Below are positions 1 to 64,000 of a stretch of DNA of 64,000 bases, one piece after another; the stretch's first letter is position 1, and every line of letters starts with the position of its first letter. A program made the position numbers and the translations under genes. The notes beneath the pieces were generated by a model. The model made no database searches. It saw only the letters and a list, made by a program, of their open reading frames with translations, and was not told the DNA's origin. The stretch is from Halobacterium sp. KA-4. Its GTDB lineage: Archaea > Halobacteriota > Halobacteria > Halobacteriales > Halobacteriaceae. Where the stretch lies: positions 1 to 64,000 of the forward strand of contig NZ_JAJJZG010000010.1 in the NCBI RefSeq assembly GCF_021028995.1. Direction: 5' to 3'.

Positions 1-1245
1 GACGATGACCGCGAGCAGCGCCCACGAGCCGGCTTCGGCGGCGCCCACGGCGATGTACCACTTGCCCGCGAAGCCGATTGTCGGCGGGATGCCGACCATC
101 GCGACCGCGAGCACGCCGAAGACGCCCGCGCCGACCGGCGAGCGCTGGACGAGGCCGTCGAATTCCTCGACGCGGCGCGCGCCGGTCTCCGTGGCGACCA
201 GCCCGGCGGTGAGGAACAGCCCGCCCTTCATGATGGCGTGGCCGACGAGGTGGATGGCCGCACCCATGAGCGCGGTGACGTTCCCGATGGAGATGGCGGC
301 GACCACGAGGCCGAACTGCGAGACCGACGAGTACGCCAGCATCCGCTTGACTTCCGACTGAGAAATCGCCAGCAGGCTGCCAGCGACGATGCTGACGACG
401 GCCCCGCCGACGAGGATGGCGTGCGCCAACTCGTTTTCGGCGAGGAACGCAGCGCCGAACACCGTGTAGACGACGCGCAGCAGCGCGTACGCCGCAATCG
501 TGGAGACGAGCGCGGAGATGAGCGCGCTGACGGTGTCGGGAGCGCCCGCGTAGGCGTCGGGCTGCCACGTGTGCAGCGGGAACACCGCGACCTTGATGAA
601 CAGGCCGACGACGATGAACGCGAACGCCGCCTGCGTGAGCGTCGCGCCGTAGCCGTTCTCAGCGAGTTTCACGGCGAGGTCCGCCATGTTCAGCGTCCCG
701 GTGTCGATGTACGCGTACCCGACGCCGAGCAGGAACAACGACGCGCCCACGGTGCCGACGAGCAGGTACTTCAGCGCCGCGACCGCCGACCGGCCGCGGT
801 CGCCGCTGGCGACGAGCGCGTACGCCGCCAACCCCGTGATTTCGAGGAAGACGTACATGTTGAACAGGTCGGCGGTGACGCTCATCCCGGTCAGGCCGGT
901 GACCAGTAGCATGTACACCGCGTAGAACGGGTTCGACCGCGGTCCCGCGCGGCGGGCGTACGCGAGCACGCCCAGCGAGACGACCGCAATCAGGACGATC
1001 ATCGTCGCGGTTAGGCCGTCGACGACGAGTTCGATGCCGTATGGCGCTTCGAAGCCGCCGACGACGTACGTGATGGTGCCGTCGGCGAACGCCGTCGCGG
1101 CGAGCTGTGCGGCGACGACGAGCTGGACGGCGCACGCGACGACGGCGACCGGCCAGCCGCTCTCCGAGCGCGCGATGCCGGCGACCAGCGCGACGAGCGA
1201 CCCGACGATGGGTGCGGCGACCGCGAGCGCGACGAGGTCACTCAC
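1..1245 (-). CDS. mnhD: Mrp-type Na+/H+ antiporter subunit D (MnhD), partial
   Basis: The reading frame continues past the left edge, so only about 415 N-terminal residues are visible. They are almost entirely hydrophobic helices with the pattern of the proton-pumping NuoM/NuoN/MrpD family, including the stretch DLFNMYVFLEI typical of MnhD. The family carries ion translocation in the multisubunit cation/proton antiporter in the cell membrane. I chose the GTG start at 1245; it overlaps the end of mnhC by 8 bases. It is the last visible gene of a seven-gene overlapping operon. The NuoL-like antiporter subunit (MrpA) is not in the window and may lie further left. Confidence 0.9.
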   Translation of the reverse strand, partial: MSDLVALAVAAPIVGSLVALVAGIARSESGWPVAVVACAVQLVVAAQLAATAFADGTITYVVGGFEAPYGIELVVDGLTATMIVLIAVVSLGVLAYARRAGPRSNPFYAVYMLLVTGLTGMSVTADLFNMYVFLEITGLAAYALVASGDRGRSAVAALKYLLVGTVGASLFLLGVGYAYIDTGTLNMADLAVKLAENGYGATLTQAAFAFIVVGLFIKVAVFPLHTWQPDAYAGAPDTVSALISALVSTIAAYALLRVVYTVFGAAFLAENELAHAILVGGAVVSIVAGSLLAISQSEVKRMLAYSSVSQFGLVVAAISIGNVTALMGAAIHLVGHAIMKGGLFLTAGLVATETGARRVEEFDGLVQRSPVGAGVFGVLAVAMVGIPPTIGFAGKWYIAVGAAEAGSWALLAVIV

Positions 1246-1594
1246 TCTCACGCACCTCCTTGAGGGTGTCCTCGGTGAGCGTGCCGTACTCCGCGTAGAT
1301 GCGGACGATCATCCCGAGCGCGACCGCCGTCAGCGCGACGCCGACGACGATAGCGGTGAGGATGAGCACGTGCGGCAGCGGGCTGACGTACGGTGCGCTG
1401 TCCGTCAGCACGGGTGGGCTGCCGCCGTCGAGGTACGCCGACGCGATGAAGAACAGGAAGATGCCGGTCTGGAAGATGTTCATGCCGATGACTTTCTTCA
1501 CGAAGTTCCCGGCGGCTATCATCACGTACGTCCCGATGCCGAGCAGCAGGAACGACGCGACGTAGTAGTCCCGGGTGACGAGTAGGTCTATCAT
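1238..1594 (-). CDS. mnhC: Mrp-type Na+/H+ antiporter subunit C (MnhC)
   Basis: This encodes 118 residues with three hydrophobic segments in the NuoK/MnhC pattern (LLLGIGTYVMIAAGNFVKKV near the start, then GMNIFQTGIFLFF). NuoK-like subunits are small membrane components of the antiporter and of complex I. The length matches the family's usual 110-120 residues. The ATG overlaps the mnhB stop by four bases and its own stop overlaps the GTG of mnhD, which implies translational coupling. Confidence 0.93.
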   Translation of the reverse strand: MIDLLVTRDYYVASFLLLGIGTYVMIAAGNFVKKVIGMNIFQTGIFLFFIASAYLDGGSPPVLTDSAPYVSPLPHVLILTAIVVGVALTAVALGMIVRIYAEYGTLTEDTLKEVRESE

Positions 1595-2079
1595 TCGTTG
1601 TCACCTCCGTCCTTGCCGGCGTCGATGGCGAAGAACAGGCCCGTGATGGTGCCCGCGACGATGACGCCGATGAACAGTTCCACCACTTCGATGCCGTACT
1701 TGCTGGCGTGGTGGATGCCATACGCCGAGTAGTCGAGGAAGCCGCCGCCCGCGACGACCGTGCCGACGCCGATAGCGACGAACGCCGCGACGCCGCCGGC
1801 GACGACGAGCACGAGCGTGGCTTCGCCAACCCACTCGCGAAGCGGATCGATGCCGAACGCAATACCGAGCATCAACATCACGGTGGCGACGACGACGCCG
1901 CCCTGGAACCCGCCGCCCGAGGAGTCCGCGCCGTGGAACATCAGGTAGAGGCCGTACGTGAACACGAACGGCGAAACGACGCGTACCGTCGCCATAATGA
2001 TGGGGCTCTCGACATATGATTGCAGGTCGTCGGCCGTCTCGGCGGCCTCCAGGTCGGCTTCCGAGGTAGATTCGCTCAT
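1591..2079 (-). CDS. mnhB: Mrp-type Na+/H+ antiporter subunit B (MnhB)
   Basis: This 162-residue protein has an acidic cytoplasmic N-terminus of about 30 residues followed by four transmembrane segments. The sequence GADSSGGGFQGGVVVA is the hallmark of the MnhB domain. It is a membrane subunit of the Mrp antiporter. It overlaps the DUF4040 gene upstream and mnhC downstream by four bases each, so it is clearly part of the same operon. Confidence 0.92.
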   Translation of the reverse strand: MSESTSEADLEAAETADDLQSYVESPIIMATVRVVSPFVFTYGLYLMFHGADSSGGGFQGGVVVATVMLMLGIAFGIDPLREWVGEATLVLVVAGGVAAFVAIGVGTVVAGGGFLDYSAYGIHHASKYGIEVVELFIGVIVAGTITGLFFAIDAGKDGGDNE

Positions 2080-2606
2080 GCGAACACCTCCTTGCCGAGC
2101 ACGACGAGCAGGCCGACGCCCGCGGAGTAGACGACGACCGCCTCACCGAGGGTGTCGAACCCACGGTAGGCCGCGAGCACGGCAGTGACGGCGTTCTTCA
2201 CGCCCGCCTCCTTGTACGCGTGTTCGAGGTAGTACTGCGTGACGTCGGACGTGATGACGGTCGTGTCGGCGGCCCCGATTTCGGGGAGCGCGCCGAGCGT
2301 GGTCGCCAGTACGGCGACGATCAGCACGGTGACGCCGAGCGCCGGCACGTCGAGGCGTTCGAGCACGCGGTCGCCCGACGGCCGCACCGTCTTTGCGATG
2401 GTTAGCAGGAACAACACGGTGGTGACGCCGGCGCCGACCGCGGCTTCGGTGAGGCCGACGTCGGGTGCCTGCAGCACCACCCAGACGACCGCGATGCCGA
2501 GGCTGTACGTCGCGAACGCGATGATAGCGGCGAGCACGTCCCGGAGGACGGCCGTCGCCAGCGCGGTCGCGAGTATGAACGCGATGAGCGGGAGTTCGAG
2601 GTTCAT
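2076..2606 (-). CDS. DUF4040 / MbhD-like antiporter subunit
   Basis: This encodes 176 residues. The first 80 contain three helices with the DUF4040 signature (VVLQAPDVGLTEAAVGAG) found in the C-terminal part of MrpA and in MbhD of archaeal membrane hydrogenases. A further helix and a soluble stretch follow, then a last hydrophobic helix (SAGVGLLVVLGKEVF). In bacteria this module is usually fused into MrpA; here it stands alone, as in other archaeal Mrp operons. It overlaps mnhG and mnhB by four bases at either end. Its assignment to the complex is firm, its exact role is not. Confidence 0.88.
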   Translation of the reverse strand: MNLELPLIAFILATALATAVLRDVLAAIIAFATYSLGIAVVWVVLQAPDVGLTEAAVGAGVTTVLFLLTIAKTVRPSGDRVLERLDVPALGVTVLIVAVLATTLGALPEIGAADTTVITSDVTQYYLEHAYKEAGVKNAVTAVLAAYRGFDTLGEAVVVYSAGVGLLVVLGKEVFA

Positions 2607-2920
2607 TCGCTATCACCCTCGTCGGTCGTCCACGGTTCGATGCCCTGGTCTTCGGCGGCGCGCGCGATGGCGTGGGCCGCGGTCGGGTTCGTGATGAACA
2701 TGAACAGGACGAGCAGCGCGGCCTTCACGCTGGAGAGGTCGAAGCCGAACGTGATCGCGACCGCAGCGAGCGCGAGGCCAGCGCCGAGCGTGTCGCTCTT
2801 CGAGGCGCCGTGGGTGCGCGTGTAGACGTCGGGCAGCCGCAGCAGCCCGACGGCCGCGACGAACGCGAAGAACGCGCCACCCGCGACGAGCGCGAGCACC
2901 GCAATCTCGCGGGGCGTCAC
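2603..2920 (-). CDS. mnhG: Mrp-type Na+/H+ antiporter subunit G (MnhG)
   Basis: This is a 105-residue membrane protein with three helices and the MnhG signature GLLRLPDVYTRTHGASKSDT. MnhG is a small structural subunit of the antiporter. The length is normal for the family. The C-terminal tail is short and acidic. It overlaps mnhF and the DUF4040 gene by four bases each. Confidence 0.93.
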   Translation of the reverse strand: MTPREIAVLALVAGGAFFAFVAAVGLLRLPDVYTRTHGASKSDTLGAGLALAAVAITFGFDLSSVKAALLVLFMFITNPTAAHAIARAAEDQGIEPWTTDEGDSE

Positions 2921-3192
2921 AGCACACCACCCCGTTCGACGGTGAATTTCGAGATGGCGATGCTCATCAGGAAGTTCAACAGCGCGTAGACGATGGCGAT
3001 GTCGAGCGCCGAGGGGTTGCCGGTGGCCGCCGCGACGAGCGCGATGATGACGACGATGTTCGTCCCGATGGCGTTGACCGCGATGACGCGGTCCTGCATC
3101 GTCGGGCCGCGCACGACGCGGTAGAGGACGGACAGCGAGATGACGATGAACGCCGCCGCGCCCCCGAGCAGGATGTCAGTGAGCAGCGTCAC
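2917..3192 (-). CDS. mnhF: Mrp-type Na+/H+ antiporter subunit F (MnhF)
   Basis: This is a 91-residue membrane protein with three helices and the MnhF signature RVVRGPTMQDRVIAVNAIGT. MnhF is one of the small membrane subunits of the antiporter. Length and spacing are normal. The start overlaps the mnhE stop by four bases. Confidence 0.93.
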   Translation of the reverse strand: MTLLTDILLGGAAAFIVISLSVLYRVVRGPTMQDRVIAVNAIGTNIVVIIALVAAATGNPSALDIAIVYALLNFLMSIAISKFTVERGGVL

Positions 3193-4232
3193 TCGTTCTC
3201 ACCTTCCGTTTCGTCGTCGGTGCGTGCGCCGCGCTCGGCGGGACTGGCGATGCGAGCGGCGCGCCGGCCGTAGAACACGAACCGGACTGCGCGTTCGAGC
3301 GCGCCGTCCAGCAGGTCGTCGCGAGCGCCCGCCGTGAGGCTGTGCACCGTGAAGTGGCGTTGCGTGACGTCGACAGTGAGCGTCCCGGGCGTGAGCGTGA
3401 TGCTGTTCGCGAGCGTCGTCGCCGGGAGCGCCGACCACACCGCGGCGTCGAACTCCACGACGCGCGGGTCGATGGGGAGCCGCGGGTGGAGGACGACGTA
3501 CGCGATGTCGAGGTTCGCCTTCACGATTTCCCACAGCAGGAAGGGAACGTACAGTGCGAAGCGCGCGAGCCGCCCGCCGAGTTTGCTCAACTCGACCTCG
3601 CCGCGCGTGGTGATGCGCCACAGCAGCGCGGAGACGACGCCTGCGGTGATGGCGCCGGTCGCGAGGTCGAACGTCGAGAGCGTGCCCGAGACGAGCAAGT
3701 AGAACGCGTACGTCGAGCAGAACAGCACGACGAACTGGCCGAGGCCGGCGGTCCGCGTGAGCGGGCTGCGGCGGGTTGGCCGCTCGACAGGCGCGAGTTC
3801 GACGGTCAGGCCGGCGGCTTCGAGTTCGCCCTCCAGCGGCGGGAGTAGCGGGGCCATCCCGAGCGGGTTGTACTCGGGGTCGAGGACGACCGTCTCGACG
3901 CCGTGGCGGCGCGCGTAGTCGGCGAGCACGTCGGCGTAGTCGCCGGGGTTGAAGAGGTACTCCGTCTGCCCGACGACGGCGGTCTCGACGCCGACCGAGT
4001 CAGCGTCCTCGCCGAGATCCTCCTCGACCCACACTTCGATGCGGTCGAGGAGTTCCACTGCGGCCGTCGCTTCCGCGCCCTCCTCGCTGGTGTCGATGCG
4101 TTCCGACACTGGGTAGACGAAGTGGAGGGTCGGCCGGCCGTCGGCGTCGGCGGCACGTTCGGCGACGTACGCCACCGTCTTCCGGAGTGTCACCGAGTCG
4201 TCGACCGGGACGAGCAGGTCGTCGCCAGCCAT
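3189..4232 (-). CDS. mnhE: Mrp-type antiporter subunit E with N-terminal UspA-like extension
   Basis: This encodes 347 residues from the ATG at 4232, which follows a GGTGA stretch; another in-frame start lies nine codons upstream. The C-terminal half (about 165-330) is a normal MnhE domain with two helices and the motif LWEIVKANLDIA. The first 155 residues are soluble and begin like a universal stress protein (DLLVPVDDS), with a conserved pattern of alternating strands and helices. Typical MnhE proteins are about 160 residues, so this is a fusion. It is the first gene of the operon. The N-terminal domain could bind a nucleotide, which would suit regulation of the antiporter; that is inference. 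Confidence 0.87.
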   Translation of the reverse strand: MAGDDLLVPVDDSVTLRKTVAYVAERAADADGRPTLHFVYPVSERIDTSEEGAEATAAVELLDRIEVWVEEDLGEDADSVGVETAVVGQTEYLFNPGDYADVLADYARRHGVETVVLDPEYNPLGMAPLLPPLEGELEAAGLTVELAPVERPTRRSPLTRTAGLGQFVVLFCSTYAFYLLVSGTLSTFDLATGAITAGVVSALLWRITTRGEVELSKLGGRLARFALYVPFLLWEIVKANLDIAYVVLHPRLPIDPRVVEFDAAVWSALPATTLANSITLTPGTLTVDVTQRHFTVHSLTAGARDDLLDGALERAVRFVFYGRRAARIASPAERGARTDDETEGENE

Positions 4233-4375
4233 CAGGTCACCCCCCGTGGTTCGGGCCACAGCGCCGACTGCGGCCGCGTAGCTAGCGTCATTTGTCGTGT
4301 TCGGCGAGTGGGTGCGCCGTATGATGATACCTTCGGTTTCCCACGCTAGTCGGCGGCGAGTACGGCCGGTGAACG

Positions 4376-5527
4376 TCAGGCGCGGGTGGCGAGTTCGTCC
4401 GCGACGCGGCGGCCGAGCGCGGTCTTGCTGCCAATGAACTCGGTGACGTCATCGCGGGTCACGAACAGCACGCGGGTGTCCTCGTCACCCATCACGCTGG
4501 CGTCGTTGGCGACGACGAAGGAGAGGTCCACGCGTTCGAGCGTCTTCCGCGCGGCGACGACCATCGCATCGTCGTCGCCGGACGTCTCGGCCTTGAACCC
4601 GACGATAGTGAGGTCGGGATGGGCTTCGCGAATCTCGTCGATGAGCTTCGGCGTCGGCTCCAGGTCGAGTGTGATGTCCTGGCCGGAGCGAATTTTCTCC
4701 TCGCTGGCTTCGACGGTGTAGTCGCTGACCGCGGCCGCGGAGACGAGCGCGTCGGCGTCCGCGCAGGCCTCGCGGGTCGCCGCCAGCATCTCCGCGGCGG
4801 TCTCGACCTGCACCGTGTCAGCGTACGGGACGTCATCGCCCTGGTGAACGAGCATGACGTCGGCCCCGGCGACGTAACAGCCCGCGGCGACGGCGCGACC
4901 CGTCCGGCCGGACGCGCGGTTCGTGAGCACGCGCACGGGATCGATTGGTTCGCTGGTCGCGCCGCTGGTGACGACGACGTGCTCGCCCGCCAGGGGGTCC
5001 TCGCTGGCGGCGCGCGCCGTCTCGACGGCGATGGCTTCCTCGGTGGCGATTTTGGCTTTGCCTTCCTCGACGCGCGGGTCGACGAAGTCGACACCCCACG
5101 ACTCCACGCGGTCAATGGCATCCAGCACGCCAGGGTGGTCGTACATCGGCTCGTGCATCGCGGGCGCGATTACGACCGGGACATCGGCCCCGAGTGCGGT
5201 GGTCGCGCACGTCGTCACGGGCGTGTCGTCGATTGCCCCCGCGATTTTCCCGACCGTGTTCGCGGTCGCCGGCGCGACGAGGAAGACGTCCGCCCAGCCG
5301 TCGCGCCCGCAGAGGTCGACGTGCTCGACGCTCCCCGTTATCTCGGTGACGACGGGTTCGTCCGTGGCGAACTCGACGGCCCACGGGTTGATGATTCCCT
5401 GTGCGCTCCCGGTCATCACGGCCCGTACGCTCGCGCCGCGGCGGCGGAGTTCGTGGGCGAGTTCCACGACCTTCACCGCCGCGATGCTGCCCGTGATCCC
5501 GAGGGCGACGTTCACTCCGGAGAGCAT
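4376..5527 (-). CDS. coaBC: CoaBC: phosphopantothenoylcysteine decarboxylase / phosphopantothenate-cysteine ligase
   Basis: This 383-residue bifunctional enzyme makes 4'-phosphopantetheine from phosphopantothenate and cysteine in coenzyme A synthesis. The N-terminal flavoprotein domain (about 1-175) starts with VALGITGSIAAVK and contains PAMHEPMYDHP, a conserved decarboxylase motif. The C-terminal ligase domain (about 185-380) contains ASGRTGRAVAAG, VGFKAET and VVANDAS. Length matches archaeal CoaBC. It stands alone on the minus strand between the Mrp operon and a flavoprotein gene. Confidence 0.95.
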   Translation of the reverse strand: MLSGVNVALGITGSIAAVKVVELAHELRRRGASVRAVMTGSAQGIINPWAVEFATDEPVVTEITGSVEHVDLCGRDGWADVFLVAPATANTVGKIAGAIDDTPVTTCATTALGADVPVVIAPAMHEPMYDHPGVLDAIDRVESWGVDFVDPRVEEGKAKIATEEAIAVETARAASEDPLAGEHVVVTSGATSEPIDPVRVLTNRASGRTGRAVAAGCYVAGADVMLVHQGDDVPYADTVQVETAAEMLAATREACADADALVSAAAVSDYTVEASEEKIRSGQDITLDLEPTPKLIDEIREAHPDLTIVGFKAETSGDDDAMVVAARKTLERVDLSFVVANDASVMGDEDTRVLFVTRDDVTEFIGSKTALGRRVADELATRA

Positions 5528-5565
5528 TCACAGGGGGTTCGCACTCCCGGCTATAAATAGGCTGG

Positions 5566-6285
5566 TCAGTCGTCGTCTTCGACGCTCGGGTGCATCGTCG
5601 GCGGGTCCGCTGGCGAGAGCGCGGCGAGGGCGTCCAGACTCTCCTGCTCGCGCTCGCGGCGTTCGGCCTCGTCGATTTCCTCGCAGCCCGGCGGCACGTC
5701 GCGGTCGCGGCCCGTGAAGTAGCCCTCCGGCGCGACCCAGTCGTGGTAGTGAGGGACGTCGCTGTCGTCGATGACGGTGAGCCCAACAGTAGCGCCGTGG
5801 CCGGCCGCGACGACGGTCTGGTGGTACTGGCGCGCGATGCGGCCCGCGGCGTAGACGCCGTCAAGGTCGGTGCGGCCGAACTCATCGACGTCCAGCATCG
5901 TCTTCGAGCCGCGGTCGATGCGGGACAGCTCGAAGTCGTCGAGGTAGGAGATGTCCGGCCACGATGACGCGACCACGAAGTCCGCGGTGTCAGTGGCGGC
6001 TGCGTCCGTCTCGACGACGAAGCCGTCGTCGGTGCCGGTGACACGTTCGACGTGCGCTTCGACGAACTCAACGCCGGCGTTCTCGGCCTGCTGTCGGGTG
6101 GCGTCGAGGAAGGTGCGCGCGTTCACGCCCGCCGGGAACCCGGGGACGTTCTCCAGGTGGGCGTTGCGCGCGAGAATCGGCTCGCCGGCGTCGTAGACGG
6201 TCGTATCGAGGCCGGCACGTGCGGTGTAGATGGCAGCGGTCAGGCCCGCGGGCCCGCCACCGACCACGGCGACGTGTTCGGTCAT
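5566..6285 (-). CDS. Compact thioredoxin-reductase-like FAD oxidoreductase
   Basis: This encodes 239 residues from the ATG at 6285. The FAD-binding motif VVGGGPAGLTAAIY is at the N-terminus and DLDGVYAAGRIA, the second FAD contact of the family, is near residue 170. The fold resembles thioredoxin reductase, but the protein is about 70 residues short: the middle NADPH-binding domain is missing and there is no redox CxxC. It therefore cannot be an ordinary thioredoxin reductase. The C-terminal 50 residues are acidic and charged. The electron donor and substrate are unknown. The open frame extends far upstream only because it shadows the opposite-strand gene. Confidence 0.82.
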   Translation of the reverse strand: MTEHVAVVGGGPAGLTAAIYTARAGLDTTVYDAGEPILARNAHLENVPGFPAGVNARTFLDATRQQAENAGVEFVEAHVERVTGTDDGFVVETDAAATDTADFVVASSWPDISYLDDFELSRIDRGSKTMLDVDEFGRTDLDGVYAAGRIARQYHQTVVAAGHGATVGLTVIDDSDVPHYHDWVAPEGYFTGRDRDVPPGCEEIDEAERREREQESLDALAALSPADPPTMHPSVEDDD

Positions 6286-6373
6286 GGCTGTGGGTTGGCA
6301 CCGGACGGATACAAGCACCGCGGTCGAGGCAGATTCGCAGTAGACCTTTGACGCCGCACGGCGTAGGGAGTGT

Positions 6374-6865
6374 GTGAACACGGTCGAGGTGAGCACGGAC
6401 GTTCGCGTCCCCGTCGAGGAAGCGTACGCGTTCGTCGCCGACTTCCCGCGATACGCCAAGTATTCGGAGTACTTGCAGTCGGTCACCCAGCACGGGAGCG
6501 GCGGCGCGGGCACCGAGTACGAACTGACGTTCGCGTGGTGGAAACTCACGCACGCGGTGCACTCGCGGGTCACCGGCACGGACGAACCCGAACAAATCGA
6601 CTGGAAACTCGTGGACGGCATCGACGCGCACGGCCGCTGGGAGGTCACCGAGACCCCCGACGGGTCGCGGGTGACGTTCGTCGTCACGTACGACACGGAC
6701 AGCGCCCGTGGGTCGCTCGACCTGCCGCGGCTGGTGTCCCTCGATTGGGTGGTCGACAAGGTCGTGGACAAGGTCGTCGAGGAGGGCGAGCGCGTCGTCG
6801 AGCGCGTCGTCGCGGACCTCGAAGGCGAGCGCCGCCCAGTCGAACTCGCCGTCGAGACGTACTGA
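6374..6865 (+). CDS. SRPBCC / polyketide-cyclase-like lipid-binding fold protein
   Basis: This 163-residue protein starts at a GTG at 6374. The N-terminal pattern (VEVSTDVRVPVEEAYAFVAD) is that of SRPBCC/START-like proteins, which form a helix-grip cavity for hydrophobic ligands. A long C-terminal amphipathic helix rich in Val, Glu and Lys ends the protein. It is divergent from the preceding flavoprotein gene and shares an 88-base spacer with it. The ligand is unknown. Confidence 0.8.
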   Translation: MNTVEVSTDVRVPVEEAYAFVADFPRYAKYSEYLQSVTQHGSGGAGTEYELTFAWWKLTHAVHSRVTGTDEPEQIDWKLVDGIDAHGRWEVTETPDGSRVTFVVTYDTDSARGSLDLPRLVSLDWVVDKVVDKVVEEGERVVERVVADLEGERRPVELAVETY

Positions 6866-6960
6866 CCCACGGCAACGCTTATCCGGTATCGAGTGAACGC
6901 TCCGGACGTGACAGTACACGATACGAGCGCTAGGTTCGGCGCTCGCCGGAGGGCAGCACA

Positions 6961-8067
6961 GTGACCGACGAACCGCTCTCGGTCGGCATGCTCGGCTACG
7001 GGTTCATGGGCGACGCGCACACGAACGCGCTCCGCACGCTCCCGCAGTTCTTCCCGGACGCACCAGAAGTATCGCTTGACGTGCTCGTGGGGCGCGACGA
7101 GAGTGCAGCCCGCGAGGCCGCCGACCGCCTCGGCTTCGACCGCGTGGAGACCGACTGGCGGGACGCCATCGACGACGTCGACGTCTTCTACAACCTCGGC
7201 CCGAACGACGTCCACGTCGAACCCTCCATCGCAGCGCTGGAGAACAATGTCCACGTGCTCTGCGAGAAGCCGCTCGCGCCGACCGTTGCGGACGCCGAGC
7301 GGATGGCGGAGGCTGCGAGAGAGAGTGCTGCGACCGCGGGCGTCGGGTTCAACTACCGGTTCGTGCCCGCCGTCCAGTACGCCAAGCGACTAATCGAGGA
7401 TGGCGCGCTCGGGGAGATTCGGCACGCGCGCTTCCGGTACCTCCAGGACTGGCTGGTCGACGCGGACGCGCCATGGTCGTGGCGAATGGACGCCGACACA
7501 GCGGGGTCGGGTGCGCTCGGCGACCTCGGCGCGCACAGCTTCGACCTCGCGCGCTACCTCGTCGGCGACATCGACGCCGTCAGCGGGCACCGCGAGACGT
7601 TCGTCGAGGAGCGCGTCCCCGAGGGTGAGAGCGAGGCGCGACCCGTCACCGTCGACGACGCGTTCGCCGCGCACGCGGAGTTCGCGAACGGCGCGATGGG
7701 GACCTTCGAGGCGACGCGGTACGCGACCGGCCGGAAGAACGGCCACACGTTCGAAATCGACGGCTCCGAGGGCGCGGTCCGGTTCGACCTCGAACGGCTC
7801 AATGAATTGGAGGTCCGCCGCGGGGACGGCCGCGGCTTCGAGACGGTGCTCGTCACCGACGAGGATGATCCCTACGGCGAGCACTGGTGGCCCGCGGGCC
7901 ACGTGCTCGGGTGGGAGCACACGTTCGTCCACGAGAACAGCGAGTTCCTCGGCGCGGCCGCCGACGACGGCGAGTTCGCGCCGGACTTCGAGGACGGCTT
8001 GGCGGTGCAGCGGCTTCTGGACGCCGTGGAGCACAGTGACGACCGCCGCGAGTGGGTGACGGTCTGA
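6961..8067 (+). CDS. Gfo/Idh/MocA family NAD(P)-dependent oxidoreductase
   Basis: This 368-residue protein has an N-terminal Rossmann domain (VGMLGYGFMGDAHTNAL) and the family motif VLCEKPL at about residues 99-105. The C-terminal dimerisation and substrate domain follows. Members oxidise or reduce sugars, inositols and related compounds; the substrate cannot be told here. The GTG start at 6961 is the only one that fits the Rossmann strand. There is no obvious sugar pathway gene nearby. Confidence 0.87.
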   Translation: MTDEPLSVGMLGYGFMGDAHTNALRTLPQFFPDAPEVSLDVLVGRDESAAREAADRLGFDRVETDWRDAIDDVDVFYNLGPNDVHVEPSIAALENNVHVLCEKPLAPTVADAERMAEAARESAATAGVGFNYRFVPAVQYAKRLIEDGALGEIRHARFRYLQDWLVDADAPWSWRMDADTAGSGALGDLGAHSFDLARYLVGDIDAVSGHRETFVEERVPEGESEARPVTVDDAFAAHAEFANGAMGTFEATRYATGRKNGHTFEIDGSEGAVRFDLERLNELEVRRGDGRGFETVLVTDEDDPYGEHWWPAGHVLGWEHTFVHENSEFLGAAADDGEFAPDFEDGLAVQRLLDAVEHSDDRREWVTV

Positions 8068-8071
8068 GAAG

Positions 8072-8620
8072 TTACTCTTCGAAGTCGCCTTCGTAGTCGC
8101 CGCCGTACCGCATGAAGAGGTAGGTTAGGCCGAGCACGGAGACCATCGACCCGGTCGCGGCGACGCCGAGGGTCTTCGCGCTGTCCGGGAGGATGGACTG
8201 GTAGCCGGTCTGTTCGGGCGGGTTCTCCGTGACCTCGATGACGCCTTCCATCCCCGCGCCGGCGTGGGGTGTGCAGACGTACTCGTAGGTGCCTTCGACC
8301 TCGAACGTGTGCTCGTAGGTGAACCCGGAGTCTTCGAGGGACTCGTGGCCCTCCCAGGAGGCTTCCTCGGGAATCGACGTCGGGACGACGTTGTGACCGC
8401 CCGCCGCCCACTCCCAGCGCACGGTGCCGCCGGGCTGGACGTACGCGGTTTCGGGGTCGAACGTGAGGCTCCCACCAGGTGCGACCGTGACGACCGTCGG
8501 GCCGCCCTCGCCTTCCTGCGCGGCGGCGGTCCCGGTGGCGGCGACCCCCGCAGCGGCGGCACCGGCACCCGCCCGGAGGAAGCTGCGGCGTGTCACCCGC
8601 TCGTCTGCATCGGAGTTCAT
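8072..8620 (-). CDS. Halocyanin-type blue copper protein, Tat-exported and membrane anchored
   Basis: This 182-residue protein begins with a twin-arginine signal (TRRSFLRAGAGAAAAG). The plastocyanin-like domain (about 40-135) keeps the type 1 copper ligands: His in AGGHNVVP and Cys, His and Met in YVCTPHAGAGM. A C-terminal helix (about 148-172) would anchor it to the outer face of the membrane. Halocyanins are mobile or membrane-bound electron carriers between respiratory complexes. It converges with the Gfo/Idh gene with only 4 bases between. It is a close paralogue of the halocyanin at 16134-16805 in the bc locus. Confidence 0.92.
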   Translation of the reverse strand: MNSDADERVTRRSFLRAGAGAAAAGVAATGTAAAQEGEGGPTVVTVAPGGSLTFDPETAYVQPGGTVRWEWAAGGHNVVPTSIPEEASWEGHESLEDSGFTYEHTFEVEGTYEYVCTPHAGAGMEGVIEVTENPPEQTGYQSILPDSAKTLGVAATGSMVSVLGLTYLFMRYGGDYEGDFEE

Positions 8621-8774
8621 GCCCGGGGCTATGTGACACCGGGTACTGAATACTTTGGTTTGTGGCTCCTCCCGGCCGTACCACGATTCACTGACGGAAC
8701 CGCGACCGTCAGTCCTCGCGTCGGTCCGCGGGCGGCCGCTTGACTCGGGCTGCCAGCGGATCGTCGAGGTCCAA

Positions 8775-9320
8775 CTACATCGTCACTTCCGCGCGGAGCC
8801 GCTCGGTGACGTCGAAGCCGAGGTTGTCGTAAACGTGGACGGCGCGCTCGTTGTCCTCGTCGACGGTCAACACGAGCGACTCGCAGCCGTCCGCGTCGGC
8901 GTACGCGACCAGTTGTTTGAGGAGTTCCGTGCCGACCCCGCAGCCCCGGTGATCGGGGTGGACGAACACCACGAGTTCGGGGTCGCTGGCGTCGGCGGGC
9001 GCCGCGGCGACGTGCCCCCAGACACCGTCATCGCCTACCGCGAGCAGGTTCAGGCCCTCGTCCGCGAGGTCGTCCAGCCACCGTTCGGTGCGCTCGCGGG
9101 TTCTAGGTGGCAGGCCGAGCGTCGTCGTCTTCAGACTCATCGCGTCGTACATCTCGACGAGGGGCGCGCGGTCGTCGTCCGTGAACGGTCGCACGACGTA
9201 CGGCTGGCCGTCGTCGTCAAACGCGCGCGGGCACCGCGGCTGGCAGTGCACCGTCCCCTCGCAGCGCGAGTTGTCCCACGCGTCGCACGCGGGCCGCTGG
9301 TCACTGCCGTCCACGGGCAT
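8775..9320 (-). CDS. GNAT family N-acetyltransferase with Cys-rich N-terminus
   Basis: This encodes 181 residues from the ATG at 9320. The GNAT fold spans about residues 40-175; motif A, which binds acetyl-CoA pyrophosphate, reads HPDHRGCGVGTELL. The first 35 residues contain four cysteines (C-x7-C-x5-C-x3-C), which could bind zinc. The substrate is unknown. The longer open frame upstream is a chance extension. Confidence 0.85.
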   Translation of the reverse strand: MPVDGSDQRPACDAWDNSRCEGTVHCQPRCPRAFDDDGQPYVVRPFTDDDRAPLVEMYDAMSLKTTTLGLPPRTRERTERWLDDLADEGLNLLAVGDDGVWGHVAAAPADASDPELVVFVHPDHRGCGVGTELLKQLVAYADADGCESLVLTVDEDNERAVHVYDNLGFDVTERLRAEVTM

Positions 9321-9492
9321 ACTCGCTAGTAGGGTGTGAACTGCCTTCAAGGCGGAGCCGAAACTGTGGGGGTGTATAACGGGGTGTGGAGCGGCACGCG
9401 ACCCGCAGCGAGCGCGACGCGCGCACGGAAACTCCGCGTGCCGAGTCGAGGGTTCCAGAACCCTTTTGCCGGGTCGCTGTCCACGTGCGAAC

Positions 9493-9750
9493 ATGGCAGA
9501 CGTCGAAACCGAACTCCGCAAGGAACTCTTAGATGCGTTCTCGGGTGCCGACTACCCGGTGAAGAACCAGATGGGTCTCGTGCCCGCGCTCCCGAACGGC
9601 CCCTCGACGAAATTCGAGGCCGGCGGCAAGTCCTTCACCGCGATGGAACTGGCGACGAAGCTCTCCAGCCGCGCCGAGTTTCCCTACGACGACGCCGAAT
9701 CCCTCGTCGACGACGTCATTGAGGGGCTCAAGGAAGAAGGCGACCTCTGA
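9493..9750 (+). CDS. MTH865-like small protein
   Basis: This 85-residue acidic protein starts at the ATG at 9493. Its pattern (ELRKELLDAF, YPVKNQMGLVPALPNGP, then a helical C-terminus) is that of the MTH865 family, a small helical fold of unknown function common in methanogens and haloarchaea. No enzymatic motif is visible. It stands alone with spacers of 172 and 84 bases. Confidence 0.8.
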   Translation: MADVETELRKELLDAFSGADYPVKNQMGLVPALPNGPSTKFEAGGKSFTAMELATKLSSRAEFPYDDAESLVDDVIEGLKEEGDL

Positions 9751-9834
9751 ACGCGAATCGATAGCGCGACGACGCGCCGCAGTGCGATTTCTTCTTCCGA
9801 AACGACTTACGGCGTGGTCGGCGTCGGTACGGCC

Positions 9835-11136
9835 ATGACCGACTGGATTGGTGACGTGTTCACCAGCGACACGGGCTGGACGCACCTCGAGGCGCTCGTC
9901 GACGTGCGCGGCCGGATGGCTGGGTCCCCGGGCGAGCGCGAGGCCGCCGAAGCGACGCGTGATGCGCTCTCGGCCGCCTGCGGTGACGCTTCTCTGAACG
10001 AATTCGAGATTCAGGGCTGGACGCGCGGCGACAGCGCCGTCGAGACGCCCGCCGGTGACGAGGAGTGTATCGCGCTCCCGCGAAGCCGGAACGGCGACGT
10101 CTCTGGGGAATTCGTGGACCTCGGATACGGCCTCCCGAGCGACTTCGAGGAGGTGGACCTCACCGGGAAGGTCGTGATGGTGGCCTCCGACGTGCCCGGC
10201 TGGTACGACCGCTACCTCCACCGCCGCGAGAAGTACTACCACGCCGTCGAAGCGGGCGCCGCGGCGTTCGTCTACAAGAACCACGTGGAGGGCTGCCTGC
10301 CGCCGACCGGGAGCGTCGGCACCGAGGAGCAGCCGCTCGGCGAGATTCCCGCGGTCGGCGTCTCCAAGGAGGTCGGCGCGCGCCTCGCCCGGAAGTACGA
10401 CGGCGAGCGTGTGGGCGTCTCCGTGAGCGCCGAGGTCGACGACGCGACGAGTCAGAACGTCCACGCGACGCTCGGCCCGGACACCGACGAGGAACTGCTC
10501 GTGACGAGCCACGTCGACGCCCACGACATCGCCGAGGGCGCGATGGATAACGGGGCCGGTACCGCGATGGTGGTCGAACTCGCGCACGTGCTCTCCGACC
10601 GCGAGGCTGATCTCGACACGAAGGTCCGCTTCGTTTGCTTCGGCGCGGAGGAGGTCGGGCTCGTCGGGTCGGCCTACGACGCCGCGAACCGGCACCGCGA
10701 GCACGTCCGCGCCGTGTTGAATCTCGACGGCGTCGTCGCCGGTCGCACGCTGGAGTTCTACACGCACCACTTCGACGCGCTCGAGGATGCCGCCCGCGAG
10801 GTTGCCGACCGCTTCGACCACCCGATTTCGGTGACGCCCGAGATGGGGCCACACTCCGACCACTGGGAGTACGTGAAGTTCGGCGTCCCCGGCTACCACG
10901 TCACCAGCCAGACCGACGGCGAGGGCCGCGGCTGGGGGCACACGCACGCGGACACGCTCGACAAACTGGAAGTACGGACGTTCCGTGAGCAAGCCATCCT
11001 GCTCACGGAACTCGCGGTCGAACTCGCCAGCGAGGGCTTCGCCGTCGCGCACGCCAGCGAAGCCGACATCGCCGCAGCGCTCGAAGACGAGGACCTCGCC
11101 AAGGGGATGAAGATTACCGGCGACTGGCCATACTGA
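9835..11136 (+). CDS. M28 family zinc aminopeptidase
   Basis: This 433-residue protein contains an inserted PA-like domain (about 90-205) and the M28 peptidase core (about 215-410). Metal-binding positions are visible in SHVDAHDIAEGAMDNGAG and in FGAEEVGLVGS, which also supplies the catalytic glutamate; later ligands lie in LNLDG and in the GHTHADT region. No signal peptide is seen, so it is probably cytoplasmic. The ATG at 9835 is preferred over an in-frame start seven codons upstream because the leader there looks non-coding. Confidence 0.9.
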   Translation: MTDWIGDVFTSDTGWTHLEALVDVRGRMAGSPGEREAAEATRDALSAACGDASLNEFEIQGWTRGDSAVETPAGDEECIALPRSRNGDVSGEFVDLGYGLPSDFEEVDLTGKVVMVASDVPGWYDRYLHRREKYYHAVEAGAAAFVYKNHVEGCLPPTGSVGTEEQPLGEIPAVGVSKEVGARLARKYDGERVGVSVSAEVDDATSQNVHATLGPDTDEELLVTSHVDAHDIAEGAMDNGAGTAMVVELAHVLSDREADLDTKVRFVCFGAEEVGLVGSAYDAANRHREHVRAVLNLDGVVAGRTLEFYTHHFDALEDAAREVADRFDHPISVTPEMGPHSDHWEYVKFGVPGYHVTSQTDGEGRGWGHTHADTLDKLEVRTFREQAILLTELAVELASEGFAVAHASEADIAAALEDEDLAKGMKITGDWPY

Positions 11137-11217
11137 CGCCGGGAGCCCGTAGCCTTTTTGCGACTGCCGGCCCCGCGTTCCGACGATGAGCGAGACGATG
11201 CTGCGTGGGGTGTGGCG

Positions 11218-11940
11218 GTGACGCGCGTCGGCGTTCTCGGTGACGGAGCGACGGCTGCCGCCGACGTTGTGCGGGACGCCGGCGGGGAAGCCGTCGTTGG
11301 CGACGAAGCGCTCGACAGCGACGCGGACGTGGTCGCGGCGCTCGGTGAGGACGCGCTCCTCGACGTGCTCGCCACGGGGGCCGGCGCGCCCGTCCTCCCG
11401 GTGAGCGCGGGCAGCGAGTACGGCGGCGTCACTCGCGACGACCTGCCGGACGCGCTCGCCGCGCTCGCCACCGACGACTACGAAGTCGACGACCGACCGA
11501 CGCTGGCGGTCGGCGTCGGCGAGACGAGGGTACGCGCGCTCGCGGACGTAATGCTCGTGACGGACGAGCCCGCGCGCATCTCCGAGTACGCGGTCACCAC
11601 GCAGGGTCGCGACGTCGACGAGGTGCGCGCGGACGGCGTCGTCGTCGCGACGCCCGCCGGCAGCCACGGCTACGCCGCCGACGCGGGTGGACCGTTGCTG
11701 TCCGCGGACGCCGACGCGCTCGCGGTCGTCCCCGTCGCACCGTTCCGCGTCGAACGCGTCGAGTGGGTGCTCAACGCGCCCGCCTCCGTCACCGTTGTCC
11801 GAGAAGAAGCCGACGTCGCGTTGTTCGTCGACGGCCGCGACCACGGGTTCGCGGCCCCGCACGGGTCCGTCGAACTCGACTGGGGGGAGCCGTTCCCCGT
11901 AGCGGTCGTCGCGGCGTCGCGGGGCGTCGGCTTCGAGTGA
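11218..11940 (+). CDS. NAD kinase-like protein (ATP-NAD kinase family)
   Basis: This encodes about 240 residues. The C-terminal half carries the NAD-kinase pattern: ADGVVVATPAGSHGYAADAGG corresponds to the conserved T-P-x-G-S-x-x-Y loop. The N-terminal part lacks a clear GGDGT motif, reading AALGEDALLD instead, so activity is uncertain. The start is ambiguous: GTG at 11218 or 11212 fit the frame, while an ATG at 11186 in another frame reaches a stop after 11 codons. A T-rich promoter-like stretch lies at about 11152. Confidence 0.72.
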   Translation: MTRVGVLGDGATAAADVVRDAGGEAVVGDEALDSDADVVAALGEDALLDVLATGAGAPVLPVSAGSEYGGVTRDDLPDALAALATDDYEVDDRPTLAVGVGETRVRALADVMLVTDEPARISEYAVTTQGRDVDEVRADGVVVATPAGSHGYAADAGGPLLSADADALAVVPVAPFRVERVEWVLNAPASVTVVREEADVALFVDGRDHGFAAPHGSVELDWGEPFPVAVVAASRGVGFE

Positions 11941-11985
11941 GCGTATTGGAAAAGACATAATACCGCGACAGACCGACGTTCGCGC

Positions 11986-12426
11986 ATGGCAGTTCCATCG
12001 GTCACGCTCTTCGGGCCACTCGACACGGTGCTGGCGCCCTACGCCGAGTATGCCGTGTTGCTCATGGTCGTGTTGAACTTCGTCAGCCGGCGCGTCGCGC
12101 ACGCCGCCCACGAGCGGCAGGCCGAGGACGGCGCGGACGCGCTCTCGTGGCACCCGTTCCACGCCTTCACGACGTGGGGCGTCGTGCTGTTGAGCTTCTA
12201 CTACCTCACGCTGCACCACCACAGCGGAATCGTGTTGTCCGCGCTCGCCGTTGGCACGCTCCTCGCCGACTTCTTCGAATTCGAGGCGCGCAAGGTCGAA
12301 GCCCGCGAAGGCCTCGAACTGGAAGCCCCGAAGGGCGCCATCGTCGCGGCGACGATTACGCTCATGTACGCGGCCTACATCAGCGTCTTCTTCCTCGTCA
12401 AGCCGTACTGGATGCAGGTCGTCTGA
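11986..12426 (+). CDS. Four-helix membrane protein, haloarchaeal family
   Basis: This 146-residue protein has about four hydrophobic helices and several conserved-looking histidines (SWHPFHAF, YYLTLHHHSG). No known enzyme motif is visible. It sits at the edge of the bc complex locus, facing the two small membrane protein genes on the other strand. Its place there suggests a link to the respiratory complex, but this is only context. Confidence 0.72.
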   Translation: MAVPSVTLFGPLDTVLAPYAEYAVLLMVVLNFVSRRVAHAAHERQAEDGADALSWHPFHAFTTWGVVLLSFYYLTLHHHSGIVLSALAVGTLLADFFEFEARKVEAREGLELEAPKGAIVAATITLMYAAYISVFFLVKPYWMQVV

Positions 12427-12669
12427 AGCGACCCGACTCGAATTTCTCGCTGTCTCGAACGAACTGTCCAGCGACGCGGTCGCCTCGTCAGTCCCTCCAG
12501 CGACGCGACCCGCCGACGCGCGCCAGCGACGAGCACGCTCCACTACGGTCTGCTCTGTACAGCGTCGAAGAGAACACGAGGAGTGCAGTGGACGGCAGCA
12601 GCGGCACGAGCGAGGACGAACGGCGGCGACGCTACGCGGGCGGAGAAACGTCGGCGAGGAGGAGCGCGG

Positions 12670-12930
12670 TTACTCGCTGTTGACCTTCGCGTACAGCTCG
12701 CGGCCGAGCGGCACGCCCACCCAGAAGAGGAGTGCGCCGAAGATGGCCAGCCAGAACATCGACTCCAGTAGTATCAGCGCGGCTTCGCCGAGCATCGAGA
12801 GGTCGCTCGGCGGCGCGCCAGTGAGCTGGGAACCCGCGAAGCTCGGGGTCTTGTACCAGCCAGCCAGCACCATCCAGATGAGGCCCGCACCCGTCAACAG
12901 GCCGAGCCCTTTCGCGAACTCGTCAGCCAT
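12670..12930 (-). CDS. Small two-helix membrane protein at the bc locus
   Basis: This 86-residue protein has two hydrophobic helices (about 9-25 and 45-73) and a short charged tail. Its start overlaps the end of the next upstream gene (12923-13216) by 8 bases, so the two are co-translated. I do not recognise a family function. Its fixed place beside cytochrome bc genes suggests an accessory subunit. Confidence 0.72.
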   Translation of the reverse strand: MADEFAKGLGLLTGAGLIWMVLAGWYKTPSFAGSQLTGAPPSDLSMLGEAALILLESMFWLAIFGALLFWVGVPLGRELYAKVNSE

Positions 12931-13216
12931 TATCCGAAGGTTCGTCGCCGCTGTCTTTATCCTTTGCCATTCCGCTGGCGCGGAACCGCGAGGAGAACGC
13001 GTACACGAGACCGCCCGCCGCGATGAGACCGACGCCGAGCGCCGCGAACGCGACGTTCACGTCCTCGGGCGCCGCCCGTCCCGCGTTCGTCGCGGTGTCC
13101 AGCGCGACGAACCCGAGCACAACCGACACGACGGCGAACAGCGTGGAGAAGACTGTCACGGACTTGTAGAGCCGGTCGGGCACGACCACGTCGCGGCCGC
13201 GTTCGTCGTCACCCAT
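12923..13216 (-). CDS. Small two-helix membrane protein at the bc locus
   Basis: This 97-residue protein has an acidic N-terminus, two helices (about 20-40 and 55-75), and an acidic, lysine-containing tail (KDKDSGDEPSDNG). It lies 112 bases downstream of the cytochrome b C-terminal gene on the same strand and overlaps the following gene. Function is unknown; an accessory role in the bc complex is inferred from position. Confidence 0.72.
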   Translation of the reverse strand: MGDDERGRDVVVPDRLYKSVTVFSTLFAVVSVVLGFVALDTATNAGRAAPEDVNVAFAALGVGLIAAGGLVYAFSSRFRASGMAKDKDSGDEPSDNG

Positions 13217-13328
13217 CAGCTGGACGAACGGCCGGCCGATACTTCACTGTCGCGGTCGGCGAGAGCGCACCGAGAACGAGAGTGTGAGGCGGGAGAAGTG
13301 GAGAACGTCGGCTGCGGGTCGGAATCGG

Positions 13329-14093
13329 TTACTTCGGCGGCCGGAGTTTGTAGTAGCGCCGGTTGAGGTCGTACATGTACCCCTCGCGCATCGTCTTCAG
13401 GACCGCATACGCGATAGCACCCGCGATTGGCGGCACAAGGAATGTCAAGTCGAGTAGGAGATGCGAGTCGAGGGGAACGTGGGTCTTCATGGAATATACG
13501 CTGATGGTGAATGCAAAGACGACGCCCATCACGCCGACGGACGCCCAGAACGGCTGCTCGACGGGCCGGCGCGCGCTCCCCTTGTTGAGGAACGGGACGA
13601 TGGCGATGAACCCGACGACGACGAGGTTCGCGACCACGCCGTACGTCCGGTCGGCCATCAGTTTCTCCCCGCCGAGGATGGCGAGGTCGGGGTTCAGCGG
13701 ACCGAGCTTGAGCAGGCCGAACGACCAGTAGAGGTACCAGTCCGGCAGGATGATGCTCGGCGTCTGACTCGGATTCGCGGGCGCGCCGAGGTGCGGCGGG
13801 AGCGTCGACGCCAGGAAGAAAATCATCCCGACGAAGAAGCTCGTGAGCGCCAGGTTCCGGATGAGTTCGTGGGGCCAGACCGGGAACGCGAGCACGTCGC
13901 GTTCGACGTAGTCGGACTCCTCGCGTAGGTCCTGGTCCTCGCGGCGGGAACGCTCGAAGTACTCGTAGGTCAGCCGGGAGAGGCCGGTCGTGCGCTCCTT
14001 GCGTTCGCGCCACGTCGGCGTCTCGTCGTCCGGCGGAACAATGCCCGTACCGTCGGTGCGAGCCGCGTCGTCGGTGTGTTCGTCGTCTGCCAT
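13329..14093 (-). CDS. petD: Cytochrome b C-terminal (PetD-like) subunit of the bc complex
   Basis: This 254-residue protein has a charged N-terminus (about 80 residues) and then helices matching the cytochrome b C-terminal domain. The sequence LPDWYLYWSFGLLKLGP contains the PDWY-like quinol-site motif that corresponds to PEWY in mitochondrial cytochrome b. The split into two b genes resembles b6/subunit IV of b6f complexes. It lies four bases after cytochrome b. It would form the quinol oxidation site with the Rieske protein. Confidence 0.9.
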   Translation of the reverse strand: MADDEHTDDAARTDGTGIVPPDDETPTWRERKERTTGLSRLTYEYFERSRREDQDLREESDYVERDVLAFPVWPHELIRNLALTSFFVGMIFFLASTLPPHLGAPANPSQTPSIILPDWYLYWSFGLLKLGPLNPDLAILGGEKLMADRTYGVVANLVVVGFIAIVPFLNKGSARRPVEQPFWASVGVMGVVFAFTISVYSMKTHVPLDSHLLLDLTFLVPPIAGAIAYAVLKTMREGYMYDLNRRYYKLRPPK

Positions 14094-14097
14094 TGTT

Positions 14098-14910
14098 TTA
14101 GTGGGGTTCCGCGATGCCCTGCATCCAGACGAGTCCGAGGTGGATGGCGATGACCGTCGTCACCACGAACGGGAGCAGGAACACGTGGAGGATGTACATT
14201 CGCTGGAGTGTCGGCTGCCCCGGCGAGAAGCCGCCGAACACGAGCTGTGCGACCCATTCGCCGATGAGCGGTATCGAGAGGCTCATCTCGACGCCGATCT
14301 GTCCGGCCCAGAACGCGAGCTGGTCCCACGGGAGCAGGTAGCCCGTGTACCCGAAGACCATCGTGAGGCTGAGCAGGACGATGCCGATGATCCAGTTGAC
14401 TTCGCGGGGTTCCTTGTACGCGCCCGTGAAGTAGACGCGCAGCATGTGGAGGAATACCGCGGCGGTCATCACCTGTGCGGCCCACCGGTGCAGCGACCGG
14501 AGGAAGAACCCGAAGTTCAGGTCCGTCATGATGGCGGCGACCGTGCTGTACGCGACGGTCGCACCCTCGATGTCGACGGAGCCGGCGGCCGCGGACGGCG
14601 AGTAGTAGAACCCGAGCAACGCGCCGGATATCGCCGCGACGACGTACGCCAGCGTGGAGAAGAACCCCAGCGAGTACAGGGGGTACCAGTACCAGAACTT
14701 GTTGTCGAGGTTGTACTGCTCGGTGTGGCTCTTCGGCATCTGGAGGTTGACGCGGTAGTACAGCGTCTCCAGCAGTTCGAGGTAGTCGACCAGCCGCAGC
14801 CGCTTGTCGAGCCAGACGAGCGTCGCGAGGAACGTGTGCTCGATGGGCGTGAGGTCTTTCTCTTCGAGCCAGGCGTCGTGGTCGTGGTCGTCCTTGCGTT
14901 CGACGCTCAT
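14098..14910 (-). CDS. petB: Cytochrome b (PetB-like, haem-binding) subunit of the bc complex
   Basis: This 270-residue protein carries the four haem-ligating histidines: H141 and H155, and H242 and H257. The second pair is separated by 14 residues, the spacing typical of b6-type rather than mitochondrial cytochrome b. The N-terminal 60 residues are hydrophilic and acidic. It transfers electrons across the membrane between two b haems. It abuts the Rieske gene (no gap) and is followed by petD. Confidence 0.95.
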   Translation of the reverse strand: MSVERKDDHDHDAWLEEKDLTPIEHTFLATLVWLDKRLRLVDYLELLETLYYRVNLQMPKSHTEQYNLDNKFWYWYPLYSLGFFSTLAYVVAAISGALLGFYYSPSAAAGSVDIEGATVAYSTVAAIMTDLNFGFFLRSLHRWAAQVMTAAVFLHMLRVYFTGAYKEPREVNWIIGIVLLSLTMVFGYTGYLLPWDQLAFWAGQIGVEMSLSIPLIGEWVAQLVFGGFSPGQPTLQRMYILHVFLLPFVVTTVIAIHLGLVWMQGIAEPH

Positions 14911-15744
14911 CTATCCGTCCTCCGGGCGCGGGTACGCCGTGAAACTGCGCTTGACGATGCTGTACGGGTCGTAGATGGACTGGTGGCACGCACAGTAAAT
15001 CTTGTCCCCGGCGCCCTCGTAGTTCGAGGACCGGTAGCCGGGCACACAGCAGTAGTGCGTGCACTTGTTGAGGAACGCCATGAAGCCGTCCTGGGTGGCG
15101 GCCTCGAGCCACTCGCCGACTTCGCCGCTGGCTTCCTCGACGGCGTCTTCGAGGAGCGTGCTCCGGATGACCTGCACCGGAATCGAGTTGTCCGTCTCCT
15201 GGGAGCGCCACGTCACCGAGGCCGGCTTCCCGATGCCCGCCTCGCCGTACTGGTTGTCCCACGTCTCGTAGTCCTCGAAGTCGTCGACGTGGACCTGTCC
15301 GGAGCCGGGCTGCCAGTCGTAGGAACTGGAGCCGCCCGAGTACCGGAAGTAGTTGTCGCCCTCGTAGCTCGGCTGGAGGCCCTGGTAGTCCTGGATGCCG
15401 CAGTACTGGAACCAGTCGACTTCGTACGTGATGCCGCCGAGGTCCTGGCGGGCGACCTGGACGGTTTCGCCCTGCTGTTCGACTTCCTGAATTTCGGGGT
15501 AGACGCCGCGGAGGTACCCCTCGTCGTCGATTTCGATGGGGACCATCGGCATCGCACGCGGGGCCGGCCCGCCGGTGTTCTGGACGCCGAAGTACGTCGT
15601 CTGGCCGCCGCCGGTCCCCGTCTGGTTGGTGACGGCGTCGAGGCTGGCCACGCCGGCGGTACCGATGCCGGCCACGCCAGCGCTCCCGACGACGCCCTTT
15701 ACGAAGCGGCGACGTCCCGAACTCTCTGGGTACTTGTCAGACAT
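14911..15744 (-). CDS. petA: Rieske iron-sulfur protein of the bc complex
   Basis: This 277-residue protein starts with a Tat signal (GRRRFVKGVVGSAG). The [2Fe-2S] site is near the C-terminus: C228-T-H230 with C233, then C251-A-C253-H254; by family analogy C228, H230, C251 and H254 bind the cluster and C233 pairs with C253. A long insert of about 120 residues precedes the cluster domain. It accepts electrons from quinol outside the membrane and passes them on, here probably to halocyanin since no cytochrome c gene is nearby. Confidence 0.95.
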   Translation of the reverse strand: MSDKYPESSGRRRFVKGVVGSAGVAGIGTAGVASLDAVTNQTGTGGGQTTYFGVQNTGGPAPRAMPMVPIEIDDEGYLRGVYPEIQEVEQQGETVQVARQDLGGITYEVDWFQYCGIQDYQGLQPSYEGDNYFRYSGGSSSYDWQPGSGQVHVDDFEDYETWDNQYGEAGIGKPASVTWRSQETDNSIPVQVIRSTLLEDAVEEASGEVGEWLEAATQDGFMAFLNKCTHYCCVPGYRSSNYEGAGDKIYCACHQSIYDPYSIVKRSFTAYPRPEDG

Positions 15745-15746
15745 AG

Positions 15747-16133
15747 TTATTTCTCGTAGTAGGGGTAGATTGCCTTCTTGAACTGTTCGCCGACGTCACC
15801 GAACGCGGATTCGCCGTCGACCTGGTCCTCGCGGACGTAGAGGTCTTCCCACTTGCGCCGGCGCTTCTTCACGATCATCACGTCCGGCAGGAACTCCTTG
15901 CGGTAGAGGAGCAGGACGAACGAGAGGTCGATGAAGATGGCCGCGAGGAGGAACCCGAGATACATGTTCCCGACTGGGTCGACGCCCCAGCCCGTGATGA
16001 GGCCGTACGCGAACACGGCCACGAACGCGATTTCGACGAGCGTCAGCAACACGATGGCGATGGTCGCCGCCGTGCTCTCGCGGGCGGGCTCGTACCGGTG
16101 GATGTCGCCGTAGTTGGATCCTTTCGAGGACAT
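15747..16133 (-). CDS. Two-helix membrane protein in the bc operon
   Basis: This 128-residue protein has two central hydrophobic helices (about 22-45 and 55-75) and a basic-then-acidic soluble tail (KKRRRKWEDLYV). It sits between the halocyanin gene, which ends immediately before its start, and the Rieske gene, two bases after it. The tight packing makes it a likely subunit or assembly factor of the complex. No function is known to me. Confidence 0.78.
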   Translation of the reverse strand: MSSKGSNYGDIHRYEPARESTAATIAIVLLTLVEIAFVAVFAYGLITGWGVDPVGNMYLGFLLAAIFIDLSFVLLLYRKEFLPDVMIVKKRRRKWEDLYVREDQVDGESAFGDVGEQFKKAIYPYYEK

Positions 16134-16805
16134 TTATTCTTTGTTGGGTGCGCTCGCGTTCTGTGATTCGCCGTACTTGAGGACGAAGAAGGCGTAGACG
16201 AGCGACACGATCATCATGAGGATGGTCGCGATGCCCACGAAGTGTGCCTGGAACGGCACGCCCATGTGGTGGGGGTCGAGCTCGGCTTCGCCGCCTCCGC
16301 CGGGTTCCTGTCCACTCTCGTTGACGACCACGGTGCCGACCATGCCGGCACCGGCGTGGGGCGTACAGACGTACTGGTACTCCCCGGTCGGGCCGTCGAA
16401 CGTGTGCGAGTACGTGAAACCGGAGTCCTCGAGGGGTTCGTGGCCTTCCCACGATGCCTCCTCGGGGATGCTCTCCGGGACGACGTTGTGGCCGCCCGCC
16501 GCCCACTCCCACTCGACTGTCGCACCGGGTTGGATGTAGACAGTCTCGGGGTCGAAGACGAGCTGCCCGTTGGGGGCGACCGTCACCGTCTTCGTCGTCC
16601 CGGCGCCCGGGAGTCCTTCGTCCTCGCCGGAGCCGCCACCGTCCGTCGTGGCGTTCCCGGACGTGCCGTTCCCAGAGGTCGTGTTGTTTCCTTCGCCCTC
16701 CTGGACGGCGGCGGACGTGGAGGACGACCGAGCGCCGGCTGCGCCGATGGCTGCAGCGCCGCCGGCCGAACCGGTCGCAATCTTCAGAAAGTCCCGCCTC
16801 TTCAT
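16134..16805 (-). CDS. Halocyanin-type blue copper protein of the bc operon
   Basis: This 223-residue protein has a Tat signal (MKRRDFLKIATGSAGG), a Gly/Asn/Thr-rich linker (about 35-75), a plastocyanin-like domain (about 70-165), a second Gly/Glu linker and a C-terminal membrane helix (about 187-212). Copper ligands are in AGGHNVVPESI and YVCTPHAGAGM. It is likely the electron acceptor of the Rieske protein. It is the first gene of a tight operon with the DUF, petA, petB and petD. It is strikingly similar to the halocyanin at 8072-8620. Confidence 0.92.
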   Translation of the reverse strand: MKRRDFLKIATGSAGGAAAIGAAGARSSSTSAAVQEGEGNNTTSGNGTSGNATTDGGGSGEDEGLPGAGTTKTVTVAPNGQLVFDPETVYIQPGATVEWEWAAGGHNVVPESIPEEASWEGHEPLEDSGFTYSHTFDGPTGEYQYVCTPHAGAGMVGTVVVNESGQEPGGGGEAELDPHHMGVPFQAHFVGIATILMMIVSLVYAFFVLKYGESQNASAPNKE

Positions 16806-16890
16806 ACAGTCGTGAGTCAGGATGGCTCCCGCATAAACCCACCGATGGCCGCGCGGGACGAGACGCGCCGTACACCGGTTCTACCGGCGT

Positions 16891-17745
16891 TCAGGGGGCG
16901 TCGGAGTGGTCCCGCTGGCTGTCCGTTTCGGGGACGAACGACGGTCGTTCGCCGTCGCCGAGCCCCGCCGAACGCAGCCGGTTGCGGAACTCCTCGGAGC
17001 GGAAACGGTCCGACAGCCGGGCGTTGGCGACGACGACCAGCATCAGCGCGCCGAACAGCACGAAGCCGACGCCCGCGATGACGGCGATGATGGCGGAGTT
17101 CCCGAGCGGGTGGAGTTCGAGAGTTGTCCCGGCGACCGTGCAGGCGCGCGCCGTCGACCCGGTGACCGGTGGGCACCCACGCACGAGCGGGTCGTAGAGG
17201 AGCGGCGAGAGCACGAGGAGGACGCCGACGACGACCTGCGCGAGGCCGATGTACTGGAGCAGCGTCGTCCCGAGGCCGCCGCTCCCTTCGGGGACCTCCT
17301 GTGGGTTCGGGAGGCCGGCGTTTTCGGGTGCATCGGGGACGTCGTAGTCGTCCATCGAGCAGAGCGCCACGGTGGGTTTCACGTCCCGGAGGACGGTGCC
17401 GCGGCCCTCGACGGCGCCGTCGGCGTAGACGACCGCGTACCCTTCGTCGGAGTACGCGAGCACCACGGGCTCGCCGTCGATGGTGTCGCGTTCGACCACC
17501 GCGAAGACGTCGCGGGTGGCGACGCGGTGCCGGAGGTCGGCCTCCACGCGGTCGAGCAGCCGTTCGCCCGTAATCCACGTGTCGGGGTCGAAGGCGGCGT
17601 CCCACTCCTCGGCGGACAGCTCGGCCATCTCCTTCGGGCCGAACTCCTCGAAGTCGGCCTGTTCTCGGAGGTCCGCCGGTGTCTCGTCGTCGGGCTCCTC
17701 GTCCGGCGCAGGCTGGCCGCCCTCGCCGGCGTTGGAGTCAGTCAT
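16891..17745 (-). CDS. Membrane protein with acidic soluble domain, bc locus
   Basis: This encodes about 284 residues from the ATG at 17745. The first 35 residues are very acidic; residues about 35-140 form a soluble domain, and two helices follow (about 170-190 and 210-245), with a charged tail. Two cysteines between the helices (RGCPPVTGSTARACTV) would face the outside and could form a disulfide. It lies 85 bases upstream of the halocyanin gene. Function is unknown; it may help assemble the bc complex. Confidence 0.75.
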   Translation of the reverse strand: MTDSNAGEGGQPAPDEEPDDETPADLREQADFEEFGPKEMAELSAEEWDAAFDPDTWITGERLLDRVEADLRHRVATRDVFAVVERDTIDGEPVVLAYSDEGYAVVYADGAVEGRGTVLRDVKPTVALCSMDDYDVPDAPENAGLPNPQEVPEGSGGLGTTLLQYIGLAQVVVGVLLVLSPLLYDPLVRGCPPVTGSTARACTVAGTTLELHPLGNSAIIAVIAGVGFVLFGALMLVVVANARLSDRFRSEEFRNRLRSAGLGDGERPSFVPETDSQRDHSDAP

Positions 17746-17785
17746 CACCTCGAAGTTGCGCGTGAAGCGGGTAAACGCTTCCGAC

Positions 17786-18223
17786 CTACACGACGATGGA
17801 GTCGACGCTCGTGTCGTTCTCGTGGACGGTCACGTCGAAGTACTCGTACTCGAGGACGCGCTTGTCGAAGACCGTCTCGTTACCGCGCTCGATGACCACG
17901 CGCACGTCGTGCCCGCGGTCGTGTATCTCCCGCGTAAGAGAGACCTCGTTACCGGCGGGCACGTCGTAGGTTTCGGCGTCGCCGGCTGGTGCCAGCGTCA
18001 CGGAGACGTTCTCCACGCCCGCGCTTGCGCGCACCGTGAGGTGTGCCGGGGCGTGCGAGGTGCCGACGGCGGTGTGGGGTTCGGTCGTGTCGCTGGTCGT
18101 CTCGGTCGGTGTCGCCGTCGGTGCAGACGTGGGAGCCGTCGTCTCGCTACTGGTCGGTGCGAGGCCCGCGCAGCCCGCGACGGCGACGAGGAGGGCGACT
18201 GCCGCGATTCGCGTCGGGGACAT
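17786..18223 (-). CDS. Small lipoprotein, bc locus
   Basis: This 145-residue protein has a short signal peptide ending in a lipobox (AVAGCAG, Cys at about 18), a Thr/Ser/Pro-rich linker to about residue 55, and a C-terminal domain that is probably all beta. The linker pattern is common in haloarchaeal surface lipoproteins and is likely O-glycosylated. It is upstream of, and on the same strand as, the 16891-17745 gene. Function is unknown. Confidence 0.75.
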   Translation of the reverse strand: MSPTRIAAVALLVAVAGCAGLAPTSSETTAPTSAPTATPTETTSDTTEPHTAVGTSHAPAHLTVRASAGVENVSVTLAPAGDAETYDVPAGNEVSLTREIHDRGHDVRVVIERGNETVFDKRVLEYEYFDVTVHENDTSVDSIVV

Positions 18224-18334
18224 GGCCGAACCTGCGGCCGAGACTGGTAAACGTCTTGTGTCAGTCGCTCTCGTGGTTTCCGCGTCGAGGGAACGAAGCG
18301 AACCCGTTTAGTCGCGTCGCGCGAACCTCCCGCT

Positions 18335-18820
18335 ATGGTCGCAGACGTGACGGTGGCGAGCGTGGCCGCGGTGCTGGTCACCGCGAGCTTCCCGTGCTAC
18401 CTCTACGGCGCGTGGATCATCGTCGACGCCGAGACCGTCACGTGGGGGACGCTCAGACACCACCTCGCGTACATCTTCCTCGGGCTTACGCTCAACACCG
18501 TTCCCGTCGTCGTCTGGATGATTCCCACGCTGTTCGACCAGCTCGGCGGATTTGCGGTTGTTCACGCGTTCTTCGGCGTGCAGGCATACGCGCTGCTGGC
18601 GTTCGCGCTCACCGGCATCGTCCCGATTCTGCGCGCGAAACGCGAGTACAACCTCTACCACGACCCCGACCAGGACGTCGACTTAGACGAAATTCACGAA
18701 AACATGAGCGCGTGGCGGCTCCGTCTGCGCGCAGGCGTTATTGGATACGTGCTGTGCTGGCTGGTAGCGTGGGTGCTTGGCGTCGCGCAGTTCGTGACGA
18801 AGTACGAGACGCAGTTTTGA
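18335..18820 (+). CDS. Four-helix membrane protein, haloarchaeal family
   Basis: This 161-residue protein has four hydrophobic helices (about 5-28, 45-65, 70-95 and 130-150) and a charged acidic loop (about 103-122, YNLYHDPDQDVDLDEIHE). Histidines occur near helix ends (RHHLAY, VVHAFFG), which could bind haem or metal. It is transcribed divergently from the lipoprotein. I do not recognise a function. Confidence 0.72.
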   Translation: MVADVTVASVAAVLVTASFPCYLYGAWIIVDAETVTWGTLRHHLAYIFLGLTLNTVPVVVWMIPTLFDQLGGFAVVHAFFGVQAYALLAFALTGIVPILRAKREYNLYHDPDQDVDLDEIHENMSAWRLRLRAGVIGYVLCWLVAWVLGVAQFVTKYETQF

Positions 18821-18825
18821 GGCCC

Positions 18826-19512
18826 CTACCGTCCGCGGTACCAGACGTAGCCGAGGACGACGGTAAGCACGAGCAGCCCACCGGCGAAGAACAGCACGCC
18901 TGGCGGGAGTCCCTGTGCCGCCGACTGCGACGCGGTGGTCGCAGCGGTCGTCGTCGCCTGTGCCGTCTCCGTGGCCTGCTCGTTCATGATGCTGATACCG
19001 CCGCCGTCGGTCGTCGCGGCCGGCGCGTCGCCCGCGTCCCCACCAGTGGTCTGGTAGTCCGTCGGCGCGCCCTGTCCGCCGAACAGCCGCTGGACGACGA
19101 GGCTCGCGACGCCGAGCACGCCGACCGCGCCGAGCACGCGCAGCAGCCGTTCTTTCAGTGACGGTTTCGACGCCTCGTCGGCCGCGAACACGACCAGCGA
19201 CTCCGACGCGGGGGCGTAGACGTTCATCTCGCGGCCCTGCTCGGAGTACCACGTGTCCGCGACTTCCACGAGGTCCGCCTCCACGAGCTTCTCCAGGTGG
19301 TAGGTGGCGTTCTGGAGCGACGTTCCGACGTCGTCCGCGACGCTCGACGCGGTATCGGGCTCCTCGTACAGTGCGGCGAGAATCTCGCGGGCGGTGCTCG
19401 AAGACAGTGCTTCGAACACCTCGTCGGCGGCGTCCTCGCGGATGCCGACCACGCGCGAGCCGTCGCCGCGCTCGACGGTCGACCGCGACGGGAGTAAGCG
19501 ATTCCCTGCCAT
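18826..19512 (-). CDS. Membrane-anchored winged-helix transcription regulator (ArsR-like)
   Basis: This 228-residue protein has an ArsR-type winged helix (about 30-105), including STAREILAALYE and LQNATYHLEKLVEADLVE, which is the recognition region. Two hydrophobic helices follow (about 125-142 and 203-224), separated by a Thr/Ala/Gly-rich linker of about 55 residues. This layout places the DNA-binding domain at the inner face of the membrane, with the linker outside. Only five bases separate it from the convergent gene. The target is unknown. Confidence 0.85.
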   Translation of the reverse strand: MAGNRLLPSRSTVERGDGSRVVGIREDAADEVFEALSSSTAREILAALYEEPDTASSVADDVGTSLQNATYHLEKLVEADLVEVADTWYSEQGREMNVYAPASESLVVFAADEASKPSLKERLLRVLGAVGVLGVASLVVQRLFGGQGAPTDYQTTGGDAGDAPAATTDGGGISIMNEQATETAQATTTAATTASQSAAQGLPPGVLFFAGGLLVLTVVLGYVWYRGR

Positions 19513-19612
19513 CTACGCGGGGCTACACGTCGCCCCTTCAAAGTATCTCCTAAAGCTAAAGCCCCGATTTGAGTCTGTCCGCGCAAGGGCAAAACACGCG
19601 CTTACCGGCCGC

Positions 19613-20296
19613 CTACCACTCGCTGCCGTCTGCGAGGTCGACGTCGTGCTGGAGCTTCGAGGACGGACAGACGTCTTCGAGCAGGCAGTCCGAGCAGTCC
19701 GGGTTGCGCGCGGTGCACGTGTCCCGACCGTGGCTGATGAGCCAGTGCGTGAAGTTCTGCCAGTGCTTAGGCGGAACGACGTCCATCAGGTCCTCCTCGA
19801 TGGCCTCCGGGCGTTCCTCCTCGGTGATACCGAGCCGCCGCGAGATGCGCTGGACGTGCGTGTCCACGACGATACCCTCGGTGATGTCGTGGCCGTGTTG
19901 GAGCACGACGTTCGCGGTCTTCCGGCCGACGCCGGGCAGGTCCGTGAGTTCGCTCATCGTGTCCGGGACCTCGCCGTCGTGTTCCTCGACGATTTGCTGG
20001 CAGGCGTTCTTGAGGTAGCCGGCCTTGCTGTTGTAGTACGTAATCGAACTGAGGTCCTCGGCGAGCTCGTCCTCGTCGGCGTTCGCGTAGTCCTCCGGGG
20101 ACTGGTACTTCTCGAAGAGGTGGGCGGTCTCCTTGTTCACACGCTCGTCGGTACACTGCGCGGAGAGGATCACGGCGACCAGTAGTTCGAGGCGGTTCGA
20201 GAAGTTCAGTGAGATCTCGGGCTCGGGGTACTCCTCTTCGAGTCGGTCGATGACCTCCTCTACCTGCGCCTCGCGCGTGTCCAGCGGTGTTCCCAT
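19613..20296 (-). CDS. nth: Endonuclease III, DNA glycosylase/AP lyase
   Basis: This encodes 227 residues from the ATG at 20296. The helix-hairpin-helix LPGVGRKTANVVL carries the catalytic lysine and VDTHVQRI the catalytic aspartate. The iron-sulfur loop is C-x6-C-x2-C-x5-C at the C-terminus (CTARNPDCSDCLLEDVC). The enzyme removes oxidised pyrimidines and nicks the strand in base excision repair. Length and motifs are complete. Confidence 0.96.
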   Translation of the reverse strand: MGTPLDTREAQVEEVIDRLEEEYPEPEISLNFSNRLELLVAVILSAQCTDERVNKETAHLFEKYQSPEDYANADEDELAEDLSSITYYNSKAGYLKNACQQIVEEHDGEVPDTMSELTDLPGVGRKTANVVLQHGHDITEGIVVDTHVQRISRRLGITEEERPEAIEEDLMDVVPPKHWQNFTHWLISHGRDTCTARNPDCSDCLLEDVCPSSKLQHDVDLADGSEW

Positions 20297-20542
20297 ACCA
20301 GGAAATCGGCCGTCCAGCCCTTCCCTGTAACGGAACCGGCGCGGCGAACGTTCAAATGCGAGGACGGGACTGCGTCCACGCGTGACCTGACGACGGCGGC
20401 AGAGTGCTCGCGGGAGCGCGGTACGCCACTCTGCTGACCCGCCGACGCGCGTGCTGGCTGTCAGCCCCACGCGCCATCCGATTCCATGGCTTGCCGGCCG
20501 GCTTCCGGGACGTTTATGCGCGCGACAGACACCCATCGGGGT

Positions 20543-21523
20543 ATGAAAGCGACCGCGCGAGCCCACCCGATTCAGGGCATCGTGAAGTACCACGGGATGC
20601 GGGACGAACAGCGCCGGCTCCCCTACCACGACTCCATCAGCGTCTGCACCGCGCCGAGCAACACGACGACGACGGTGGCGTTCGAACCCGACCGCAGCGA
20701 GGACAGCTACGTTGTTGACGGCGAGGTCGTGGACGGCTCCGGCGCCGACCGCATCCAGAAGGTCGTCGACGAGGTGCGCGAGCGCGCGGGCGTTGACCAC
20801 CGCGTGCAGGTCGAGAGTGTGAACAACTTCCAGTCGAACATCGGCCTCGGGTCGTCGGCCTCGGGGTTCGCGGCGCTCGCCCGGGCGGCAGCCGAGGCCG
20901 CCGGTCTCGACCTCTCACTGCCCGAGATTTCGACCATCGCGCGGCTCGGGTCCGCGTCCGCCGCGCGCGCCGTCACGGGCGGGTTCTCCGACCTCCACAC
21001 GGGCTTGAACGACGAGGACTGCCGGAGCGAGCGCCTCGATGTCCCCGACGACTTCGTTGACGACCTCCGCATCGTCATCGCGAAAGTCCCGTCGTACAAG
21101 GAGACCGGGCACGCGCACTCTGAGGCCGCGGACAGCCACATGTTTCAGGCGCGCCTCGCGCACATCCACGCGCAACTGGCGGAGGCACGCGACGCCCTCC
21201 GCGAGGGTGACTTCGAGCGCGTGTTCGAGACCGCCGAGCACGACTCGCTGTCGCTGGCCGCGACGACGATGACCGGCCCGTCGGGGTGGGTGTACTGGAA
21301 GCCGGACACCGTCGAGGTGTTCGACGCCGTCCGTGAACTCCGCAGCGAGGACGACGTCCCCGTCTACTTCTCGACGGATACTGGCGCCACGGTCTACGTG
21401 AATACGCGCGCTGAGCACGCAGATAAAGTCGAGGAAGCCATCGCGGACTGCGGCGTCGAAACCGACGTCTGGGAGGTGGGCGGCCCCGCGCACGTGCTTG
21501 ACGAGAGCGACGCGCTGTTTTAA
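20543..21523 (+). CDS. mvaD: Mevalonate-pathway decarboxylase (phosphomevalonate decarboxylase type)
   Basis: This 326-residue GHMP-superfamily protein contains NIGLGSSASGFAALA, the phosphate-binding loop, at about residue 95. It belongs to the diphosphomevalonate decarboxylase family. The Haloferax homologue was shown to decarboxylate phosphomevalonate, giving isopentenyl phosphate for isoprenoid lipids, so the same activity is likely here. A TATA-like TTTATG at 20513-20518 is about 27 bases before the ATG at 20543, which suits a leaderless message and decides against the upstream in-frame starts. Confidence 0.9.
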   Translation: MKATARAHPIQGIVKYHGMRDEQRRLPYHDSISVCTAPSNTTTTVAFEPDRSEDSYVVDGEVVDGSGADRIQKVVDEVRERAGVDHRVQVESVNNFQSNIGLGSSASGFAALARAAAEAAGLDLSLPEISTIARLGSASAARAVTGGFSDLHTGLNDEDCRSERLDVPDDFVDDLRIVIAKVPSYKETGHAHSEAADSHMFQARLAHIHAQLAEARDALREGDFERVFETAEHDSLSLAATTMTGPSGWVYWKPDTVEVFDAVRELRSEDDVPVYFSTDTGATVYVNTRAEHADKVEEAIADCGVETDVWEVGGPAHVLDESDALF

Positions 21524-21571
21524 CCCGCGTAGGCGGGTACGGTTTTGTCCCTGGTTCGTGTAGCCAGTAGT

Positions 21572-22714
21572 ATGCGTGTCGTCGTACTCGGCGGTGGTTA
21601 CGCGGGCGTCGTCCTGACCGACCGACTGGAAGACCGGCTCCCGGCCGATGTCGACCTTCTGGTAGTCGACGACACCGGCGACCACCTCGTCCAGCACGAA
21701 CTCCACCGCGCGATACGCCACCCGGAGTTCGCCGACGACATCGTCGTCCCGCTCGACGACATCTTCGACCGAGCGCGCGTCGAGGTCGCGACCGTCGAGG
21801 ACGTCGACCGAGATACCCGGCAGGTCGAACTCGCGGACGGCACCAGCCTCAACTATGACGTGGCTGCGGTCTGTCTCGGCGCGGAGACCGCGTACTACGG
21901 CCTTCCTGGTGTCGAGGCGCACGCCAGCCCGTTGAAGCGACTGCCGGACGCCGTGCGCATCCGCAGCGAGTTCGAGGACCTCGTCGATTCGAACGGCGGC
22001 ACGGCCGTCGTCGGCGGCGCTGGTCTCTCCGGCGTGCAGACGGCGGGCGAACTCGCGGCGTTCGCGCGCGAGGAGGACGCCGACGTCGACGTCGTGTTGC
22101 TCGAACAGCGCGAAACAATCGCGCCGTCGTTCCCCGAGCAGTTCCGGAACGCGGTCCGCGACGAACTCGACCGCGAGGGCGTCGACGTGCGCACCGGCGT
22201 CACCGTCTCGCGCGCGACGGACGAAGCAATCGAGACCGACGACGGCGACGTGGCCTACGACGTGTTCGTGTGGACGGGCGGCATCCGCGGTCCGAATGCA
22301 CTAGACGGCGAGCGCGTGGATGTCCGCGCGGACTTCGCTGTGGACGCCCACACGCTCGTACTCGGGGACGCTGCGCGGGTGGTCGACGCCGAAGGGACGG
22401 CAGTACCGGCGTCCGCGCAGGCGGCCGTCCGCGAGGCGAAGGTCGCGGCGCGGAACGTTGAGAAACTGGTCGCAGACCTGCGCGAGCACGACGACGGCTT
22501 CCGGCCGCGACTCGAACAGTACACGTTCGACTCGCCAGGCTGGCTGGTGAGCGTCGGTGACGGCGCGGTCGCACAGGTCGGCCCGAGCGTGTTCCGCGGC
22601 GCTGCGGCGAACGCCGTGAAGTCCGGCGTGGGCGCGAGCTACCTTGCGTCCGCCGGCGGCATCCGGGACGCGGTCGACTTACTCCGCGAGGAGTTCGAGC
22701 TCGTCGGGGAGTGA
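21572..22714 (+). CDS. NDH-2-like FAD/NAD(P) oxidoreductase
   Basis: This 380-residue flavoprotein begins with the FAD motif VVVLGGGYAGVVL and has the second dinucleotide fold at TAVVGGAGLSGVQTAGELA (about 149-167). HTLVLGDAARV is the C-terminal FAD contact. The layout matches type II NADH dehydrogenases and sulfide:quinone reductases. There is no obvious C-terminal membrane helix, though the end is amphipathic. The quinone substrate is assumed, not shown. Confidence 0.85.
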   Translation: MRVVVLGGGYAGVVLTDRLEDRLPADVDLLVVDDTGDHLVQHELHRAIRHPEFADDIVVPLDDIFDRARVEVATVEDVDRDTRQVELADGTSLNYDVAAVCLGAETAYYGLPGVEAHASPLKRLPDAVRIRSEFEDLVDSNGGTAVVGGAGLSGVQTAGELAAFAREEDADVDVVLLEQRETIAPSFPEQFRNAVRDELDREGVDVRTGVTVSRATDEAIETDDGDVAYDVFVWTGGIRGPNALDGERVDVRADFAVDAHTLVLGDAARVVDAEGTAVPASAQAAVREAKVAARNVEKLVADLREHDDGFRPRLEQYTFDSPGWLVSVGDGAVAQVGPSVFRGAAANAVKSGVGASYLASAGGIRDAVDLLREEFELVGE

Positions 22715-22774
22715 CCTATCTCGTGTAACCTGACGGCCAATCCAGTTTTACGGGACCGAACCGACTAGACGAGT

Positions 22775-23425
22775 ATGACGGCCGACAGTTCCGCGGCTTC
22801 GGGTCCGCCCGTGCAGACCGACGGGAGCGGGTCTGCAGAGGGCAGCGACGCGCTCGACGGTGACCACACAGTTCTCGTCGTCGACGACGAGGCGGAGTTC
22901 GCGGAGGCGGTCGGCAACTGGATAGACCAGCGCTGGAACGCGGTCGTCGCGACCGACGGCGAGGAAGCCCTCGAGAAGTACGGCCCCCATGTCGACGCCG
23001 TGTTGCTCGATCGGCGGATGCCGAAGCTCTCCGGCGACGAGACCCTCCGGCGAATCCGCGAGCGCGACGGGGACGCCCGCGTCGCGATGTTGACGGCGCT
23101 GGAGCCCGACCTCGACGTCGTCGAGTTGGACTACGACATGTACCTGGAGAAGCCAGTGGACCGCGAGGAGGTCGTGGACGCCACCCGGGAGCTGTTGGAG
23201 CGCGCGAACTACACGCGAGAACTCCGGGCGCTGTACGCGCTCAGTTCGAAAATCGCGGAGTTGCAGGCGCGCTACGACGAGGCGGAGTTAGCTGACGACG
23301 AGCGCTTCCAGCGGCTGCAGACGGAGTTAGAGCGCGTGCGCGAGCAGGCCGCCTCGCAGCTCGACGGCACCGACGACGGGACGATGGCCGAACTCCTGCA
23401 GGTCGTCGAGGACGCCGACCGGTAG
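22775..23425 (+). CDS. Response regulator with HalX domain
   Basis: This 216-residue protein has a receiver domain (about 30-145): VVDDEAEF holds the acidic pocket, AVLLDRRMPKLSG the phosphorylated aspartate and YLEKPV the conserved lysine. A HalX domain (about 150-213) follows, a helical module frequent in haloarchaeal regulators. No DNA-binding domain is seen. It converges with the histidine kinase at 23429, three bases away, which is a likely partner. Confidence 0.92.
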   Translation: MTADSSAASGPPVQTDGSGSAEGSDALDGDHTVLVVDDEAEFAEAVGNWIDQRWNAVVATDGEEALEKYGPHVDAVLLDRRMPKLSGDETLRRIRERDGDARVAMLTALEPDLDVVELDYDMYLEKPVDREEVVDATRELLERANYTRELRALYALSSKIAELQARYDEAELADDERFQRLQTELERVREQAASQLDGTDDGTMAELLQVVEDADR

Positions 23426-23428
23426 TCG

Positions 23429-25243
23429 TCACGTCGACGCCACGGGGAGCGTGATGCGGACGACGGTGCCCGTGGGTTCGTTGTCTTTGATTTCGACGCC
23501 GCCGCCGTATGATTCGACGGTTTTGCGCACGAGGAACAGTCCGAAGCCGCTGCCGGAGCTGTGCTCGCCGAGTTCGCCGCGCTCGAACACCGCTTCCTTG
23601 CGGTCGTCGGAGATGCCGGGGCCGTTGTCCGCGACGCGGACGGTCACCCAGTCGCCGTGGCGTTCGGCGTCGACGTGGATGCGGGGCGTCGCCTTGTCGT
23701 TGTGTTCGACGGCGTTCGTGAGGACGTTCTCCAGCACTGGTTCGAGGAGTTCGTCGGCGCTCACGGCGACGTGCGGGATGTCGCCGAGCGAGACGACTGC
23801 GTCCTCGTAGGCGTTGCGCGTGCCGTCGGCGACGTCCTCGAGCGCCGGTCGGAGGTCCACAGGATGGAGGACGTGTTCGTCGTCCTCGACGAGGGACTTG
23901 GTGTAGGTGCGCATCGTCTGGACGAACTCGGCCATGCGGTCGAGGTGGTCGAGGAGGACGTCGCGGTGGTTCAGGAGGTCGTCGCCGTCGTCGAGCGTCT
24001 GGAGCCGCGCCTTCACGACCTGGATGTCGTTGAGGAGGTTGTGGCGGAGCGTGCGGTTGATGAAGTCCAGTTCCTCGCGCTCGATGGCGAGTTCGCGCTC
24101 GTAGTCGAGGCGGTCGAGCACGTCGTCGAGGTGGGTTGCGAGCACGTTGACCGCGTTGAGTTCGCGGGTGGCGAGGTGGGCCGCGAGTTCGATGCGGCCG
24201 CGGTCACCGACCTTGGCGACCGTGTTGAACGTACTGTTGGAGTTGTCCGGGCCAGCGACGACCTCGCCGTCGAGCACGACGCGGACGTCCGAAGGCGCGT
24301 ACAGTTCCTCGACGGCTTCTCGGGCGAGCGCGGCGGCGCGGTCGCGGTTCTGCGCGTTCACGAGTTTGGACGCGTACTCGTGGAGGAGGTCGAGGCGTTC
24401 GTTGGCTTCCCGCTCGCGTGCGAGCTGCTTCTGCTCGGTGACGTCGGTCGCGACGACGTAGACGTATGTTCGCCCGCGGTCGGTGTCGTAGGGGACGAAC
24501 TGGACGATGAACTCACGGGCATCGCTGTCGTCGCGGTCGCCGTACGCGACTTCGTGGACGCCGTTCGCTTCGCTGTACGCGATTTCCTGGGTTGTCGGCT
24601 CGCCGCGGTGGTCGCCGTCGAACAGCGACGACAGCGACGTTCCCGCGAGCTGGGCGGCTTCCTGAATGGCGGCTTCTGGGTCGTCGAATGTCTCCCGGAA
24701 GTGCTCGTTTGCCGACGAGACGGTGGGTGAGCCGTCCGCGAGTTCGACGGTGGCGACGGCGTCGCTGGTGTTCTCGAAGAGGCCGGCGAGGCGGTTCCGT
24801 TCGACCTGTAGGTCGCGGCGGCGGCTGTCCGAGCGCGCGCGGTAGACGCCGATGCCGAACGACCCGAGCGCGCCGACGACGACCGCGTCGAGCGCGATGA
24901 CGTACGGCTTGAGGTCGTTCATCGTCCACGTCTGGACGGCGACAATCCACGCGAACAGCGCGGCCGTCGCGACGGTCCCGCCGAACGTCGTCGACATGAC
25001 CGTGGTGGCGTGGTCGCTGTCCGATTCCGAGCGTGCGAGCCAGACGCCGCCCGCGACGAGGAGGGCGGCGAGCGCGAACAGCGTGACGTTCTCGACGAGC
25101 GAGGGGAGGATACCCCAGCCGAGGTCGGTGGTGTCGTCCCAGACGTCGTACAGGGGGATGGCGAACAGCGCGGCACCGAGGAGGGCGATGGCGTGACCGG
25201 CGAGCCGCCGGCGGCGGCTGTCCGGTGTCGGGGAGTCGGCCAT
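23429..25243 (-). CDS. Membrane histidine kinase with PAS and GAF-like region
   Basis: This 604-residue kinase has four transmembrane helices (about 14-35, 50-70, 85-105 and 115-135), a PAS domain (about 150-285), a GAF-like linker (about 290-390) and a catalytic core. The H-box is FINRTLRHNLLNDIQ, the N-box ENVLTNAVEHND, and the G-boxes DNGPGI and GSGFGL. It probably senses a membrane or cytoplasmic signal and phosphorylates the HalX regulator facing it. All kinase motifs look intact. Confidence 0.92.
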   Translation of the reverse strand: MADSPTPDSRRRRLAGHAIALLGAALFAIPLYDVWDDTTDLGWGILPSLVENVTLFALAALLVAGGVWLARSESDSDHATTVMSTTFGGTVATAALFAWIVAVQTWTMNDLKPYVIALDAVVVGALGSFGIGVYRARSDSRRRDLQVERNRLAGLFENTSDAVATVELADGSPTVSSANEHFRETFDDPEAAIQEAAQLAGTSLSSLFDGDHRGEPTTQEIAYSEANGVHEVAYGDRDDSDAREFIVQFVPYDTDRGRTYVYVVATDVTEQKQLAREREANERLDLLHEYASKLVNAQNRDRAAALAREAVEELYAPSDVRVVLDGEVVAGPDNSNSTFNTVAKVGDRGRIELAAHLATRELNAVNVLATHLDDVLDRLDYERELAIEREELDFINRTLRHNLLNDIQVVKARLQTLDDGDDLLNHRDVLLDHLDRMAEFVQTMRTYTKSLVEDDEHVLHPVDLRPALEDVADGTRNAYEDAVVSLGDIPHVAVSADELLEPVLENVLTNAVEHNDKATPRIHVDAERHGDWVTVRVADNGPGISDDRKEAVFERGELGEHSSGSGFGLFLVRKTVESYGGGVEIKDNEPTGTVVRITLPVAST

Positions 25244-25306
25244 TTGTCGAACGTGTGGTCAGCGCGCAGTTAAGCGTACTCGCCGAACGAACGCGTGGAG
25301 CGAGGA

Positions 25307-26347
25307 TTACGCTGCGTTCGCGCGCGGCAGGTCGACGACGAACACGGTCCCGCGGGGTTCGTTGTCGGTGAAGCGGACGTCGCCGTTGTAGTGGGTGACG
25401 AGCGTGCGCACGAGGTCGAGGCCGCCTTCGGCGTCGGCGAGAACGTCCGGTTCGACGCCGGGGCCGTTGTCGCGGACTTCGAGTCGCACCGTGTCGACCG
25501 TTGGTTCGACCGCGACTTCGACCCAGGGGTCGTCGGCGTCGTTGTGTTCGGCGGCGTTCTCCACGAGGTTGTCCACGACCGTCTGGAGGGCGTCGTTTGC
25601 CCGTACGTGTGCTTCCTCGGGAAGGTCGGTTCTGACGGTGACGCGGTAGGCGTCGGCGACGCGGTCGGCGGCGGTCTCGGCGAACGCCGTGAGGTCGACG
25701 GGTTCGAGGGTCGCGTCGTCGGTGATGGTGTTCGCGATGGTGTTGGCGTTCTCGATGCGGTCGAGCGCCTCGTTGGTCTGCTCGCGGATGGTGCCGACGC
25801 GGTCGGCAACCGCGTCGTCGTTCGTGGTGTCCGCGACCAGCGCGGCCTGCCCGCGGATGACCCCGAGGCTGTTGCGGATGTCGTGGCGGAGCACGTCGTT
25901 GACGAACGCGAACGCGCGCCGGGCGCGGGAGGCGCGTTCGGCGTCGCGGTGCGCGCTGACGTAGAAGACGCCCGCGACGAAGCCGGCGACCGCACCGATG
26001 CCGGTGTCCACGAGTATGGGGAAGACGGGTTCGGCGACGGTCCGGCCTTCGAATTCGCGGACGGCGATGGTGAGGAACGTGATGACCGCGAACAGCGCGG
26101 CGCTGGTCGTCGACCACGCGGCGACGTACCAGCGGTGCTCCGGGTCGAAGTCTGCGACGTGTAGCCAATAGCTGGCGAACAGCAGTATCACCGCGGGAAC
26201 GGCGTCGACGAGGAACGCGGATAGCGGCCCGCTCGCGTAGTTGAGTCGCGCGACTTCCGTGATGTGGTGTGCCGCGGAGGTCGCAAGCAGGCCGACGGCG
26301 AGCGCGCTGAGGACGGCGACCGGCAGGTGGCGTCGCAAACTGCCCAT
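25307..26347 (-). CDS. Short membrane histidine kinase with reduced ATP lid
   Basis: This 346-residue kinase has four predicted helices (about 10-28, 40-60, 75-95 and 105-127), then a H-box (VNDVLRHDIRNSLGV) and a HATPase domain with N-box DNLVENAAEHND and G1 DNGPGV. The usual lid and second glycine box are shortened: EGGLDLVRTLV follows almost directly. There is no separate sensor domain, so the membrane part must sense. It lies on the same strand as the PAS kinase, 63 bases upstream of it. Confidence 0.87.
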   Translation of the reverse strand: MGSLRRHLPVAVLSALAVGLLATSAAHHITEVARLNYASGPLSAFLVDAVPAVILLFASYWLHVADFDPEHRWYVAAWSTTSAALFAVITFLTIAVREFEGRTVAEPVFPILVDTGIGAVAGFVAGVFYVSAHRDAERASRARRAFAFVNDVLRHDIRNSLGVIRGQAALVADTTNDDAVADRVGTIREQTNEALDRIENANTIANTITDDATLEPVDLTAFAETAADRVADAYRVTVRTDLPEEAHVRANDALQTVVDNLVENAAEHNDADDPWVEVAVEPTVDTVRLEVRDNGPGVEPDVLADAEGGLDLVRTLVTHYNGDVRFTDNEPRGTVFVVDLPRANAA

Positions 26348-26422
26348 GCTGGTAGCGACCGGAGACGCTAACTTAGTTGTTTGTAGTCACGGAACGGGTG
26401 AACGACGCGAAGGGCGGAGTCG

Positions 26423-27118
26423 TCAGCTCTCGGGGTGTTGGAGCGTGAACGGGCTGTCTTCGCCGGGTGTCGCGCGCAGGACGCGCTGGACGCGGTTGTG
26501 CCATCTGTCGTGGAATTGGCGGCGTTCGGCGTCGGATGCCTCGCCTGCGACCAGTTTCGGAATTAAGTCTGTCACGCGGCCGCCGTCTGCGCCCGGCGGC
26601 GACATGCCGACCGCAGCCGGCGCGAACGAGACGCGGACGCTGTCGTCGGTGTCGAGGCGGTGGAACGCGAACGTACGGCCGGGGCCGTTGAGGTCCGTGA
26701 ACGATAACAGGTTCTCGCGACCACCGTAGCCGCCGAACCCCGTGAAGCCGGTCTCGCGATCCGCGCCGGTGACGTGGCTGACGACGTTCGCCATCGGGCC
26801 GAGGCCGTGGTCGTCGGGTTCGCCGCCAACCTCGACGGCGACGTCGCTGCGGACGGGGAGGTCGTCGGGGTAGAGGTCGTCGAGCGCGAGTTGGGTCGCG
26901 CGGAACGCGCCCGCGACGGCGGGGCAAGCGTGGCCTGCAGCGAGCACGACCTCGGGGAAACCGACGACCAGCGGGTCGCCCTCGGGGACGACGCCGAGCA
27001 GTTCCGCGAGCGGATCCCGGACAGCGATGGGGTCGGCGTCCGCGAGGTGCTGCCAGTTCGTTCGCTCGGTACCGCGTCTCGGTGTCGGGTCGGTCACGGG
27101 GTCGACAAGGTCACTCAT
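26423..27118 (-). CDS. FmdE-like protein
   Basis: This 231-residue protein contains GHACPAVAGAFRATQLAL at about residues 68-85, which matches the H-G-H-x-C-P-G-L start of FmdE, a family first named from the formylmethanofuran dehydrogenase operon. The conserved Cys and His could bind metal. A later part contains GFGGYGGRENLL. Haloarchaea lack methanogenesis, so the role must differ. It is the last gene of a copD-tusA-fmdE operon and overlaps tusA by 8 bases. A Mo- or metal-related or sulfur-handling role is inferred from context only. Confidence 0.7.
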   Translation of the reverse strand: MSDLVDPVTDPTPRRGTERTNWQHLADADPIAVRDPLAELLGVVPEGDPLVVGFPEVVLAAGHACPAVAGAFRATQLALDDLYPDDLPVRSDVAVEVGGEPDDHGLGPMANVVSHVTGADRETGFTGFGGYGGRENLLSFTDLNGPGRTFAFHRLDTDDSVRVSFAPAAVGMSPPGADGGRVTDLIPKLVAGEASDAERRQFHDRWHNRVQRVLRATPGEDSPFTLQHPES

Positions 27119-27392
27119 GTATTTCGAGGTAGGTGGTGTACTGTTTGCGGAGGACGCGCCGCCGGCTCTCGACGACGGCGAGCAGTTCGTGCGGGGTTTC
27201 GGCGGCGAGTTTCGGATACTCGGTCTTCGCGCGGCGGTCGGTGCTCTGGATTTCGAGTACCGCTCCTTCCGGGAGGTCTTCGAGCGCGCGCTGCACGCGC
27301 ACGATGCCGTTCGCGCAGCCGCGACCCCGGTTGTCGACGGTGCGGTCGGGGTCGACGCCGGGTTCGGTGTCGGGGACGTCGAGGTCGGGCAT
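27111..27392 (-). CDS. TusA-like sulfur carrier domain protein
   Basis: This 93-residue protein starts at the ATG at 27392. It has the TusA/SirA pattern: a short acidic leader, a strand, a cysteine followed by a helix (RGRGCANGIVRVQRALEDLP), then GAVLEIQSTDR. TusA proteins carry sulfur as a persulfide on the single cysteine. The canonical CPxP is changed: the Cys is present but the prolines are not. It overlaps copD by three bases (ATGA) and the fmdE-like gene by eight. Confidence 0.8.
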   Translation of the reverse strand: MPDLDVPDTEPGVDPDRTVDNRGRGCANGIVRVQRALEDLPEGAVLEIQSTDRRAKTEYPKLAAETPHELLAVVESRRRVLRKQYTTYLEIHE

Positions 27393-28342
27393 CAGTCGCC
27401 CACCTCCCTGTCCATCTCGGCGAGGTCGCAGACGCCGTCGATTGGTGAGCACGCGCGCCACATCGGGCACGCGAGGAAGATGGTGAACAGGACGGCGATG
27501 AACCCGAGTTTCGCGAGCACCGCGAGCCCGACAGTCGTGCCGACGTACGTGCCGATGCTGGTGCCGAGCGCGTCGACGGCCTGGTAGATGCCGGTCGCGA
27601 CGAGTGTCGGGATGACGAATCGTACTGTCCACCGGAAGCGTTCGAGTTGTTCGCCGGCGGCTTGGACGACGGGCGGCGTCGGGCGGAGTTGGCCGGTTGG
27701 CACGGCGACGAAGATGTTCCAGACGGCCCCGCCGACCCACGCCGCGAATGCGAGCAGGTGGATTGCACGGGAGGCCGCGGGGACGGCCCCGCCACCAGCG
27801 AGTGCGACGTCGGCGGTGGCAGACAGCGCGACGGTGAGGACGGCGCCCACGAGCGCGAGGACGCCGGCGAGCGTCCGGAAGCGTTCGGGCACGGGGGCGT
27901 CGTCGAAGGTGTCGATGGCTCCTGTGGAGACGGTAGCGCCGAGCGCGATGGCGAGTGCTGCGCGGAGTGTGAGGGGTGCGTCGGCGTAGACGACCGTGAG
28001 CAGTGCGACGCCGGTTACGGCGAGCACGGCGAGCGCGCCGACTGCGAGGCGGTCGAAGCGGCGGTACATCTCCGCGCAGTAGTCGGCGGCGGCGTCGACG
28101 TCGCCGGGGCGGACGAAGCCGTGTTTCCATAGCAGGCCGCCAAGGAGCACGCCGAGCGCGACGAAGTACCCCCACTTGGCGAGCGCCAGCACCGGTGACC
28201 ACTGTCCCGTGAGGTCGAGTGTCAGCGCGGTGCCGACCAGCGACGCTGCGAGGATGACCGCGAGCGCGGCCTTTGGGAGGAGGTACTTGTCGAAGAGTTC
28301 GTCGGCGACTGTGCCGGCCGGCTCGTGGGTTACGTCTGCCAT
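27392..28342 (-). CDS. CopD family membrane protein
   Basis: This 316-residue protein has eight or so helices. The C-terminal part contains a CopD-type region with IHLLAFAAWVGGAVWN and a closing segment with three cysteines (LACPMWRACSPIDGVCDL). CopD proteins take part in copper uptake or handling, but many members are of unknown role. It is the first gene of the copD-tusA-fmdE operon. A palindrome upstream suggests metal-dependent control. Confidence 0.84.
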   Translation of the reverse strand: MADVTHEPAGTVADELFDKYLLPKAALAVILAASLVGTALTLDLTGQWSPVLALAKWGYFVALGVLLGGLLWKHGFVRPGDVDAAADYCAEMYRRFDRLAVGALAVLAVTGVALLTVVYADAPLTLRAALAIALGATVSTGAIDTFDDAPVPERFRTLAGVLALVGAVLTVALSATADVALAGGGAVPAASRAIHLLAFAAWVGGAVWNIFVAVPTGQLRPTPPVVQAAGEQLERFRWTVRFVIPTLVATGIYQAVDALGTSIGTYVGTTVGLAVLAKLGFIAVLFTIFLACPMWRACSPIDGVCDLAEMDREVGD

Positions 28343-28368
28343 CGCGACTGGAACACCTCGTCAAGTGA

Positions 28369-28382
28369 TTAGGCATACCTAA
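28369..28382. promoter_or_regulatory. Palindromic operator resembling a DtxR/IdeR metal box
   Basis: The sequence TTAGGCATACCTAA is a perfect inverted repeat of five bases with a four-base centre. It resembles the TTAGG/CCTAA half-sites bound by DtxR/IdeR-type metal repressors. It lies 27-40 bases upstream of the copD ATG, where the TATA box of a nearly leaderless haloarchaeal promoter would be, so a bound repressor would block initiation. The regulator itself is not in the window. Confidence 0.6.
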
Positions 28383-28417
28383 ACTAAGGGCTGTGTGCGG
28401 ACATGTTCGGCCAGCAG

Positions 28418-29638
28418 TTAGCGCACCTCCAGCGCGACGACGACCGCAAGGAGGACGTACGCGAAGGCGACTGCCCCTGCTGCGGCGAGCACACGACCCG
28501 CGCTCGTCAGCGCAGGGATGCCGAACGCGAGGCCACTCGCTTCGACGGCCGCACCAGCGAGCAGCGCGGCGAGCGCGGCCCGCGTCGTCGCGTCACCGGT
28601 GTCTGGGGACTCGGCGACGCTCGGCGGGTAGAACTGGACGAGGAACCCCGCGACGGTCACCGTAAGGAATCCCCCGAGCACGAGCGCCACGTGACCCTCG
28701 ATTCGGGCGGCCGAGAGCCAGCCGGCGGCGACGCCTCCCGCCACGACGACCGCAACCGCGCCCGCCGCGAGTCCAGCGAGGATGCCGGAGAGGCCGACAC
28801 GCCGACGGTCCGACCGACCGAACAGCACCACCGCGTGCGCGAAGAATACGACGACGGCCGTGCCTTCGACGGCCGCGGCAGCGCGGAACAGCCAGCCGTC
28901 CCACAGCGAGACGGCGAGCAGCCCAGGGCCGACACCACCCGCGACGAGCACGACGATTGCGGGCACCGCGAACGGGTCGACGCCGAGGAACCGCGGGAGC
29001 AGACGCACACCAAGCACGAACACGAGTAGTGCGGCGACACCGGTGGCGAAGAGGTGCGAGACGCCGGCTGGCGACGCGGCGAGCAGGCGCGGGACGGTGG
29101 TCTGCGTGGCGAGCAGGTCGTACGACCCGACGACGAGGTAGGCGAACGGCACCGGCACCGCGAGCACCGCGGCGCGTTCGGCGCGGTTCGACACGTCTGC
29201 GAACGGGTCGCGGACAGCGCCGCGCACCGACCACGCCAGCGAACCGAGGAAGACAGCGACACCGCTACACCACAGCAACGCGCCGGCGACGCCGACAGTT
29301 TCGGAGACGGCTGCGGCGCCGCTCGCCGTAAGCAGCACCGTCCCGGACGCGGCGAACGCGAGGTGGACGCCGGGGAGTCGGCTCGGCGGATGGACGCGCC
29401 CAAAGTACGCGGGCACGAGCAGGTACGCGTGCCCGAAGACGACGTGGAGCACGAACCCGAGGACGGCGAAGTCGACGCCGCTGCGCGCCGGGAGGCCGAC
29501 GAGTAGCCCGACCCGCCAGAGCACGAGGAAGGCGACGCCCGTTGCCGTGAACAGCCGCGTCCACCGCCCGACGCCGGAGCCTGTGGCTGCCACGAGCGGA
29601 GTGACGTCCCAGTCCGTCGAGACACCTCTGTCGAACAT
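28418..29638 (-). CDS. Polytopic (about 12-helix) membrane protein
   Basis: This 406-residue protein is nearly all hydrophobic, with about twelve helices. Histidines in FGHAYLLVPAYFGRVH, HLFATG and EGHVALVLGG recur inside or next to helices, reminiscent of haem- or metal-binding NnrS and heme-copper-type families, but I cannot assign it to one. It lies on the same strand, upstream of copD; the 75-base gap contains the palindromic operator. A role with the copD-tusA-fmdE genes is inferred from context. Confidence 0.7.
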   Translation of the reverse strand: MFDRGVSTDWDVTPLVAATGSGVGRWTRLFTATGVAFLVLWRVGLLVGLPARSGVDFAVLGFVLHVVFGHAYLLVPAYFGRVHPPSRLPGVHLAFAASGTVLLTASGAAAVSETVGVAGALLWCSGVAVFLGSLAWSVRGAVRDPFADVSNRAERAAVLAVPVPFAYLVVGSYDLLATQTTVPRLLAASPAGVSHLFATGVAALLVFVLGVRLLPRFLGVDPFAVPAIVVLVAGGVGPGLLAVSLWDGWLFRAAAAVEGTAVVVFFAHAVVLFGRSDRRRVGLSGILAGLAAGAVAVVVAGGVAAGWLSAARIEGHVALVLGGFLTVTVAGFLVQFYPPSVAESPDTGDATTRAALAALLAGAAVEASGLAFGIPALTSAGRVLAAAGAVAFAYVLLAVVVALEVR

Positions 29639-29722
29639 GTTCTACGACCCGTGAGCATGGGTTCGTCGAGCCGAACATCTCCGGACGCAGGCCTTTGCGC
29701 GCTTGCGGCCTACGTCGAGGTG

Positions 29723-30580
29723 ATGAACTCTTCGACGCGCGACGCCGAGGCCGGCGTGGAGTGGACGCTGGCGAGCGCGCACGAGCGCTGCACGCCGGTC
29801 CAGCGGACGATTCGCTACCTCGAAGTCGTCCTCGAGTACCGGGGGCTGGAGGCCACGCGGTTCGGCGGCGGGTTCTTCCCCGACGCCGTCCCCTACACCT
29901 GCGGCAAGGAGGCGCGGGTCTTCTACTGGCGCTCGGTCCTCGACGCCGCCGCGCCCCCGGCAAGTGCGTGGGACCACGTCTGCGCGACGCCGTACGGCGT
30001 CCAGCCGGCGAGCGAGGACGAGAGCGTTACACCGACGCTGACGGCCGACGACGGGCGAACAGTCGTCGTGGAGGGGACGGTCAGTGGCGACTCGACGGAA
30101 GCCGAACTCGCAGCGGGCATGGCCCCCGACGTGTCTATCGAACGGGTGGACGGGGACGAGGTAGTCGTCGCGGCGGCCGGCGACCGCTACCGCGTGGCGT
30201 GCGGGGAACGCCGCGAACTCCCGCTCGGCGAGCAACGGGTCGAACTCCCCGACGGCGAGCACGCGACGACGACACCCGTGCTGACCGTCCGGTATCCGGG
30301 CAAGCGGACGTTCTACCATCCCGCGGTCGACGCGTCCTACCGACTGTTCCCGTCGTTCGGGCTCGACCTCGCCAACGCGCCCCGCGTGCTGGACGTGGAG
30401 CCGGGGCCGAACGTCGACGAAGAGGCGGTCGCCGCGGCACTTGGTGTCGACCTCGATTCGCGGCCGTACGCCGAGCGCGTGCTCTGGCAGGCGTTCGTCC
30501 ACACCGCGTTCGGGGACAACGCGGCGCCGACGCTCGCACAGTTCCCGGACGGGCTGTTACCCGTATGGCCGGGTGAGTGA
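29723..30580 (+). CDS. Uncharacterised acidic protein
   Basis: This encodes about 285 residues. The chosen ATG at 29723 follows a T-rich promoter-like stretch at about 29692; in-frame starts at 29651 and 29657 would leave almost no room for a promoter. The N-terminal third contains RTIRYLEVVLEYRGLEATRF and PYTCGKEARVFYW; the rest is beta-rich and acidic. I recognise no family. It is divergent from the polytopic protein gene. It is probably cytoplasmic. Confidence 0.6.
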   Translation: MNSSTRDAEAGVEWTLASAHERCTPVQRTIRYLEVVLEYRGLEATRFGGGFFPDAVPYTCGKEARVFYWRSVLDAAAPPASAWDHVCATPYGVQPASEDESVTPTLTADDGRTVVVEGTVSGDSTEAELAAGMAPDVSIERVDGDEVVVAAAGDRYRVACGERRELPLGEQRVELPDGEHATTTPVLTVRYPGKRTFYHPAVDASYRLFPSFGLDLANAPRVLDVEPGPNVDEEAVAAALGVDLDSRPYAERVLWQAFVHTAFGDNAAPTLAQFPDGLLPVWPGE

Positions 30581-30634
30581 ACCTGTATCCGAGGCGAAAC
30601 TTATAGGGGCGCGCACCGATAGCGCACTCGGACC

Positions 30635-30811
30635 ATGAGTCAGACCTTCGAGTTGTACGAGGACAGCAGCGGCGAGTGGCGGTGGCGGCTCCGCGCCGGC
30701 GGCGACATCGTCGCCGACTCCGGTGAAGGGTACGCCTCGAAGAGTGGGGCGCGCGACGCCGTCGAGACCGTGAAGGGCGGCGCGTACGACGCGCCGGTCG
30801 AAGAACAGTAA
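30635..30811 (+). CDS. DUF1508/YegP-like small protein
   Basis: This 58-residue protein has one repeat of the DUF1508 fold: FELYEDSSGEWRWRLRAGG, then a strand and SKSGARDAVETVK. Bacterial YegP has two such repeats; haloarchaea usually have one. The function is unknown. The ATG at 30635 lies about 30 bases after a TTATAG element at 30601-30606, so the message is nearly leaderless. It converges with the ATP-grasp gene with four bases between stops. Confidence 0.85.
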   Translation: MSQTFELYEDSSGEWRWRLRAGGDIVADSGEGYASKSGARDAVETVKGGAYDAPVEEQ

Positions 30812-30815
30812 CCGA

Positions 30816-32156
30816 CTACTCGTTGGCCGGCCCGAGGTAGTCCCACGCCTGCAGGCGGTCGCCGTCGCCCTCCACCCAGCGGTCGCCGATGTCGTCGCGG
30901 TAGTAGAGGTTCGGGATGAGCACGTCCTCCACGCGTTCGTAGGCTTGTTCCTGGGCTTCCTGCATTGTCTCGCCCTTCCCAGTTACGACCAGGGGCATTC
31001 CGGATTCGCCGGCGACGCGCCACTGGCCGTCTACACGCTTGGCGTCCTCGATGTGGACACCCGCAGGCGGGGTTGTGGTGCCGCCGTCCTCGTCGGAGGC
31101 GAACACGATGGCGGCGTTCCGGGAGTTCTCGTCGTAGGTCGCTTCGTCGTCGAATGGGAACGGCGGCAGCACCACGCGGACGCCGATTTGATAGCCGTCG
31201 TGGACGTCGAACTTGGGGTCGCGGCCGTTCGCGAGGGCGGCGAAGAACTCCCCGGTCGAGGACTCGATGGCTTCCTCTTGGAGGGTGATAGTTGGGTAGC
31301 CGAACCGTGGTGTGAACTCCAGCGGGTAGATGCCGGTGTCGTTGACGATGCAGTTGAGGTCGATGCTGCCGACGTAGCCCTCGTCAGCGAGCCACCCCTC
31401 TATGCGGCCGAGCGTTCGCTCGAAGAGGTCGTTGCGCCGCGACCAGAACATGCTCGTCCCCATCTCGCCCGTCGATGGGCCGATGTTGCCGGGGAACAGG
31501 CGCTTGTGCTCGAAGTTGAAGTTCACCGGCTCCACGAACTCGTTTCCGTTGAAGAAGCCACAGACAGCGACTTCGACGCCCTCGACTTTGCGCTGGAGCT
31601 GGAACCCCTTCATGCGGTGGCCCCAAGCTTTCTCGTACGCGCGCAGGACGTCGATGACGTCGCTGCCGTCGTCGTCGTTGCCGACGTACAGCAGGCGTTT
31701 GACGTTCTGGACTTCGCCGAGTGGCTTGACGACGTACGGTCCGGGGTTCTCGTGGACGTGCTGGATGCCCGCCTGGAAGTCCGTGAATTCTTCGTGTTCG
31801 ATGGTGTTCACGCCGTTCTCCTCTAGGACTTCCATCGCGTACCCGCGGTCCTCTTCTAGGCGGTCGGTGTTGGGCGTGCCGCCGACGACGGCGTGGCCTT
31901 CTGCACGTAGTTCCTCGGCGAGCGCGCCGGTGCCGACATCGTTGCCGACCCAGATGTCGTCGAAGATGATGACGTCCGCCCAGTCGACTTCCCCCTTCCA
32001 GTCGTTTGTCTTCGGGACGAAGCCGTCCGCAATCTCTTGGTTGCTGTCGGCTTCGATGTAGTATTTGACGTCGTGGCCCTCCTCGTGGACCTGCCATGCC
32101 ACGTCCCCGATGAGGGCGGCGTCCGCGGAGACGAACAGAAACTTCGTCGGTTCCAT
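30816..32156 (-). CDS. ATP-grasp protein, PurD-like (phosphoribosylamine-glycine ligase family)
   Basis: This 446-residue protein resembles glycinamide ribonucleotide synthetase: an N-terminal binding domain, an ATP-grasp core with GPYVVKPLGEVQ at about residues 138-149 and EFTPRFGYPTI at about residue 273. The start MEPTKFLFVSADAALIG lacks the GGGGREHAL motif of true PurD, so the substrate may be different. It stands alone on the minus strand. No purine genes are near. I would call it a PurD-family ligase of unproven substrate. Confidence 0.78.
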   Translation of the reverse strand: MEPTKFLFVSADAALIGDVAWQVHEEGHDVKYYIEADSNQEIADGFVPKTNDWKGEVDWADVIIFDDIWVGNDVGTGALAEELRAEGHAVVGGTPNTDRLEEDRGYAMEVLEENGVNTIEHEEFTDFQAGIQHVHENPGPYVVKPLGEVQNVKRLLYVGNDDDGSDVIDVLRAYEKAWGHRMKGFQLQRKVEGVEVAVCGFFNGNEFVEPVNFNFEHKRLFPGNIGPSTGEMGTSMFWSRRNDLFERTLGRIEGWLADEGYVGSIDLNCIVNDTGIYPLEFTPRFGYPTITLQEEAIESSTGEFFAALANGRDPKFDVHDGYQIGVRVVLPPFPFDDEATYDENSRNAAIVFASDEDGGTTTPPAGVHIEDAKRVDGQWRVAGESGMPLVVTGKGETMQEAQEQAYERVEDVLIPNLYYRDDIGDRWVEGDGDRLQAWDYLGPANE

Positions 32157-32298
32157 ATCGGTCAGTCGCGCGGTGCGACCAAAAGGATGCTGTCCACCTG
32201 GAACGTCTCAGTTACGGCATAGGTCAACTCGGAGATCGTGGCTCAAACTTGGGTGATCTCGCTGAATGCATGGTGAAAGGTGCCATATCCGGAATCCA

Positions 32299-32306
32299 TT
32301 TATACA
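32299..32306 (+). promoter_or_regulatory. TATA box of the substrate-binding protein gene
   Basis: TTTATACA is centred about 25 bases before the ATG at 32328, the usual distance from an archaeal TATA box to the transcription start. The message would be leaderless, which supports the ATG at 32328 rather than an upstream TTG. Confidence 0.7.
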
Positions 32307-32327
32307 AGTTGACTGTTATTGAGTGGT

Positions 32328-33626
32328 ATGCCATCAAGAGTCAATCGGCGCGATGTCATTCGCGGTCTCGGAGCTGCAGGTATCGCCGGGCTCGCCGGCT
32401 GTACCGGCGGCGACGGTGACGGCAGTGACGGGACAACCAGCGGGAGCGGTGGCGACACGACCACGACCACCAGCAGCAGCGGCGGCAGCACCAGCCGGAC
32501 GCTCAAGCAGGGCGTCCTCCTGCCGACAACCGGCGACCTCGCGGACCTCGGTGCGCCCATCCGCGACGGCGCAATCCTCCCGCAGTCGCTCCTCGAAGGC
32601 GAGACGGACTTCGAGCTGGACTTCTCCGTGCAGGACACTCAGACCGACCCCAACGCCGGCCAGTCCGCGGCGCAGACGCTGCGCAACGGTGGCTATCCCG
32701 CGGTTACGGGCGCGGCCTCCTCGGAGGTTACCATCGCCGTCTCAGAGAACGTCTTCATCCCCTCGGGGATGGTCGGCTGCTCCCCCGCGAGCACGTCGCC
32801 GGCGATCACCGATCTTGAAGACAACGGCCTCATCTTCCGCACGCCGCCGACGGACGCCCTGCAGGGCGAAGTGCTCGCGCAGGTCGCCGTCGAACAGCAC
32901 CAGGCGTCGACCGCGGCGACGATGTACGTGAACAACTCCTACGGCCAGTTGCTCGCGGAGAGTTTCAACTCGGCGTTCCAGGACCAGGACGGGCAGGTCG
33001 CCCAGGAGGTCTCCTTCCAGAAGGGGCAGTCGTCGTATACCTCGCGCATCTCGCAGGCGCTCAACGACAACCCGGATGTCGTCGTCGTCATCGGCTATCC
33101 CGAGAGCGGCATCCAGCTGTTCCGTGACTTCTACTCGGACTTCGACACGGACGTTCCGATTCTCGTCACGGACGGGATGCGGTCGGCGAGCCTCCCCGCG
33201 GACGTCGGCAACCCGCTGAACAACGTCACTGGCACCGCGCCGCTGGCAGCCGGTCCGGGGCGGGACTACTTCGACGAGCAGTACCAGGCCGCGTACGACG
33301 AGGAGCCCGGCGTGTTCACCTCGCAGGCGTTCGACGCCACCGCGGTCTGCCTGCTTGCGAACGCGGCTGCCGGCGAGAATGATGGCGCCGCCATCGCCCA
33401 GGAGATGCAGAACGTCGCGAACCCGGGCGGCGAGGAGGTCACGCCGAGCACGCTCGCGGAGGGCCTCGAAATGGCCGCTGAGGGCACCGAAATCCAGTAC
33501 TCGGGCGCGTCCAGCGCCGTTGACTTCGACGAGAACGGCGATCTGAAGGCCGCAACCTACGAGTACTTCGGCTTCCAGGAGGGCGGCGGTATCGAAACCC
33601 TCGACGAAATTCAGTTCTCGGCCTAA
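32328..33626 (+). CDS. ABC transporter substrate-binding lipoprotein (branched-chain amino acid type)
   Basis: This 432-residue protein starts with a Tat lipoprotein signal (RRDVIRG, then a lipobox with Cys at about 23 in GLAGCTGG). A Gly/Ser/Thr-rich linker follows, then a type I periplasmic-binding fold (about 55-420) of the LivJ/amide-binding family, starting LKQGVLLPTTGDLADLG. It would bind a ligand outside the membrane. No permease or ATPase gene is adjacent, so its partner is elsewhere or it serves in sensing. A T6 run follows at 33642. Confidence 0.9.
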   Translation: MPSRVNRRDVIRGLGAAGIAGLAGCTGGDGDGSDGTTSGSGGDTTTTTSSSGGSTSRTLKQGVLLPTTGDLADLGAPIRDGAILPQSLLEGETDFELDFSVQDTQTDPNAGQSAAQTLRNGGYPAVTGAASSEVTIAVSENVFIPSGMVGCSPASTSPAITDLEDNGLIFRTPPTDALQGEVLAQVAVEQHQASTAATMYVNNSYGQLLAESFNSAFQDQDGQVAQEVSFQKGQSSYTSRISQALNDNPDVVVVIGYPESGIQLFRDFYSDFDTDVPILVTDGMRSASLPADVGNPLNNVTGTAPLAAGPGRDYFDEQYQAAYDEEPGVFTSQAFDATAVCLLANAAAGENDGAAIAQEMQNVANPGGEEVTPSTLAEGLEMAAEGTEIQYSGASSAVDFDENGDLKAATYEYFGFQEGGGIETLDEIQFSA

Positions 33627-33876
33627 CGCGACTACCATCCGTTTTTTCGCCGCGATGCCTCGGTAGCGATGTGTCCACACCGTAGTGGATTCGCTTCGGT
33701 TGCTCCACGCCACCGAGCGTTATTGGCGAAATCCCGGGCTCGCCGAAAACTGCCCGGGAACCCAATCTTGTGATGGGGCCCCTCCTGCTGGTATGGCTGT
33801 TTCTGTGCGGGAAGCCGAGAGGAAAACTAAATGGTGTGGGATGTAAACTGAGTTGATAACTAGGGTGCCGGGCACG

Positions 33877-34026
33877 ATGACAGAGACAGGTTCTGTGGGT
33901 GTGACAGACGTTCTCGATGCCGGTGAGCAGCGATCATGGGGGCTACAGACGCTCCCTTGCACCAATACAGCAGCTCGGGGGTTTCGACCGGCCTCGAGAC
34001 GGTCGGCTCATGGACGCCAGCTATGA
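33877..34026 (+). CDS. Small ORF overlapping the histidine kinase start
   Basis: This 49-codon frame starts at an ATG at 33877, about 26 bases after a TATA-like GTTGATAAC stretch. Its TGA overlaps the ATG at 34023 of the next gene (ATGA). It could be a leader peptide, or the real N-terminus of the kinase with a frameshift, because the kinase frame is also open upstream to 33936. Codon use is not decisive and no domain is visible. Confidence 0.35.
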   Translation: MTETGSVGVTDVLDAGEQRSWGLQTLPCTNTAARGFRPASRRSAHGRQL

Positions 34027-35024
34027 GTGGGCGCAGTCCACCCGCGATTCCGATTGAGTCACATCCTTGTCCGGTGCTCGAATATACCCTCTCGGATGGG
34101 AATCCACAGGTTACAACCACGAATAGTGCCTTCGAGCAAGCGTTCGGTGGTGCTGGCACAGGGATGCCGGTGGCCGACGTCTTCGATGGGTTTGGTGGGC
34201 TCGGCGCAGCTGACGAGCCGGCGCTTGCAACACAGCTCGCAGACGGCGACGACATCGAGCGGTTTGTGACCGGCACCGAATCGACTCAACGGTATTTAGT
34301 GCAGCATGCTGCTACAAGCGAGACGGGCGGTTTTCTCGTCTTCACCGCGCTTGATAGGCCCGGGACACCAGCTGCCGTCGACGATGTGGCGAGCGTGCTG
34401 AGCCATGAACTCCGAAACCCGCTTGACGTGGCGAAAGCACATCTCCAGGCCGCGCGCGAAACCGGCGAACCAGCCCATTTTGACGCGGTTAGCGACGCCC
34501 ATGACCGAATTTCGCAACTCATTCAGGACGTGTTGACGCTTGCCCGAGGTGAGGAGGCAATTACGGCGACTGAGTCGGTATCCATCCAGGGTGTCGCGAC
34601 GGAGGCGTGGGCTGCCGTCGAAACGCAGGGGGCTGACCTCGTGACGCCGACTGCGCTGCCCACAGTGGACGCTGATCCGGATCGTGTTCGCCGACTGTTC
34701 GAGAACCTCTTTCGAAACGCCGTCGAACACGGCCAGACGAGTGAGCAGCCAGGGACCAACGACGAGCAGTCAGCCACTAGCCAGTCCCAGATTACGGTTA
34801 CCGTCGGGTCACTCGAGGGTGGGTTCTATGTCGCTGATAACGGCGCTGGCATCCCGCGTGATGAACGCGACGCCGTCTTGACGCCTGGCTATACGACGGC
34901 AACGAGTGGCGCTGGACTCGGGCTTGCCATCGTTGACCGGATCGTTGGCGCCCACGGCTGGGAACTGACGCTAACCGCCTCTGCAGAGGGTGGCGCACGC
35001 TTCGAGATACGAGTCCACTCATGA
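34023..35024 (+). CDS. Histidine kinase, PAS-like plus HisKA/HATPase
   Basis: This encodes 333 residues from the ATG at 34023; an in-frame ATG at 33936 would add 29. A PAS-like domain covers about 10-105. The H-box is SVLSHELRNPLDVAKAHL, the N-box RLFENLFRNAVEHG, G1 DNGAGI and G2 SGAGLGLAIV. There is no membrane helix, so it is probably a soluble sensor. It is followed after 45 bases by the Bat-like regulator on the same strand, with which it may work. Confidence 0.88.
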   Translation: MSGRSPPAIPIESHPCPVLEYTLSDGNPQVTTTNSAFEQAFGGAGTGMPVADVFDGFGGLGAADEPALATQLADGDDIERFVTGTESTQRYLVQHAATSETGGFLVFTALDRPGTPAAVDDVASVLSHELRNPLDVAKAHLQAARETGEPAHFDAVSDAHDRISQLIQDVLTLARGEEAITATESVSIQGVATEAWAAVETQGADLVTPTALPTVDADPDRVRRLFENLFRNAVEHGQTSEQPGTNDEQSATSQSQITVTVGSLEGGFYVADNGAGIPRDERDAVLTPGYTTATSGAGLGLAIVDRIVGAHGWELTLTASAEGGARFEIRVHS

Positions 35025-35069
35025 CCGTCAACGACTGCCACATCTTGCGGACAGTGGAGTGACTGCGCC

Positions 35070-36596
35070 ATGGATGACCGACTCCAGCAGGCACCGATTG
35101 GCGTGCTCGAAATCGAGGCTGATGGAACCCTCCGCGAGATAAACGCGGCTGCACGCGACCTACTCGACGTTAACGGCTCAGTGGCGGGTGAGCCACTCGC
35201 GGACGTGTACCCACAGTCGGTCGAAGATACGCTACCCCGCCTGCTCGATGCGGACGAGATCACGGCCGCGGAGTTCGAAGAGTATTATCCAGCCATCGAT
35301 GGCTGGCTCGCCGTCTCAATTGTCCCCGTCGAGACCGAGGCAACGGTGTACGTGCAGGATGTGACCGCGCGGCAATCACACGCACAGACCGCGGAACAGC
35401 TCCGCGCTGAACGAACTCGAGCAACGATTGTTGACGAGCTCATCGCGGACGTCGTCACGAAGCTCGTTAACGCCCAGTCGCGTGACGCGATCTTGGAGGC
35501 GATTTGTGAGGCGTTCGGCGAGACCGACTTGTACGAGTTCGCGTGGGTCGGTGACCGGGACCCTGGACACGATACGCTGGCGGTTCAAGCGGTTGCCGGC
35601 GATACCGGGCAGACGTTTGCGGCGGTGCGTGATACGATCGGGTCCGGGGAGCAGACGCCTGAAGAGCGGGCGATCGAGCGCACCCAAGTGGAGGTCGTGC
35701 ACCCGCTCGCCGAAGCCACGCACGTCCCCGAGCGGATCCGCCGGGCTGGATTCGCGGATGGCATCCAGTCATTAGTCGCGATTCCACTCGTGCATGGGGC
35801 GGACAGCCACGGTGTCGTCGGCGTGTACGCGAGTCACGCCACCGCGTTCTCCGAGCGCGAACGGACCACCTTCGAAGCCCTCGGGGAAATCGCCGGGTTC
35901 GCCGTGACGGCTACCCGGAACCGGAACTTACTGCATGCCGACTCCGTGACTGAGGTGACCTTCGAGGTAGACGACTCAGTGCTCGCCGCGCTGAGCGCGG
36001 CGACGAAGACGACGATAACGGTGAACGGCATCGTTCCCCACGAGGAGGCCATCCATGGCTACCTCTCAATTGCTGGGGCAGCCCCCGACACCGTTGCGGC
36101 GGCAACCAGGGAGCTAGATGGCCTGAACAACCCCAGGGTTGTGCGCGCCGCTGACTCCGGGGGGACGATCGAAGTGACCATCACCGAGTCGACGCTGCTA
36201 CTGATTGCGGCCTCGTTCGGCGCAACCGTCCAGCAGGCAGTCTTCGAGGATGGAACCGGGCGTGTCGTCGTTGACCTACCCCAAGACGGGGAGCTTCGCC
36301 GATTCGCGCGGGTTGCGAGCCGGGAAGTGGATGCTGACGTCGCCGCAAAACGACAGCGGGACACCACGCCCGGGGTACGCGCTCGCGACGTCCGAGAAGA
36401 GCTCACCGAACGGCTCACCGACCGCCAAGAAACCGTCCTTCGAACCGCGTATCTAGCGGATTACTTCGAATCCCCGCGGGGCAGTACCGCGGAGGAAGTC
36501 GCCGCCTCACTCGATATTACGGGGTCGACACTCCTGCATCATCTCCGTGCGAGCCAACGCAAGCTTCTCGACGCAGTCTTTGACGACTACGACTAA
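35070..36596 (+). CDS. Bat-like regulator: PAS, GAF, bacterioopsin-activator and HTH_10 domains
   Basis: This 508-residue protein has a PAS-like domain (about 1-105), a GAF domain (about 125-285), the bacterioopsin-activator beta domain (about 290-425) and a C-terminal HTH_10 (about 440-505, with LTDRQETVLRTAYLADYFES and GSTAEEVAASLDI). The layout matches Bat, the oxygen- and light-responsive activator of bacteriorhodopsin genes in Halobacterium, and its many paralogues. It lies 45 bases after the PAS kinase gene. No opsin gene is seen in the window. Confidence 0.92.
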   Translation: MDDRLQQAPIGVLEIEADGTLREINAAARDLLDVNGSVAGEPLADVYPQSVEDTLPRLLDADEITAAEFEEYYPAIDGWLAVSIVPVETEATVYVQDVTARQSHAQTAEQLRAERTRATIVDELIADVVTKLVNAQSRDAILEAICEAFGETDLYEFAWVGDRDPGHDTLAVQAVAGDTGQTFAAVRDTIGSGEQTPEERAIERTQVEVVHPLAEATHVPERIRRAGFADGIQSLVAIPLVHGADSHGVVGVYASHATAFSERERTTFEALGEIAGFAVTATRNRNLLHADSVTEVTFEVDDSVLAALSAATKTTITVNGIVPHEEAIHGYLSIAGAAPDTVAAATRELDGLNNPRVVRAADSGGTIEVTITESTLLLIAASFGATVQQAVFEDGTGRVVVDLPQDGELRRFARVASREVDADVAAKRQRDTTPGVRARDVREELTERLTDRQETVLRTAYLADYFESPRGSTAEEVAASLDITGSTLLHHLRASQRKLLDAVFDDYD

Positions 36597-36722
36597 CAGT
36601 CAACTCGCCACAACACAGTGCTGGGCCGCTAGAATGACGAGTTCGCCATGTGGTGTGCCACTCCTTCGACTCGCTATTGACCCGTCTGGTGTGCCGAGTA
36701 GTTGGCCCGCAGTCACCGAGGG

Positions 36723-37277
36723 CTAGTCGAACACATCAAGGACGTCTTCCTCAGGCAGGAGGCGACGCACTCGCTGTTCGAGATCCGCGGTTCGTTCGGC
36801 GACATGGGTATACCCCTCGTGGTCGGCGCGCTCAGTGGCGGTTGTCGCAGTCTCCACGACGGCTTGCTTGGATGCAGCGCTGAAATACTCGCCAAGCAGC
36901 TCGTAGGCCAAGACGGTTCGGTGCTGCTCGATGACGGTGTGGAGCGTCTCGCGGTCAACCGGCTTACAGAGGTATGCGTCGAACGGCATATCCAGCACGT
37001 CGAAATCAGGATCAACCGCGGTGACCATGATCACGCGCCCACGGAACTCTCGGTCGTTGAGCTCCAAGAGCACGTCATCACCAGACATCCCCGGCATATG
37101 CCGGTCTAATAGGACAATATCGACCGTCGTGTCTTCGATGACGGAGAGTGCGTCTGCGCCCCCGTAGGCGGTTTCGACGCTGCAGAAGCCGCGAAGTCGG
37201 AGGGCGTACGCGTCCGCGACCTCTTTTTCGTCGTCCACAACGAGAACCGTGAGGGCATCCAGGGCGTCATCTGACAT
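36723..37277 (-). CDS. Response regulator with HalX domain
   Basis: This encodes 184 residues from the ATG at 37277. The receiver domain (about 10-120) has VVDDEKEV, IVLLDRHMPGMSG with the phosphorylated aspartate, and YLCKPVD with the conserved lysine. A HalX region (about 125-184) follows but is shorter than that at 22775. No output DNA-binding domain is seen. It is divergent from the wHTH gene, with paired direct repeats between them. Confidence 0.9.
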   Translation of the reverse strand: MSDDALDALTVLVVDDEKEVADAYALRLRGFCSVETAYGGADALSVIEDTTVDIVLLDRHMPGMSGDDVLLELNDREFRGRVIMVTAVDPDFDVLDMPFDAYLCKPVDRETLHTVIEQHRTVLAYELLGEYFSAASKQAVVETATTATERADHEGYTHVAERTADLEQRVRRLLPEEDVLDVFD

Positions 37278-37344
37278 AGCTCCCGGCGTACACTGTGCTC
37301 GTCCCTGAATCCTATTAACAGGTTGCTTTCGCGATACCACACCA

Positions 37345-37388
37345 GTCTGCATACTTCGCCCCTCCACGAGGACTGGGTCTGCATACCT
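37345..37388. repeat. Direct repeat pair in a divergent intergenic region
   Basis: GTCTGCATAC occurs at 37345-37354 and again at 37377-37386, 32 bases apart start to start, about three helical turns. The pair lies between the HalX regulator gene (minus) and the wHTH gene (plus). It could be an operator read by the wHTH protein; this is a guess from position and spacing. Confidence 0.45.
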
Positions 37389-37428
37389 AGCATGTCAATC
37401 CACGTGGCGGGGGGTTCGTTCCTGACGT

Positions 37429-37785
37429 ATGCCTGTTCACCGGCAGCCCTCCAGTACAACTCGCTCACGAACGCATACGGACGAAGTCGATCTCACCCCG
37501 ACAGAACTCCTCGATATCTTCGGTGACGAATACACGCGACGCGTGTTCGAAGCCATCGCGGACACACCGCAAAGCGGCCGTGACGTCGCCGAAACAATCG
37601 ACGTCTCCCGTCCAACTGCATATCGACGACTCAATAAACTCCAGGACGCGGGACTTGTGACAACCGAGACGGTACTCGCGAAAAAAGGCCGCCATCACAA
37701 GCAGTACAAGGCAGTCGTCGACGAACTCCGCGTCTCGTTCAACGACGACGGCAGCATGGATGTCTCCGTCCAAACCACCAATTAA
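37429..37785 (+). CDS. Winged-helix transcription regulator
   Basis: This 118-residue protein has a winged helix (about 25-95): LLDIFGDEYTRRVFEAIAD, then VAETIDVSRPTAYRRLNKL, the recognition helix region, and GLVTTETVLAKKGRHHKQY as the wing. It resembles haloarchaeal ArsR/TrmB-like single-domain regulators. The C-terminus is short and beta-rich. It lies 138 bases before CetZ on the same strand. Confidence 0.85.
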   Translation: MPVHRQPSSTTRSRTHTDEVDLTPTELLDIFGDEYTRRVFEAIADTPQSGRDVAETIDVSRPTAYRRLNKLQDAGLVTTETVLAKKGRHHKQYKAVVDELRVSFNDDGSMDVSVQTTN

Positions 37786-37923
37786 CGCACGTTATTCCAC
37801 CAGAACCCTCCTTCTGCGGTAACCAAACACCACTCGCTTTGAGGAATGAACTACCAAGAGATTACTCCGCAAGGCATCCGTTTTGTTTCGCCTGTAGAAA
37901 GATAGTTCAAGCCGGCTACCAGC

Positions 37924-39021
37924 ATGCCTAGTATGCGCGTTGTAGCTATCGGCGTTGGCGGTGCTGGCGGCCGCATCGTCGATTCCCTCTACCAAGATGA
38001 TACCACTCGGCCAGCATCGTATCTCGCCGGTGGCTGTGTACTGGATACTGATGGCGTCGATCTCGCGGCGTTAACGGCAGTTCCAGAGGATGCACGCCAG
38101 CTGTTTGGTCAAGCGGAAACAAACGGGAACGGTACTGGTGGGGATCGCGAAGTGGCTGCTGCAGCGCTTGAGGAGGATTTCGTGGAGATGCAGCGAGCGG
38201 TCGATTCAGCAGTCACCTCGGACGCGGCCGCGATACTCCTACTCTCTGGGCTCGGCGGCGGTACCGGATCTGTCGCAACCCCAAAACTCGCCGACGAGCT
38301 GCAGGCGATGTATGATCGACCTGTGTACTCGGTTTCAGTGTTGCCGGCTACCCACGAGGACGTCCCCGCGGAGAATCCAGCACACGCCTTGCAGTCGTTG
38401 GATAGCGTGGTAGATGCGCAGATCGTCTTCGATAATGACGTGTGGCTCAACTCCGAGCAAGATATTCTTGATGTGGCCGATGAACTGAACCAGACTCTCG
38501 CTGAGCGTCTTGGCGCGCTGTTTAGTGCTGGTGAAGCCGCGGGCGCGGATTCAGTTGGGCAACGGGTCGTCGACGCCAGCGAAATTATCGCGACGCTCGA
38601 CGAAGGTGGCCTGGCAACAATCGGCTACGCAGAACAAACACTCGACAGCCAGGCGGACTCAGCGTCGCTGCTCGGCCGCGTTCGCGGACTCATCGGGGCA
38701 CGCGACGCGACGGTCGATGAAGTCGCAGCGATCAAGGCGGTCGAAACCACGCTTCGCCGTGCAACCCGCGGGCGATTGACGTTCAACTGTCCGCTCGACG
38801 CAGCAACAAGCGGCCTGCTAGTCGTGTCCGGGCCGCCAGCCTGGCTCCACCAGTCGGCAATCTCTGACGGCCAGACGTGGCTGTCAGAAGAAATCGGTTC
38901 AGTACAATTGCGTACCGGTGACAGTCCAATCCCGAACGGCGATACCCTCGCAATCCTCGTTCTCTTCGCTGGCATCCGTGACGCACCCCGGATCGACGAA
39001 CTCCGGACGACGAACAGCTGA
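37924..39021 (+). CDS. CetZ-family tubulin/FtsZ-like GTPase
   Basis: This 365-residue protein has the nucleotide-binding signature LLSGLGGGTGSVATPKLAD (about 104-122) and the N-terminal phosphate loop IGVGGAGGRIVD (about 9-20). It lacks the long FtsZ tail, and resembles the CetZ group of haloarchaea. CetZ1 controls cell shape and swimming in Haloferax volcanii; other CetZs have no known role. An in-frame ATG at 37933 is a possible alternative start. It sits among sensory genes about 13 kb from the motility genes. Confidence 0.88.
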   Translation: MPSMRVVAIGVGGAGGRIVDSLYQDDTTRPASYLAGGCVLDTDGVDLAALTAVPEDARQLFGQAETNGNGTGGDREVAAAALEEDFVEMQRAVDSAVTSDAAAILLLSGLGGGTGSVATPKLADELQAMYDRPVYSVSVLPATHEDVPAENPAHALQSLDSVVDAQIVFDNDVWLNSEQDILDVADELNQTLAERLGALFSAGEAAGADSVGQRVVDASEIIATLDEGGLATIGYAEQTLDSQADSASLLGRVRGLIGARDATVDEVAAIKAVETTLRRATRGRLTFNCPLDAATSGLLVVSGPPAWLHQSAISDGQTWLSEEIGSVQLRTGDSPIPNGDTLAILVLFAGIRDAPRIDELRTTNS

Positions 39022-39380
39022 GCGGTCGTCTGAGCGAAGCATGCATCGAAGTGGCTGTGATCTTTGCGCGTTTCTGAATGGGAAATGCTGCATTACCGTT
39101 ATTTCGTCTCAGGCACAAGCCAGCGGTGTCGCCGGCCCTTCAGAGCGATCACCTACCATCGGACACGACTTTGCGAGCCTCGTCACAGCTCCCCCGTGAG
39201 GACCAGCAGCTCATCCTCGCCGGCGACATTCTTGTGAGACAATCTCAACGCGAGACGGCCCAATCTTGGTACGGTTCCCGCTATTGACGCGAAGGGCACG
39301 GTCTCGTTAGAATTGTGAGGGGTTTCTAATGCTGAAATGGTGCACCATGTATTTTGAGGTGGCAGCGAGAGTCTGAACTG
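39022..39380. other. 359-base stretch without a supported gene
   Basis: I see no convincing gene. A frame at 39078-39287 encodes a basic, Ser-rich peptide whose C-terminal half (REDQQLILAGDIL) looks more protein-like than chance, so it may be a decayed gene end. No RNA gene or clear promoter was recognised, apart from AT-rich patches before 39381. Confidence 0.4.
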
Positions 39381-40121
39381 ATGTCCCTGAGTATCGGCTC
39401 CTCGCTCACTGATGGGGTTCGTCGCGTCGCCAATCGAAACGGCTTGAAACTGATCCTCGGATACGTCGTCCTCGGCCTAATCTGGCAGGTCACGTTCTAC
39501 AGTGCGTTCGTCACTTGGATCGGTACAACCGACATTCCCACTGACGAGCTTGGTTTGCCGACAGTAGGCGCACCGTTCGCACTCCTTGTTGTAGGTGCAG
39601 TCCTCTCGCTGCTGGCGCTTCAATACCTTACAATCGTCGCGCTCCGAACGTTCGTCAACGGCCACACCCAGTCCATCCCTCGGGAATACTTCACACGAAA
39701 TATCGTCTACGTCCTCATTAACTCAATCCTCGGCAGTGTCGCATTCGGCCTCCTCGTCACCCTTGGAACCATCCTCCTCGTTATCCCAGGAATCATCGCC
39801 TACACCGCATTCCTCTTCATGATCGTCTACATCACCGTCGAAGACCAGAACTTCATCGCCGCACTCCGCGATAGTTGGACGTTAACGCGGGGCAACTGGC
39901 TGCGCCTCTTCGGCCTGCTACTGGTCCTCTTCGTCGCCGTTGGGATTTTCGCCAGCCTCCTGTCCGTCGGCACAAGAATCGCGATAACCGCCATCGCCGG
40001 CCAATCACTGGGTACGCTCGTTTCAGGCATTATCGCACTCCCTGTCTCACTACTCACGCTCGGCATCCTTGCAGAAGCATACACCCAACTCCGCAACCAA
40101 ACCGGAACTACTGAACTGTGA
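39381..40121 (+). CDS. Polytopic membrane protein (GlpQ-membrane-domain/DUF-like)
   Basis: This encodes 246 residues from the ATG at 39381, preceded by AT-rich bases. It has about five to six helices in pairs; residues about 120-160 contain LLVIPGIIAYTAFLFMIVY and then TLTRGNWLRLFGLL, a pattern seen in membrane domains of the glycerophosphoryl-diester-phosphodiesterase type and in many haloarchaeal membrane proteins of unknown role. No catalytic residues are visible. The upstream frame start at 39354 is less likely. Confidence 0.75.
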   Translation: MSLSIGSSLTDGVRRVANRNGLKLILGYVVLGLIWQVTFYSAFVTWIGTTDIPTDELGLPTVGAPFALLVVGAVLSLLALQYLTIVALRTFVNGHTQSIPREYFTRNIVYVLINSILGSVAFGLLVTLGTILLVIPGIIAYTAFLFMIVYITVEDQNFIAALRDSWTLTRGNWLRLFGLLLVLFVAVGIFASLLSVGTRIAITAIAGQSLGTLVSGIIALPVSLLTLGILAEAYTQLRNQTGTTEL

Positions 40122-40503
40122 ACTGCCCCTGCCACTCGCCGCCTTCGGTGACCCCTTGAGGAAGGGAGCTTACCGCCTGTATTCACTAAAACCGGGGTTC
40201 CCTCACGCGTTTGACGACGGTTGCCCGCGGGATATCGACACTAGGTGGTTTCAGGCTCGCGAGCTAGCCGGAATGCGTTCAGGGAACTACCGAGAGAACG
40301 GTAGTAGCCCGGCACCGCATTCGTAAGTCGTCGCCGGCCGATACGCGAGTACAGGGGCGTGTAGTCGCGTTACTGACAGTGGGAATGGCCGGCGACACTC
40401 GAAGAATTGCAGAGCCAACAAGTATGTGTTATGGCCCACGGGATACGACGGCCTTAGCGTTCAGATCGGGAACTCGGAGGGGCCGATATTTCCCGCTCCC
40501 ATT
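40122..40503. other. 382-base stretch without a supported gene
   Basis: No coding region is convincing. A perfect 6-bp stem with a 6-base loop (CTACCG, AGAGAA, CGGTAG) is at 40287-40304. It might be a terminator-like structure or chance. The remaining frames are short and basic. It may hold decayed sequence. Confidence 0.4.
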
Positions 40504-42150
40504 TCAGCGATCAACTTCGAGTGAAACCTCGTGGAGTCGAACGGTAACGGTGCTTCCTTGAGAGTCGCGGTCTCCGAAAGAGAGGGTTCCACCGAGTTGG
40601 GTGACAGCCCAGTTCACGAACCAGAGGCCAATACCTTGGCTGTGTTTGAGTTGTGATTCAGCTCCTTCAGTCAGAATTTGTCGCTCGCGTTCTGGGATGC
40701 CGGGGCCATTATCCGTGACCGTGAGTTCTACTGCTGGGGCATCGGTATTGACCGTGATTTCGATGCGTGGCGTCGACCGGTCCGTGTGTGTCAGTGCGTT
40801 CTCGATCAGTTCTGCCAGCACCTCACGAAGGAGCGCCGGATACGATTCGATGAGGCATTCCTCGGGACACGTAACGTCAATCTCGCTCGCCGGGTACTCC
40901 GCGCGAAATTCGGCTGCGACCGTTGTCACGAGTGCCGTGATATTAGTCCGTTCCGGCGGCCCAAGACTGTCCTGCATGATGTCTTCGGCTTTTCGCGCTT
41001 TCTCGCTCAACACGACGAGGTCCTCGGCGTTCTCTTGGACGCCTGATCGAAGTGTGTCGTCGTCGATTTGTTCGGCGTGAGCGAGGACGATATCCAGTTT
41101 GTTGCGGAGATTATGTCGTAGGATGCGATTGAGGACGGCGAGGCGTTGCTCTCGTGTCTGTTGGTCGGTGACGTCCCGAAGGAGCACTGTTTTCGCGACC
41201 GGCGTGGCGTCGTCTTCGACGGCGGAGACGCTGTATTGGAACCGTCGCCGTCCCTTCGTGGTTTGCAGTGTGCTGGCCCCGGTGGTGCCGACTGTGAGAT
41301 CCAGTTGCGCAAACTCGTCTGCGACAGCTTGGACTGGCTGGCCAATTAGTGATGCGGGCGGCTGGTCGAAGACCTGCCCGACGGTCTCGTTTGCGTCAAG
41401 GACGTGGTCGTCCCAGTCAAGGACGAGGACGGCTTCTTGGAGTGTTTCGACGACGCGTGTCCGCGCGATATGCTCTGCTTTTGGGAACACTGTCAGAACG
41501 GGATAGCGACGGACTGCGATGGCGAACAGGCCACCTGCGGTGAGGAATCCGACTGTGACCCCGTTCGCGGCAGGGTGGCCGTTACCGAGCATGCCGGCGA
41601 GATATGGTGCGGTAACGGCAAGCGACAGCACGAGCACTTGATGTTTCGAGACGCGGGCGTGATTCCAGCCGAGATCGACTAACAGATACGTTGCATACAC
41701 GATGAGGATGAGTAGCGTCAGAATCGCGGTCCCTGCGAGTGACGCGACGAGCCGTTCGATCGTGGTGGTTGGCAGCCCAGCGGCGATAACTGCCCCGCTC
41801 AGGACGACCGGCGCGGCGATCCCCGCGAACATGATAACTCGCCACCGCGTCAGTCCGGTTCCACGGCCAGTGTAGCCGAGCGCGTAAACCGTCCAGATGC
41901 CGGGTAAGAGGAGGGCACACCCGAGTTGGCCGAACGTCGCAATATCACCGATCACGGAGACGCCGAGCGCGCTCGAGGACTCCGCGAGCAGCGAAAAGAG
42001 CGCCCAGCATGCCATCGTCCCAACAGCGACCGCGAACGTCCATGCACTGGCGTGCTCTCGGGCCTGCAGCACAGTCCACGTCGTCCAGGCCAAGAGGAGG
42101 ACCGCAACGCCGTCTAGCAGAACTGCAGCGGTCGCCTCAAACACCGGCAT
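40504..42150 (-). CDS. 7TM histidine kinase with PAS domain
   Basis: This encodes 548 residues from the ATG at 42150. Seven helices fill the first 220 residues (haloarchaeal 7TM sensor type). A PAS domain (about 230-340) contains ALVLDWDDHVLDANETVGQ-like sequence. The H-box is LRHNLRNKLDIV, the N-box ELIENALTHTD, G1 DNGPGI and G2 QGIGLWFV. It shares architecture and motifs with the kinase at 44294-45979, so the two are paralogues. The signal is unknown. Confidence 0.9.
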   Translation of the reverse strand: MPVFEATAAVLLDGVAVLLLAWTTWTVLQAREHASAWTFAVAVGTMACWALFSLLAESSSALGVSVIGDIATFGQLGCALLLPGIWTVYALGYTGRGTGLTRWRVIMFAGIAAPVVLSGAVIAAGLPTTTIERLVASLAGTAILTLLILIVYATYLLVDLGWNHARVSKHQVLVLSLAVTAPYLAGMLGNGHPAANGVTVGFLTAGGLFAIAVRRYPVLTVFPKAEHIARTRVVETLQEAVLVLDWDDHVLDANETVGQVFDQPPASLIGQPVQAVADEFAQLDLTVGTTGASTLQTTKGRRRFQYSVSAVEDDATPVAKTVLLRDVTDQQTREQRLAVLNRILRHNLRNKLDIVLAHAEQIDDDTLRSGVQENAEDLVVLSEKARKAEDIMQDSLGPPERTNITALVTTVAAEFRAEYPASEIDVTCPEECLIESYPALLREVLAELIENALTHTDRSTPRIEITVNTDAPAVELTVTDNGPGIPERERQILTEGAESQLKHSQGIGLWFVNWAVTQLGGTLSFGDRDSQGSTVTVRLHEVSLEVDR

Positions 42151-42355
42151 TATTCGCCATACTTCAACTAGCCAAGTTATAGTTACTGTTCGAACGCCAC
42201 CGATGACCAACAACCCGGACCACTAGTTAGCGAGAACCACTGTCGCGAGTGGCGCGAGCCACCACCCACAATTCAGCCGATACCGGCTGGTAATGGGGGC
42301 TAGTACGGCCGTTCTGGGGAGAAAACATTTACAGGTACCGACGAAGCTTCCTGTG

Positions 42356-43192
42356 ATGCCCTCCAGGCGCACCTATCTCAGCACGCTCGCGGCCGTCAGT
42401 CTCGCTGGCTGTGTTAGCACCACCCCAGACGCAACAACTGAATCGACGACCGAAACGACGACCGCCACGAGCACGTCGTCACGCCCCGCGGTAACAGTTG
42501 AGGCGGCGGCCGTCCAGTACGCCTACCGGCACATCGAGAGCGTGGACTGGAACGCGATTCAACCAGCAGACGGCCAGTTCGTCTTTGTCACCGTAGACGC
42601 TACCGACGCAGCGGCAGTCCCAGGCCGGGACGCGTTCACGCTTCTCACCGACGACGAACGCCACACTACAATAGAGATCGCGGACACCATGCCGGTTGAC
42701 GTCGACGTGCCCGGGGAGGTGTACAAACCCGAACGAGAGCAAACCGAGCCACGTGGGTGGCTCGTGTTCGATGTTCCAGCGCAACTCGACAGCTCGCCAT
42801 CGCTTCGGCTGGACGGCGAGACTGGCTCGTGGGAGTGGCCCCTCAGTATTGCGAAGGCGACATCGCCACCCCCCGCGTGGGAGTGGCGTGCCAGCGCCCC
42901 CGAGGCAGTCTATCCCGACGAGACGTTCACAATTACGGTCGCTGCCGAAAATGTCGGTGATGGCCCCGGAACGTTCCGTGGCGCGGTCAACTTCTCGTAC
43001 CCTCTATACCGACCGAAGGGATTCGACATCCCACTTGACGCCGGAGCAGCCGGTGAAGCGACGGTTACCGCGAGTAGTACCAACGCGGACCCAGGAATGG
43101 AGCTGACGTACGGTATCCGGACGCCAACCGGACAGTCAGACGTCGCTGTCACCGTCGAATCCGCGCCGACAACAACCGAGAACACAAACTGA
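42356..43192 (+). CDS. Tat-type lipoprotein
   Basis: This encodes 278 residues from the ATG at 42356. The signal is RRTYLSTLAAVSLAGC with the lipobox Cys at about 19, followed by a Thr/Ser linker to about 45. The mature part is acidic and beta-rich; residues about 185-275 resemble an Ig-like domain, beginning YPDETFTITVAAENVGDGPG. It would sit on the outer face of the membrane. Function is unknown. It is divergent from the 7TM kinase (205-base spacer). Confidence 0.78.
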   Translation: MPSRRTYLSTLAAVSLAGCVSTTPDATTESTTETTTATSTSSRPAVTVEAAAVQYAYRHIESVDWNAIQPADGQFVFVTVDATDAAAVPGRDAFTLLTDDERHTTIEIADTMPVDVDVPGEVYKPEREQTEPRGWLVFDVPAQLDSSPSLRLDGETGSWEWPLSIAKATSPPPAWEWRASAPEAVYPDETFTITVAAENVGDGPGTFRGAVNFSYPLYRPKGFDIPLDAGAAGEATVTASSTNADPGMELTYGIRTPTGQSDVAVTVESAPTTTENTN

Positions 43193-43356
43193 GGTCGTAC
43201 ACCGAAGCAAGGAGCGGGCCCACACCGAATGTCGTAGGAGAAGCCACCGTCTGCCAGCGCTTGGCTCGAGCAGTTCGATTGTGGAGACCGGGCTGTGGGT
43301 TTCTCACCGGGAAATACTGCGACTGGGTTTAGGGAGTTAATGCCTGTAGCAATTGT

Positions 43357-44016
43357 ATGAGCAAACCGATTCGTGAATCCCGTATTTCGGGGTTCCTGAG
43401 CGTGATCGCGGAACGCCAAACATACAAGAACCTGCTATATTTGGTGGTTGCATTTCCACTCGCAGTCGGCTACTACGTTCTGCTGAGTGTTGGGTTCACG
43501 CTTGGAATCGCACTCTCAATTCTCGTGGTTGGGTTAGGTATTCTTGCAGCGACCGTCATCGGCGTGCGGTACATCGCAGCGTTCGAACGCTGGCTCGCAA
43601 ATCGACTGCTCGGCACCAAAATTCCGACACCTAGTGATGTTGAGGATGCTGGCGACGGGGTTATTACGACGGTTAAAGCGTATCTGCGTGCGCCGTCGAC
43701 CTGGCGGGGACTCGGCTTCATCCTGCTCAAATTCTTCCTCGGAATCCTCTCGTTCATTTTGCTCGTTTCTTTTCTCGGAACAGCACTGGAACTGCTCTTG
43801 TTACCACTCGTTCCCGAGGGCGCATTCCACGTCCAGATTGTCGGTTGGAGGGTTGCCCAGAGCTTCGAGACGACCACGCAACGAATTGTCGCCGTTCCAA
43901 TCGGGGCTGTACTCGTCTTTGGGTCGCTGCACATCCTGAACGCGTTCGCGAAAGCGAATGCTAGAATTGCCGTATCGCTACTGAAGGGCGAAGCGTCCAG
44001 CGACGGAAAAGCGTAA
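43357..44016 (+). CDS. Membrane sensor-domain protein
   Basis: This 219-residue protein starts with TYKNLLYLVVAFPLAVGYYV, typical of the putative sensor domain found attached to some kinases, and has helices at about 25-50, 50-75, 115-140 and 180-200. Here it stands alone, with no kinase part. It lies 277 bases upstream of a 7TM kinase on the same strand, so it could supply a partner sensor. Function is unproven. Confidence 0.75.
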   Translation: MSKPIRESRISGFLSVIAERQTYKNLLYLVVAFPLAVGYYVLLSVGFTLGIALSILVVGLGILAATVIGVRYIAAFERWLANRLLGTKIPTPSDVEDAGDGVITTVKAYLRAPSTWRGLGFILLKFFLGILSFILLVSFLGTALELLLLPLVPEGAFHVQIVGWRVAQSFETTTQRIVAVPIGAVLVFGSLHILNAFAKANARIAVSLLKGEASSDGKA

Positions 44017-44153
44017 GTTGCCCATCGGAAGCACGAAACTAGCCTGAAAGCGCGACCACCTCGGAGTGAACGGAAACACACCCGCTGAGACCGGCGTTGT
44101 TGACTGCTGTGTCGTGAAAGTATTAAGACGGAATAGATAGTGGCGTGATACAA

Positions 44154-44291
44154 ATGACGTGGAGGATGTTCCGGCAGTACACCCTGAACGTGGGGGTGAT
44201 GACTGTGCACGCGGCTGAGGGGTTCGTCCCGTGCGTGCCGGCACAACGAGAGGCCGCGGACAAGCACACCACCGGAGCCAGGGGTTACTGA
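44154..44291 (+). CDS. Small leaderless ORF just upstream of the 7TM kinase
   Basis: This 45-codon frame starts at an ATG at 44154, 24 bases after a TATTAA element at 44130-44135, so a leaderless message is expected. Its TGA is two bases before the kinase ATG at 44294, a coupling arrangement. By eye its third codon positions are about 80 per cent G or C, as in real genes here. The peptide has one Cys and several charged residues; no domain is recognised. Confidence 0.5.
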   Translation: MTWRMFRQYTLNVGVMTVHAAEGFVPCVPAQREAADKHTTGARGY

Positions 44292-44293
44292 CG

Positions 44294-45979
44294 ATGACGG
44301 TGGATATCGTGATGGTCTTGCAGGGACTCCGTTTGCTCGCAGCCGGGCTGTTGGTGGCTGCCTGCGGCTACGCAATCCAGCATCGAAACGAGCACGTGGC
44401 AGCCGCATTCATCTGGACGGTTGTCTCACTGACCGCCTGGGGGTGGCTTACGATGCTACCCAATTTCTTCGGCCCATCGTTTGTGACAGGTTTTAGTCAG
44501 ACCGTCGTTTCGCTGGGAGCGGCTGCTGCCGGAGGATGTGCGGTGGTGTTCTGGTTCGTGTATATTCGTCGCTACACCGGCCACCGCCAGTACGCTACGA
44601 CCCGACGCGTGCTGGTGATGCTCTCGCCGGTGGGTGTTGACCTCGCGATCCGCGTGTTGATGGTAACACCTCTGACCAGCCAGGTGGCGCCCGTCAGCGG
44701 TGTGCTAGCCGTCGTGTATACGACGCTGTATCTGTATCTCGCTGCCCTGTTCGTGCTGGGTATCTATCTCCTGTTCCGGCTCGCCCAACGATACAGACAG
44801 GTCCCGACCATGCAGGTTGCCGTGCTCGGGGTGGTGATCGCCGCGCCAGTTCTTGCGGTGCTCGTTAGTACGCTTACCCGGCCCGTCGAGGACGGTACAA
44901 CCGTCAGCATGCTTCCCGTAGATATATCCAGTCTCGGCTTTCTCCTCAGTGCGCTCGCGTTCGTGTACGCGATTCGAACGTATTCGCTGTTCACCACCTT
45001 TCCCGAGGCCGAGTACGTCGCCCGCGACGAAGTCCTCGAAGATCTCACTGAAGCCCTGTTCATCCTCGACCCAAGCAACCAGATTGTCGATATGAATGCG
45101 GCGGCGACGGACCTCTGCCAACAACCGGCTAAGGACACGATCGGGCAGCCGATTGACGCCGTGTTCAACGACCTCTCACACATTCCCACGGATGGCGTGC
45201 AACGCACGACGCTCCAGACACCCACCGGCCCCCGACAGTTCGAAATTAGTGCTTCAGCCCTCCAAGATGGTGATAACGCCCAGCTCGGAACAACCCTACT
45301 GGCTCGGGATATCACTGCGAAAACAACGCGTGAACAACAGCTTGCGGTGCTCACACGCGTCCTCCGGCACAACCTTCGGAACGACATCGATACCGCACTA
45401 GCGCACACGAATGAAATCACGGACCCCGATGTGCGGACGACAATCCGCTCGAAGCTGCACTCGCTCGCGGAGCTCGGCACCAAAGCCCGGGATATTGATG
45501 AGGTAGTTTCGAAGGCACACGAGCCACGGGAAGACGTTGATATCGTCAGCATCGTCCAGTCGGTCACGGAGCAGTTAGCGAGCGAATATGACTGTGAGAT
45601 CGAGGTGCGGGCGCCCGAGGAACTACGGATTGTCTCCCATCGGTGGCTGCTCTCGCGACTCCTCACGGAGTTAATCCAGAACGGAATCACGCACACCGAA
45701 CAGCCAACCCCACGCATCAACGTGGACGTCGAATGCGCCAACCGACACGACGGCCCGGTCACGATCAAAATCGCCGATAATGGGCCGGGCATCCCAGCGC
45801 ACGAACAGACCGCGATGCATGACGAAACGGAGACGCCACTTGAACACGGCAGCGGCGTCGGGCTCTGGCTCGCCAACTGGATTACTGAATCACTCGGTGG
45901 CAAACTGGCGTTCGACCAACGGGAGCCCACCGGCACGACCGTGACAGTCACACTGTGGCCGAACTCAACATCCAGTTGA
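44294..45979 (+). CDS. 7TM histidine kinase with PAS domain
   Basis: This encodes 561 residues from the ATG at 44294. Seven helices fill about 1-235; a PAS domain (about 255-350) contains ALFILDPSNQIVDMNAAA. The H-box is VLRHNLRNDIDTALAH, the N-box ELIQNGITHTE, G1 DNGPGI and G2 SGVGLWLANWI. It is a paralogue of the kinase at 40504-42150 in the opposite orientation. A small ORF ends two bases before its start, so the two may be co-translated. Confidence 0.9.
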   Translation: MTVDIVMVLQGLRLLAAGLLVAACGYAIQHRNEHVAAAFIWTVVSLTAWGWLTMLPNFFGPSFVTGFSQTVVSLGAAAAGGCAVVFWFVYIRRYTGHRQYATTRRVLVMLSPVGVDLAIRVLMVTPLTSQVAPVSGVLAVVYTTLYLYLAALFVLGIYLLFRLAQRYRQVPTMQVAVLGVVIAAPVLAVLVSTLTRPVEDGTTVSMLPVDISSLGFLLSALAFVYAIRTYSLFTTFPEAEYVARDEVLEDLTEALFILDPSNQIVDMNAAATDLCQQPAKDTIGQPIDAVFNDLSHIPTDGVQRTTLQTPTGPRQFEISASALQDGDNAQLGTTLLARDITAKTTREQQLAVLTRVLRHNLRNDIDTALAHTNEITDPDVRTTIRSKLHSLAELGTKARDIDEVVSKAHEPREDVDIVSIVQSVTEQLASEYDCEIEVRAPEELRIVSHRWLLSRLLTELIQNGITHTEQPTPRINVDVECANRHDGPVTIKIADNGPGIPAHEQTAMHDETETPLEHGSGVGLWLANWITESLGGKLAFDQREPTGTTVTVTLWPNSTSS

Positions 45980-46137
45980 CCCGCCTAGGGCGAACGCCAT
46001 CGGCGGAGGACGACCGCTGTGCGCTTCGCGTTGACCAGGGTGGCGTTTCGCCGACTTGTATCGCTCGCCGTGGCTGGATTTCTCTCTGAGCAATCGACCA
46101 CCATGTTTTCAATATTTGACGAGCGAGCCTCTCAGTT

Positions 46138-46605
46138 ATGGAACTGAATGGGCCGACTGGATGGGGGCGAATTGCCCTTGCCTTAATTTTTGGTGTCGCC
46201 GCTATCGCGTACGGCGGCTACAGCTACATGGAGCAGACGTCCGCGTTGGATTCTACGGCAACGGTTGAGGCCACAGTCACGGACATTTCGGTGGAGACGA
46301 ATAGCGGCAAGGGTAATACGTACACTCTGCACGCGACGTACACCTACACGTACGCGGGCGACCAGTACACGAGCTCGAACGTGTATCCGGGTGAACTGCC
46401 ACGCGAATTCAATAGCCGAGAAGACGCACGAGCACAATTAGCCGGCGTCGAATCCGGTGATATGGTGTCTGCGTACGTGCCAGCTGACGAGCCTGGAGAC
46501 GCGTATCTCAAGCACGAACGTAGTAACAAACCATTTCTCGTAATTGGCTTTGGGTTGCTGCTCGTTGTCGGTGCAGTGCACTCGACGCTCAAAGGACGGT
46601 TCTGA
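46138..46605 (+). CDS. DUF3592 domain membrane protein
   Basis: This 155-residue protein has helices at each end (about 12-29 and 132-148) and a central beta-rich extracellular region in the DUF3592 pattern (TATVEATVTDISV, TYTYTYAGDQY). An AT-rich AATATTTG at 46111-46118 is about 25 bases before the ATG at 46138, consistent with a leaderless promoter. Function is unknown. Confidence 0.8.
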   Translation: MELNGPTGWGRIALALIFGVAAIAYGGYSYMEQTSALDSTATVEATVTDISVETNSGKGNTYTLHATYTYTYAGDQYTSSNVYPGELPREFNSREDARAQLAGVESGDMVSAYVPADEPGDAYLKHERSNKPFLVIGFGLLLVVGAVHSTLKGRF

Positions 46606-46654
46606 ACCCTCCAAATTCTGGTTCGAAGCGGCCGGCTACATTATACGCTGAACA

Positions 46655-47156
46655 GGCGCAATCCCACGGCGTTCAGGCCGTGGATACGCGCCGTCACTCG
46701 GTGATACGTTCCACCGCCAATTGCATAGCTGAGTTTCCAATCCATACGTTGAAGTGCCAAAAACTGCTAGACAGCAGTAAGGTCAGGTCGGAACGGAGCG
46801 GATTCCGAATCGTCCTTCGGAGGCGGTCTATCCGCCACTCAATGAGACAGTATCCGAAACGCCGACGCGGTGAACACGAATCCTCGAAGGGTTCGCCGTG
46901 TGCCCGTCGGCCTGAGCAAGCCCGACGATACCTCCGAGTCCGTTGAACTGTCAGCGACTCCCGGCTGGCAAAAACAACAGCTGGGAGTCACTGACACGGA
47001 GGAGAGGAGTACCAGCCGCTTGGCACGGCTAAACAGCCACCGACCACGACGACTGGGGTAGATGTGAACTCCCGTAAAGTGGCGGCGTCCGTGGTTGCAA
47101 ACCTGAAACTCTCACCGCTCGGGATTCCTCCGCCTTCAGGCGGAGGAGGATGTCAA
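46655..47156 (+). mobile_element. Decayed IS200/IS605-like element or MITE
   Basis: A hairpin at 46664-46683 (CCACGGC, GTTCAG loop, GCCGTGG) and a perfect 8-bp hairpin at 47127-47146 (CCTCCGCC, TTCA, GGCGGAGG) followed by AGGATGTCAA bracket about 490 bases with no intact gene. TTCA-loop hairpins and a GGAGG-TGTCAA end are typical of haloarchaeal IS200/IS605 ends. Frame 46870-47061 could be remnant TnpB C-terminus. The exact ends and the family are inferred. Confidence 0.5.
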
Positions 47157-47252
47157 AGGCTGCTGGGGGATTGTTGGCCCGCCTCGACCCTAGTATCTGT
47201 GGTAGAAACCCGTCCGAATGGTTTTTATCGAGTTCGCTGTGATTTCGATAGC

Positions 47253-47426
47253 ATGAGCTCTCCATTTGAGACACCGCTCGTTCGGTATGGGATGGGACTG
47301 AGTAGTGCAGCGATTCTCGCCGCGGTTGCGTTCTTCTTTCTTGAGGGTACAATGCAGCTTATCGTATTCGCGTTTGCTGCGTTCGAAGCAGTCTTCCTTC
47401 CGTATTTCCTAAAATTGAGTACGTAA
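47253..47426 (+). CDS. Small two-helix membrane protein
   Basis: This 57-residue protein starts at the ATG at 47253, about 27 bases after TTTTTATC (47222-47229), which fits a leaderless promoter. It has two helices (about 16-30 and 33-52) joined by a short Glu-Gly turn. It is too short for any known family assignment. It follows the decayed IS element, so its promoter may lie next to that element's end. Confidence 0.6.
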   Translation: MSSPFETPLVRYGMGLSSAAILAAVAFFFLEGTMQLIVFAFAAFEAVFLPYFLKLST

Positions 47427-47461
47427 CGCGTCGTTCGAATACTCCACTCTGTGTGGATGTC

Positions 47462-47857
47462 TCACTTTGAGTTTGTGTATAGGTAGAGCGAGCAGATGAT
47501 GAGGAGGACTTCTGCGGTTTTCGCGGCGACGGCGTTCCAGTTGAGTGAGCCACGCATGTAGAATGCGGATAGGAAGCCTTCGAAGCCGCCGTATACGAAG
47601 AATGCGGTGAACGTAATGAGGGCGTATGCGGCGGCGACGAGGTAGAGTTCGCGCCGCCAGTAGTTCGTTAGATAGAGTGTGATTCCACCTAGGAATCCGA
47701 GTCCGTTGAGGAAGAATAGCGTGCCGAGAGTCTGGCTGAAGTTGATGAATTGTGGTGCCAGTAATAGGTGGATGATGCCGGTGATGACTGCGAGGTCGTT
47801 TGCGATGTATCCGACTATACTGTCAGGGAGGCGTACACTCGACTCATTTCGTGTCAT
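47462..47857 (-). CDS. Four-helix membrane protein, haloarchaeal family
   Basis: This 131-residue protein has four helices (about 22-37, 43-63, 70-90 and 108-125). A TATA-like GCTTTATACC on the minus strand at about 47877-47886 lies 20-29 bases upstream of the ATG at 47857, consistent with a leaderless message. The function is unknown. It converges with the small membrane gene at 47253. Confidence 0.75.
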   Translation of the reverse strand: MTRNESSVRLPDSIVGYIANDLAVITGIIHLLLAPQFINFSQTLGTLFFLNGLGFLGGITLYLTNYWRRELYLVAAAYALITFTAFFVYGGFEGFLSAFYMRGSLNWNAVAAKTAEVLLIICSLYLYTNSK

Positions 47858-47943
47858 TCATAGACTGCAAATATGGTATAAAGCAAAAATCTTTGCCCGA
47901 ATCCCACCAGACGAGATACCCAACTTGACTTCTTCGACGCCGC

Positions 47944-48840
47944 CTACTTGTCTCCGGATGGAGCGGCGGTCACCTCAGAAGGAAACTCAGCATACGCGAT
48001 ATATGGCGTTCCTTGATACGCGACCAGCCACGTGCCGTAGGAATTACTTGTCTCTAGGCCTTGATGGGCACGGAATCGAGCAATCACTGACCGGAACGCA
48101 TCCGTCGCCTCACTGAAGTAGCCGCTGTCGATTGCCTCTTCGATGACATCCTGTTCAGCCGTCGAAAGCCCAGTGAGCGCGAACTGGTAGGTTGACCGTA
48201 GTTGTTCCGCGAACGCTGCAGAGCTCGTCGCAATCTGTGTGACTGCATACCGATATTCAGTTTCAGTCACCGTCTCAGCACGTACCTGGACGCGGTACAC
48301 CGAGTCGCCATCGCGAATGAACTCGTACTGCTGTCGTGGAACCAGCACCGAGGCGTCGGCTGTGCCATCCGGATACAGATGCCGTGTCCCGATGTCGAAC
48401 CCATCGCCATCCTGTGGCTCACCCGCGGGTGGGATAACGCCAGCCAGCGCAGTTTGATCAACAGCCGGCAGGTCGACGTATCCGATTGTCGCGTTCGCGT
48501 CCGACGTCGCGGGGTCGTAATCCACCTGAATGGTGTAGCCCGTTCGCTCCCGGCTGGCACCTGCGGTCATTGAGACTTCGTAGTAGTGATCGTCCAATCG
48601 AATGGGCTCATCGAGGCGAATCGGTGGGGCGGTTCCAGCGACGGTTGCAGATCCGTTTGCGACGGCGTCCGTGATCGTCTCATACCCTTGGGAAGTGGGC
48701 GAGAGTGTTCGAGACATCTCATCGCTCAGCGCTTGCGGTGTCGCTTCCCGCATATCGAGCACGTTCGCGGGATGCGCACAGCCGGCAAGTGGAACGGTAA
48801 GGAGGGCTGTTGTCCCGGCGAGGAATGTTCGGCGGTGCAC
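47944..48840 (-). CDS. Tat-type lipoprotein
   Basis: This encodes 298 residues from a GTG at 48840, which starts exactly at the Tat signal (HRRTFLAGTTALL) and lipobox (VPLAGC, Cys at about 20). The mature protein is acidic and soluble, probably beta-rich. No domain is recognised. The open frame continues upstream to 48900, but the signal peptide decides for 48840. It would lie on the outer surface. Confidence 0.78.
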   Translation of the reverse strand: MHRRTFLAGTTALLTVPLAGCAHPANVLDMREATPQALSDEMSRTLSPTSQGYETITDAVANGSATVAGTAPPIRLDEPIRLDDHYYEVSMTAGASRERTGYTIQVDYDPATSDANATIGYVDLPAVDQTALAGVIPPAGEPQDGDGFDIGTRHLYPDGTADASVLVPRQQYEFIRDGDSVYRVQVRAETVTETEYRYAVTQIATSSAAFAEQLRSTYQFALTGLSTAEQDVIEEAIDSGYFSEATDAFRSVIARFRAHQGLETSNSYGTWLVAYQGTPYIAYAEFPSEVTAAPSGDK

Positions 48841-48951
48841 AGTAATGGCTGTCTCGTTGTCCAAGAAAACGCTTGCGAGGAGTTGCGTGCTCAGCAACAC
48901 TGGCCGCTCCCGGGGCTTCGAAACCGAGAGTATGGAAGTTGGAAGGCTAAA

Positions 48952-48981
48952 ACCTCGCCCTCTATGACGGGGAGGGTGTCA
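48952..48981 (+). repeat. Solo IS200/IS605-like end
   Basis: CCTCGCCCTC...GGGGAGGGTGTCAA at 48952-48981 aligns with the right end of the element at 46655-47156 (CCTCCGCCTTCAGGCGGAGG then AGGATGTCAA). There is no matching element to the left, so it looks like an isolated remnant. The stem is imperfect. Confidence 0.4.
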
Positions 48982-49013
48982 ATGAAGCGTGAATGCTGCG
49001 TTTGAGGCCGTCA

Positions 49014-49290
49014 GCTACCCACGAGTAAACTGGTGGGCTTGTCGGTGGACTCCCGAGTTTCGCGCTCCACAGTCGAAAGCCCCACGCCCCCTGCTTTCTA
49101 ACAGGAGGCTTTCTCAGGTGGCTTCCCGGCTGGGAGTCGGAGCGACTCGTTCAGCGTCCCCGACTTCGGGGGCTGGCTGACAGACAGCCCGTCCCACCGA
49201 TCACGTCTGGACCGCTGGGACATGCTTCTAATTGGGGCTCGAAGTCACATCAAACTTACGCGCTTGCTCCCACGACTGAAGTCGTGGGCT
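49014..49290 (-). mobile_element. Decayed IS200/IS605-like MITE overlapping a membrane gene
   Basis: An imperfect hairpin at 49018-49037 (CCCAC and GTGGG arms) and a perfect 8-bp hairpin at 49269-49288 (CCCACGAC, TGAA, GTCGTGGG) bracket about 250 bases. In minus orientation the loops read TTCA and the internal sequence reads like the C-terminal tail of a TnpB-type gene (ESLRLPAGKPPEKASC). The perfect hairpin lies inside the coding end of the gene at 49256-50146. Family assignment is inferred. Confidence 0.5.
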
Positions 49291-50146
49291 TCCGCGCTGG
49301 TATCGCTGTGACGATGGGGACGCTGATGGTGGCGAGAACGATGACACCGACGAGTGCTGCGACGGCGACGGCGATGAGTGCGATTGGCGTGAGTGCGGCG
49401 CCAAAGACTGCGAGCCCGAGGGGGACTGCAACGATCGCACTGGCGAGGCTGAAGATGATGCCGGCGCCGACTAGCAGGACGATTTTCACGAGGACGTACA
49501 CGGCGAACTCCCGCCATTCAGCGCGTAGTGTTGGCCAGAAGCGCCGCCAGTTAGCGAGGACGCCGCCGCCGTGTTCGGCCATCAGCGGCACGACGAACGC
49601 GGTGGTGAATTCCGCAACCAGCGCTGTAGTCGCGCTAACGACGGCTAACAGCGGGATTGTCACAACGAGTGCGAGCAGCGAGATGACGACGTCCGTTGAC
49701 GCCGCAAAGATGATGGGGGCAACGACGGCGGCGACTGCGAGCAGGACGGCGATGGTGATGGCGAGTCGGAAGCCGAACAGTCGCAGCCCTGCGCCGAGTC
49801 GGGTGCGGAATGGGCCACGGAGGCGAACCGTCCGGGAACGAAGAACGTCGACGAGGACGAACTCCATGACGGAGCCGATGATTGCGAACAGGAGTGTGAC
49901 GACGAGGGCGATGGTGAGCAGTGAGAGGGCGGCCGCGATGAATTGTGGGTCGGTGAGCAGGCGGCCGTATTCGGCGACTATCTGCGGTGGGACGTCCACG
50001 GAGACGGTAGGTGTCTGGGGTGGGGAGAGGCCCGCGAACATCGCGATGATGGCGAGCCGGACCCACGTCCAGGCGTCAACTGGCAGCAGCAACGACTGGG
50101 TTTCGGCGAGGGCGTCGTCGAGCGAATCGACCGCGTACCACGACAT
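49256..50146 (-). CDS. Polytopic membrane protein with C-terminus replaced by IS end
   Basis: This encodes 296 residues from the ATG at 50146. An N-terminal soluble stretch (about 30 residues) is followed by about six helices, grouped around 78-100, 130-155, 160-190 and 230-280. The last 14 residues (PARKPTTSVVGASA) are read through the IS-like hairpin at 49269-49288, so the original C-terminus has been lost or changed. Function is unknown. It resembles other haloarchaeal membrane proteins of this size. Confidence 0.75.
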   Translation of the reverse strand: MSWYAVDSLDDALAETQSLLLPVDAWTWVRLAIIAMFAGLSPPQTPTVSVDVPPQIVAEYGRLLTDPQFIAAALSLLTIALVVTLLFAIIGSVMEFVLVDVLRSRTVRLRGPFRTRLGAGLRLFGFRLAITIAVLLAVAAVVAPIIFAASTDVVISLLALVVTIPLLAVVSATTALVAEFTTAFVVPLMAEHGGGVLANWRRFWPTLRAEWREFAVYVLVKIVLLVGAGIIFSLASAIVAVPLGLAVFGAALTPIALIAVAVAALVGVIVLATISVPIVTAIPARKPTTSVVGASA

Positions 50147-50256
50147 ACGCGGCTGTATGCTGCGGCACGCGAAAAAGATGGGTGGCCGTTCGATAGGTTG
50201 TCGCGTCACGGGGGGCCGCGATAGGTTTTTGGAGTGTGCACGGCTACGCTCGGAGT

Positions 50257-50877
50257 ATGGCCCCAGCCGGCGACGCGGATTCCGACGAATCCGTTCTCTC
50301 TGCGGATGAACTCGATATTGAGGCCCGCGAAGAGGTCGCCTCAATCGGGGACGACCGATACGTCATCGGTCCTGACGGCCCGCCAAGCACATCAGAACCC
50401 ACGGAGGACAACGATGACGACGACGAGCGTACGGACGCCCGTGAGGAACGCAACCCAGACGAATCATCTGACGACTCAGAAGCGAATGCGACGCGATCGT
50501 CTGGGTCGCGGCGCGTGACAGGCCGAGATGTGAAGCGGTGGCTCGGCAACGAACTTAGCGAGCACAACAGCGAGTATGCGTATCGGATCGCTGCAAAATC
50601 CGGGGGGTCAATCAATCACCAGCAGCTTGCAACCGATGATATTGGCGCGGCCTTCGATGGCCTCCTTGTCTGGTACGCCCAACAGATTTCCTCAGGCACA
50701 CCCGTTGATGAGGCGCTTGGCATCCTTCTCTCGGAATCCAGCGTGCAGGCACGGTATCCGACATCCCGGCTGATCGCGTACCTTGAGGAAAACGATCTTG
50801 GCCCCGATGATTCGATTCGGGATCTTGTTGACACCGTCTCCGAGGATGACGGCCTTGTCTTCCCGCGGCGCCGCTAG
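50257..50877 (+). CDS. Acidic protein of unknown function, upstream of cheY
   Basis: This encodes 206 residues from the ATG at 50257. The first 90 residues are very acidic and probably disordered; the rest (about 92-200) is helical and contains TGRDVKRWLGNEL and GTPVDEALGILL. It is unlike anything I can name. It lies 70 bases upstream of cheY on the same strand, at the edge of the motility cluster, so a link to taxis is possible but only by position. Confidence 0.65.
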   Translation: MAPAGDADSDESVLSADELDIEAREEVASIGDDRYVIGPDGPPSTSEPTEDNDDDDERTDAREERNPDESSDDSEANATRSSGSRRVTGRDVKRWLGNELSEHNSEYAYRIAAKSGGSINHQQLATDDIGAAFDGLLVWYAQQISSGTPVDEALGILLSESSVQARYPTSRLIAYLEENDLGPDDSIRDLVDTVSEDDGLVFPRRR

Positions 50878-50915
50878 CAATCCCAATTTCCACGAGTGAT
50901 AGCTGGGGAGGAGAA

Positions 50916-50923
50916 TTTATTAG
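50916..50923 (+). promoter_or_regulatory. TATA box of cheY
   Basis: TTTATTAG is 25-32 bases before the ATG at 50948. The distance supports a nearly leaderless cheY message and the choice of this ATG over the in-frame GTG at 50939. It lies 39 bases after the stop of the preceding gene. Confidence 0.6.
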
Positions 50924-50947
50924 ACGGACTCGGTTAGAGTGGGGTGT

Positions 50948-51328
50948 ATGGCGAAGCAGGTTCTGTTGGTGGATGATTCCGAATTTATGCGGAACTTGCT
51001 TCGTGAGATCCTCGAACGAGAATTCGAGATTGTTGGCGGGGCTGAAAACGGGGTTGAAGCCGTGGAGATGTACAAAGAGTACGACCCTGATGTAGTGATC
51101 ATGGATATCCTGTTGCCGATTCGGAACGGGATTGAGGCAACAGCGGACATCAAATCCTACGACCCCAATGCACACATCATCATGTGTACGAGCGTCAGCC
51201 AAGAGGACAAAATGAAGCAGGCTGTGAAAGCGGGTGCAGACGGCTACATCACCAAGCCATTCCAGAAACCCAGCGTCATGGACGCCATCTCCGACGTCCT
51301 CGCCGTCAACAATGCCTCAAACAACTAA
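50948..51328 (+). CDS. cheY: Chemotaxis response regulator CheY
   Basis: This 126-residue single-domain receiver has the acidic pocket (D9-D10), phosphorylation site D53 in VVIMDILLP, the Thr/Ser switch in CTSVSQ and the lysine in ITKPFQKP. CheY carries the taxis signal from CheA to the archaellar motor, via CheF. cheA follows after 163 bases. In Halobacterium salinarum cheB usually lies between the two; here it does not. Confidence 0.96.
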   Translation: MAKQVLLVDDSEFMRNLLREILEREFEIVGGAENGVEAVEMYKEYDPDVVIMDILLPIRNGIEATADIKSYDPNAHIIMCTSVSQEDKMKQAVKAGADGYITKPFQKPSVMDAISDVLAVNNASNN

Positions 51329-51491
51329 CCACTCACAACCTCTGGCGAGTATCCACAGCCAGCGAGATCACTCCATAGTTCGTGGACGTGGAGAACACGG
51401 CGGTACTGGTGTGGATACTAGCATAGACGGGAGACCGGCCAGCATGGGTGCTGGAATACCTCGTCTGAATGGGTCGTGGTGGGGTGTTTGA

Positions 51492-53480
51492 ATGGACGAT
51501 CATTTGGATGCGTTTGTTCGTGAAGGCAACCATCATCTTACGGCCCTCAATGAAGTGTTGGTTGAGCTTGGGGAGGATCCTGATAGTGAGGAAGCGGTTG
51601 CGGAGTTCTTCCGGCGTATTCACACGCTGAAGGGGATGTTCAGTGCGATGGGCTTCGACGCTGCTAGTGACCTCGCGCATGCGATTGAGGATCTGGTAGC
51701 CGAGATCCAACAGGATGACCTCGCAGTGACCCAGGATCGAAGAAGTCGTCTTGCCGAGGGCGTTGCTGAACTTGCCGAGTGTCTTGTGGAAATCGAAGCG
51801 AGCGGCATCATCCAGCGAGACGTCTCCGCGACGATTACCGCACTGCGTGCCGACCTCGATGCAAGCGACGCTGGCGTGGAGGCGGCTGTATCAGATGGTT
51901 CTGCGGGGGTTTCGGGGGATCCGTTCGGTATTGTGGATCGTGGGGTTGTTGAGCGTGTTGACGGGCATGTTTTCCATATTCGCGTTGAGATTGGTGAGTC
52001 GCCGTTTCGTGGAGTGGATGGGATGTTGGTGCTTGAGGCCGCCACTGATGCGTTTGACGTACTGGGAACCCGGCCCAGTCAGGACGCGATTACCGCTGGC
52101 GAGTACGAGACTGAGTTTGATTTGGTTGTTGCCAGCAAGAACGCCGATATCGAAGCGACCGTTCAGGCATTCCCGAAGCTCGCTGATGCGACGATTACCG
52201 AACTTGACCCAGCAGACACAACCGACACCGAGACGCCAACTGATTTGAAGGATTCACCACTGGAGGCAATCAGCCGTGAGGGCGCCGAGACTGGCGACGC
52301 CAATGGCGTAGCCGACGCGGTGGGTGAAGCCGTGATGGCAGCGTCGGATACCGCGGTGCAGTCAGTTACTGTGGACGCCGACTCCCTCGAGGAGCTCTCC
52401 GAACTCGTCGACCGACTCTTCCTCACGCAACGCCAACGAGAGAACGAGTATAGCGGCCAGCAGGGTGGCTCGGTTGGTGATCTTGGAGTGATTGCTGGGC
52501 GGTTGCAGGAGACGGTGTTGGATATGCGGTTGCGTCCGGTAGAGACGATTACTGCGGAGTTCTCACGGCTGGCCAACGGTCTCGCAGAAGATCAGGGGAA
52601 AGATATTGAGTTCGTGGTTACGGGCGAGGATGTTGTCCTTGATTACACGCGCCTTGCGGCGCTTCGCGGGCCACTACTGCATTTGCTGCGGAACGCCATC
52701 GACCACGGCATCGAGTCCCCAGAGGAACGGCAAGCGAATGGGAAAGCTCCTGCAGGGACGGTGGTCCTCGCAGCGAAGCGCGACCGCGACCACGTCACCA
52801 TTGAGGTTCGGGACGATGGCTGCGGTCTTGACCACGAACAACTCCGAGAAACAGCCATCAACAAGGGAATCAAAACCCAAGCAGACATCGAGGAACTCTC
52901 CGATGCTGAAGTGGCAGAGCTCATCTTCGAGCCCGGGTTCTCGACAACTGATTCGGTGACAGACCTCTCAGGGCGTGGCGTCGGCTTGGATGCCGTCCAA
53001 GAGACAATTTCAGACCTGGATGGGTCTGTCTCAGTCTCCAGCGAGCCTGGAGCGGGAACAACAGTAACGATGACGTTCCCCGGCGCTGTCGCTATCCAAG
53101 ATGTCGTATTCCTCGAGTGCGGCGGCCGGGAATACGGGATTCCCAGCGAGGATGTCGTTGAGGTGTCGCAGCTGCGTTCAGTTGAGACGATTGACAGCGA
53201 GAACGTACTTTCGGACGGCAAGACGGACTATTCTCTCGTCTGGCTTGACGACGCACTGAACGTCACTAATGGGACGCGGGAAGATAATGGCATGCTCGTC
53301 TACATTCATTCCGGGGACCACCAGATTGCGGTCCACTGCGATGACATTCGACGCCAACAAGAAGTCCTCCTCAAGCCCTTCGAGAAGGAGGTTTCAAACG
53401 ACTCTGTCTTCTCGGGCGTGGCACTCCCCACGGACGGCGATGTCGACCCAATGCTGGATGTCGCCGTTCTCGATTCGTGA
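51492..53480 (+). CDS. cheA: Chemotaxis histidine kinase CheA
   Basis: This 662-residue kinase has an HPt domain (phosphoryl-accepting H44 in RRIHTLKGMF), a second domain for receiver binding (about 130-255), a dimerisation helix region (about 290-350), a HATPase domain with LLRNAIDHGIE, DDGCGLD and GRGVGLDAV, and a C-terminal CheW-like domain (about 535-655). It phosphorylates CheY (and CheB) in response to transducers. All catalytic motifs are intact. Its gene converges with cheF. Confidence 0.96.
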   Translation: MDDHLDAFVREGNHHLTALNEVLVELGEDPDSEEAVAEFFRRIHTLKGMFSAMGFDAASDLAHAIEDLVAEIQQDDLAVTQDRRSRLAEGVAELAECLVEIEASGIIQRDVSATITALRADLDASDAGVEAAVSDGSAGVSGDPFGIVDRGVVERVDGHVFHIRVEIGESPFRGVDGMLVLEAATDAFDVLGTRPSQDAITAGEYETEFDLVVASKNADIEATVQAFPKLADATITELDPADTTDTETPTDLKDSPLEAISREGAETGDANGVADAVGEAVMAASDTAVQSVTVDADSLEELSELVDRLFLTQRQRENEYSGQQGGSVGDLGVIAGRLQETVLDMRLRPVETITAEFSRLANGLAEDQGKDIEFVVTGEDVVLDYTRLAALRGPLLHLLRNAIDHGIESPEERQANGKAPAGTVVLAAKRDRDHVTIEVRDDGCGLDHEQLRETAINKGIKTQADIEELSDAEVAELIFEPGFSTTDSVTDLSGRGVGLDAVQETISDLDGSVSVSSEPGAGTTVTMTFPGAVAIQDVVFLECGGREYGIPSEDVVEVSQLRSVETIDSENVLSDGKTDYSLVWLDDALNVTNGTREDNGMLVYIHSGDHQIAVHCDDIRRQQEVLLKPFEKEVSNDSVFSGVALPTDGDVDPMLDVAVLDS

Positions 53481-53564
53481 GTTTAGTGCTTGTTAGGCGT
53501 GGCTCCCGTGGTCAAAGCATATCGGTGATATTGCTGTAGAGCGCGTGCGGTAGGTGGAGGCCGG

Positions 53565-54434
53565 CTACTCTTCGTTGATAGCTTCGCTGGCGATGTTTCG
53601 ACCACGAGTCTTCATCGTGACTTCGCGGCGTTTGCGGACTTCCTCAAGCACGTCGGCTTCGATGAGGCGCTCGAAAATGGCCTCGACTTCGTCAACGTCC
53701 ATCCCGAGGAAGTCTGGGATTTCAAACGATGAGACACCCGAGTACAGCGCCATCAGTACGCGTTTTTCTGTCTCGGATAGCTCCACTGACCCCTGGCTTT
53801 TCTGGGCTTCCTTCGTGAGCAGCGACTCCAGCACCGAACACGTACGCGGGTCACTGGAGAGGTACGTCTGCACGCTTGTGCCCTCGATGGTATGCTCAAC
53901 TTTCAGCACGGGGCGTTTTTCGCCTTTGACTTCCAGTGATGTGCCTTCCGCGGACCCAACGTCATCCAGGTCGATCGAGATGAACGAGCCGTTCTGCATG
54001 GCGACGTTCAACTGGTCGTCATCAACTTTGATGCGTGCACGTTCAAACGCTTCCTCTTGGACGACTCCACCCTGTACTGCGGGGTGTTTCACATGGAGTT
54101 CCGTTTTGTCGAGTAGCGCGCCGTAGAGTTTTGTTTCGAAGTCCTCGGTGTTCTCATTCATCGAGATTAAGACGACGCTCTCGTTGGTCAACTGGAGGGT
54201 GACGTAGTCGCTGACCTTCGCGACCGTCTGGTTGACATCATACCGGCCGCTCAGACTCGACACATTCGACAGTGGGAGCGATCGCTTGCCGTCGTTACCG
54301 GCGAGGATGATGCGCTTGTTCGACAGCAGGATGCGGCCGTTCGTCCACGACGCATCCTTCAATTGGCGGCCTTCTTTGACCGCCTGCAAGAACTTGCCCG
54401 CCCCATCAACGATCTTGTACTCAGACTCGCTCAT
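53565..54434 (-). CDS. cheF: Taxis protein CheF (archaellum adaptor)
   Basis: This encodes 289 residues from the ATG at 54434. It matches the CheF family (DUF439): an N-terminal beta domain (KIVDGAGKFLQAVKEGRQLK, then GRILLSNKRIILAG), and a C-terminal helical part with a winged-helix-like end (LSETEKRVLMALYSGVSSF). In Halobacterium, CheF proteins link CheY, CheC and CheD to the archaellar motor. It is the last of three minus-strand genes, after a HEAT-repeat gene. Confidence is good from pattern and context. Confidence 0.88.
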   Translation of the reverse strand: MSESEYKIVDGAGKFLQAVKEGRQLKDASWTNGRILLSNKRIILAGNDGKRSLPLSNVSSLSGRYDVNQTVAKVSDYVTLQLTNESVVLISMNENTEDFETKLYGALLDKTELHVKHPAVQGGVVQEEAFERARIKVDDDQLNVAMQNGSFISIDLDDVGSAEGTSLEVKGEKRPVLKVEHTIEGTSVQTYLSSDPRTCSVLESLLTKEAQKSQGSVELSETEKRVLMALYSGVSSFEIPDFLGMDVDEVEAIFERLIEADVLEEVRKRREVTMKTRGRNIASEAINEE

Positions 54435-54613
54435 TCCTCTCCGGTGACCGGATGTCGTGCGTCCCAACCACGTCGGTTGTGTGCCTGGCCCGACGGATCC
54501 GTGCTCATTGCTTGCGATAGTTATTCTGCTGGCGCATATAACGCTTTGCGTGCAATTCTCGCAATTGAAACCCGAAGCACAGACCCCGACTGCGCTATCC
54601 CGTTACGGGGTTG

Positions 54614-55837
54614 TCAGGTGTGGCCGCCGAGCTTCGAGATCGCCGAAAACGCTCGCCGCCGAACATCCTCGTTGTCCGTCTCATCAACGAGTTTCTCCAA
54701 GCGCTTCCGTGAACGGCGACCACCAACTTTCCCAAGCGTGAACGCCGCCATTGCAACCGCATCCTCACTGTATTCGTCCTTGTCGATCACCTCAAGCAGG
54801 TAGTTCTCAACCAATCGATCATCGATTTCCGCCAATCCTGTCGCTGCAAACTGCGACAGCAACTCATCGTCTTCGCCAAGCACGTCCCGCAGCGCTTCGA
54901 CGGCCTTCCGCTTTGAGGCGTGCCCGTCCACCACGCGGCCGAGCATCCAGACTGCGTTGCGGCGCTGGTGGATCTGGGAGCCCTCCTCGATGATCGCCAC
55001 AAGCGACTCCACCAATGCGGGGTCGCTACGCGCCGCCATCCGATCCACAATCATCTCACGGAGTTCATGGCTGCGATCCGGCGACACATTCGACAGAATC
55101 TCAATCAACGAAAACACCGCCGTCCGCCGTACGAGGTCACTCTCATCATTGAGGCGCTCGACTAGGGCGTCCACGGGTTTTTCATTCTCAAATTGGCCGA
55201 GCGAACTCACTGCAGTGCGCCGGATCTGCTCGTGGCCGTCGTCGACAACCTGCAGTAATCCCCGTAGCGCCGTCGAACCGTTTAACCACCCAAGCGCCTC
55301 CGCTGCCTCCTGCCGAACTTGTAGCGGTTCCTCTGGCGACAAACACTCCACAAGCACACCCGCAACAGAAGGCTCCTCAACACGACCGATGGCACGCACA
55401 ATCCGCGCACGCACCTTCGGATGCGGTTCATTCTGGAGACGATGCGCCAGTGGCTCCGCCGTATCCTCGACACCAAGTAGCCCCAGGACGTTCGCTGCGG
55501 CCATCCGAAGTTCAGCAGTGTCCGCATCAAGATTCGCTACAAACGCCTCCGCTTGCGCCCACGTCGCCCCCGTCTCCGGCACAGATTCTCCTAATCCACG
55601 CATCAACGCTTCAATCGCCTCGTGTTGGGTGAGCGCGTCAATCGCTGCTGCACGAACCGTCGCCTCCTCGTCGTCCATCGCCTCAACAAGCGCGTCAATC
55701 CCCTCCGAGTCAAGGTCATCAAGATTGCCGAGAATCTCCGCTGCACGACGCCGCACCGTGTCCTTCTTGCTATTCCGGAGGAGTTCGACGAGCTTCCCGA
55801 CATCTCCGGTCCGCTCAAGCCCGTACAGCGATGTCAC
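54614..55837 (-). CDS. HEAT/PBS-lyase-repeat protein of the taxis cluster
   Basis: This 407-residue protein consists of about ten helical HEAT repeats (for example VRRRAAEILGNLDD, VRQEAAEALGWLNG). It starts at a GTG at 55837. In Halobacterium salinarum a HEAT-repeat protein is encoded beside cheF and was found linked to CheF and other Che proteins, so the same is likely here. It has no enzymatic motifs and probably acts as a scaffold. It lies 71 bases downstream of the archaellin gene. Confidence 0.85.
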   Translation of the reverse strand: MTSLYGLERTGDVGKLVELLRNSKKDTVRRRAAEILGNLDDLDSEGIDALVEAMDDEEATVRAAAIDALTQHEAIEALMRGLGESVPETGATWAQAEAFVANLDADTAELRMAAANVLGLLGVEDTAEPLAHRLQNEPHPKVRARIVRAIGRVEEPSVAGVLVECLSPEEPLQVRQEAAEALGWLNGSTALRGLLQVVDDGHEQIRRTAVSSLGQFENEKPVDALVERLNDESDLVRRTAVFSLIEILSNVSPDRSHELREMIVDRMAARSDPALVESLVAIIEEGSQIHQRRNAVWMLGRVVDGHASKRKAVEALRDVLGEDDELLSQFAATGLAEIDDRLVENYLLEVIDKDEYSEDAVAMAAFTLGKVGGRRSRKRLEKLVDETDNEDVRRRAFSAISKLGGHT

Positions 55838-55908
55838 AATTCACCGAACGGTGGGCGACTACAAAATCATGGCGCTCAAAAAATACCGCGGCGAAAGACC
55901 AGAGGGCG

Positions 55909-56490
55909 TTACAGCGAAACGTCGTTTTTGTTAGCCAACGATTCAGGGACGTTCGCCACGTACGTAGTCTGTGACCCGTACTGGGTCGTGATCGTCAGTT
56001 CAACCGACGCACCTGGATCAAGATTCTCGCCAATTTCGCTGGCATCCAGAACGATTCGACTACGGTCGGACTGATTCACTAGTACCGGATCTCCATAAAT
56101 TATCGATTCTGTGCTGAAAGTGGTATCGGTGGTGCTATCGGCGTTTTCGTGCGAGAGGGTTGCCGCTGCGTTCGGACCGATCCATTCGATTGTGCTTTTC
56201 GTGAGGTTAATATTATCTGCACCGGCCGCTTGCCGCACCGTTAGATTCACATATTCAACCGAGTCACCAGAGCTTGACACGTTTCCAATAGCTGAAACGA
56301 CGTTAATTTGGTTCGAGACCTGTGCACTGGCATCCTCCCCAGTCGCTTCGCCTTGGGCTTGGAGGAGGCTTGCGGTGTTGATCAGAACGCCGGCGGCGAT
56401 CGCGGCGACGAGTACCATCGCGATGAACACGATGAGCGTCCCGATACCAACCTGCCCGCGCTCTTCTTCGTCTGTGATGAATTCGAACAT
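55909..56490 (-). CDS. Archaellin (archaellum filament protein)
   Basis: This 193-residue protein has a class III signal peptide: [16 protein letters not shown], cleaved after G12 by the prepilin-like peptidase. The following hydrophobic helix (about 14-38) forms the filament core. Several N-x-S/T sites (for example NVSSS, NLTVR, NLTKS) fit N-glycosylation. Length matches haloarchaeal archaellins. It is the only archaellin in the window and is transcribed away from the fla operon. A 5'-leader hairpin lies upstream. Confidence 0.92.
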
Positions 56491-56507
56491 GATTGTTTGG
56501 TTCTTTG

Positions 56508-56533
56508 CCCCAACCCGCGCCGGGTTGCTGGGG
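56508..56533 (-). promoter_or_regulatory. Hairpin in the archaellin 5' leader
   Basis: CAACCCG, CGC loop, CGGGTTG at 56511-56527 forms a perfect 7-bp GC-rich stem, extended by a CCC/GGGG flank with a bulge. A TATA-like ttactaaaa (minus strand TTTTAGTAA) at 56559-56567 would place the transcript start near 56535, so the hairpin would be at the very 5' end of the message. It could stabilise the abundant archaellin mRNA or control it. This is inference. Confidence 0.5.
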
Positions 56534-56646
56534 CGCATCCACAACGAATCCCGAACCTTACTAAAAGGTATGCCCCCGGTTATCAACTATGAAATCCCCA
56601 TAACCGGGCGATAAAAGGTTAATGGCAGCCGAATAGACTGACACAG

Positions 56647-56880
56647 ATGACCAACCAGATTGACTTCGAATCGATCCGACATCGCGTAAAGCTACTGCAG
56701 GATACGGGTAACGAGCAGGTATTCGAGAACCGTGATAGTGTCGAGTGTCCAGTCTGCGGGCAAGCATTCACGGAAGCCCTAGTGACAATCGAGCGCACCT
56801 GCCAGCTCTCCCCATCTCCATCAGTTGAACTCTGTCTCGTCCGAGAGTACAAGCGTACTATTGTCTTCACGCACACGTAG
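56647..56880 (+). CDS. Small CxxC protein of the archaellum cluster
   Basis: This 77-residue protein has one CPVCG motif (about 34-38) and a later cysteine pair, suggestive of zinc binding. TATA-like GATAAAAGG at about 56613-56621 lies about 30 bases before the ATG at 56647. It resembles a small 'flagella cluster protein' recurring in haloarchaeal fla loci. It is divergent from archaellin. Function is unknown. Confidence 0.75.
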   Translation: MTNQIDFESIRHRVKLLQDTGNEQVFENRDSVECPVCGQAFTEALVTIERTCQLSPSPSVELCLVREYKRTIVFTHT

Positions 56881-56951
56881 CGAGCGCAATTCTAAGAAAT
56901 GGTAACTACGGGGAAATCTTTTATAGCTACTTAGTCCGTCTTTAGGCACGA

Positions 56952-57188
56952 ATGCCGGGAACGCTCCAGGGACAACTCAGCCGGACGAAAGCGCTGCTTT
57001 CGACAGAGGATACCGCCCAGTTTGTTTCCGGCAACCAACACAGACACTCAGCGCCCGTCTGGAATAGCTACCAGTTCGAAAGTGCCCGTATCAACTCACT
57101 CCCCATAGGCGAAGCGCGTGACCACCGTTGCTGTTTGAGTGATAACGCACTACCAGCGCAAAGAAACCGTGGCCGGAATGACACCTAG
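56952..57188 (+). CDS. Doubtful small ORF in the fla leader region
   Basis: This frame encodes 78 residues. A TTTTATAG box at 56926-56933 lies about 25 bases before the ATG at 56952, so transcription would start almost at the ATG. The amino-acid composition is not acidic and resembles no known protein, so it may be a leader rather than a gene. Confidence 0.35.
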   Translation: MPGTLQGQLSRTKALLSTEDTAQFVSGNQHRHSAPVWNSYQFESARINSLPIGEARDHRCCLSDNALPAQRNRGRNDT

Positions 57189-57205
57189 GTGGGACAGAGG
57201 AGATT

Positions 57206-57391
57206 ATGGACGACGCGCAAATGATGCCCATCGAAGCCACCACTGTTACGATCGATGAGGGCCAACAGCCAATACCTAATGCGGCCCAGCATATCGGAAT
57301 ACAATCAGCGAGCAATCCCGGACGGATCGCGAACTGGATGGCAGCGAGCAGTCTAGCGGCGATTGATTCACCAAAAGAGATTGAACGATGA
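57206..57391 (+). CDS. Small ORF coupled to flaD
   Basis: This encodes 61 residues from the ATG at 57206, which is preceded by an unusually strong ribosome-binding site (AGAGGAG, six bases upstream). Its TGA overlaps the flaD ATG (ATGA at 57388). The protein is mildly acidic and has no known domain. Strong RBS and overlap argue that it is translated; function is unknown. Confidence 0.5.
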   Translation: MDDAQMMPIEATTVTIDEGQQPIPNAAQHIGIQSASNPGRIANWMAASSLAAIDSPKEIER

Positions 57392-57858
57392 CTTTGAACC
57401 CACGCGACTACGATCCCGAGGAATTGCGTACTGCCGCCAGACAGAGTGACGGTCAAAACATCCGCGAGCTGAAAGAGCGCCTCACCGAGCACGAGCAAGC
57501 AGCTGACGAATCGATCCGATCGAGCCAGCTCAAACAGCTGTTGTTCATGCACTCGAGTGCAAGCGAGCAGAATCTCCAGCGGCCGTATCTGGAAACAATG
57601 CCGGGGAAGTATGCTGCCGAGATTACGTTATTCGAGTGGTTAGAGTTCCTCCTGGAGCGAGGTGGCGTGAAGCGGTCGTTGGACGCGATCGACTACTATG
57701 CATCTATCGGGTGGGTCGGTGATGATGCGGCTGAGGAGCTTCGTGATCATGTCCGCGGGTTCGCGGGTCCAGCCGACGAAGACGCACACTCGGACTTTGA
57801 AATGACTGACCACGTGCTAAGTCTCGTGTTCATCGCGCGCTTAGCGTCAATGGAATAA
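57388..57858 (+). CDS. flaD: Archaellar accessory protein FlaD (ArlD)
   Basis: This 156-residue protein has an N-terminal helical, charged stretch and the FlaD/E domain (about 65-155) with LETMPGKYAAEITLFEWLEFLL and DAIDYYASIGWVGDDAAEELRDH. The same domain ends FlaCE. FlaC/D/E proteins form the cytoplasmic ring around the motor and connect it with taxis. It is coupled to the preceding small ORF and separated by 161 bases from flaCE. Confidence 0.88.
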   Translation: MTLNPRDYDPEELRTAARQSDGQNIRELKERLTEHEQAADESIRSSQLKQLLFMHSSASEQNLQRPYLETMPGKYAAEITLFEWLEFLLERGGVKRSLDAIDYYASIGWVGDDAAEELRDHVRGFAGPADEDAHSDFEMTDHVLSLVFIARLASME

Positions 57859-57953
57859 CATTTTATTGGCCAGGTAACAAATATTCTGTAATGATCGTCT
57901 GTACACGCCTGTACCCTCTGATCTCGGCGCATCGCCGAAAATTGGAGTCCATT

Positions 57954-57979
57954 CCCAATTCATCTGTTTGAGAATTGGG
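57954..57979. promoter_or_regulatory. Inverted repeat upstream of the flaCE promoter
   Basis: CCCAATTC at 57954-57961 and GAATTGGG at 57972-57979 form a perfect 8-bp inverted repeat with a 10-base centre. It lies directly upstream of the ATTAATTA TATA-like box at 57986. It could be a regulator site or a terminator of flaD. The position just before a promoter favours regulation. Confidence 0.55.
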
Positions 57980-57985
57980 GAGAAC

Positions 57986-57993
57986 ATTAATTA
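57986..57993 (+). promoter_or_regulatory. TATA-like box of flaCE
   Basis: ATTAATTA is 27-34 bases before the ATG at 58020, the spacing expected for a leaderless message. This supports 58020 as the flaCE start and suggests that flaCE-flaJ can be transcribed separately from flaD. Confidence 0.55.
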
Positions 57994-58019
57994 CGTGCGG
58001 AGCACCTGTATCACTCCGA

Positions 58020-59369
58020 ATGAAGTTTATCCACCTCACCCCGACTGCAATCGTCTTCGTGCAGCTCGGGGCACTGGCCGTCGGGATGGCCAGTTGGCTC
58101 GACGACGATGAGGAGGAGTCGGGGGACTCCGGTGGTGACGATGAGTTCGACGTCAACGACGGGGAATTTGACGACGACTTCGACGACGACTTCGGATCAT
58201 TCGATGACATGGACGGCGAGGACGGTAGTGCAGGTGCCCAAGACACGTCCGTCAACGAACTCGAGCATCGTATTGAGGAGCTTGAAACCGAGGTGTCGAA
58301 CGTTGCGTCGAAGGCCAACACCGTCCGTAGCGAGAACGAACAGATTAGCGAGAGCGTCGAAGACGTCGAGGAGAACGTCCGGAAGCTCCTGGAGATCTAT
58401 GAGATGGTGACTCGTGGCGTCAACCCATTTGTTGACGACGTGAATGCTGACGCGGTCGGTGGTGGAGGCGACGAGAGCTTCGGGCTGTTCGACGACGAAG
58501 ATGGCGACGACGACGCTACCGATGACGATCTTGATCCCGATATCGCAGATGCAGACGCAGACGACTTCTTTGAAGACAATACCCTCGACGAAGGCGGGGA
58601 AACCGACGATCTTGACGACTTCGACGAGGACGACGAGACGGACGGCTTCGGGTTTGACGATGAAGACGGCGCCGAAGACGAGGCGTTTGGCGAGCTGGCC
58701 GAGGAAGACGAGGACGCGAACGACGATGGGACGTCCTTCGAGGATCTCAAATCAGAGTACGACTCCGGCGACGCCGGTTGGGCCGACGAGGATGACGTAT
58801 CCCTTGAAGAGAACGCCGAGGATGTAGAGACAGGAGATGGCGACGATACTAACCTTGGATTCGACGAGTCCGATCTCGAAGCCGAGGCCGACGATGCAGC
58901 CGCGGATACAGAGGCGGCTGAGGCTGGCTTCGAGTTTGAGGACGGCGACGAGTCTACGAATGTCGATGAGACGACGGGGTCGTCGACGGCGCCAGGCCTT
59001 GGTTTTGCATCCGGCGGGGATGAGCCCCATCTTGCGGAACCCCCAACCGGATACCTCGCGGATGTCGTCGCTCTGGAATGGCTGGATTACCTGCTCTCGG
59101 AGTTTGGGCCGAAGAACACGGTTCGCACGCTGAACTACTACGAGCGCATCGGCTGGATTGGCGAGCCGGTGCGCGACCACTTGTTTGACTATCTCGAAGG
59201 ACTGACGGATTCAGATTATCTCTATCGCGAGGAGTACGGGACGACTGAATTAACGATGGACGACCACCTTGAGAGCCTCGATTATATCGACGAACTGGCC
59301 AGCGAAAACATCGAGCGCGCCATCGTCGACCGCTTCGAGGACCTCCACAGGAATGGGATTCAGCGTTAG
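58020..59369 (+). CDS. flaCE: Archaellar accessory protein FlaCE (ArlCE), fused and very acidic
   Basis: This encodes 449 residues. A coiled-coil (about 80-140, ELEHRIEELETEVSNVASK) belongs to the FlaC part, an extraordinarily Asp/Glu-rich linker spans about 140-330, and the FlaE domain ends the protein (about 345-445, YLADVVALEWLDYLLSEFG). The N-terminus from 58020 adds a hydrophobic stretch (AIVFVQLGALAVGMASWL); an alternative ATG at 58086 would remove it. It helps form the motor's cytoplasmic ring. It overlaps flaF by 17 bases. Confidence 0.9.
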   Translation: MKFIHLTPTAIVFVQLGALAVGMASWLDDDEEESGDSGGDDEFDVNDGEFDDDFDDDFGSFDDMDGEDGSAGAQDTSVNELEHRIEELETEVSNVASKANTVRSENEQISESVEDVEENVRKLLEIYEMVTRGVNPFVDDVNADAVGGGGDESFGLFDDEDGDDDATDDDLDPDIADADADDFFEDNTLDEGGETDDLDDFDEDDETDGFGFDDEDGAEDEAFGELAEEDEDANDDGTSFEDLKSEYDSGDAGWADEDDVSLEENAEDVETGDGDDTNLGFDESDLEAEADDAAADTEAAEAGFEFEDGDESTNVDETTGSSTAPGLGFASGGDEPHLAEPPTGYLADVVALEWLDYLLSEFGPKNTVRTLNYYERIGWIGEPVRDHLFDYLEGLTDSDYLYREEYGTTELTMDDHLESLDYIDELASENIERAIVDRFEDLHRNGIQR

Positions 59370-59799
59370 TGGCTCCGCGGCAATCTTGTTTATTGCCGCG
59401 TTCGTGAGTGTCGGCCTTCTCTACTCGGCCGCGTACAACGGATATGAGCGTGTTCAAGATGCTGAAAATAACTACGATGACCGAATACTCGACCAGCGCA
59501 ATACTGCCGTGAACATCACCAATGCGACGTACAACGCCAGCGGAAACGAGACGGTGACCGTGAACGTGACAAATGAAGGGTCGACGACGCTGTCCGTGAA
59601 CGAGACCGACTTGTTGATCGACGGCGAATTCGAATCGCGGGACAACTACGTCGACTGGAATATTGACGGAGAGACGGACACGTCGCTGTGGCTGCCCGGT
59701 GAGACATACAACATTACGGTTGACGCCGGCCAGCCCAAGCGCGTGAAAATCGTCACAGCTCCCGGCGTTACGGAGACCGCGACTATGGAGGGGAGCTAA
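59353..59799 (+). CDS. flaF: Archaellar protein FlaF (ArlF)
   Basis: This 148-residue protein has an N-terminal helix (SAAILFIAAFVSVGLLYSAA) and an extracellular beta domain (about 50-145) with several N-x-T sites. FlaF is a stator-like component that binds the S-layer in Sulfolobus. The GFSVSGSA start is typical. Its start overlaps the end of flaCE by 17 bases, and it abuts flaG. Confidence 0.92.
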   Translation: MGFSVSGSAAILFIAAFVSVGLLYSAAYNGYERVQDAENNYDDRILDQRNTAVNITNATYNASGNETVTVNVTNEGSTTLSVNETDLLIDGEFESRDNYVDWNIDGETDTSLWLPGETYNITVDAGQPKRVKIVTAPGVTETATMEGS

Positions 59800-60246
59800 A
59801 TGGCGAGTGTTTCCTCGTCGACGCTCATTATCTTCATCGCGAGCATACTCGTTGCAGCATCAGTTGCGGGGACGATGACAAACGGTGTACAGCAGTTAAG
59901 CGGCGCGCTCGCCGACCGAAGCGTCGACGTAAGTCATGAAATCCGAACTGATGTCGAAATTATCAGCGATCCTGGGTCGCCATCATCGATTTATGCCAAC
60001 GGGACCATTACGTTACTTGTGAAGAACACGGGGTCGCAGACGTTAGCGGCAAGCCCGAAGACGTTCGACGTCCTCGTTGACGGGCAGTACGAGGTGCCGT
60101 CAAATGTCACTGTCATTGATGGCGGCCAGTGGCACAAGGGGGACGTGACGCGTGTGACACTACAGAGAGACTTGCCTGATGGCGACCACCGGATCGTGGT
60201 GACGGTTGGCGGCGATGAGGAGGTCTTGGAGTTCCATATATCATGA
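59800..60246 (+). CDS. flaG: Archaellar protein FlaG (ArlG)
   Basis: This 148-residue protein has an N-terminal helix (TLIIFIASILVAASVAGT) and a beta-rich outer domain (about 45-148). FlaG forms a stator filament with FlaF in the archaellum of Sulfolobus. Its ATG directly follows the flaF stop, and it overlaps flaH by four bases. Confidence 0.92.
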   Translation: MASVSSSTLIIFIASILVAASVAGTMTNGVQQLSGALADRSVDVSHEIRTDVEIISDPGSPSSIYANGTITLLVKNTGSQTLAASPKTFDVLVDGQYEVPSNVTVIDGGQWHKGDVTRVTLQRDLPDGDHRIVVTVGGDEEVLEFHIS

Positions 60247-61004
60247 GTACGCGAAGCCTCTACTCGCTTGGGTTGGACGAGCACGACCGGTTGAATAACG
60301 AGCTCGGTGGGGGGATTCCTGGTGGGAGTATCGTCCTCATTGAGGGTGACTATGGCGCTGGGAAGTCGGTGATGAGCCAGCGGATCACGTACGGGCTCTG
60401 TGAGGAGGATCACTCGGTAACGCTGGTTTCCACGGAGTTGTCGGTTCGGGGGTTTATTGATCAGATGCATTCGCTGAGCTACGATATTGAGGATCACCTC
60501 TTGAATGAGAATTTGTTGTTCTTCCACGCGGATGTTGACTCTGGGGGGAGCTCACTCCGTGGTGGCTCCGAGGATGAAGGCGACCGGAGGCAGTTGTTGA
60601 AACGCCTGATGGAAGCCAATAAGATGTGGGAAGCCGATGTTGTCGTTATCGATACGTTCGATGCTATCCTTCGGAACGATCCGAAGTTTGAGGCGCTCAT
60701 CCGGCAAAACGACGAGCGACAGGCGGCTCTCGAAATCATTTCGTTTTTCAGGGACCTCATCTCGAAAGGAAAGGTCATTGTTTTGACTGTGGACCCCAGT
60801 ACGGTAGATGAGGAAGCGATCGGCCCGTTCCGCTCCATCGCTGACGTGTATTTCGAATTACAGATGGCGGAAGTGGGCAACGACGTCCGCCGTTCGATCG
60901 CGGTACGGCGGTTCGCCGGCATGGGCGAACAGGTCGGTGACACGATCGGCTATTCGGTCCGGTCAGGAACCGGCATCGTCATTGAGAGTCGGAGCGTAGC
61001 GTAA
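60243..61004 (+). CDS. flaH: Archaellar motor ATP-binding protein FlaH (ArlH)
   Basis: This 253-residue RecA-like protein has Walker A GDYGAGKS (about 34-41) and a Walker B region in DVVVIDTFDAI (about 131-141). FlaH binds ATP and sits on the FlaI hexamer as a switch; KaiC-like autophosphorylation has been reported for the family. It overlaps flaG by four bases and is followed by flaI after 15 bases. Confidence 0.95.
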   Translation: MSTRSLYSLGLDEHDRLNNELGGGIPGGSIVLIEGDYGAGKSVMSQRITYGLCEEDHSVTLVSTELSVRGFIDQMHSLSYDIEDHLLNENLLFFHADVDSGGSSLRGGSEDEGDRRQLLKRLMEANKMWEADVVVIDTFDAILRNDPKFEALIRQNDERQAALEIISFFRDLISKGKVIVLTVDPSTVDEEAIGPFRSIADVYFELQMAEVGNDVRRSIAVRRFAGMGEQVGDTIGYSVRSGTGIVIESRSVA

Positions 61005-61019
61005 GCAGAACTATCCACT

Positions 61020-62909
61020 ATGGCAGACCACGGGAGTCGACAGATCGGGCAGGAACTTCGGGAGACAGCGAGTCAAAACGCCCATCTGCGTGAATACCTT
61101 CAGCGGTTCAAACAGTTCACGGGAGAGTTCCCGAAATTCATCGATGAACCCGACGACGAGTGGGAGGCGGACAAGCCGAATGTCCTCTATCCTGTCGGCG
61201 GCCCGATTTACTGCCATGTGTACGGTGATCTCGGGAAGGACACGAAGTACTATACCGTTGAGCCGGAGCTCTCCGGCCCCGAATCAGCCGTGTTCAGTCA
61301 GGTCCGGGAGCGCATCCTTGAGAAGTCCGTGAACAAGCCCGCGCCCGAACAGGAGGCCGAATACGACGACCGTATTGAGGAACTCTTGGACGAGACGGTT
61401 CGCATCAACGACGATGAGGACGGTGGTGTGTTCCAGCGAGTGCGGTCGCTCCCGAACAACCTTGGAGCGCTGGTCCGGAACTTCGGTGCGTCGGATGTTG
61501 CCAATCAGATGGTCAGTGATGAGCGCGGCCAAATGTCGATGGACTCCGGGGATCTGTCCGGCAAGCAAGTGAAAGCAGGAGCGCGCCGGGTCGCAACCGC
61601 GCCCAAACAAGCTGCCCGGCAGTTCCGGGCGGCGGTGCCACTCGTCCGAGACGCACTGGGGGAAGCGTTTGGCTTGGGCCGCATCCCCGTGACGCAATCA
61701 ACCTACGAGAATATTCGCTATCAGCTGAACCGCGACATCGTCGGATTCGGCCCGCTGGAACCCGTGATGCGTGATCCATACAACGAGGACATTCACGTGA
61801 TCGGGCCGAGTCACTGCTACGTCGACCACGGCACGTTCGGGATGCTGGAGACCACAGTTGACTTCGGGTCGTCAGAGCAGTTCGACAGCTGGCTGCGGAA
61901 TATGGGTGAACGCATCGGTGACCCGGTGTCGGACGCCGATCCGATTGTGGACTCGACGCTCCCGGACGGGTCCCGTGTGAATATAATTTATAGCGATGAT
62001 GTCTCCCTGAAGGGGCCGTCGTTGACGATTCGTCAAGGTGATGAGGTTCCGCTGTCGGTCGGCCAGATTACGGACTGGGGGACGCTCTCGCCGGAGCTGG
62101 CGGCGTATCTCTGGCTGTGTCTCGAGAACGAGCAGACGGTGTTCGTCGTCGGGGAGACGGCGTCCGGGAAGACTACGACCCTGAACGCCATCATGTCGTT
62201 CATTCCACGGGATTCCAAGATTTATACTGCGGAGGACACTGCCGAGGTGCTGCCGCCCCACGACACGTGGCAGCAACTTCTCACTCGGGAGGGCCAGGGC
62301 GAGAATTCCGCGGACGTGGACATGTTCGATTTGGTCGCGGCCGCATTGCGTTCGCGTCCCGACTACATCATCGTCGGTGAGGTGCGCGGCGAGGAGGGTC
62401 GGATGGCGTTCCAGGCGGCCCAGACCGGCCATCCCGTGATGTTGACGTTCCACGCAAGCGACATCGTGTCGATGATTCAACGCTTCACGGGTGATCCCAT
62501 CAACGTTCCGGAGACGTTCATGGATAACGCTGACGTCGCCCTATTCCAGAATCGCGTCAAGCAGGGTGATGACGTCCTGCGTCGGGTTACGTCGGTCCAG
62601 GAGATTGAGGGGTACTCCAAGGAGATGGGTGGGGTTGTCACCCGGCAGGCGTTCTACTGGGATCCTGTCGAAGACGAGATTGTCTTTCAGGGGCGGAACA
62701 ACTCCTACGTGCTCGAAGAACAGATTGCGACCCTGCTAGGGTATTCTGACACGCGCGAGATCTACGAGGAGTTGGACTTCCGCGCAGACATTATGGAACG
62801 CATCATTCAGGAGGACTTGACGGGGTATCACGAGTTCAACGAGACGATTGAGGCGTTCCAGCGCGACGGGATCGAAGGCTTGCCATTCACCATCTCGCGC
62901 GGGTTCTAG
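61020..62909 (+). CDS. flaI: Archaellar motor ATPase FlaI (ArlI)
   Basis: This 629-residue secretion ATPase has an N-terminal domain of about 210 residues, then the conserved core: Walker A VVGETASGKTTTLN at about 376-389 and a Walker B and Asp-box region in DYIIVGEVRGEEG at about 448-460. FlaI drives both assembly and rotation. It is longer than crenarchaeal FlaI (about 510), with an acidic N-terminal insert, as in other haloarchaea. Confidence 0.95.
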   Translation: MADHGSRQIGQELRETASQNAHLREYLQRFKQFTGEFPKFIDEPDDEWEADKPNVLYPVGGPIYCHVYGDLGKDTKYYTVEPELSGPESAVFSQVRERILEKSVNKPAPEQEAEYDDRIEELLDETVRINDDEDGGVFQRVRSLPNNLGALVRNFGASDVANQMVSDERGQMSMDSGDLSGKQVKAGARRVATAPKQAARQFRAAVPLVRDALGEAFGLGRIPVTQSTYENIRYQLNRDIVGFGPLEPVMRDPYNEDIHVIGPSHCYVDHGTFGMLETTVDFGSSEQFDSWLRNMGERIGDPVSDADPIVDSTLPDGSRVNIIYSDDVSLKGPSLTIRQGDEVPLSVGQITDWGTLSPELAAYLWLCLENEQTVFVVGETASGKTTTLNAIMSFIPRDSKIYTAEDTAEVLPPHDTWQQLLTREGQGENSADVDMFDLVAAALRSRPDYIIVGEVRGEEGRMAFQAAQTGHPVMLTFHASDIVSMIQRFTGDPINVPETFMDNADVALFQNRVKQGDDVLRRVTSVQEIEGYSKEMGGVVTRQAFYWDPVEDEIVFQGRNNSYVLEEQIATLLGYSDTREIYEELDFRADIMERIIQEDLTGYHEFNETIEAFQRDGIEGLPFTISRGF

Positions 62910-62910
62910 T

Positions 62911-64000
62911 ATGGTGGCTGAGGACGTCGACGCCGAGCCAACTGGCACGCTGGAAAACATCGAACTCGGTGACCTCATCGCGTCCGTCGTTGAGTCGTAC
63001 CGGCAGATGCCGATGCCGGCGTACACGTACGCCCTCCTTGTTGTAGTGCCGTCGATCGTGTTCCTGTTCGCGTCTGTCGCTACATTCTTGTTTCTGGACT
63101 TGCCGCTGTTCGTCGCTGTTCCGGTCCCGATGCTTGGTGCGCTCGTGCTTGTCGCCGCAATTCTATACCCGAAGATTAAGCGCGATCAGCGGAAGACGCA
63201 GATGGAAAACCAGTTCCACCTGTTCGTCACGCATATGACGATCCTATCGACGACGAACATCGACCGTGTGGAGGTATTTCGACGCATTGGGAACGAACAT
63301 GAATATGGTCCGCTTGCGGAGGAATCACGGCGTATCGTCCAGTTAATCGACGCGTGGAATCAGAGCCTTGACGACGCCTGTCGGATGCGAGCGAACAAAG
63401 TACCAAGCAATCTTGTCGCAGACTTTCTGGATCGGCTGGCGTACACCATCAACTCTGGGGAGAGTTTGGAGTCGTATCTAACCTCCGAGCAGGACTCAAT
63501 CATCCGGAACTACGTAACGGTCTATCAGGGACAACTGGAAAATCTTCAGGTGATGAAAGATCTCTATCTTTCGATGGTGCTGTCGGTGACGTTTGCGCTC
63601 GTCTTCGCGACTGTCCTGCCTATCCTCTCGGGGACAAATCCAACATTAACGGTGTCCTCCGTTGTCGTGCTTTACACGTTCATCCAAATCGGGTTCGTGT
63701 ACGCCATCTACACGGTATCACCCAGTGATCCACTGTGGTATTTCCCAGAGAACCGGACGACATCCACGGAATGGCGGCTGCGGATCGCCACTACGGTTGG
63801 GATTGGGCTCTCGCTGGTCCTCGTTGCTGGTGAATTAGTTGTCTTTCTCGGTTGGACGAGCATCGCGCCCCGGAGCATCCCACTCCCGCTGTACGCCGCC
63901 ATCCCGACAACGCCGTTGGTCATTCCGGGTCTCGTAGCGCGTGCTGAGGAAGAACGTGTGAAAGACCGCGACGACGCGTTCACAAATTTCATTCGCGCGC
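62911..64000 (+). CDS. flaJ: Archaellar membrane platform protein FlaJ (ArlJ), partial
   Basis: The ATG at 62911 is one base after the flaI stop. The visible 363 residues have two helices (about 41-63 and 70-90), then a cytoplasmic loop (about 90-210, QFHLFVTHMTILSTTNIDR), and further helices at about 220-245, 250-270 and 295-340. It is the T2SF-type platform protein of the motor. The frame runs off the right edge. The length visible is about two thirds of the family's. Confidence 0.93.
   Translation, partial: MVAEDVDAEPTGTLENIELGDLIASVVESYRQMPMPAYTYALLVVVPSIVFLFASVATFLFLDLPLFVAVPVPMLGALVLVAAILYPKIKRDQRKTQMENQFHLFVTHMTILSTTNIDRVEVFRRIGNEHEYGPLAEESRRIVQLIDAWNQSLDDACRMRANKVPSNLVADFLDRLAYTINSGESLESYLTSEQDSIIRNYVTVYQGQLENLQVMKDLYLSMVLSVTFALVFATVLPILSGTNPTLTVSSVVVLYTFIQIGFVYAIYTVSPSDPLWYFPENRTTSTEWRLRIATTVGIGLSLVLVAGELVVFLGWTSIAPRSIPLPLYAAIPTTPLVIPGLVARAEEERVKDRDDAFTNFIRA

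Follow-up and report, generated by a model that had tools for sequence, protein, structure and literature searches.

The window, by which we mean the whole 64,000-nucleotide stretch of Halobacterium sp. KA-4 DNA that was analyzed, carries copD-, tusA-, and fmdE-like genes together with a divergently transcribed gene. On balance, these probably constitute an accessory module of NO-producing or NO-reducing respiration, in which the CopD- and TusA-like proteins would act as a redox hub. The relevant features of the window were as follows:

26423..27118, minus strand: FmdE-like protein, 231 aa, with a GHACP motif (H63, C65) and H207; assigned from Pfam, the predicted fold, and 13 loci
27111..27392, minus strand: TusA-like protein, 93 aa, with a single cysteine (Cys26) and no CPxP; Pfam PF01206
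27392..28342, minus strand: CopD-like membrane protein, 316 aa, with C-terminal CPMWRACSPIDGVC; PF05425 score just under the cut-off
28369..28382, no strand: putative IdeR/DtxR-type iron-repressor palindrome TTAGGCATACCTAA, 40 bp upstream of copD; exact fit to TTAGGNNNNCCTAA (PMC8464063)
28398..28409, no strand: denitrification-regulon palindrome CGGACATGTTCG, 67 bp upstream of copD; differs from the published motif by one mismatch
28418..29638, minus strand: 12-helix membrane protein, 406 aa; an optional neighbor outside the conserved core
29632..29643, no strand: near-palindrome AGAACATGTTCG of the denitrification type, which overlaps the 12-helix gene start and precedes the divergent gene by 91 bp
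29723..30580, plus strand: divergent soluble protein, 285 aa; a conserved fourth partner, found at 25 loci

Gene layout, conservation, and protein families

Genes on the minus strand were ordered 12-helix gene, copD, tusA, and fmdE. An earlier note on this DNA had described the copD-, tusA-, and fmdE-like genes as overlapping on the same strand, which coordinates and Pfam confirmed; of the overlaps it gave (3 and 8 bases), the 8 bases between tusA and fmdE were correct, while copD and tusA share 1 base (TGATG). The note had also grouped the 12-helix gene with these three as one operon. Between that gene and copD, however, lie 75 bp containing two palindromes.

Conservation was surveyed by calling genes at ~30 loci bearing the window-type CopD or its FmdE. 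CopD was followed by TusA at 28 loci, in ~10 haloarchaeal genera, and the divergent gene adjoined CopD-TusA at 25. FmdE was adjacent to CopD-TusA at 13 loci, with about half of the CopD-TusA loci lacking it, and the 12-helix protein occurred at only 5/30. Because of these counts (25 and 28 vs. 13 and 5), the core was defined as copD-tusA together with the divergent gene, fmdE being a frequent third gene. Neighborhood conservation, which the earlier note had proposed to check, was thus borne out for CopD-TusA and, where it adjoins, for FmdE. A four-gene operon including the 12-helix protein was rejected, as that protein is absent at most related loci and the copD promoter sits between its gene and copD. 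The product of the divergent gene had no Pfam match above the cut-off. A paralogous FmdE, type B (45–50% identical), was observed in a separate module with an HTH regulator, a small HMA protein, and a P-type ATPase, which is often plasmid-borne and beside integrases.

Against Pfam, the TusA-like protein (36.8 bits, PF01206, cut-off 28.6) and the FmdE-like protein (23.8 bits, PF02663, cut-off 22.9) scored above threshold, and the CopD-like protein fell below the curated cut-off of PF05425 (30.8 vs. 32.1 bits). The TusA-like protein resembles TusA sulfurtransferases in passing the family cut-off and in its invariant cysteine at the catalytic position. It differs from them in having C[A/S][N/S]G in place of CPxP (CALG in Thermus), an invariant His68, and a membrane-protein partner. 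DNRGxGC, Cys26, and His68 were invariant in 28/28 relatives, and the retention of the cysteine without the CPxP prolines, already pointed out for the window protein, likewise held in all of them. CopD carries three C-terminal cysteines, C292, C298, and C305 (CPMWRACSPIDGVC), and has His and Cys residues conserved among relatives. Judged by this conservation, Cys26 and His68 of TusA are candidates for an interface metal or Fe-S site, together with the three CopD cysteines.

The FmdE family (PF02663) takes its name from formylmethanofuran dehydrogenase operons. The FmdE-like protein of the window is predicted to have the FmdE fold, its best PDB matches being the FmdE-like 2glz (E 2.6e-5), 2gvi, and 3d00, with modest TM-scores (~0.5–0.6 by target), and it shares the H-x-C-P segment of the family. 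Unlike the family, it has only one cysteine, and many of the inspected relatives adjoin nirK/nor/nap or metal-ATPase genes, with none beside methanofuran genes. PDB sequence searches with the FmdE-like and 12-helix proteins returned nothing useful.

The 12-helix protein showed 12 hydropathy peaks, as had been described, but the regular spacing of its histidines was not well supported: of seven, only H92, H195, and H316 were invariant in five relatives. It matched no Pfam or NCBIfam family, including NnrS (PF05940) and heme-copper oxidase subunit I (PF00115), the families against which the earlier note had suggested searching it. An NnrS identity was rejected on this ground and on the profile similarity, which was weak and directed to COX1-like relatives (hhalign probability of 58% across 97 columns). 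The AlphaFold model of the protein was unusable (pLDDT 41), and a PHROG match (E 8e-4) was uninformative.

The denitrification palindrome and association with NO reductase

In Haloferax mediterranei, the nirK, nor, and nosZ promoters have a common semi-palindrome, CGAAYATDKTYG, at −79, −66, and −69, and its mutation significantly reduces nor and nos promoter activity (PMC10062603). Regions upstream of copD were scored for this published motif, allowing at most one mismatch. The motif was found 52–84 bp upstream of copD at 23/30 loci, compared to 30/634 for other genes of these sequences (Fisher 4e-22, a value that is too small, since the loci are related; the motif-positive copD loci span about eight genera). 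A two-mismatch or weaker form of the motif occurred in Haloferax and at a few further copD loci, and none of 56 type-B FmdE promoters had the motif. The palindrome and its upstream distance are the same as in the haloarchaeal denitrification regulon (nirK, nor, nosZ, DUF2249; PMC10062603, PMC11218638), with which the module also shares neighboring families. The promoter motif places the copD module, as a predicted member, in the denitrification/NO regulon. Text searches of PMC11218638 and of the distribution survey PMC8400030 found no mention of CopD or TusA.

Another contig of the same genome encodes qNor (quinol NO reductase) and NirK, as well as halocyanin and DUF2249 proteins. It also carries genes for a Bat-type regulator, a 12-helix protein resembling COX1, and a peptide assigned to the CGCGG type after annotated relatives. 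The denitrification palindrome was located upstream of the genes for qNor, DUF2249, the CGCGG-type peptide, and the Bat-type regulator and of the COX1-like gene near nirK; nirK itself had none within 150 bp. Families from the qNor contig also flank copD-tusA in other genomes, including those of Halorussus, Haloprofundus, and Halomicrobium, as do RIC, an Fe-S repair protein, and regulators of the DtxR type.

Co-occurrence was investigated in 292 genomes of the class, 25 of which contained the window-type CopD (strong matches). All 25 encoded qNor, compared to 137/267 of the other genomes (p 2e-7). Within Halobacterium, qNor was split 5/5 in copD-positive vs. 0/5 in copD-negative genomes, and a genus-stratified test gave a chi2 of 20.7 (strata counted by hand). 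NirK was present in 20/25 copD-positive genomes (p 0.006) and NosZ in 13/25 (p 0.02). The module tracks NO reductase best, the associations with NirK and NosZ being weaker, and a link to NirK alone was set aside for this reason. Because most qNor-positive genomes lack the module (137 of 162 haloarchaea), it is optional.

Relation to the Thermus Nrc system and bacterial FmdE contexts

Thermus thermophilus plasmids encode a single 363-residue CopD-TusA fusion protein, whose two-part make-up was supported by BLASTP and Pfam. In BLASTP, the first part shared 32% identity with the window CopD over nearly the full length, ending in CPLYRQCSPVKGVC where the window protein has CPMWRACSPIDGVC, and the last part shared 38% identity with the window TusA. 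The genes are ordered ferredoxin, fusion, SdhB-like protein, and NDH-2 flavoprotein, near nar and nir genes. By this gene order and the published description, rather than by comparison with a sequence labeled NrcE, the fusion matches NrcE (nrcDEFN), a polytopic protein that binds NrcF and NrcN through its cytoplasmic C-terminus (PMC7694296). Its published two-hybrid partners, known for Thermus only, are NrcF, NrcN, and NarI, and nrcE mutants grow more slowly on nitrate and oxidize less NADH (PMC7694296). Because the Thermus fusion joins both parts inside an operon matching nrcDEFN, CopD and TusA appear, from sequence, to represent a relative of NrcE that is split into two proteins.

The window proteins and NrcE of the Thermus thermophilus Nrc NADH dehydrogenase are alike in having a CopD-like part, a CPxP-less TusA-like domain, and the same C-terminal cysteine motif, and NrcE is itself encoded in a denitrification island that is transcribed under anoxia with nitrate (PMC7694296). 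They are unlike in that the window has two overlapping genes instead of one fusion, adds the divergent gene and often FmdE, and carries the putative iron-repressor box. No nrcD, nrcF, or nrcN was recognized beside the module at the ~30 haloarchaeal loci. An NDH-2-like gene at 21572-22714 is 29% identical to NrcN and is conserved nearby only within the genus.

Relatives of FmdE were located in two Azospirillum in the order norCBQ-nirK-fmdE-hemerythrin, with fmdE directly after nirK, near nap genes in Campylobacterota (Sulfurospirillum, Sulfuricurvum), and with Rrf2 and NnrS genes in Paracoccus. The Campylobacterota fmdE operon also contains a COX1-like 12-helix protein and an Fe-S assembly protein (PF01883), which echoes the archaeal gene set.

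We propose that the CopD-like subunit would sit in the membrane and that the TusA-like subunit would dock to it from the cytoplasmic side, close to the cysteines at the CopD C-terminus. Soluble redox partners would supply the pair with electrons, which it would hand on to the membrane quinone/N-oxide reductase chain in the way proposed for NrcE. The FmdE-like protein may be a metal-binding partner that keeps the CopD-TusA site or a nearby NO-exposed center working, which is the least certain part of the scheme. Transcription would be turned on by low oxygen or N-oxides and further raised by iron scarcity.

The putative iron-repressor box, competing explanations, and significance

A 14-bp TTAGGNNNNCCTAA consensus has been proposed for IdeR/DtxR iron repressors (PMC8464063), and the TTAGGCATACCTAA box, located between the denitrification palindrome and copD, matches it exactly. 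The iron box was present in 17/30 copD promoters vs. 18/555 others, an exploratory statistic, as the palindrome was noticed in aligned upstream regions and not predicted beforehand; it was missing from the g9 loci. Further observations support the box independently of this statistic. Genome-wide, only ten exact sites were found in 3.3 Mb, and several of the others lie just upstream of apparent iron-uptake binding-protein/permease genes (sequences read by eye). A DtxR-family regulator gene also adjoins the module at several loci. The copD promoter appears to be dual, with a denitrification palindrome and a putative iron-repressor palindrome, the latter assigned from the bacterial IdeR consensus and the other genomic sites.

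The iron box bears on the main rival of the NrcE-like reading, the maturation or repair of metal centers. CopD would then move copper or iron, and TusA and FmdE would carry sulfur or metal, to build or mend NO-damaged Cu, heme-Fe, and Fe-S centers (NirK, qNor, and others). Such a role would fit the iron-repressor box and DtxR neighbors, the RIC/hemerythrin Fe-S repair proteins that adjoin copD in Halorussus and Haloprofundus, the hemerythrin beside FmdE in Azospirillum, and PF01883 in the Campylobacterota fmdE operon. We nevertheless consider it rather unlikely, as TusA lacks CPxP, CopD scores under its family cut-off, and published genetics assigns a redox role to the Thermus homologue (PMC7694296). 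Somewhat more doubtfully still, the CopD-like, CPxP-less TusA-like, and FmdE-like proteins might form an unrecognized, widespread complex that shares a cysteine-ligated metal or Fe-S site and works under NO and iron limitation. If so, such FmdE-like proteins would be NO/N-oxide accessory factors and not methanofuran proteins.

A copper resistance or homeostasis operon with no tie to respiration could be read from the CopD similarity and from the type-B FmdE paralogue sitting with a metal P-type ATPase, but the promoter motif, the qNor linkage, and the lack of copper-resistance genes adjoining the module make it very improbable. Sulfur and copper supply to the CuZ (Cu4S2) center of nitrous oxide reductase, which would bring together the copper-type and sulfur-type annotations and the denitrification promoter motif, is contradicted by the 12/25 copD-positive genomes without NosZ and has next to no likelihood.

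The earlier note had envisaged a membrane-linked metal and sulfur pathway that had not been described. Its membrane and metal link gains from the putative iron-repressor box, while the setting is denitrification/NO reduction, not methanogen-like chemistry. Its sulfur role is weakened by the missing CPxP and by the Thermus counterpart of TusA, where the domain forms the cytoplasmic tail of a membrane protein on which redox subunits dock. As to novelty, the CopD-TusA pair corresponds to NrcE of Thermus Nrc, but the operon as a whole is apparently unreported: searches of an open-access library found nothing relevant on FmdE with CopD/TusA or with nirK, and within that scope a dual-regulated accessory operon of archaeal NO respiration has apparently not been reported so far.

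Haloarchaea may be a source of N-oxide gases, and to our knowledge little has been learned about the accessory factors that archaea use in denitrification. As a probable accessory module with an NrcE-like redox hub, the locus would provide a concrete operon tied to NO reductase, whose promoter predicts control by N-oxides or oxygen and by iron. Transcriptomics of H. mediterranei reportedly shows unexplained changes in iron genes during denitrification, and a promoter with both boxes would be one place where denitrification and iron controls could meet. The FmdE-like and TusA-like proteins of haloarchaea would gain a testable physiological role, and an archaeal operon would be linked to the experimentally studied Thermus Nrc system.

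NDH-2-like flavoprotein and a further near-palindrome in the window

An NDH-2-like flavoprotein, 29% identical to the NrcN-type protein of Thermus, is encoded about 4 kb from the copD-tusA-fmdE operon, and its synteny was kept within the genus. The window also holds an additional denitrification-type near-palindrome.

21572-22714, strand opposite to the operon: NDH-2-like flavoprotein
44975-44986: near-palindrome, CGAACGTATTCG

FmdE-like protein in a metal-ATPase module

A widespread haloarchaeal module combines an FmdE-like protein with a P-type ATPase, a 71-aa HMA protein and an ArsR-like HTH. The ATPase carries an unusual transmembrane motif, CPG rather than CPC, and itself lacks an HMA domain. 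The module was frequently located on plasmids, often with adjoining integrases.

L023:9693-12514 (own genome, G000:C13): FmdE/P-type ATPase module
L031-L042, L047-L102: further loci with this module

Neighbors at other loci

In several g9 genomes, copD-tusA is immediately followed by a cytochrome D1-type propeller protein (PF02239), possibly related to nitrite reductase or haem d1. Denitrification neighborhoods in both Campylobacterota and haloarchaea encode COX1/CcoN-like 12-helix proteins. A four-copy DUF2249 protein neighbors a sulfite-oxidase-like protein and a DtxR-type regulator; the denitrification palindrome lies 51 bp upstream of its gene at L197.

L162:7945-9204: propeller protein of the cytochrome D1 type, matching PF02239 at E 2e-63
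L188:15781-17058, L044:5729-7102, L103:8421-9695: COX1/CcoN-like 12-helix proteins, about 425 aa
L197:2496-3566, L046:12708-13766: DUF2249 protein, four domain copies

CGCGG-type peptides and radical SAM genes

CGCGG rSAM-modified peptide type proteins adjoin NirK or CopD-TusA at three loci, and the nitrite reductase gene of Thermus adjoins a TIGR04053 radical SAM gene. Together, these neighborhoods suggest a denitrification-linked modified peptide.

L188:14068-14373, L190:4891-5205, L213:8492-8800: CGCGG rSAM-modified peptide type proteins
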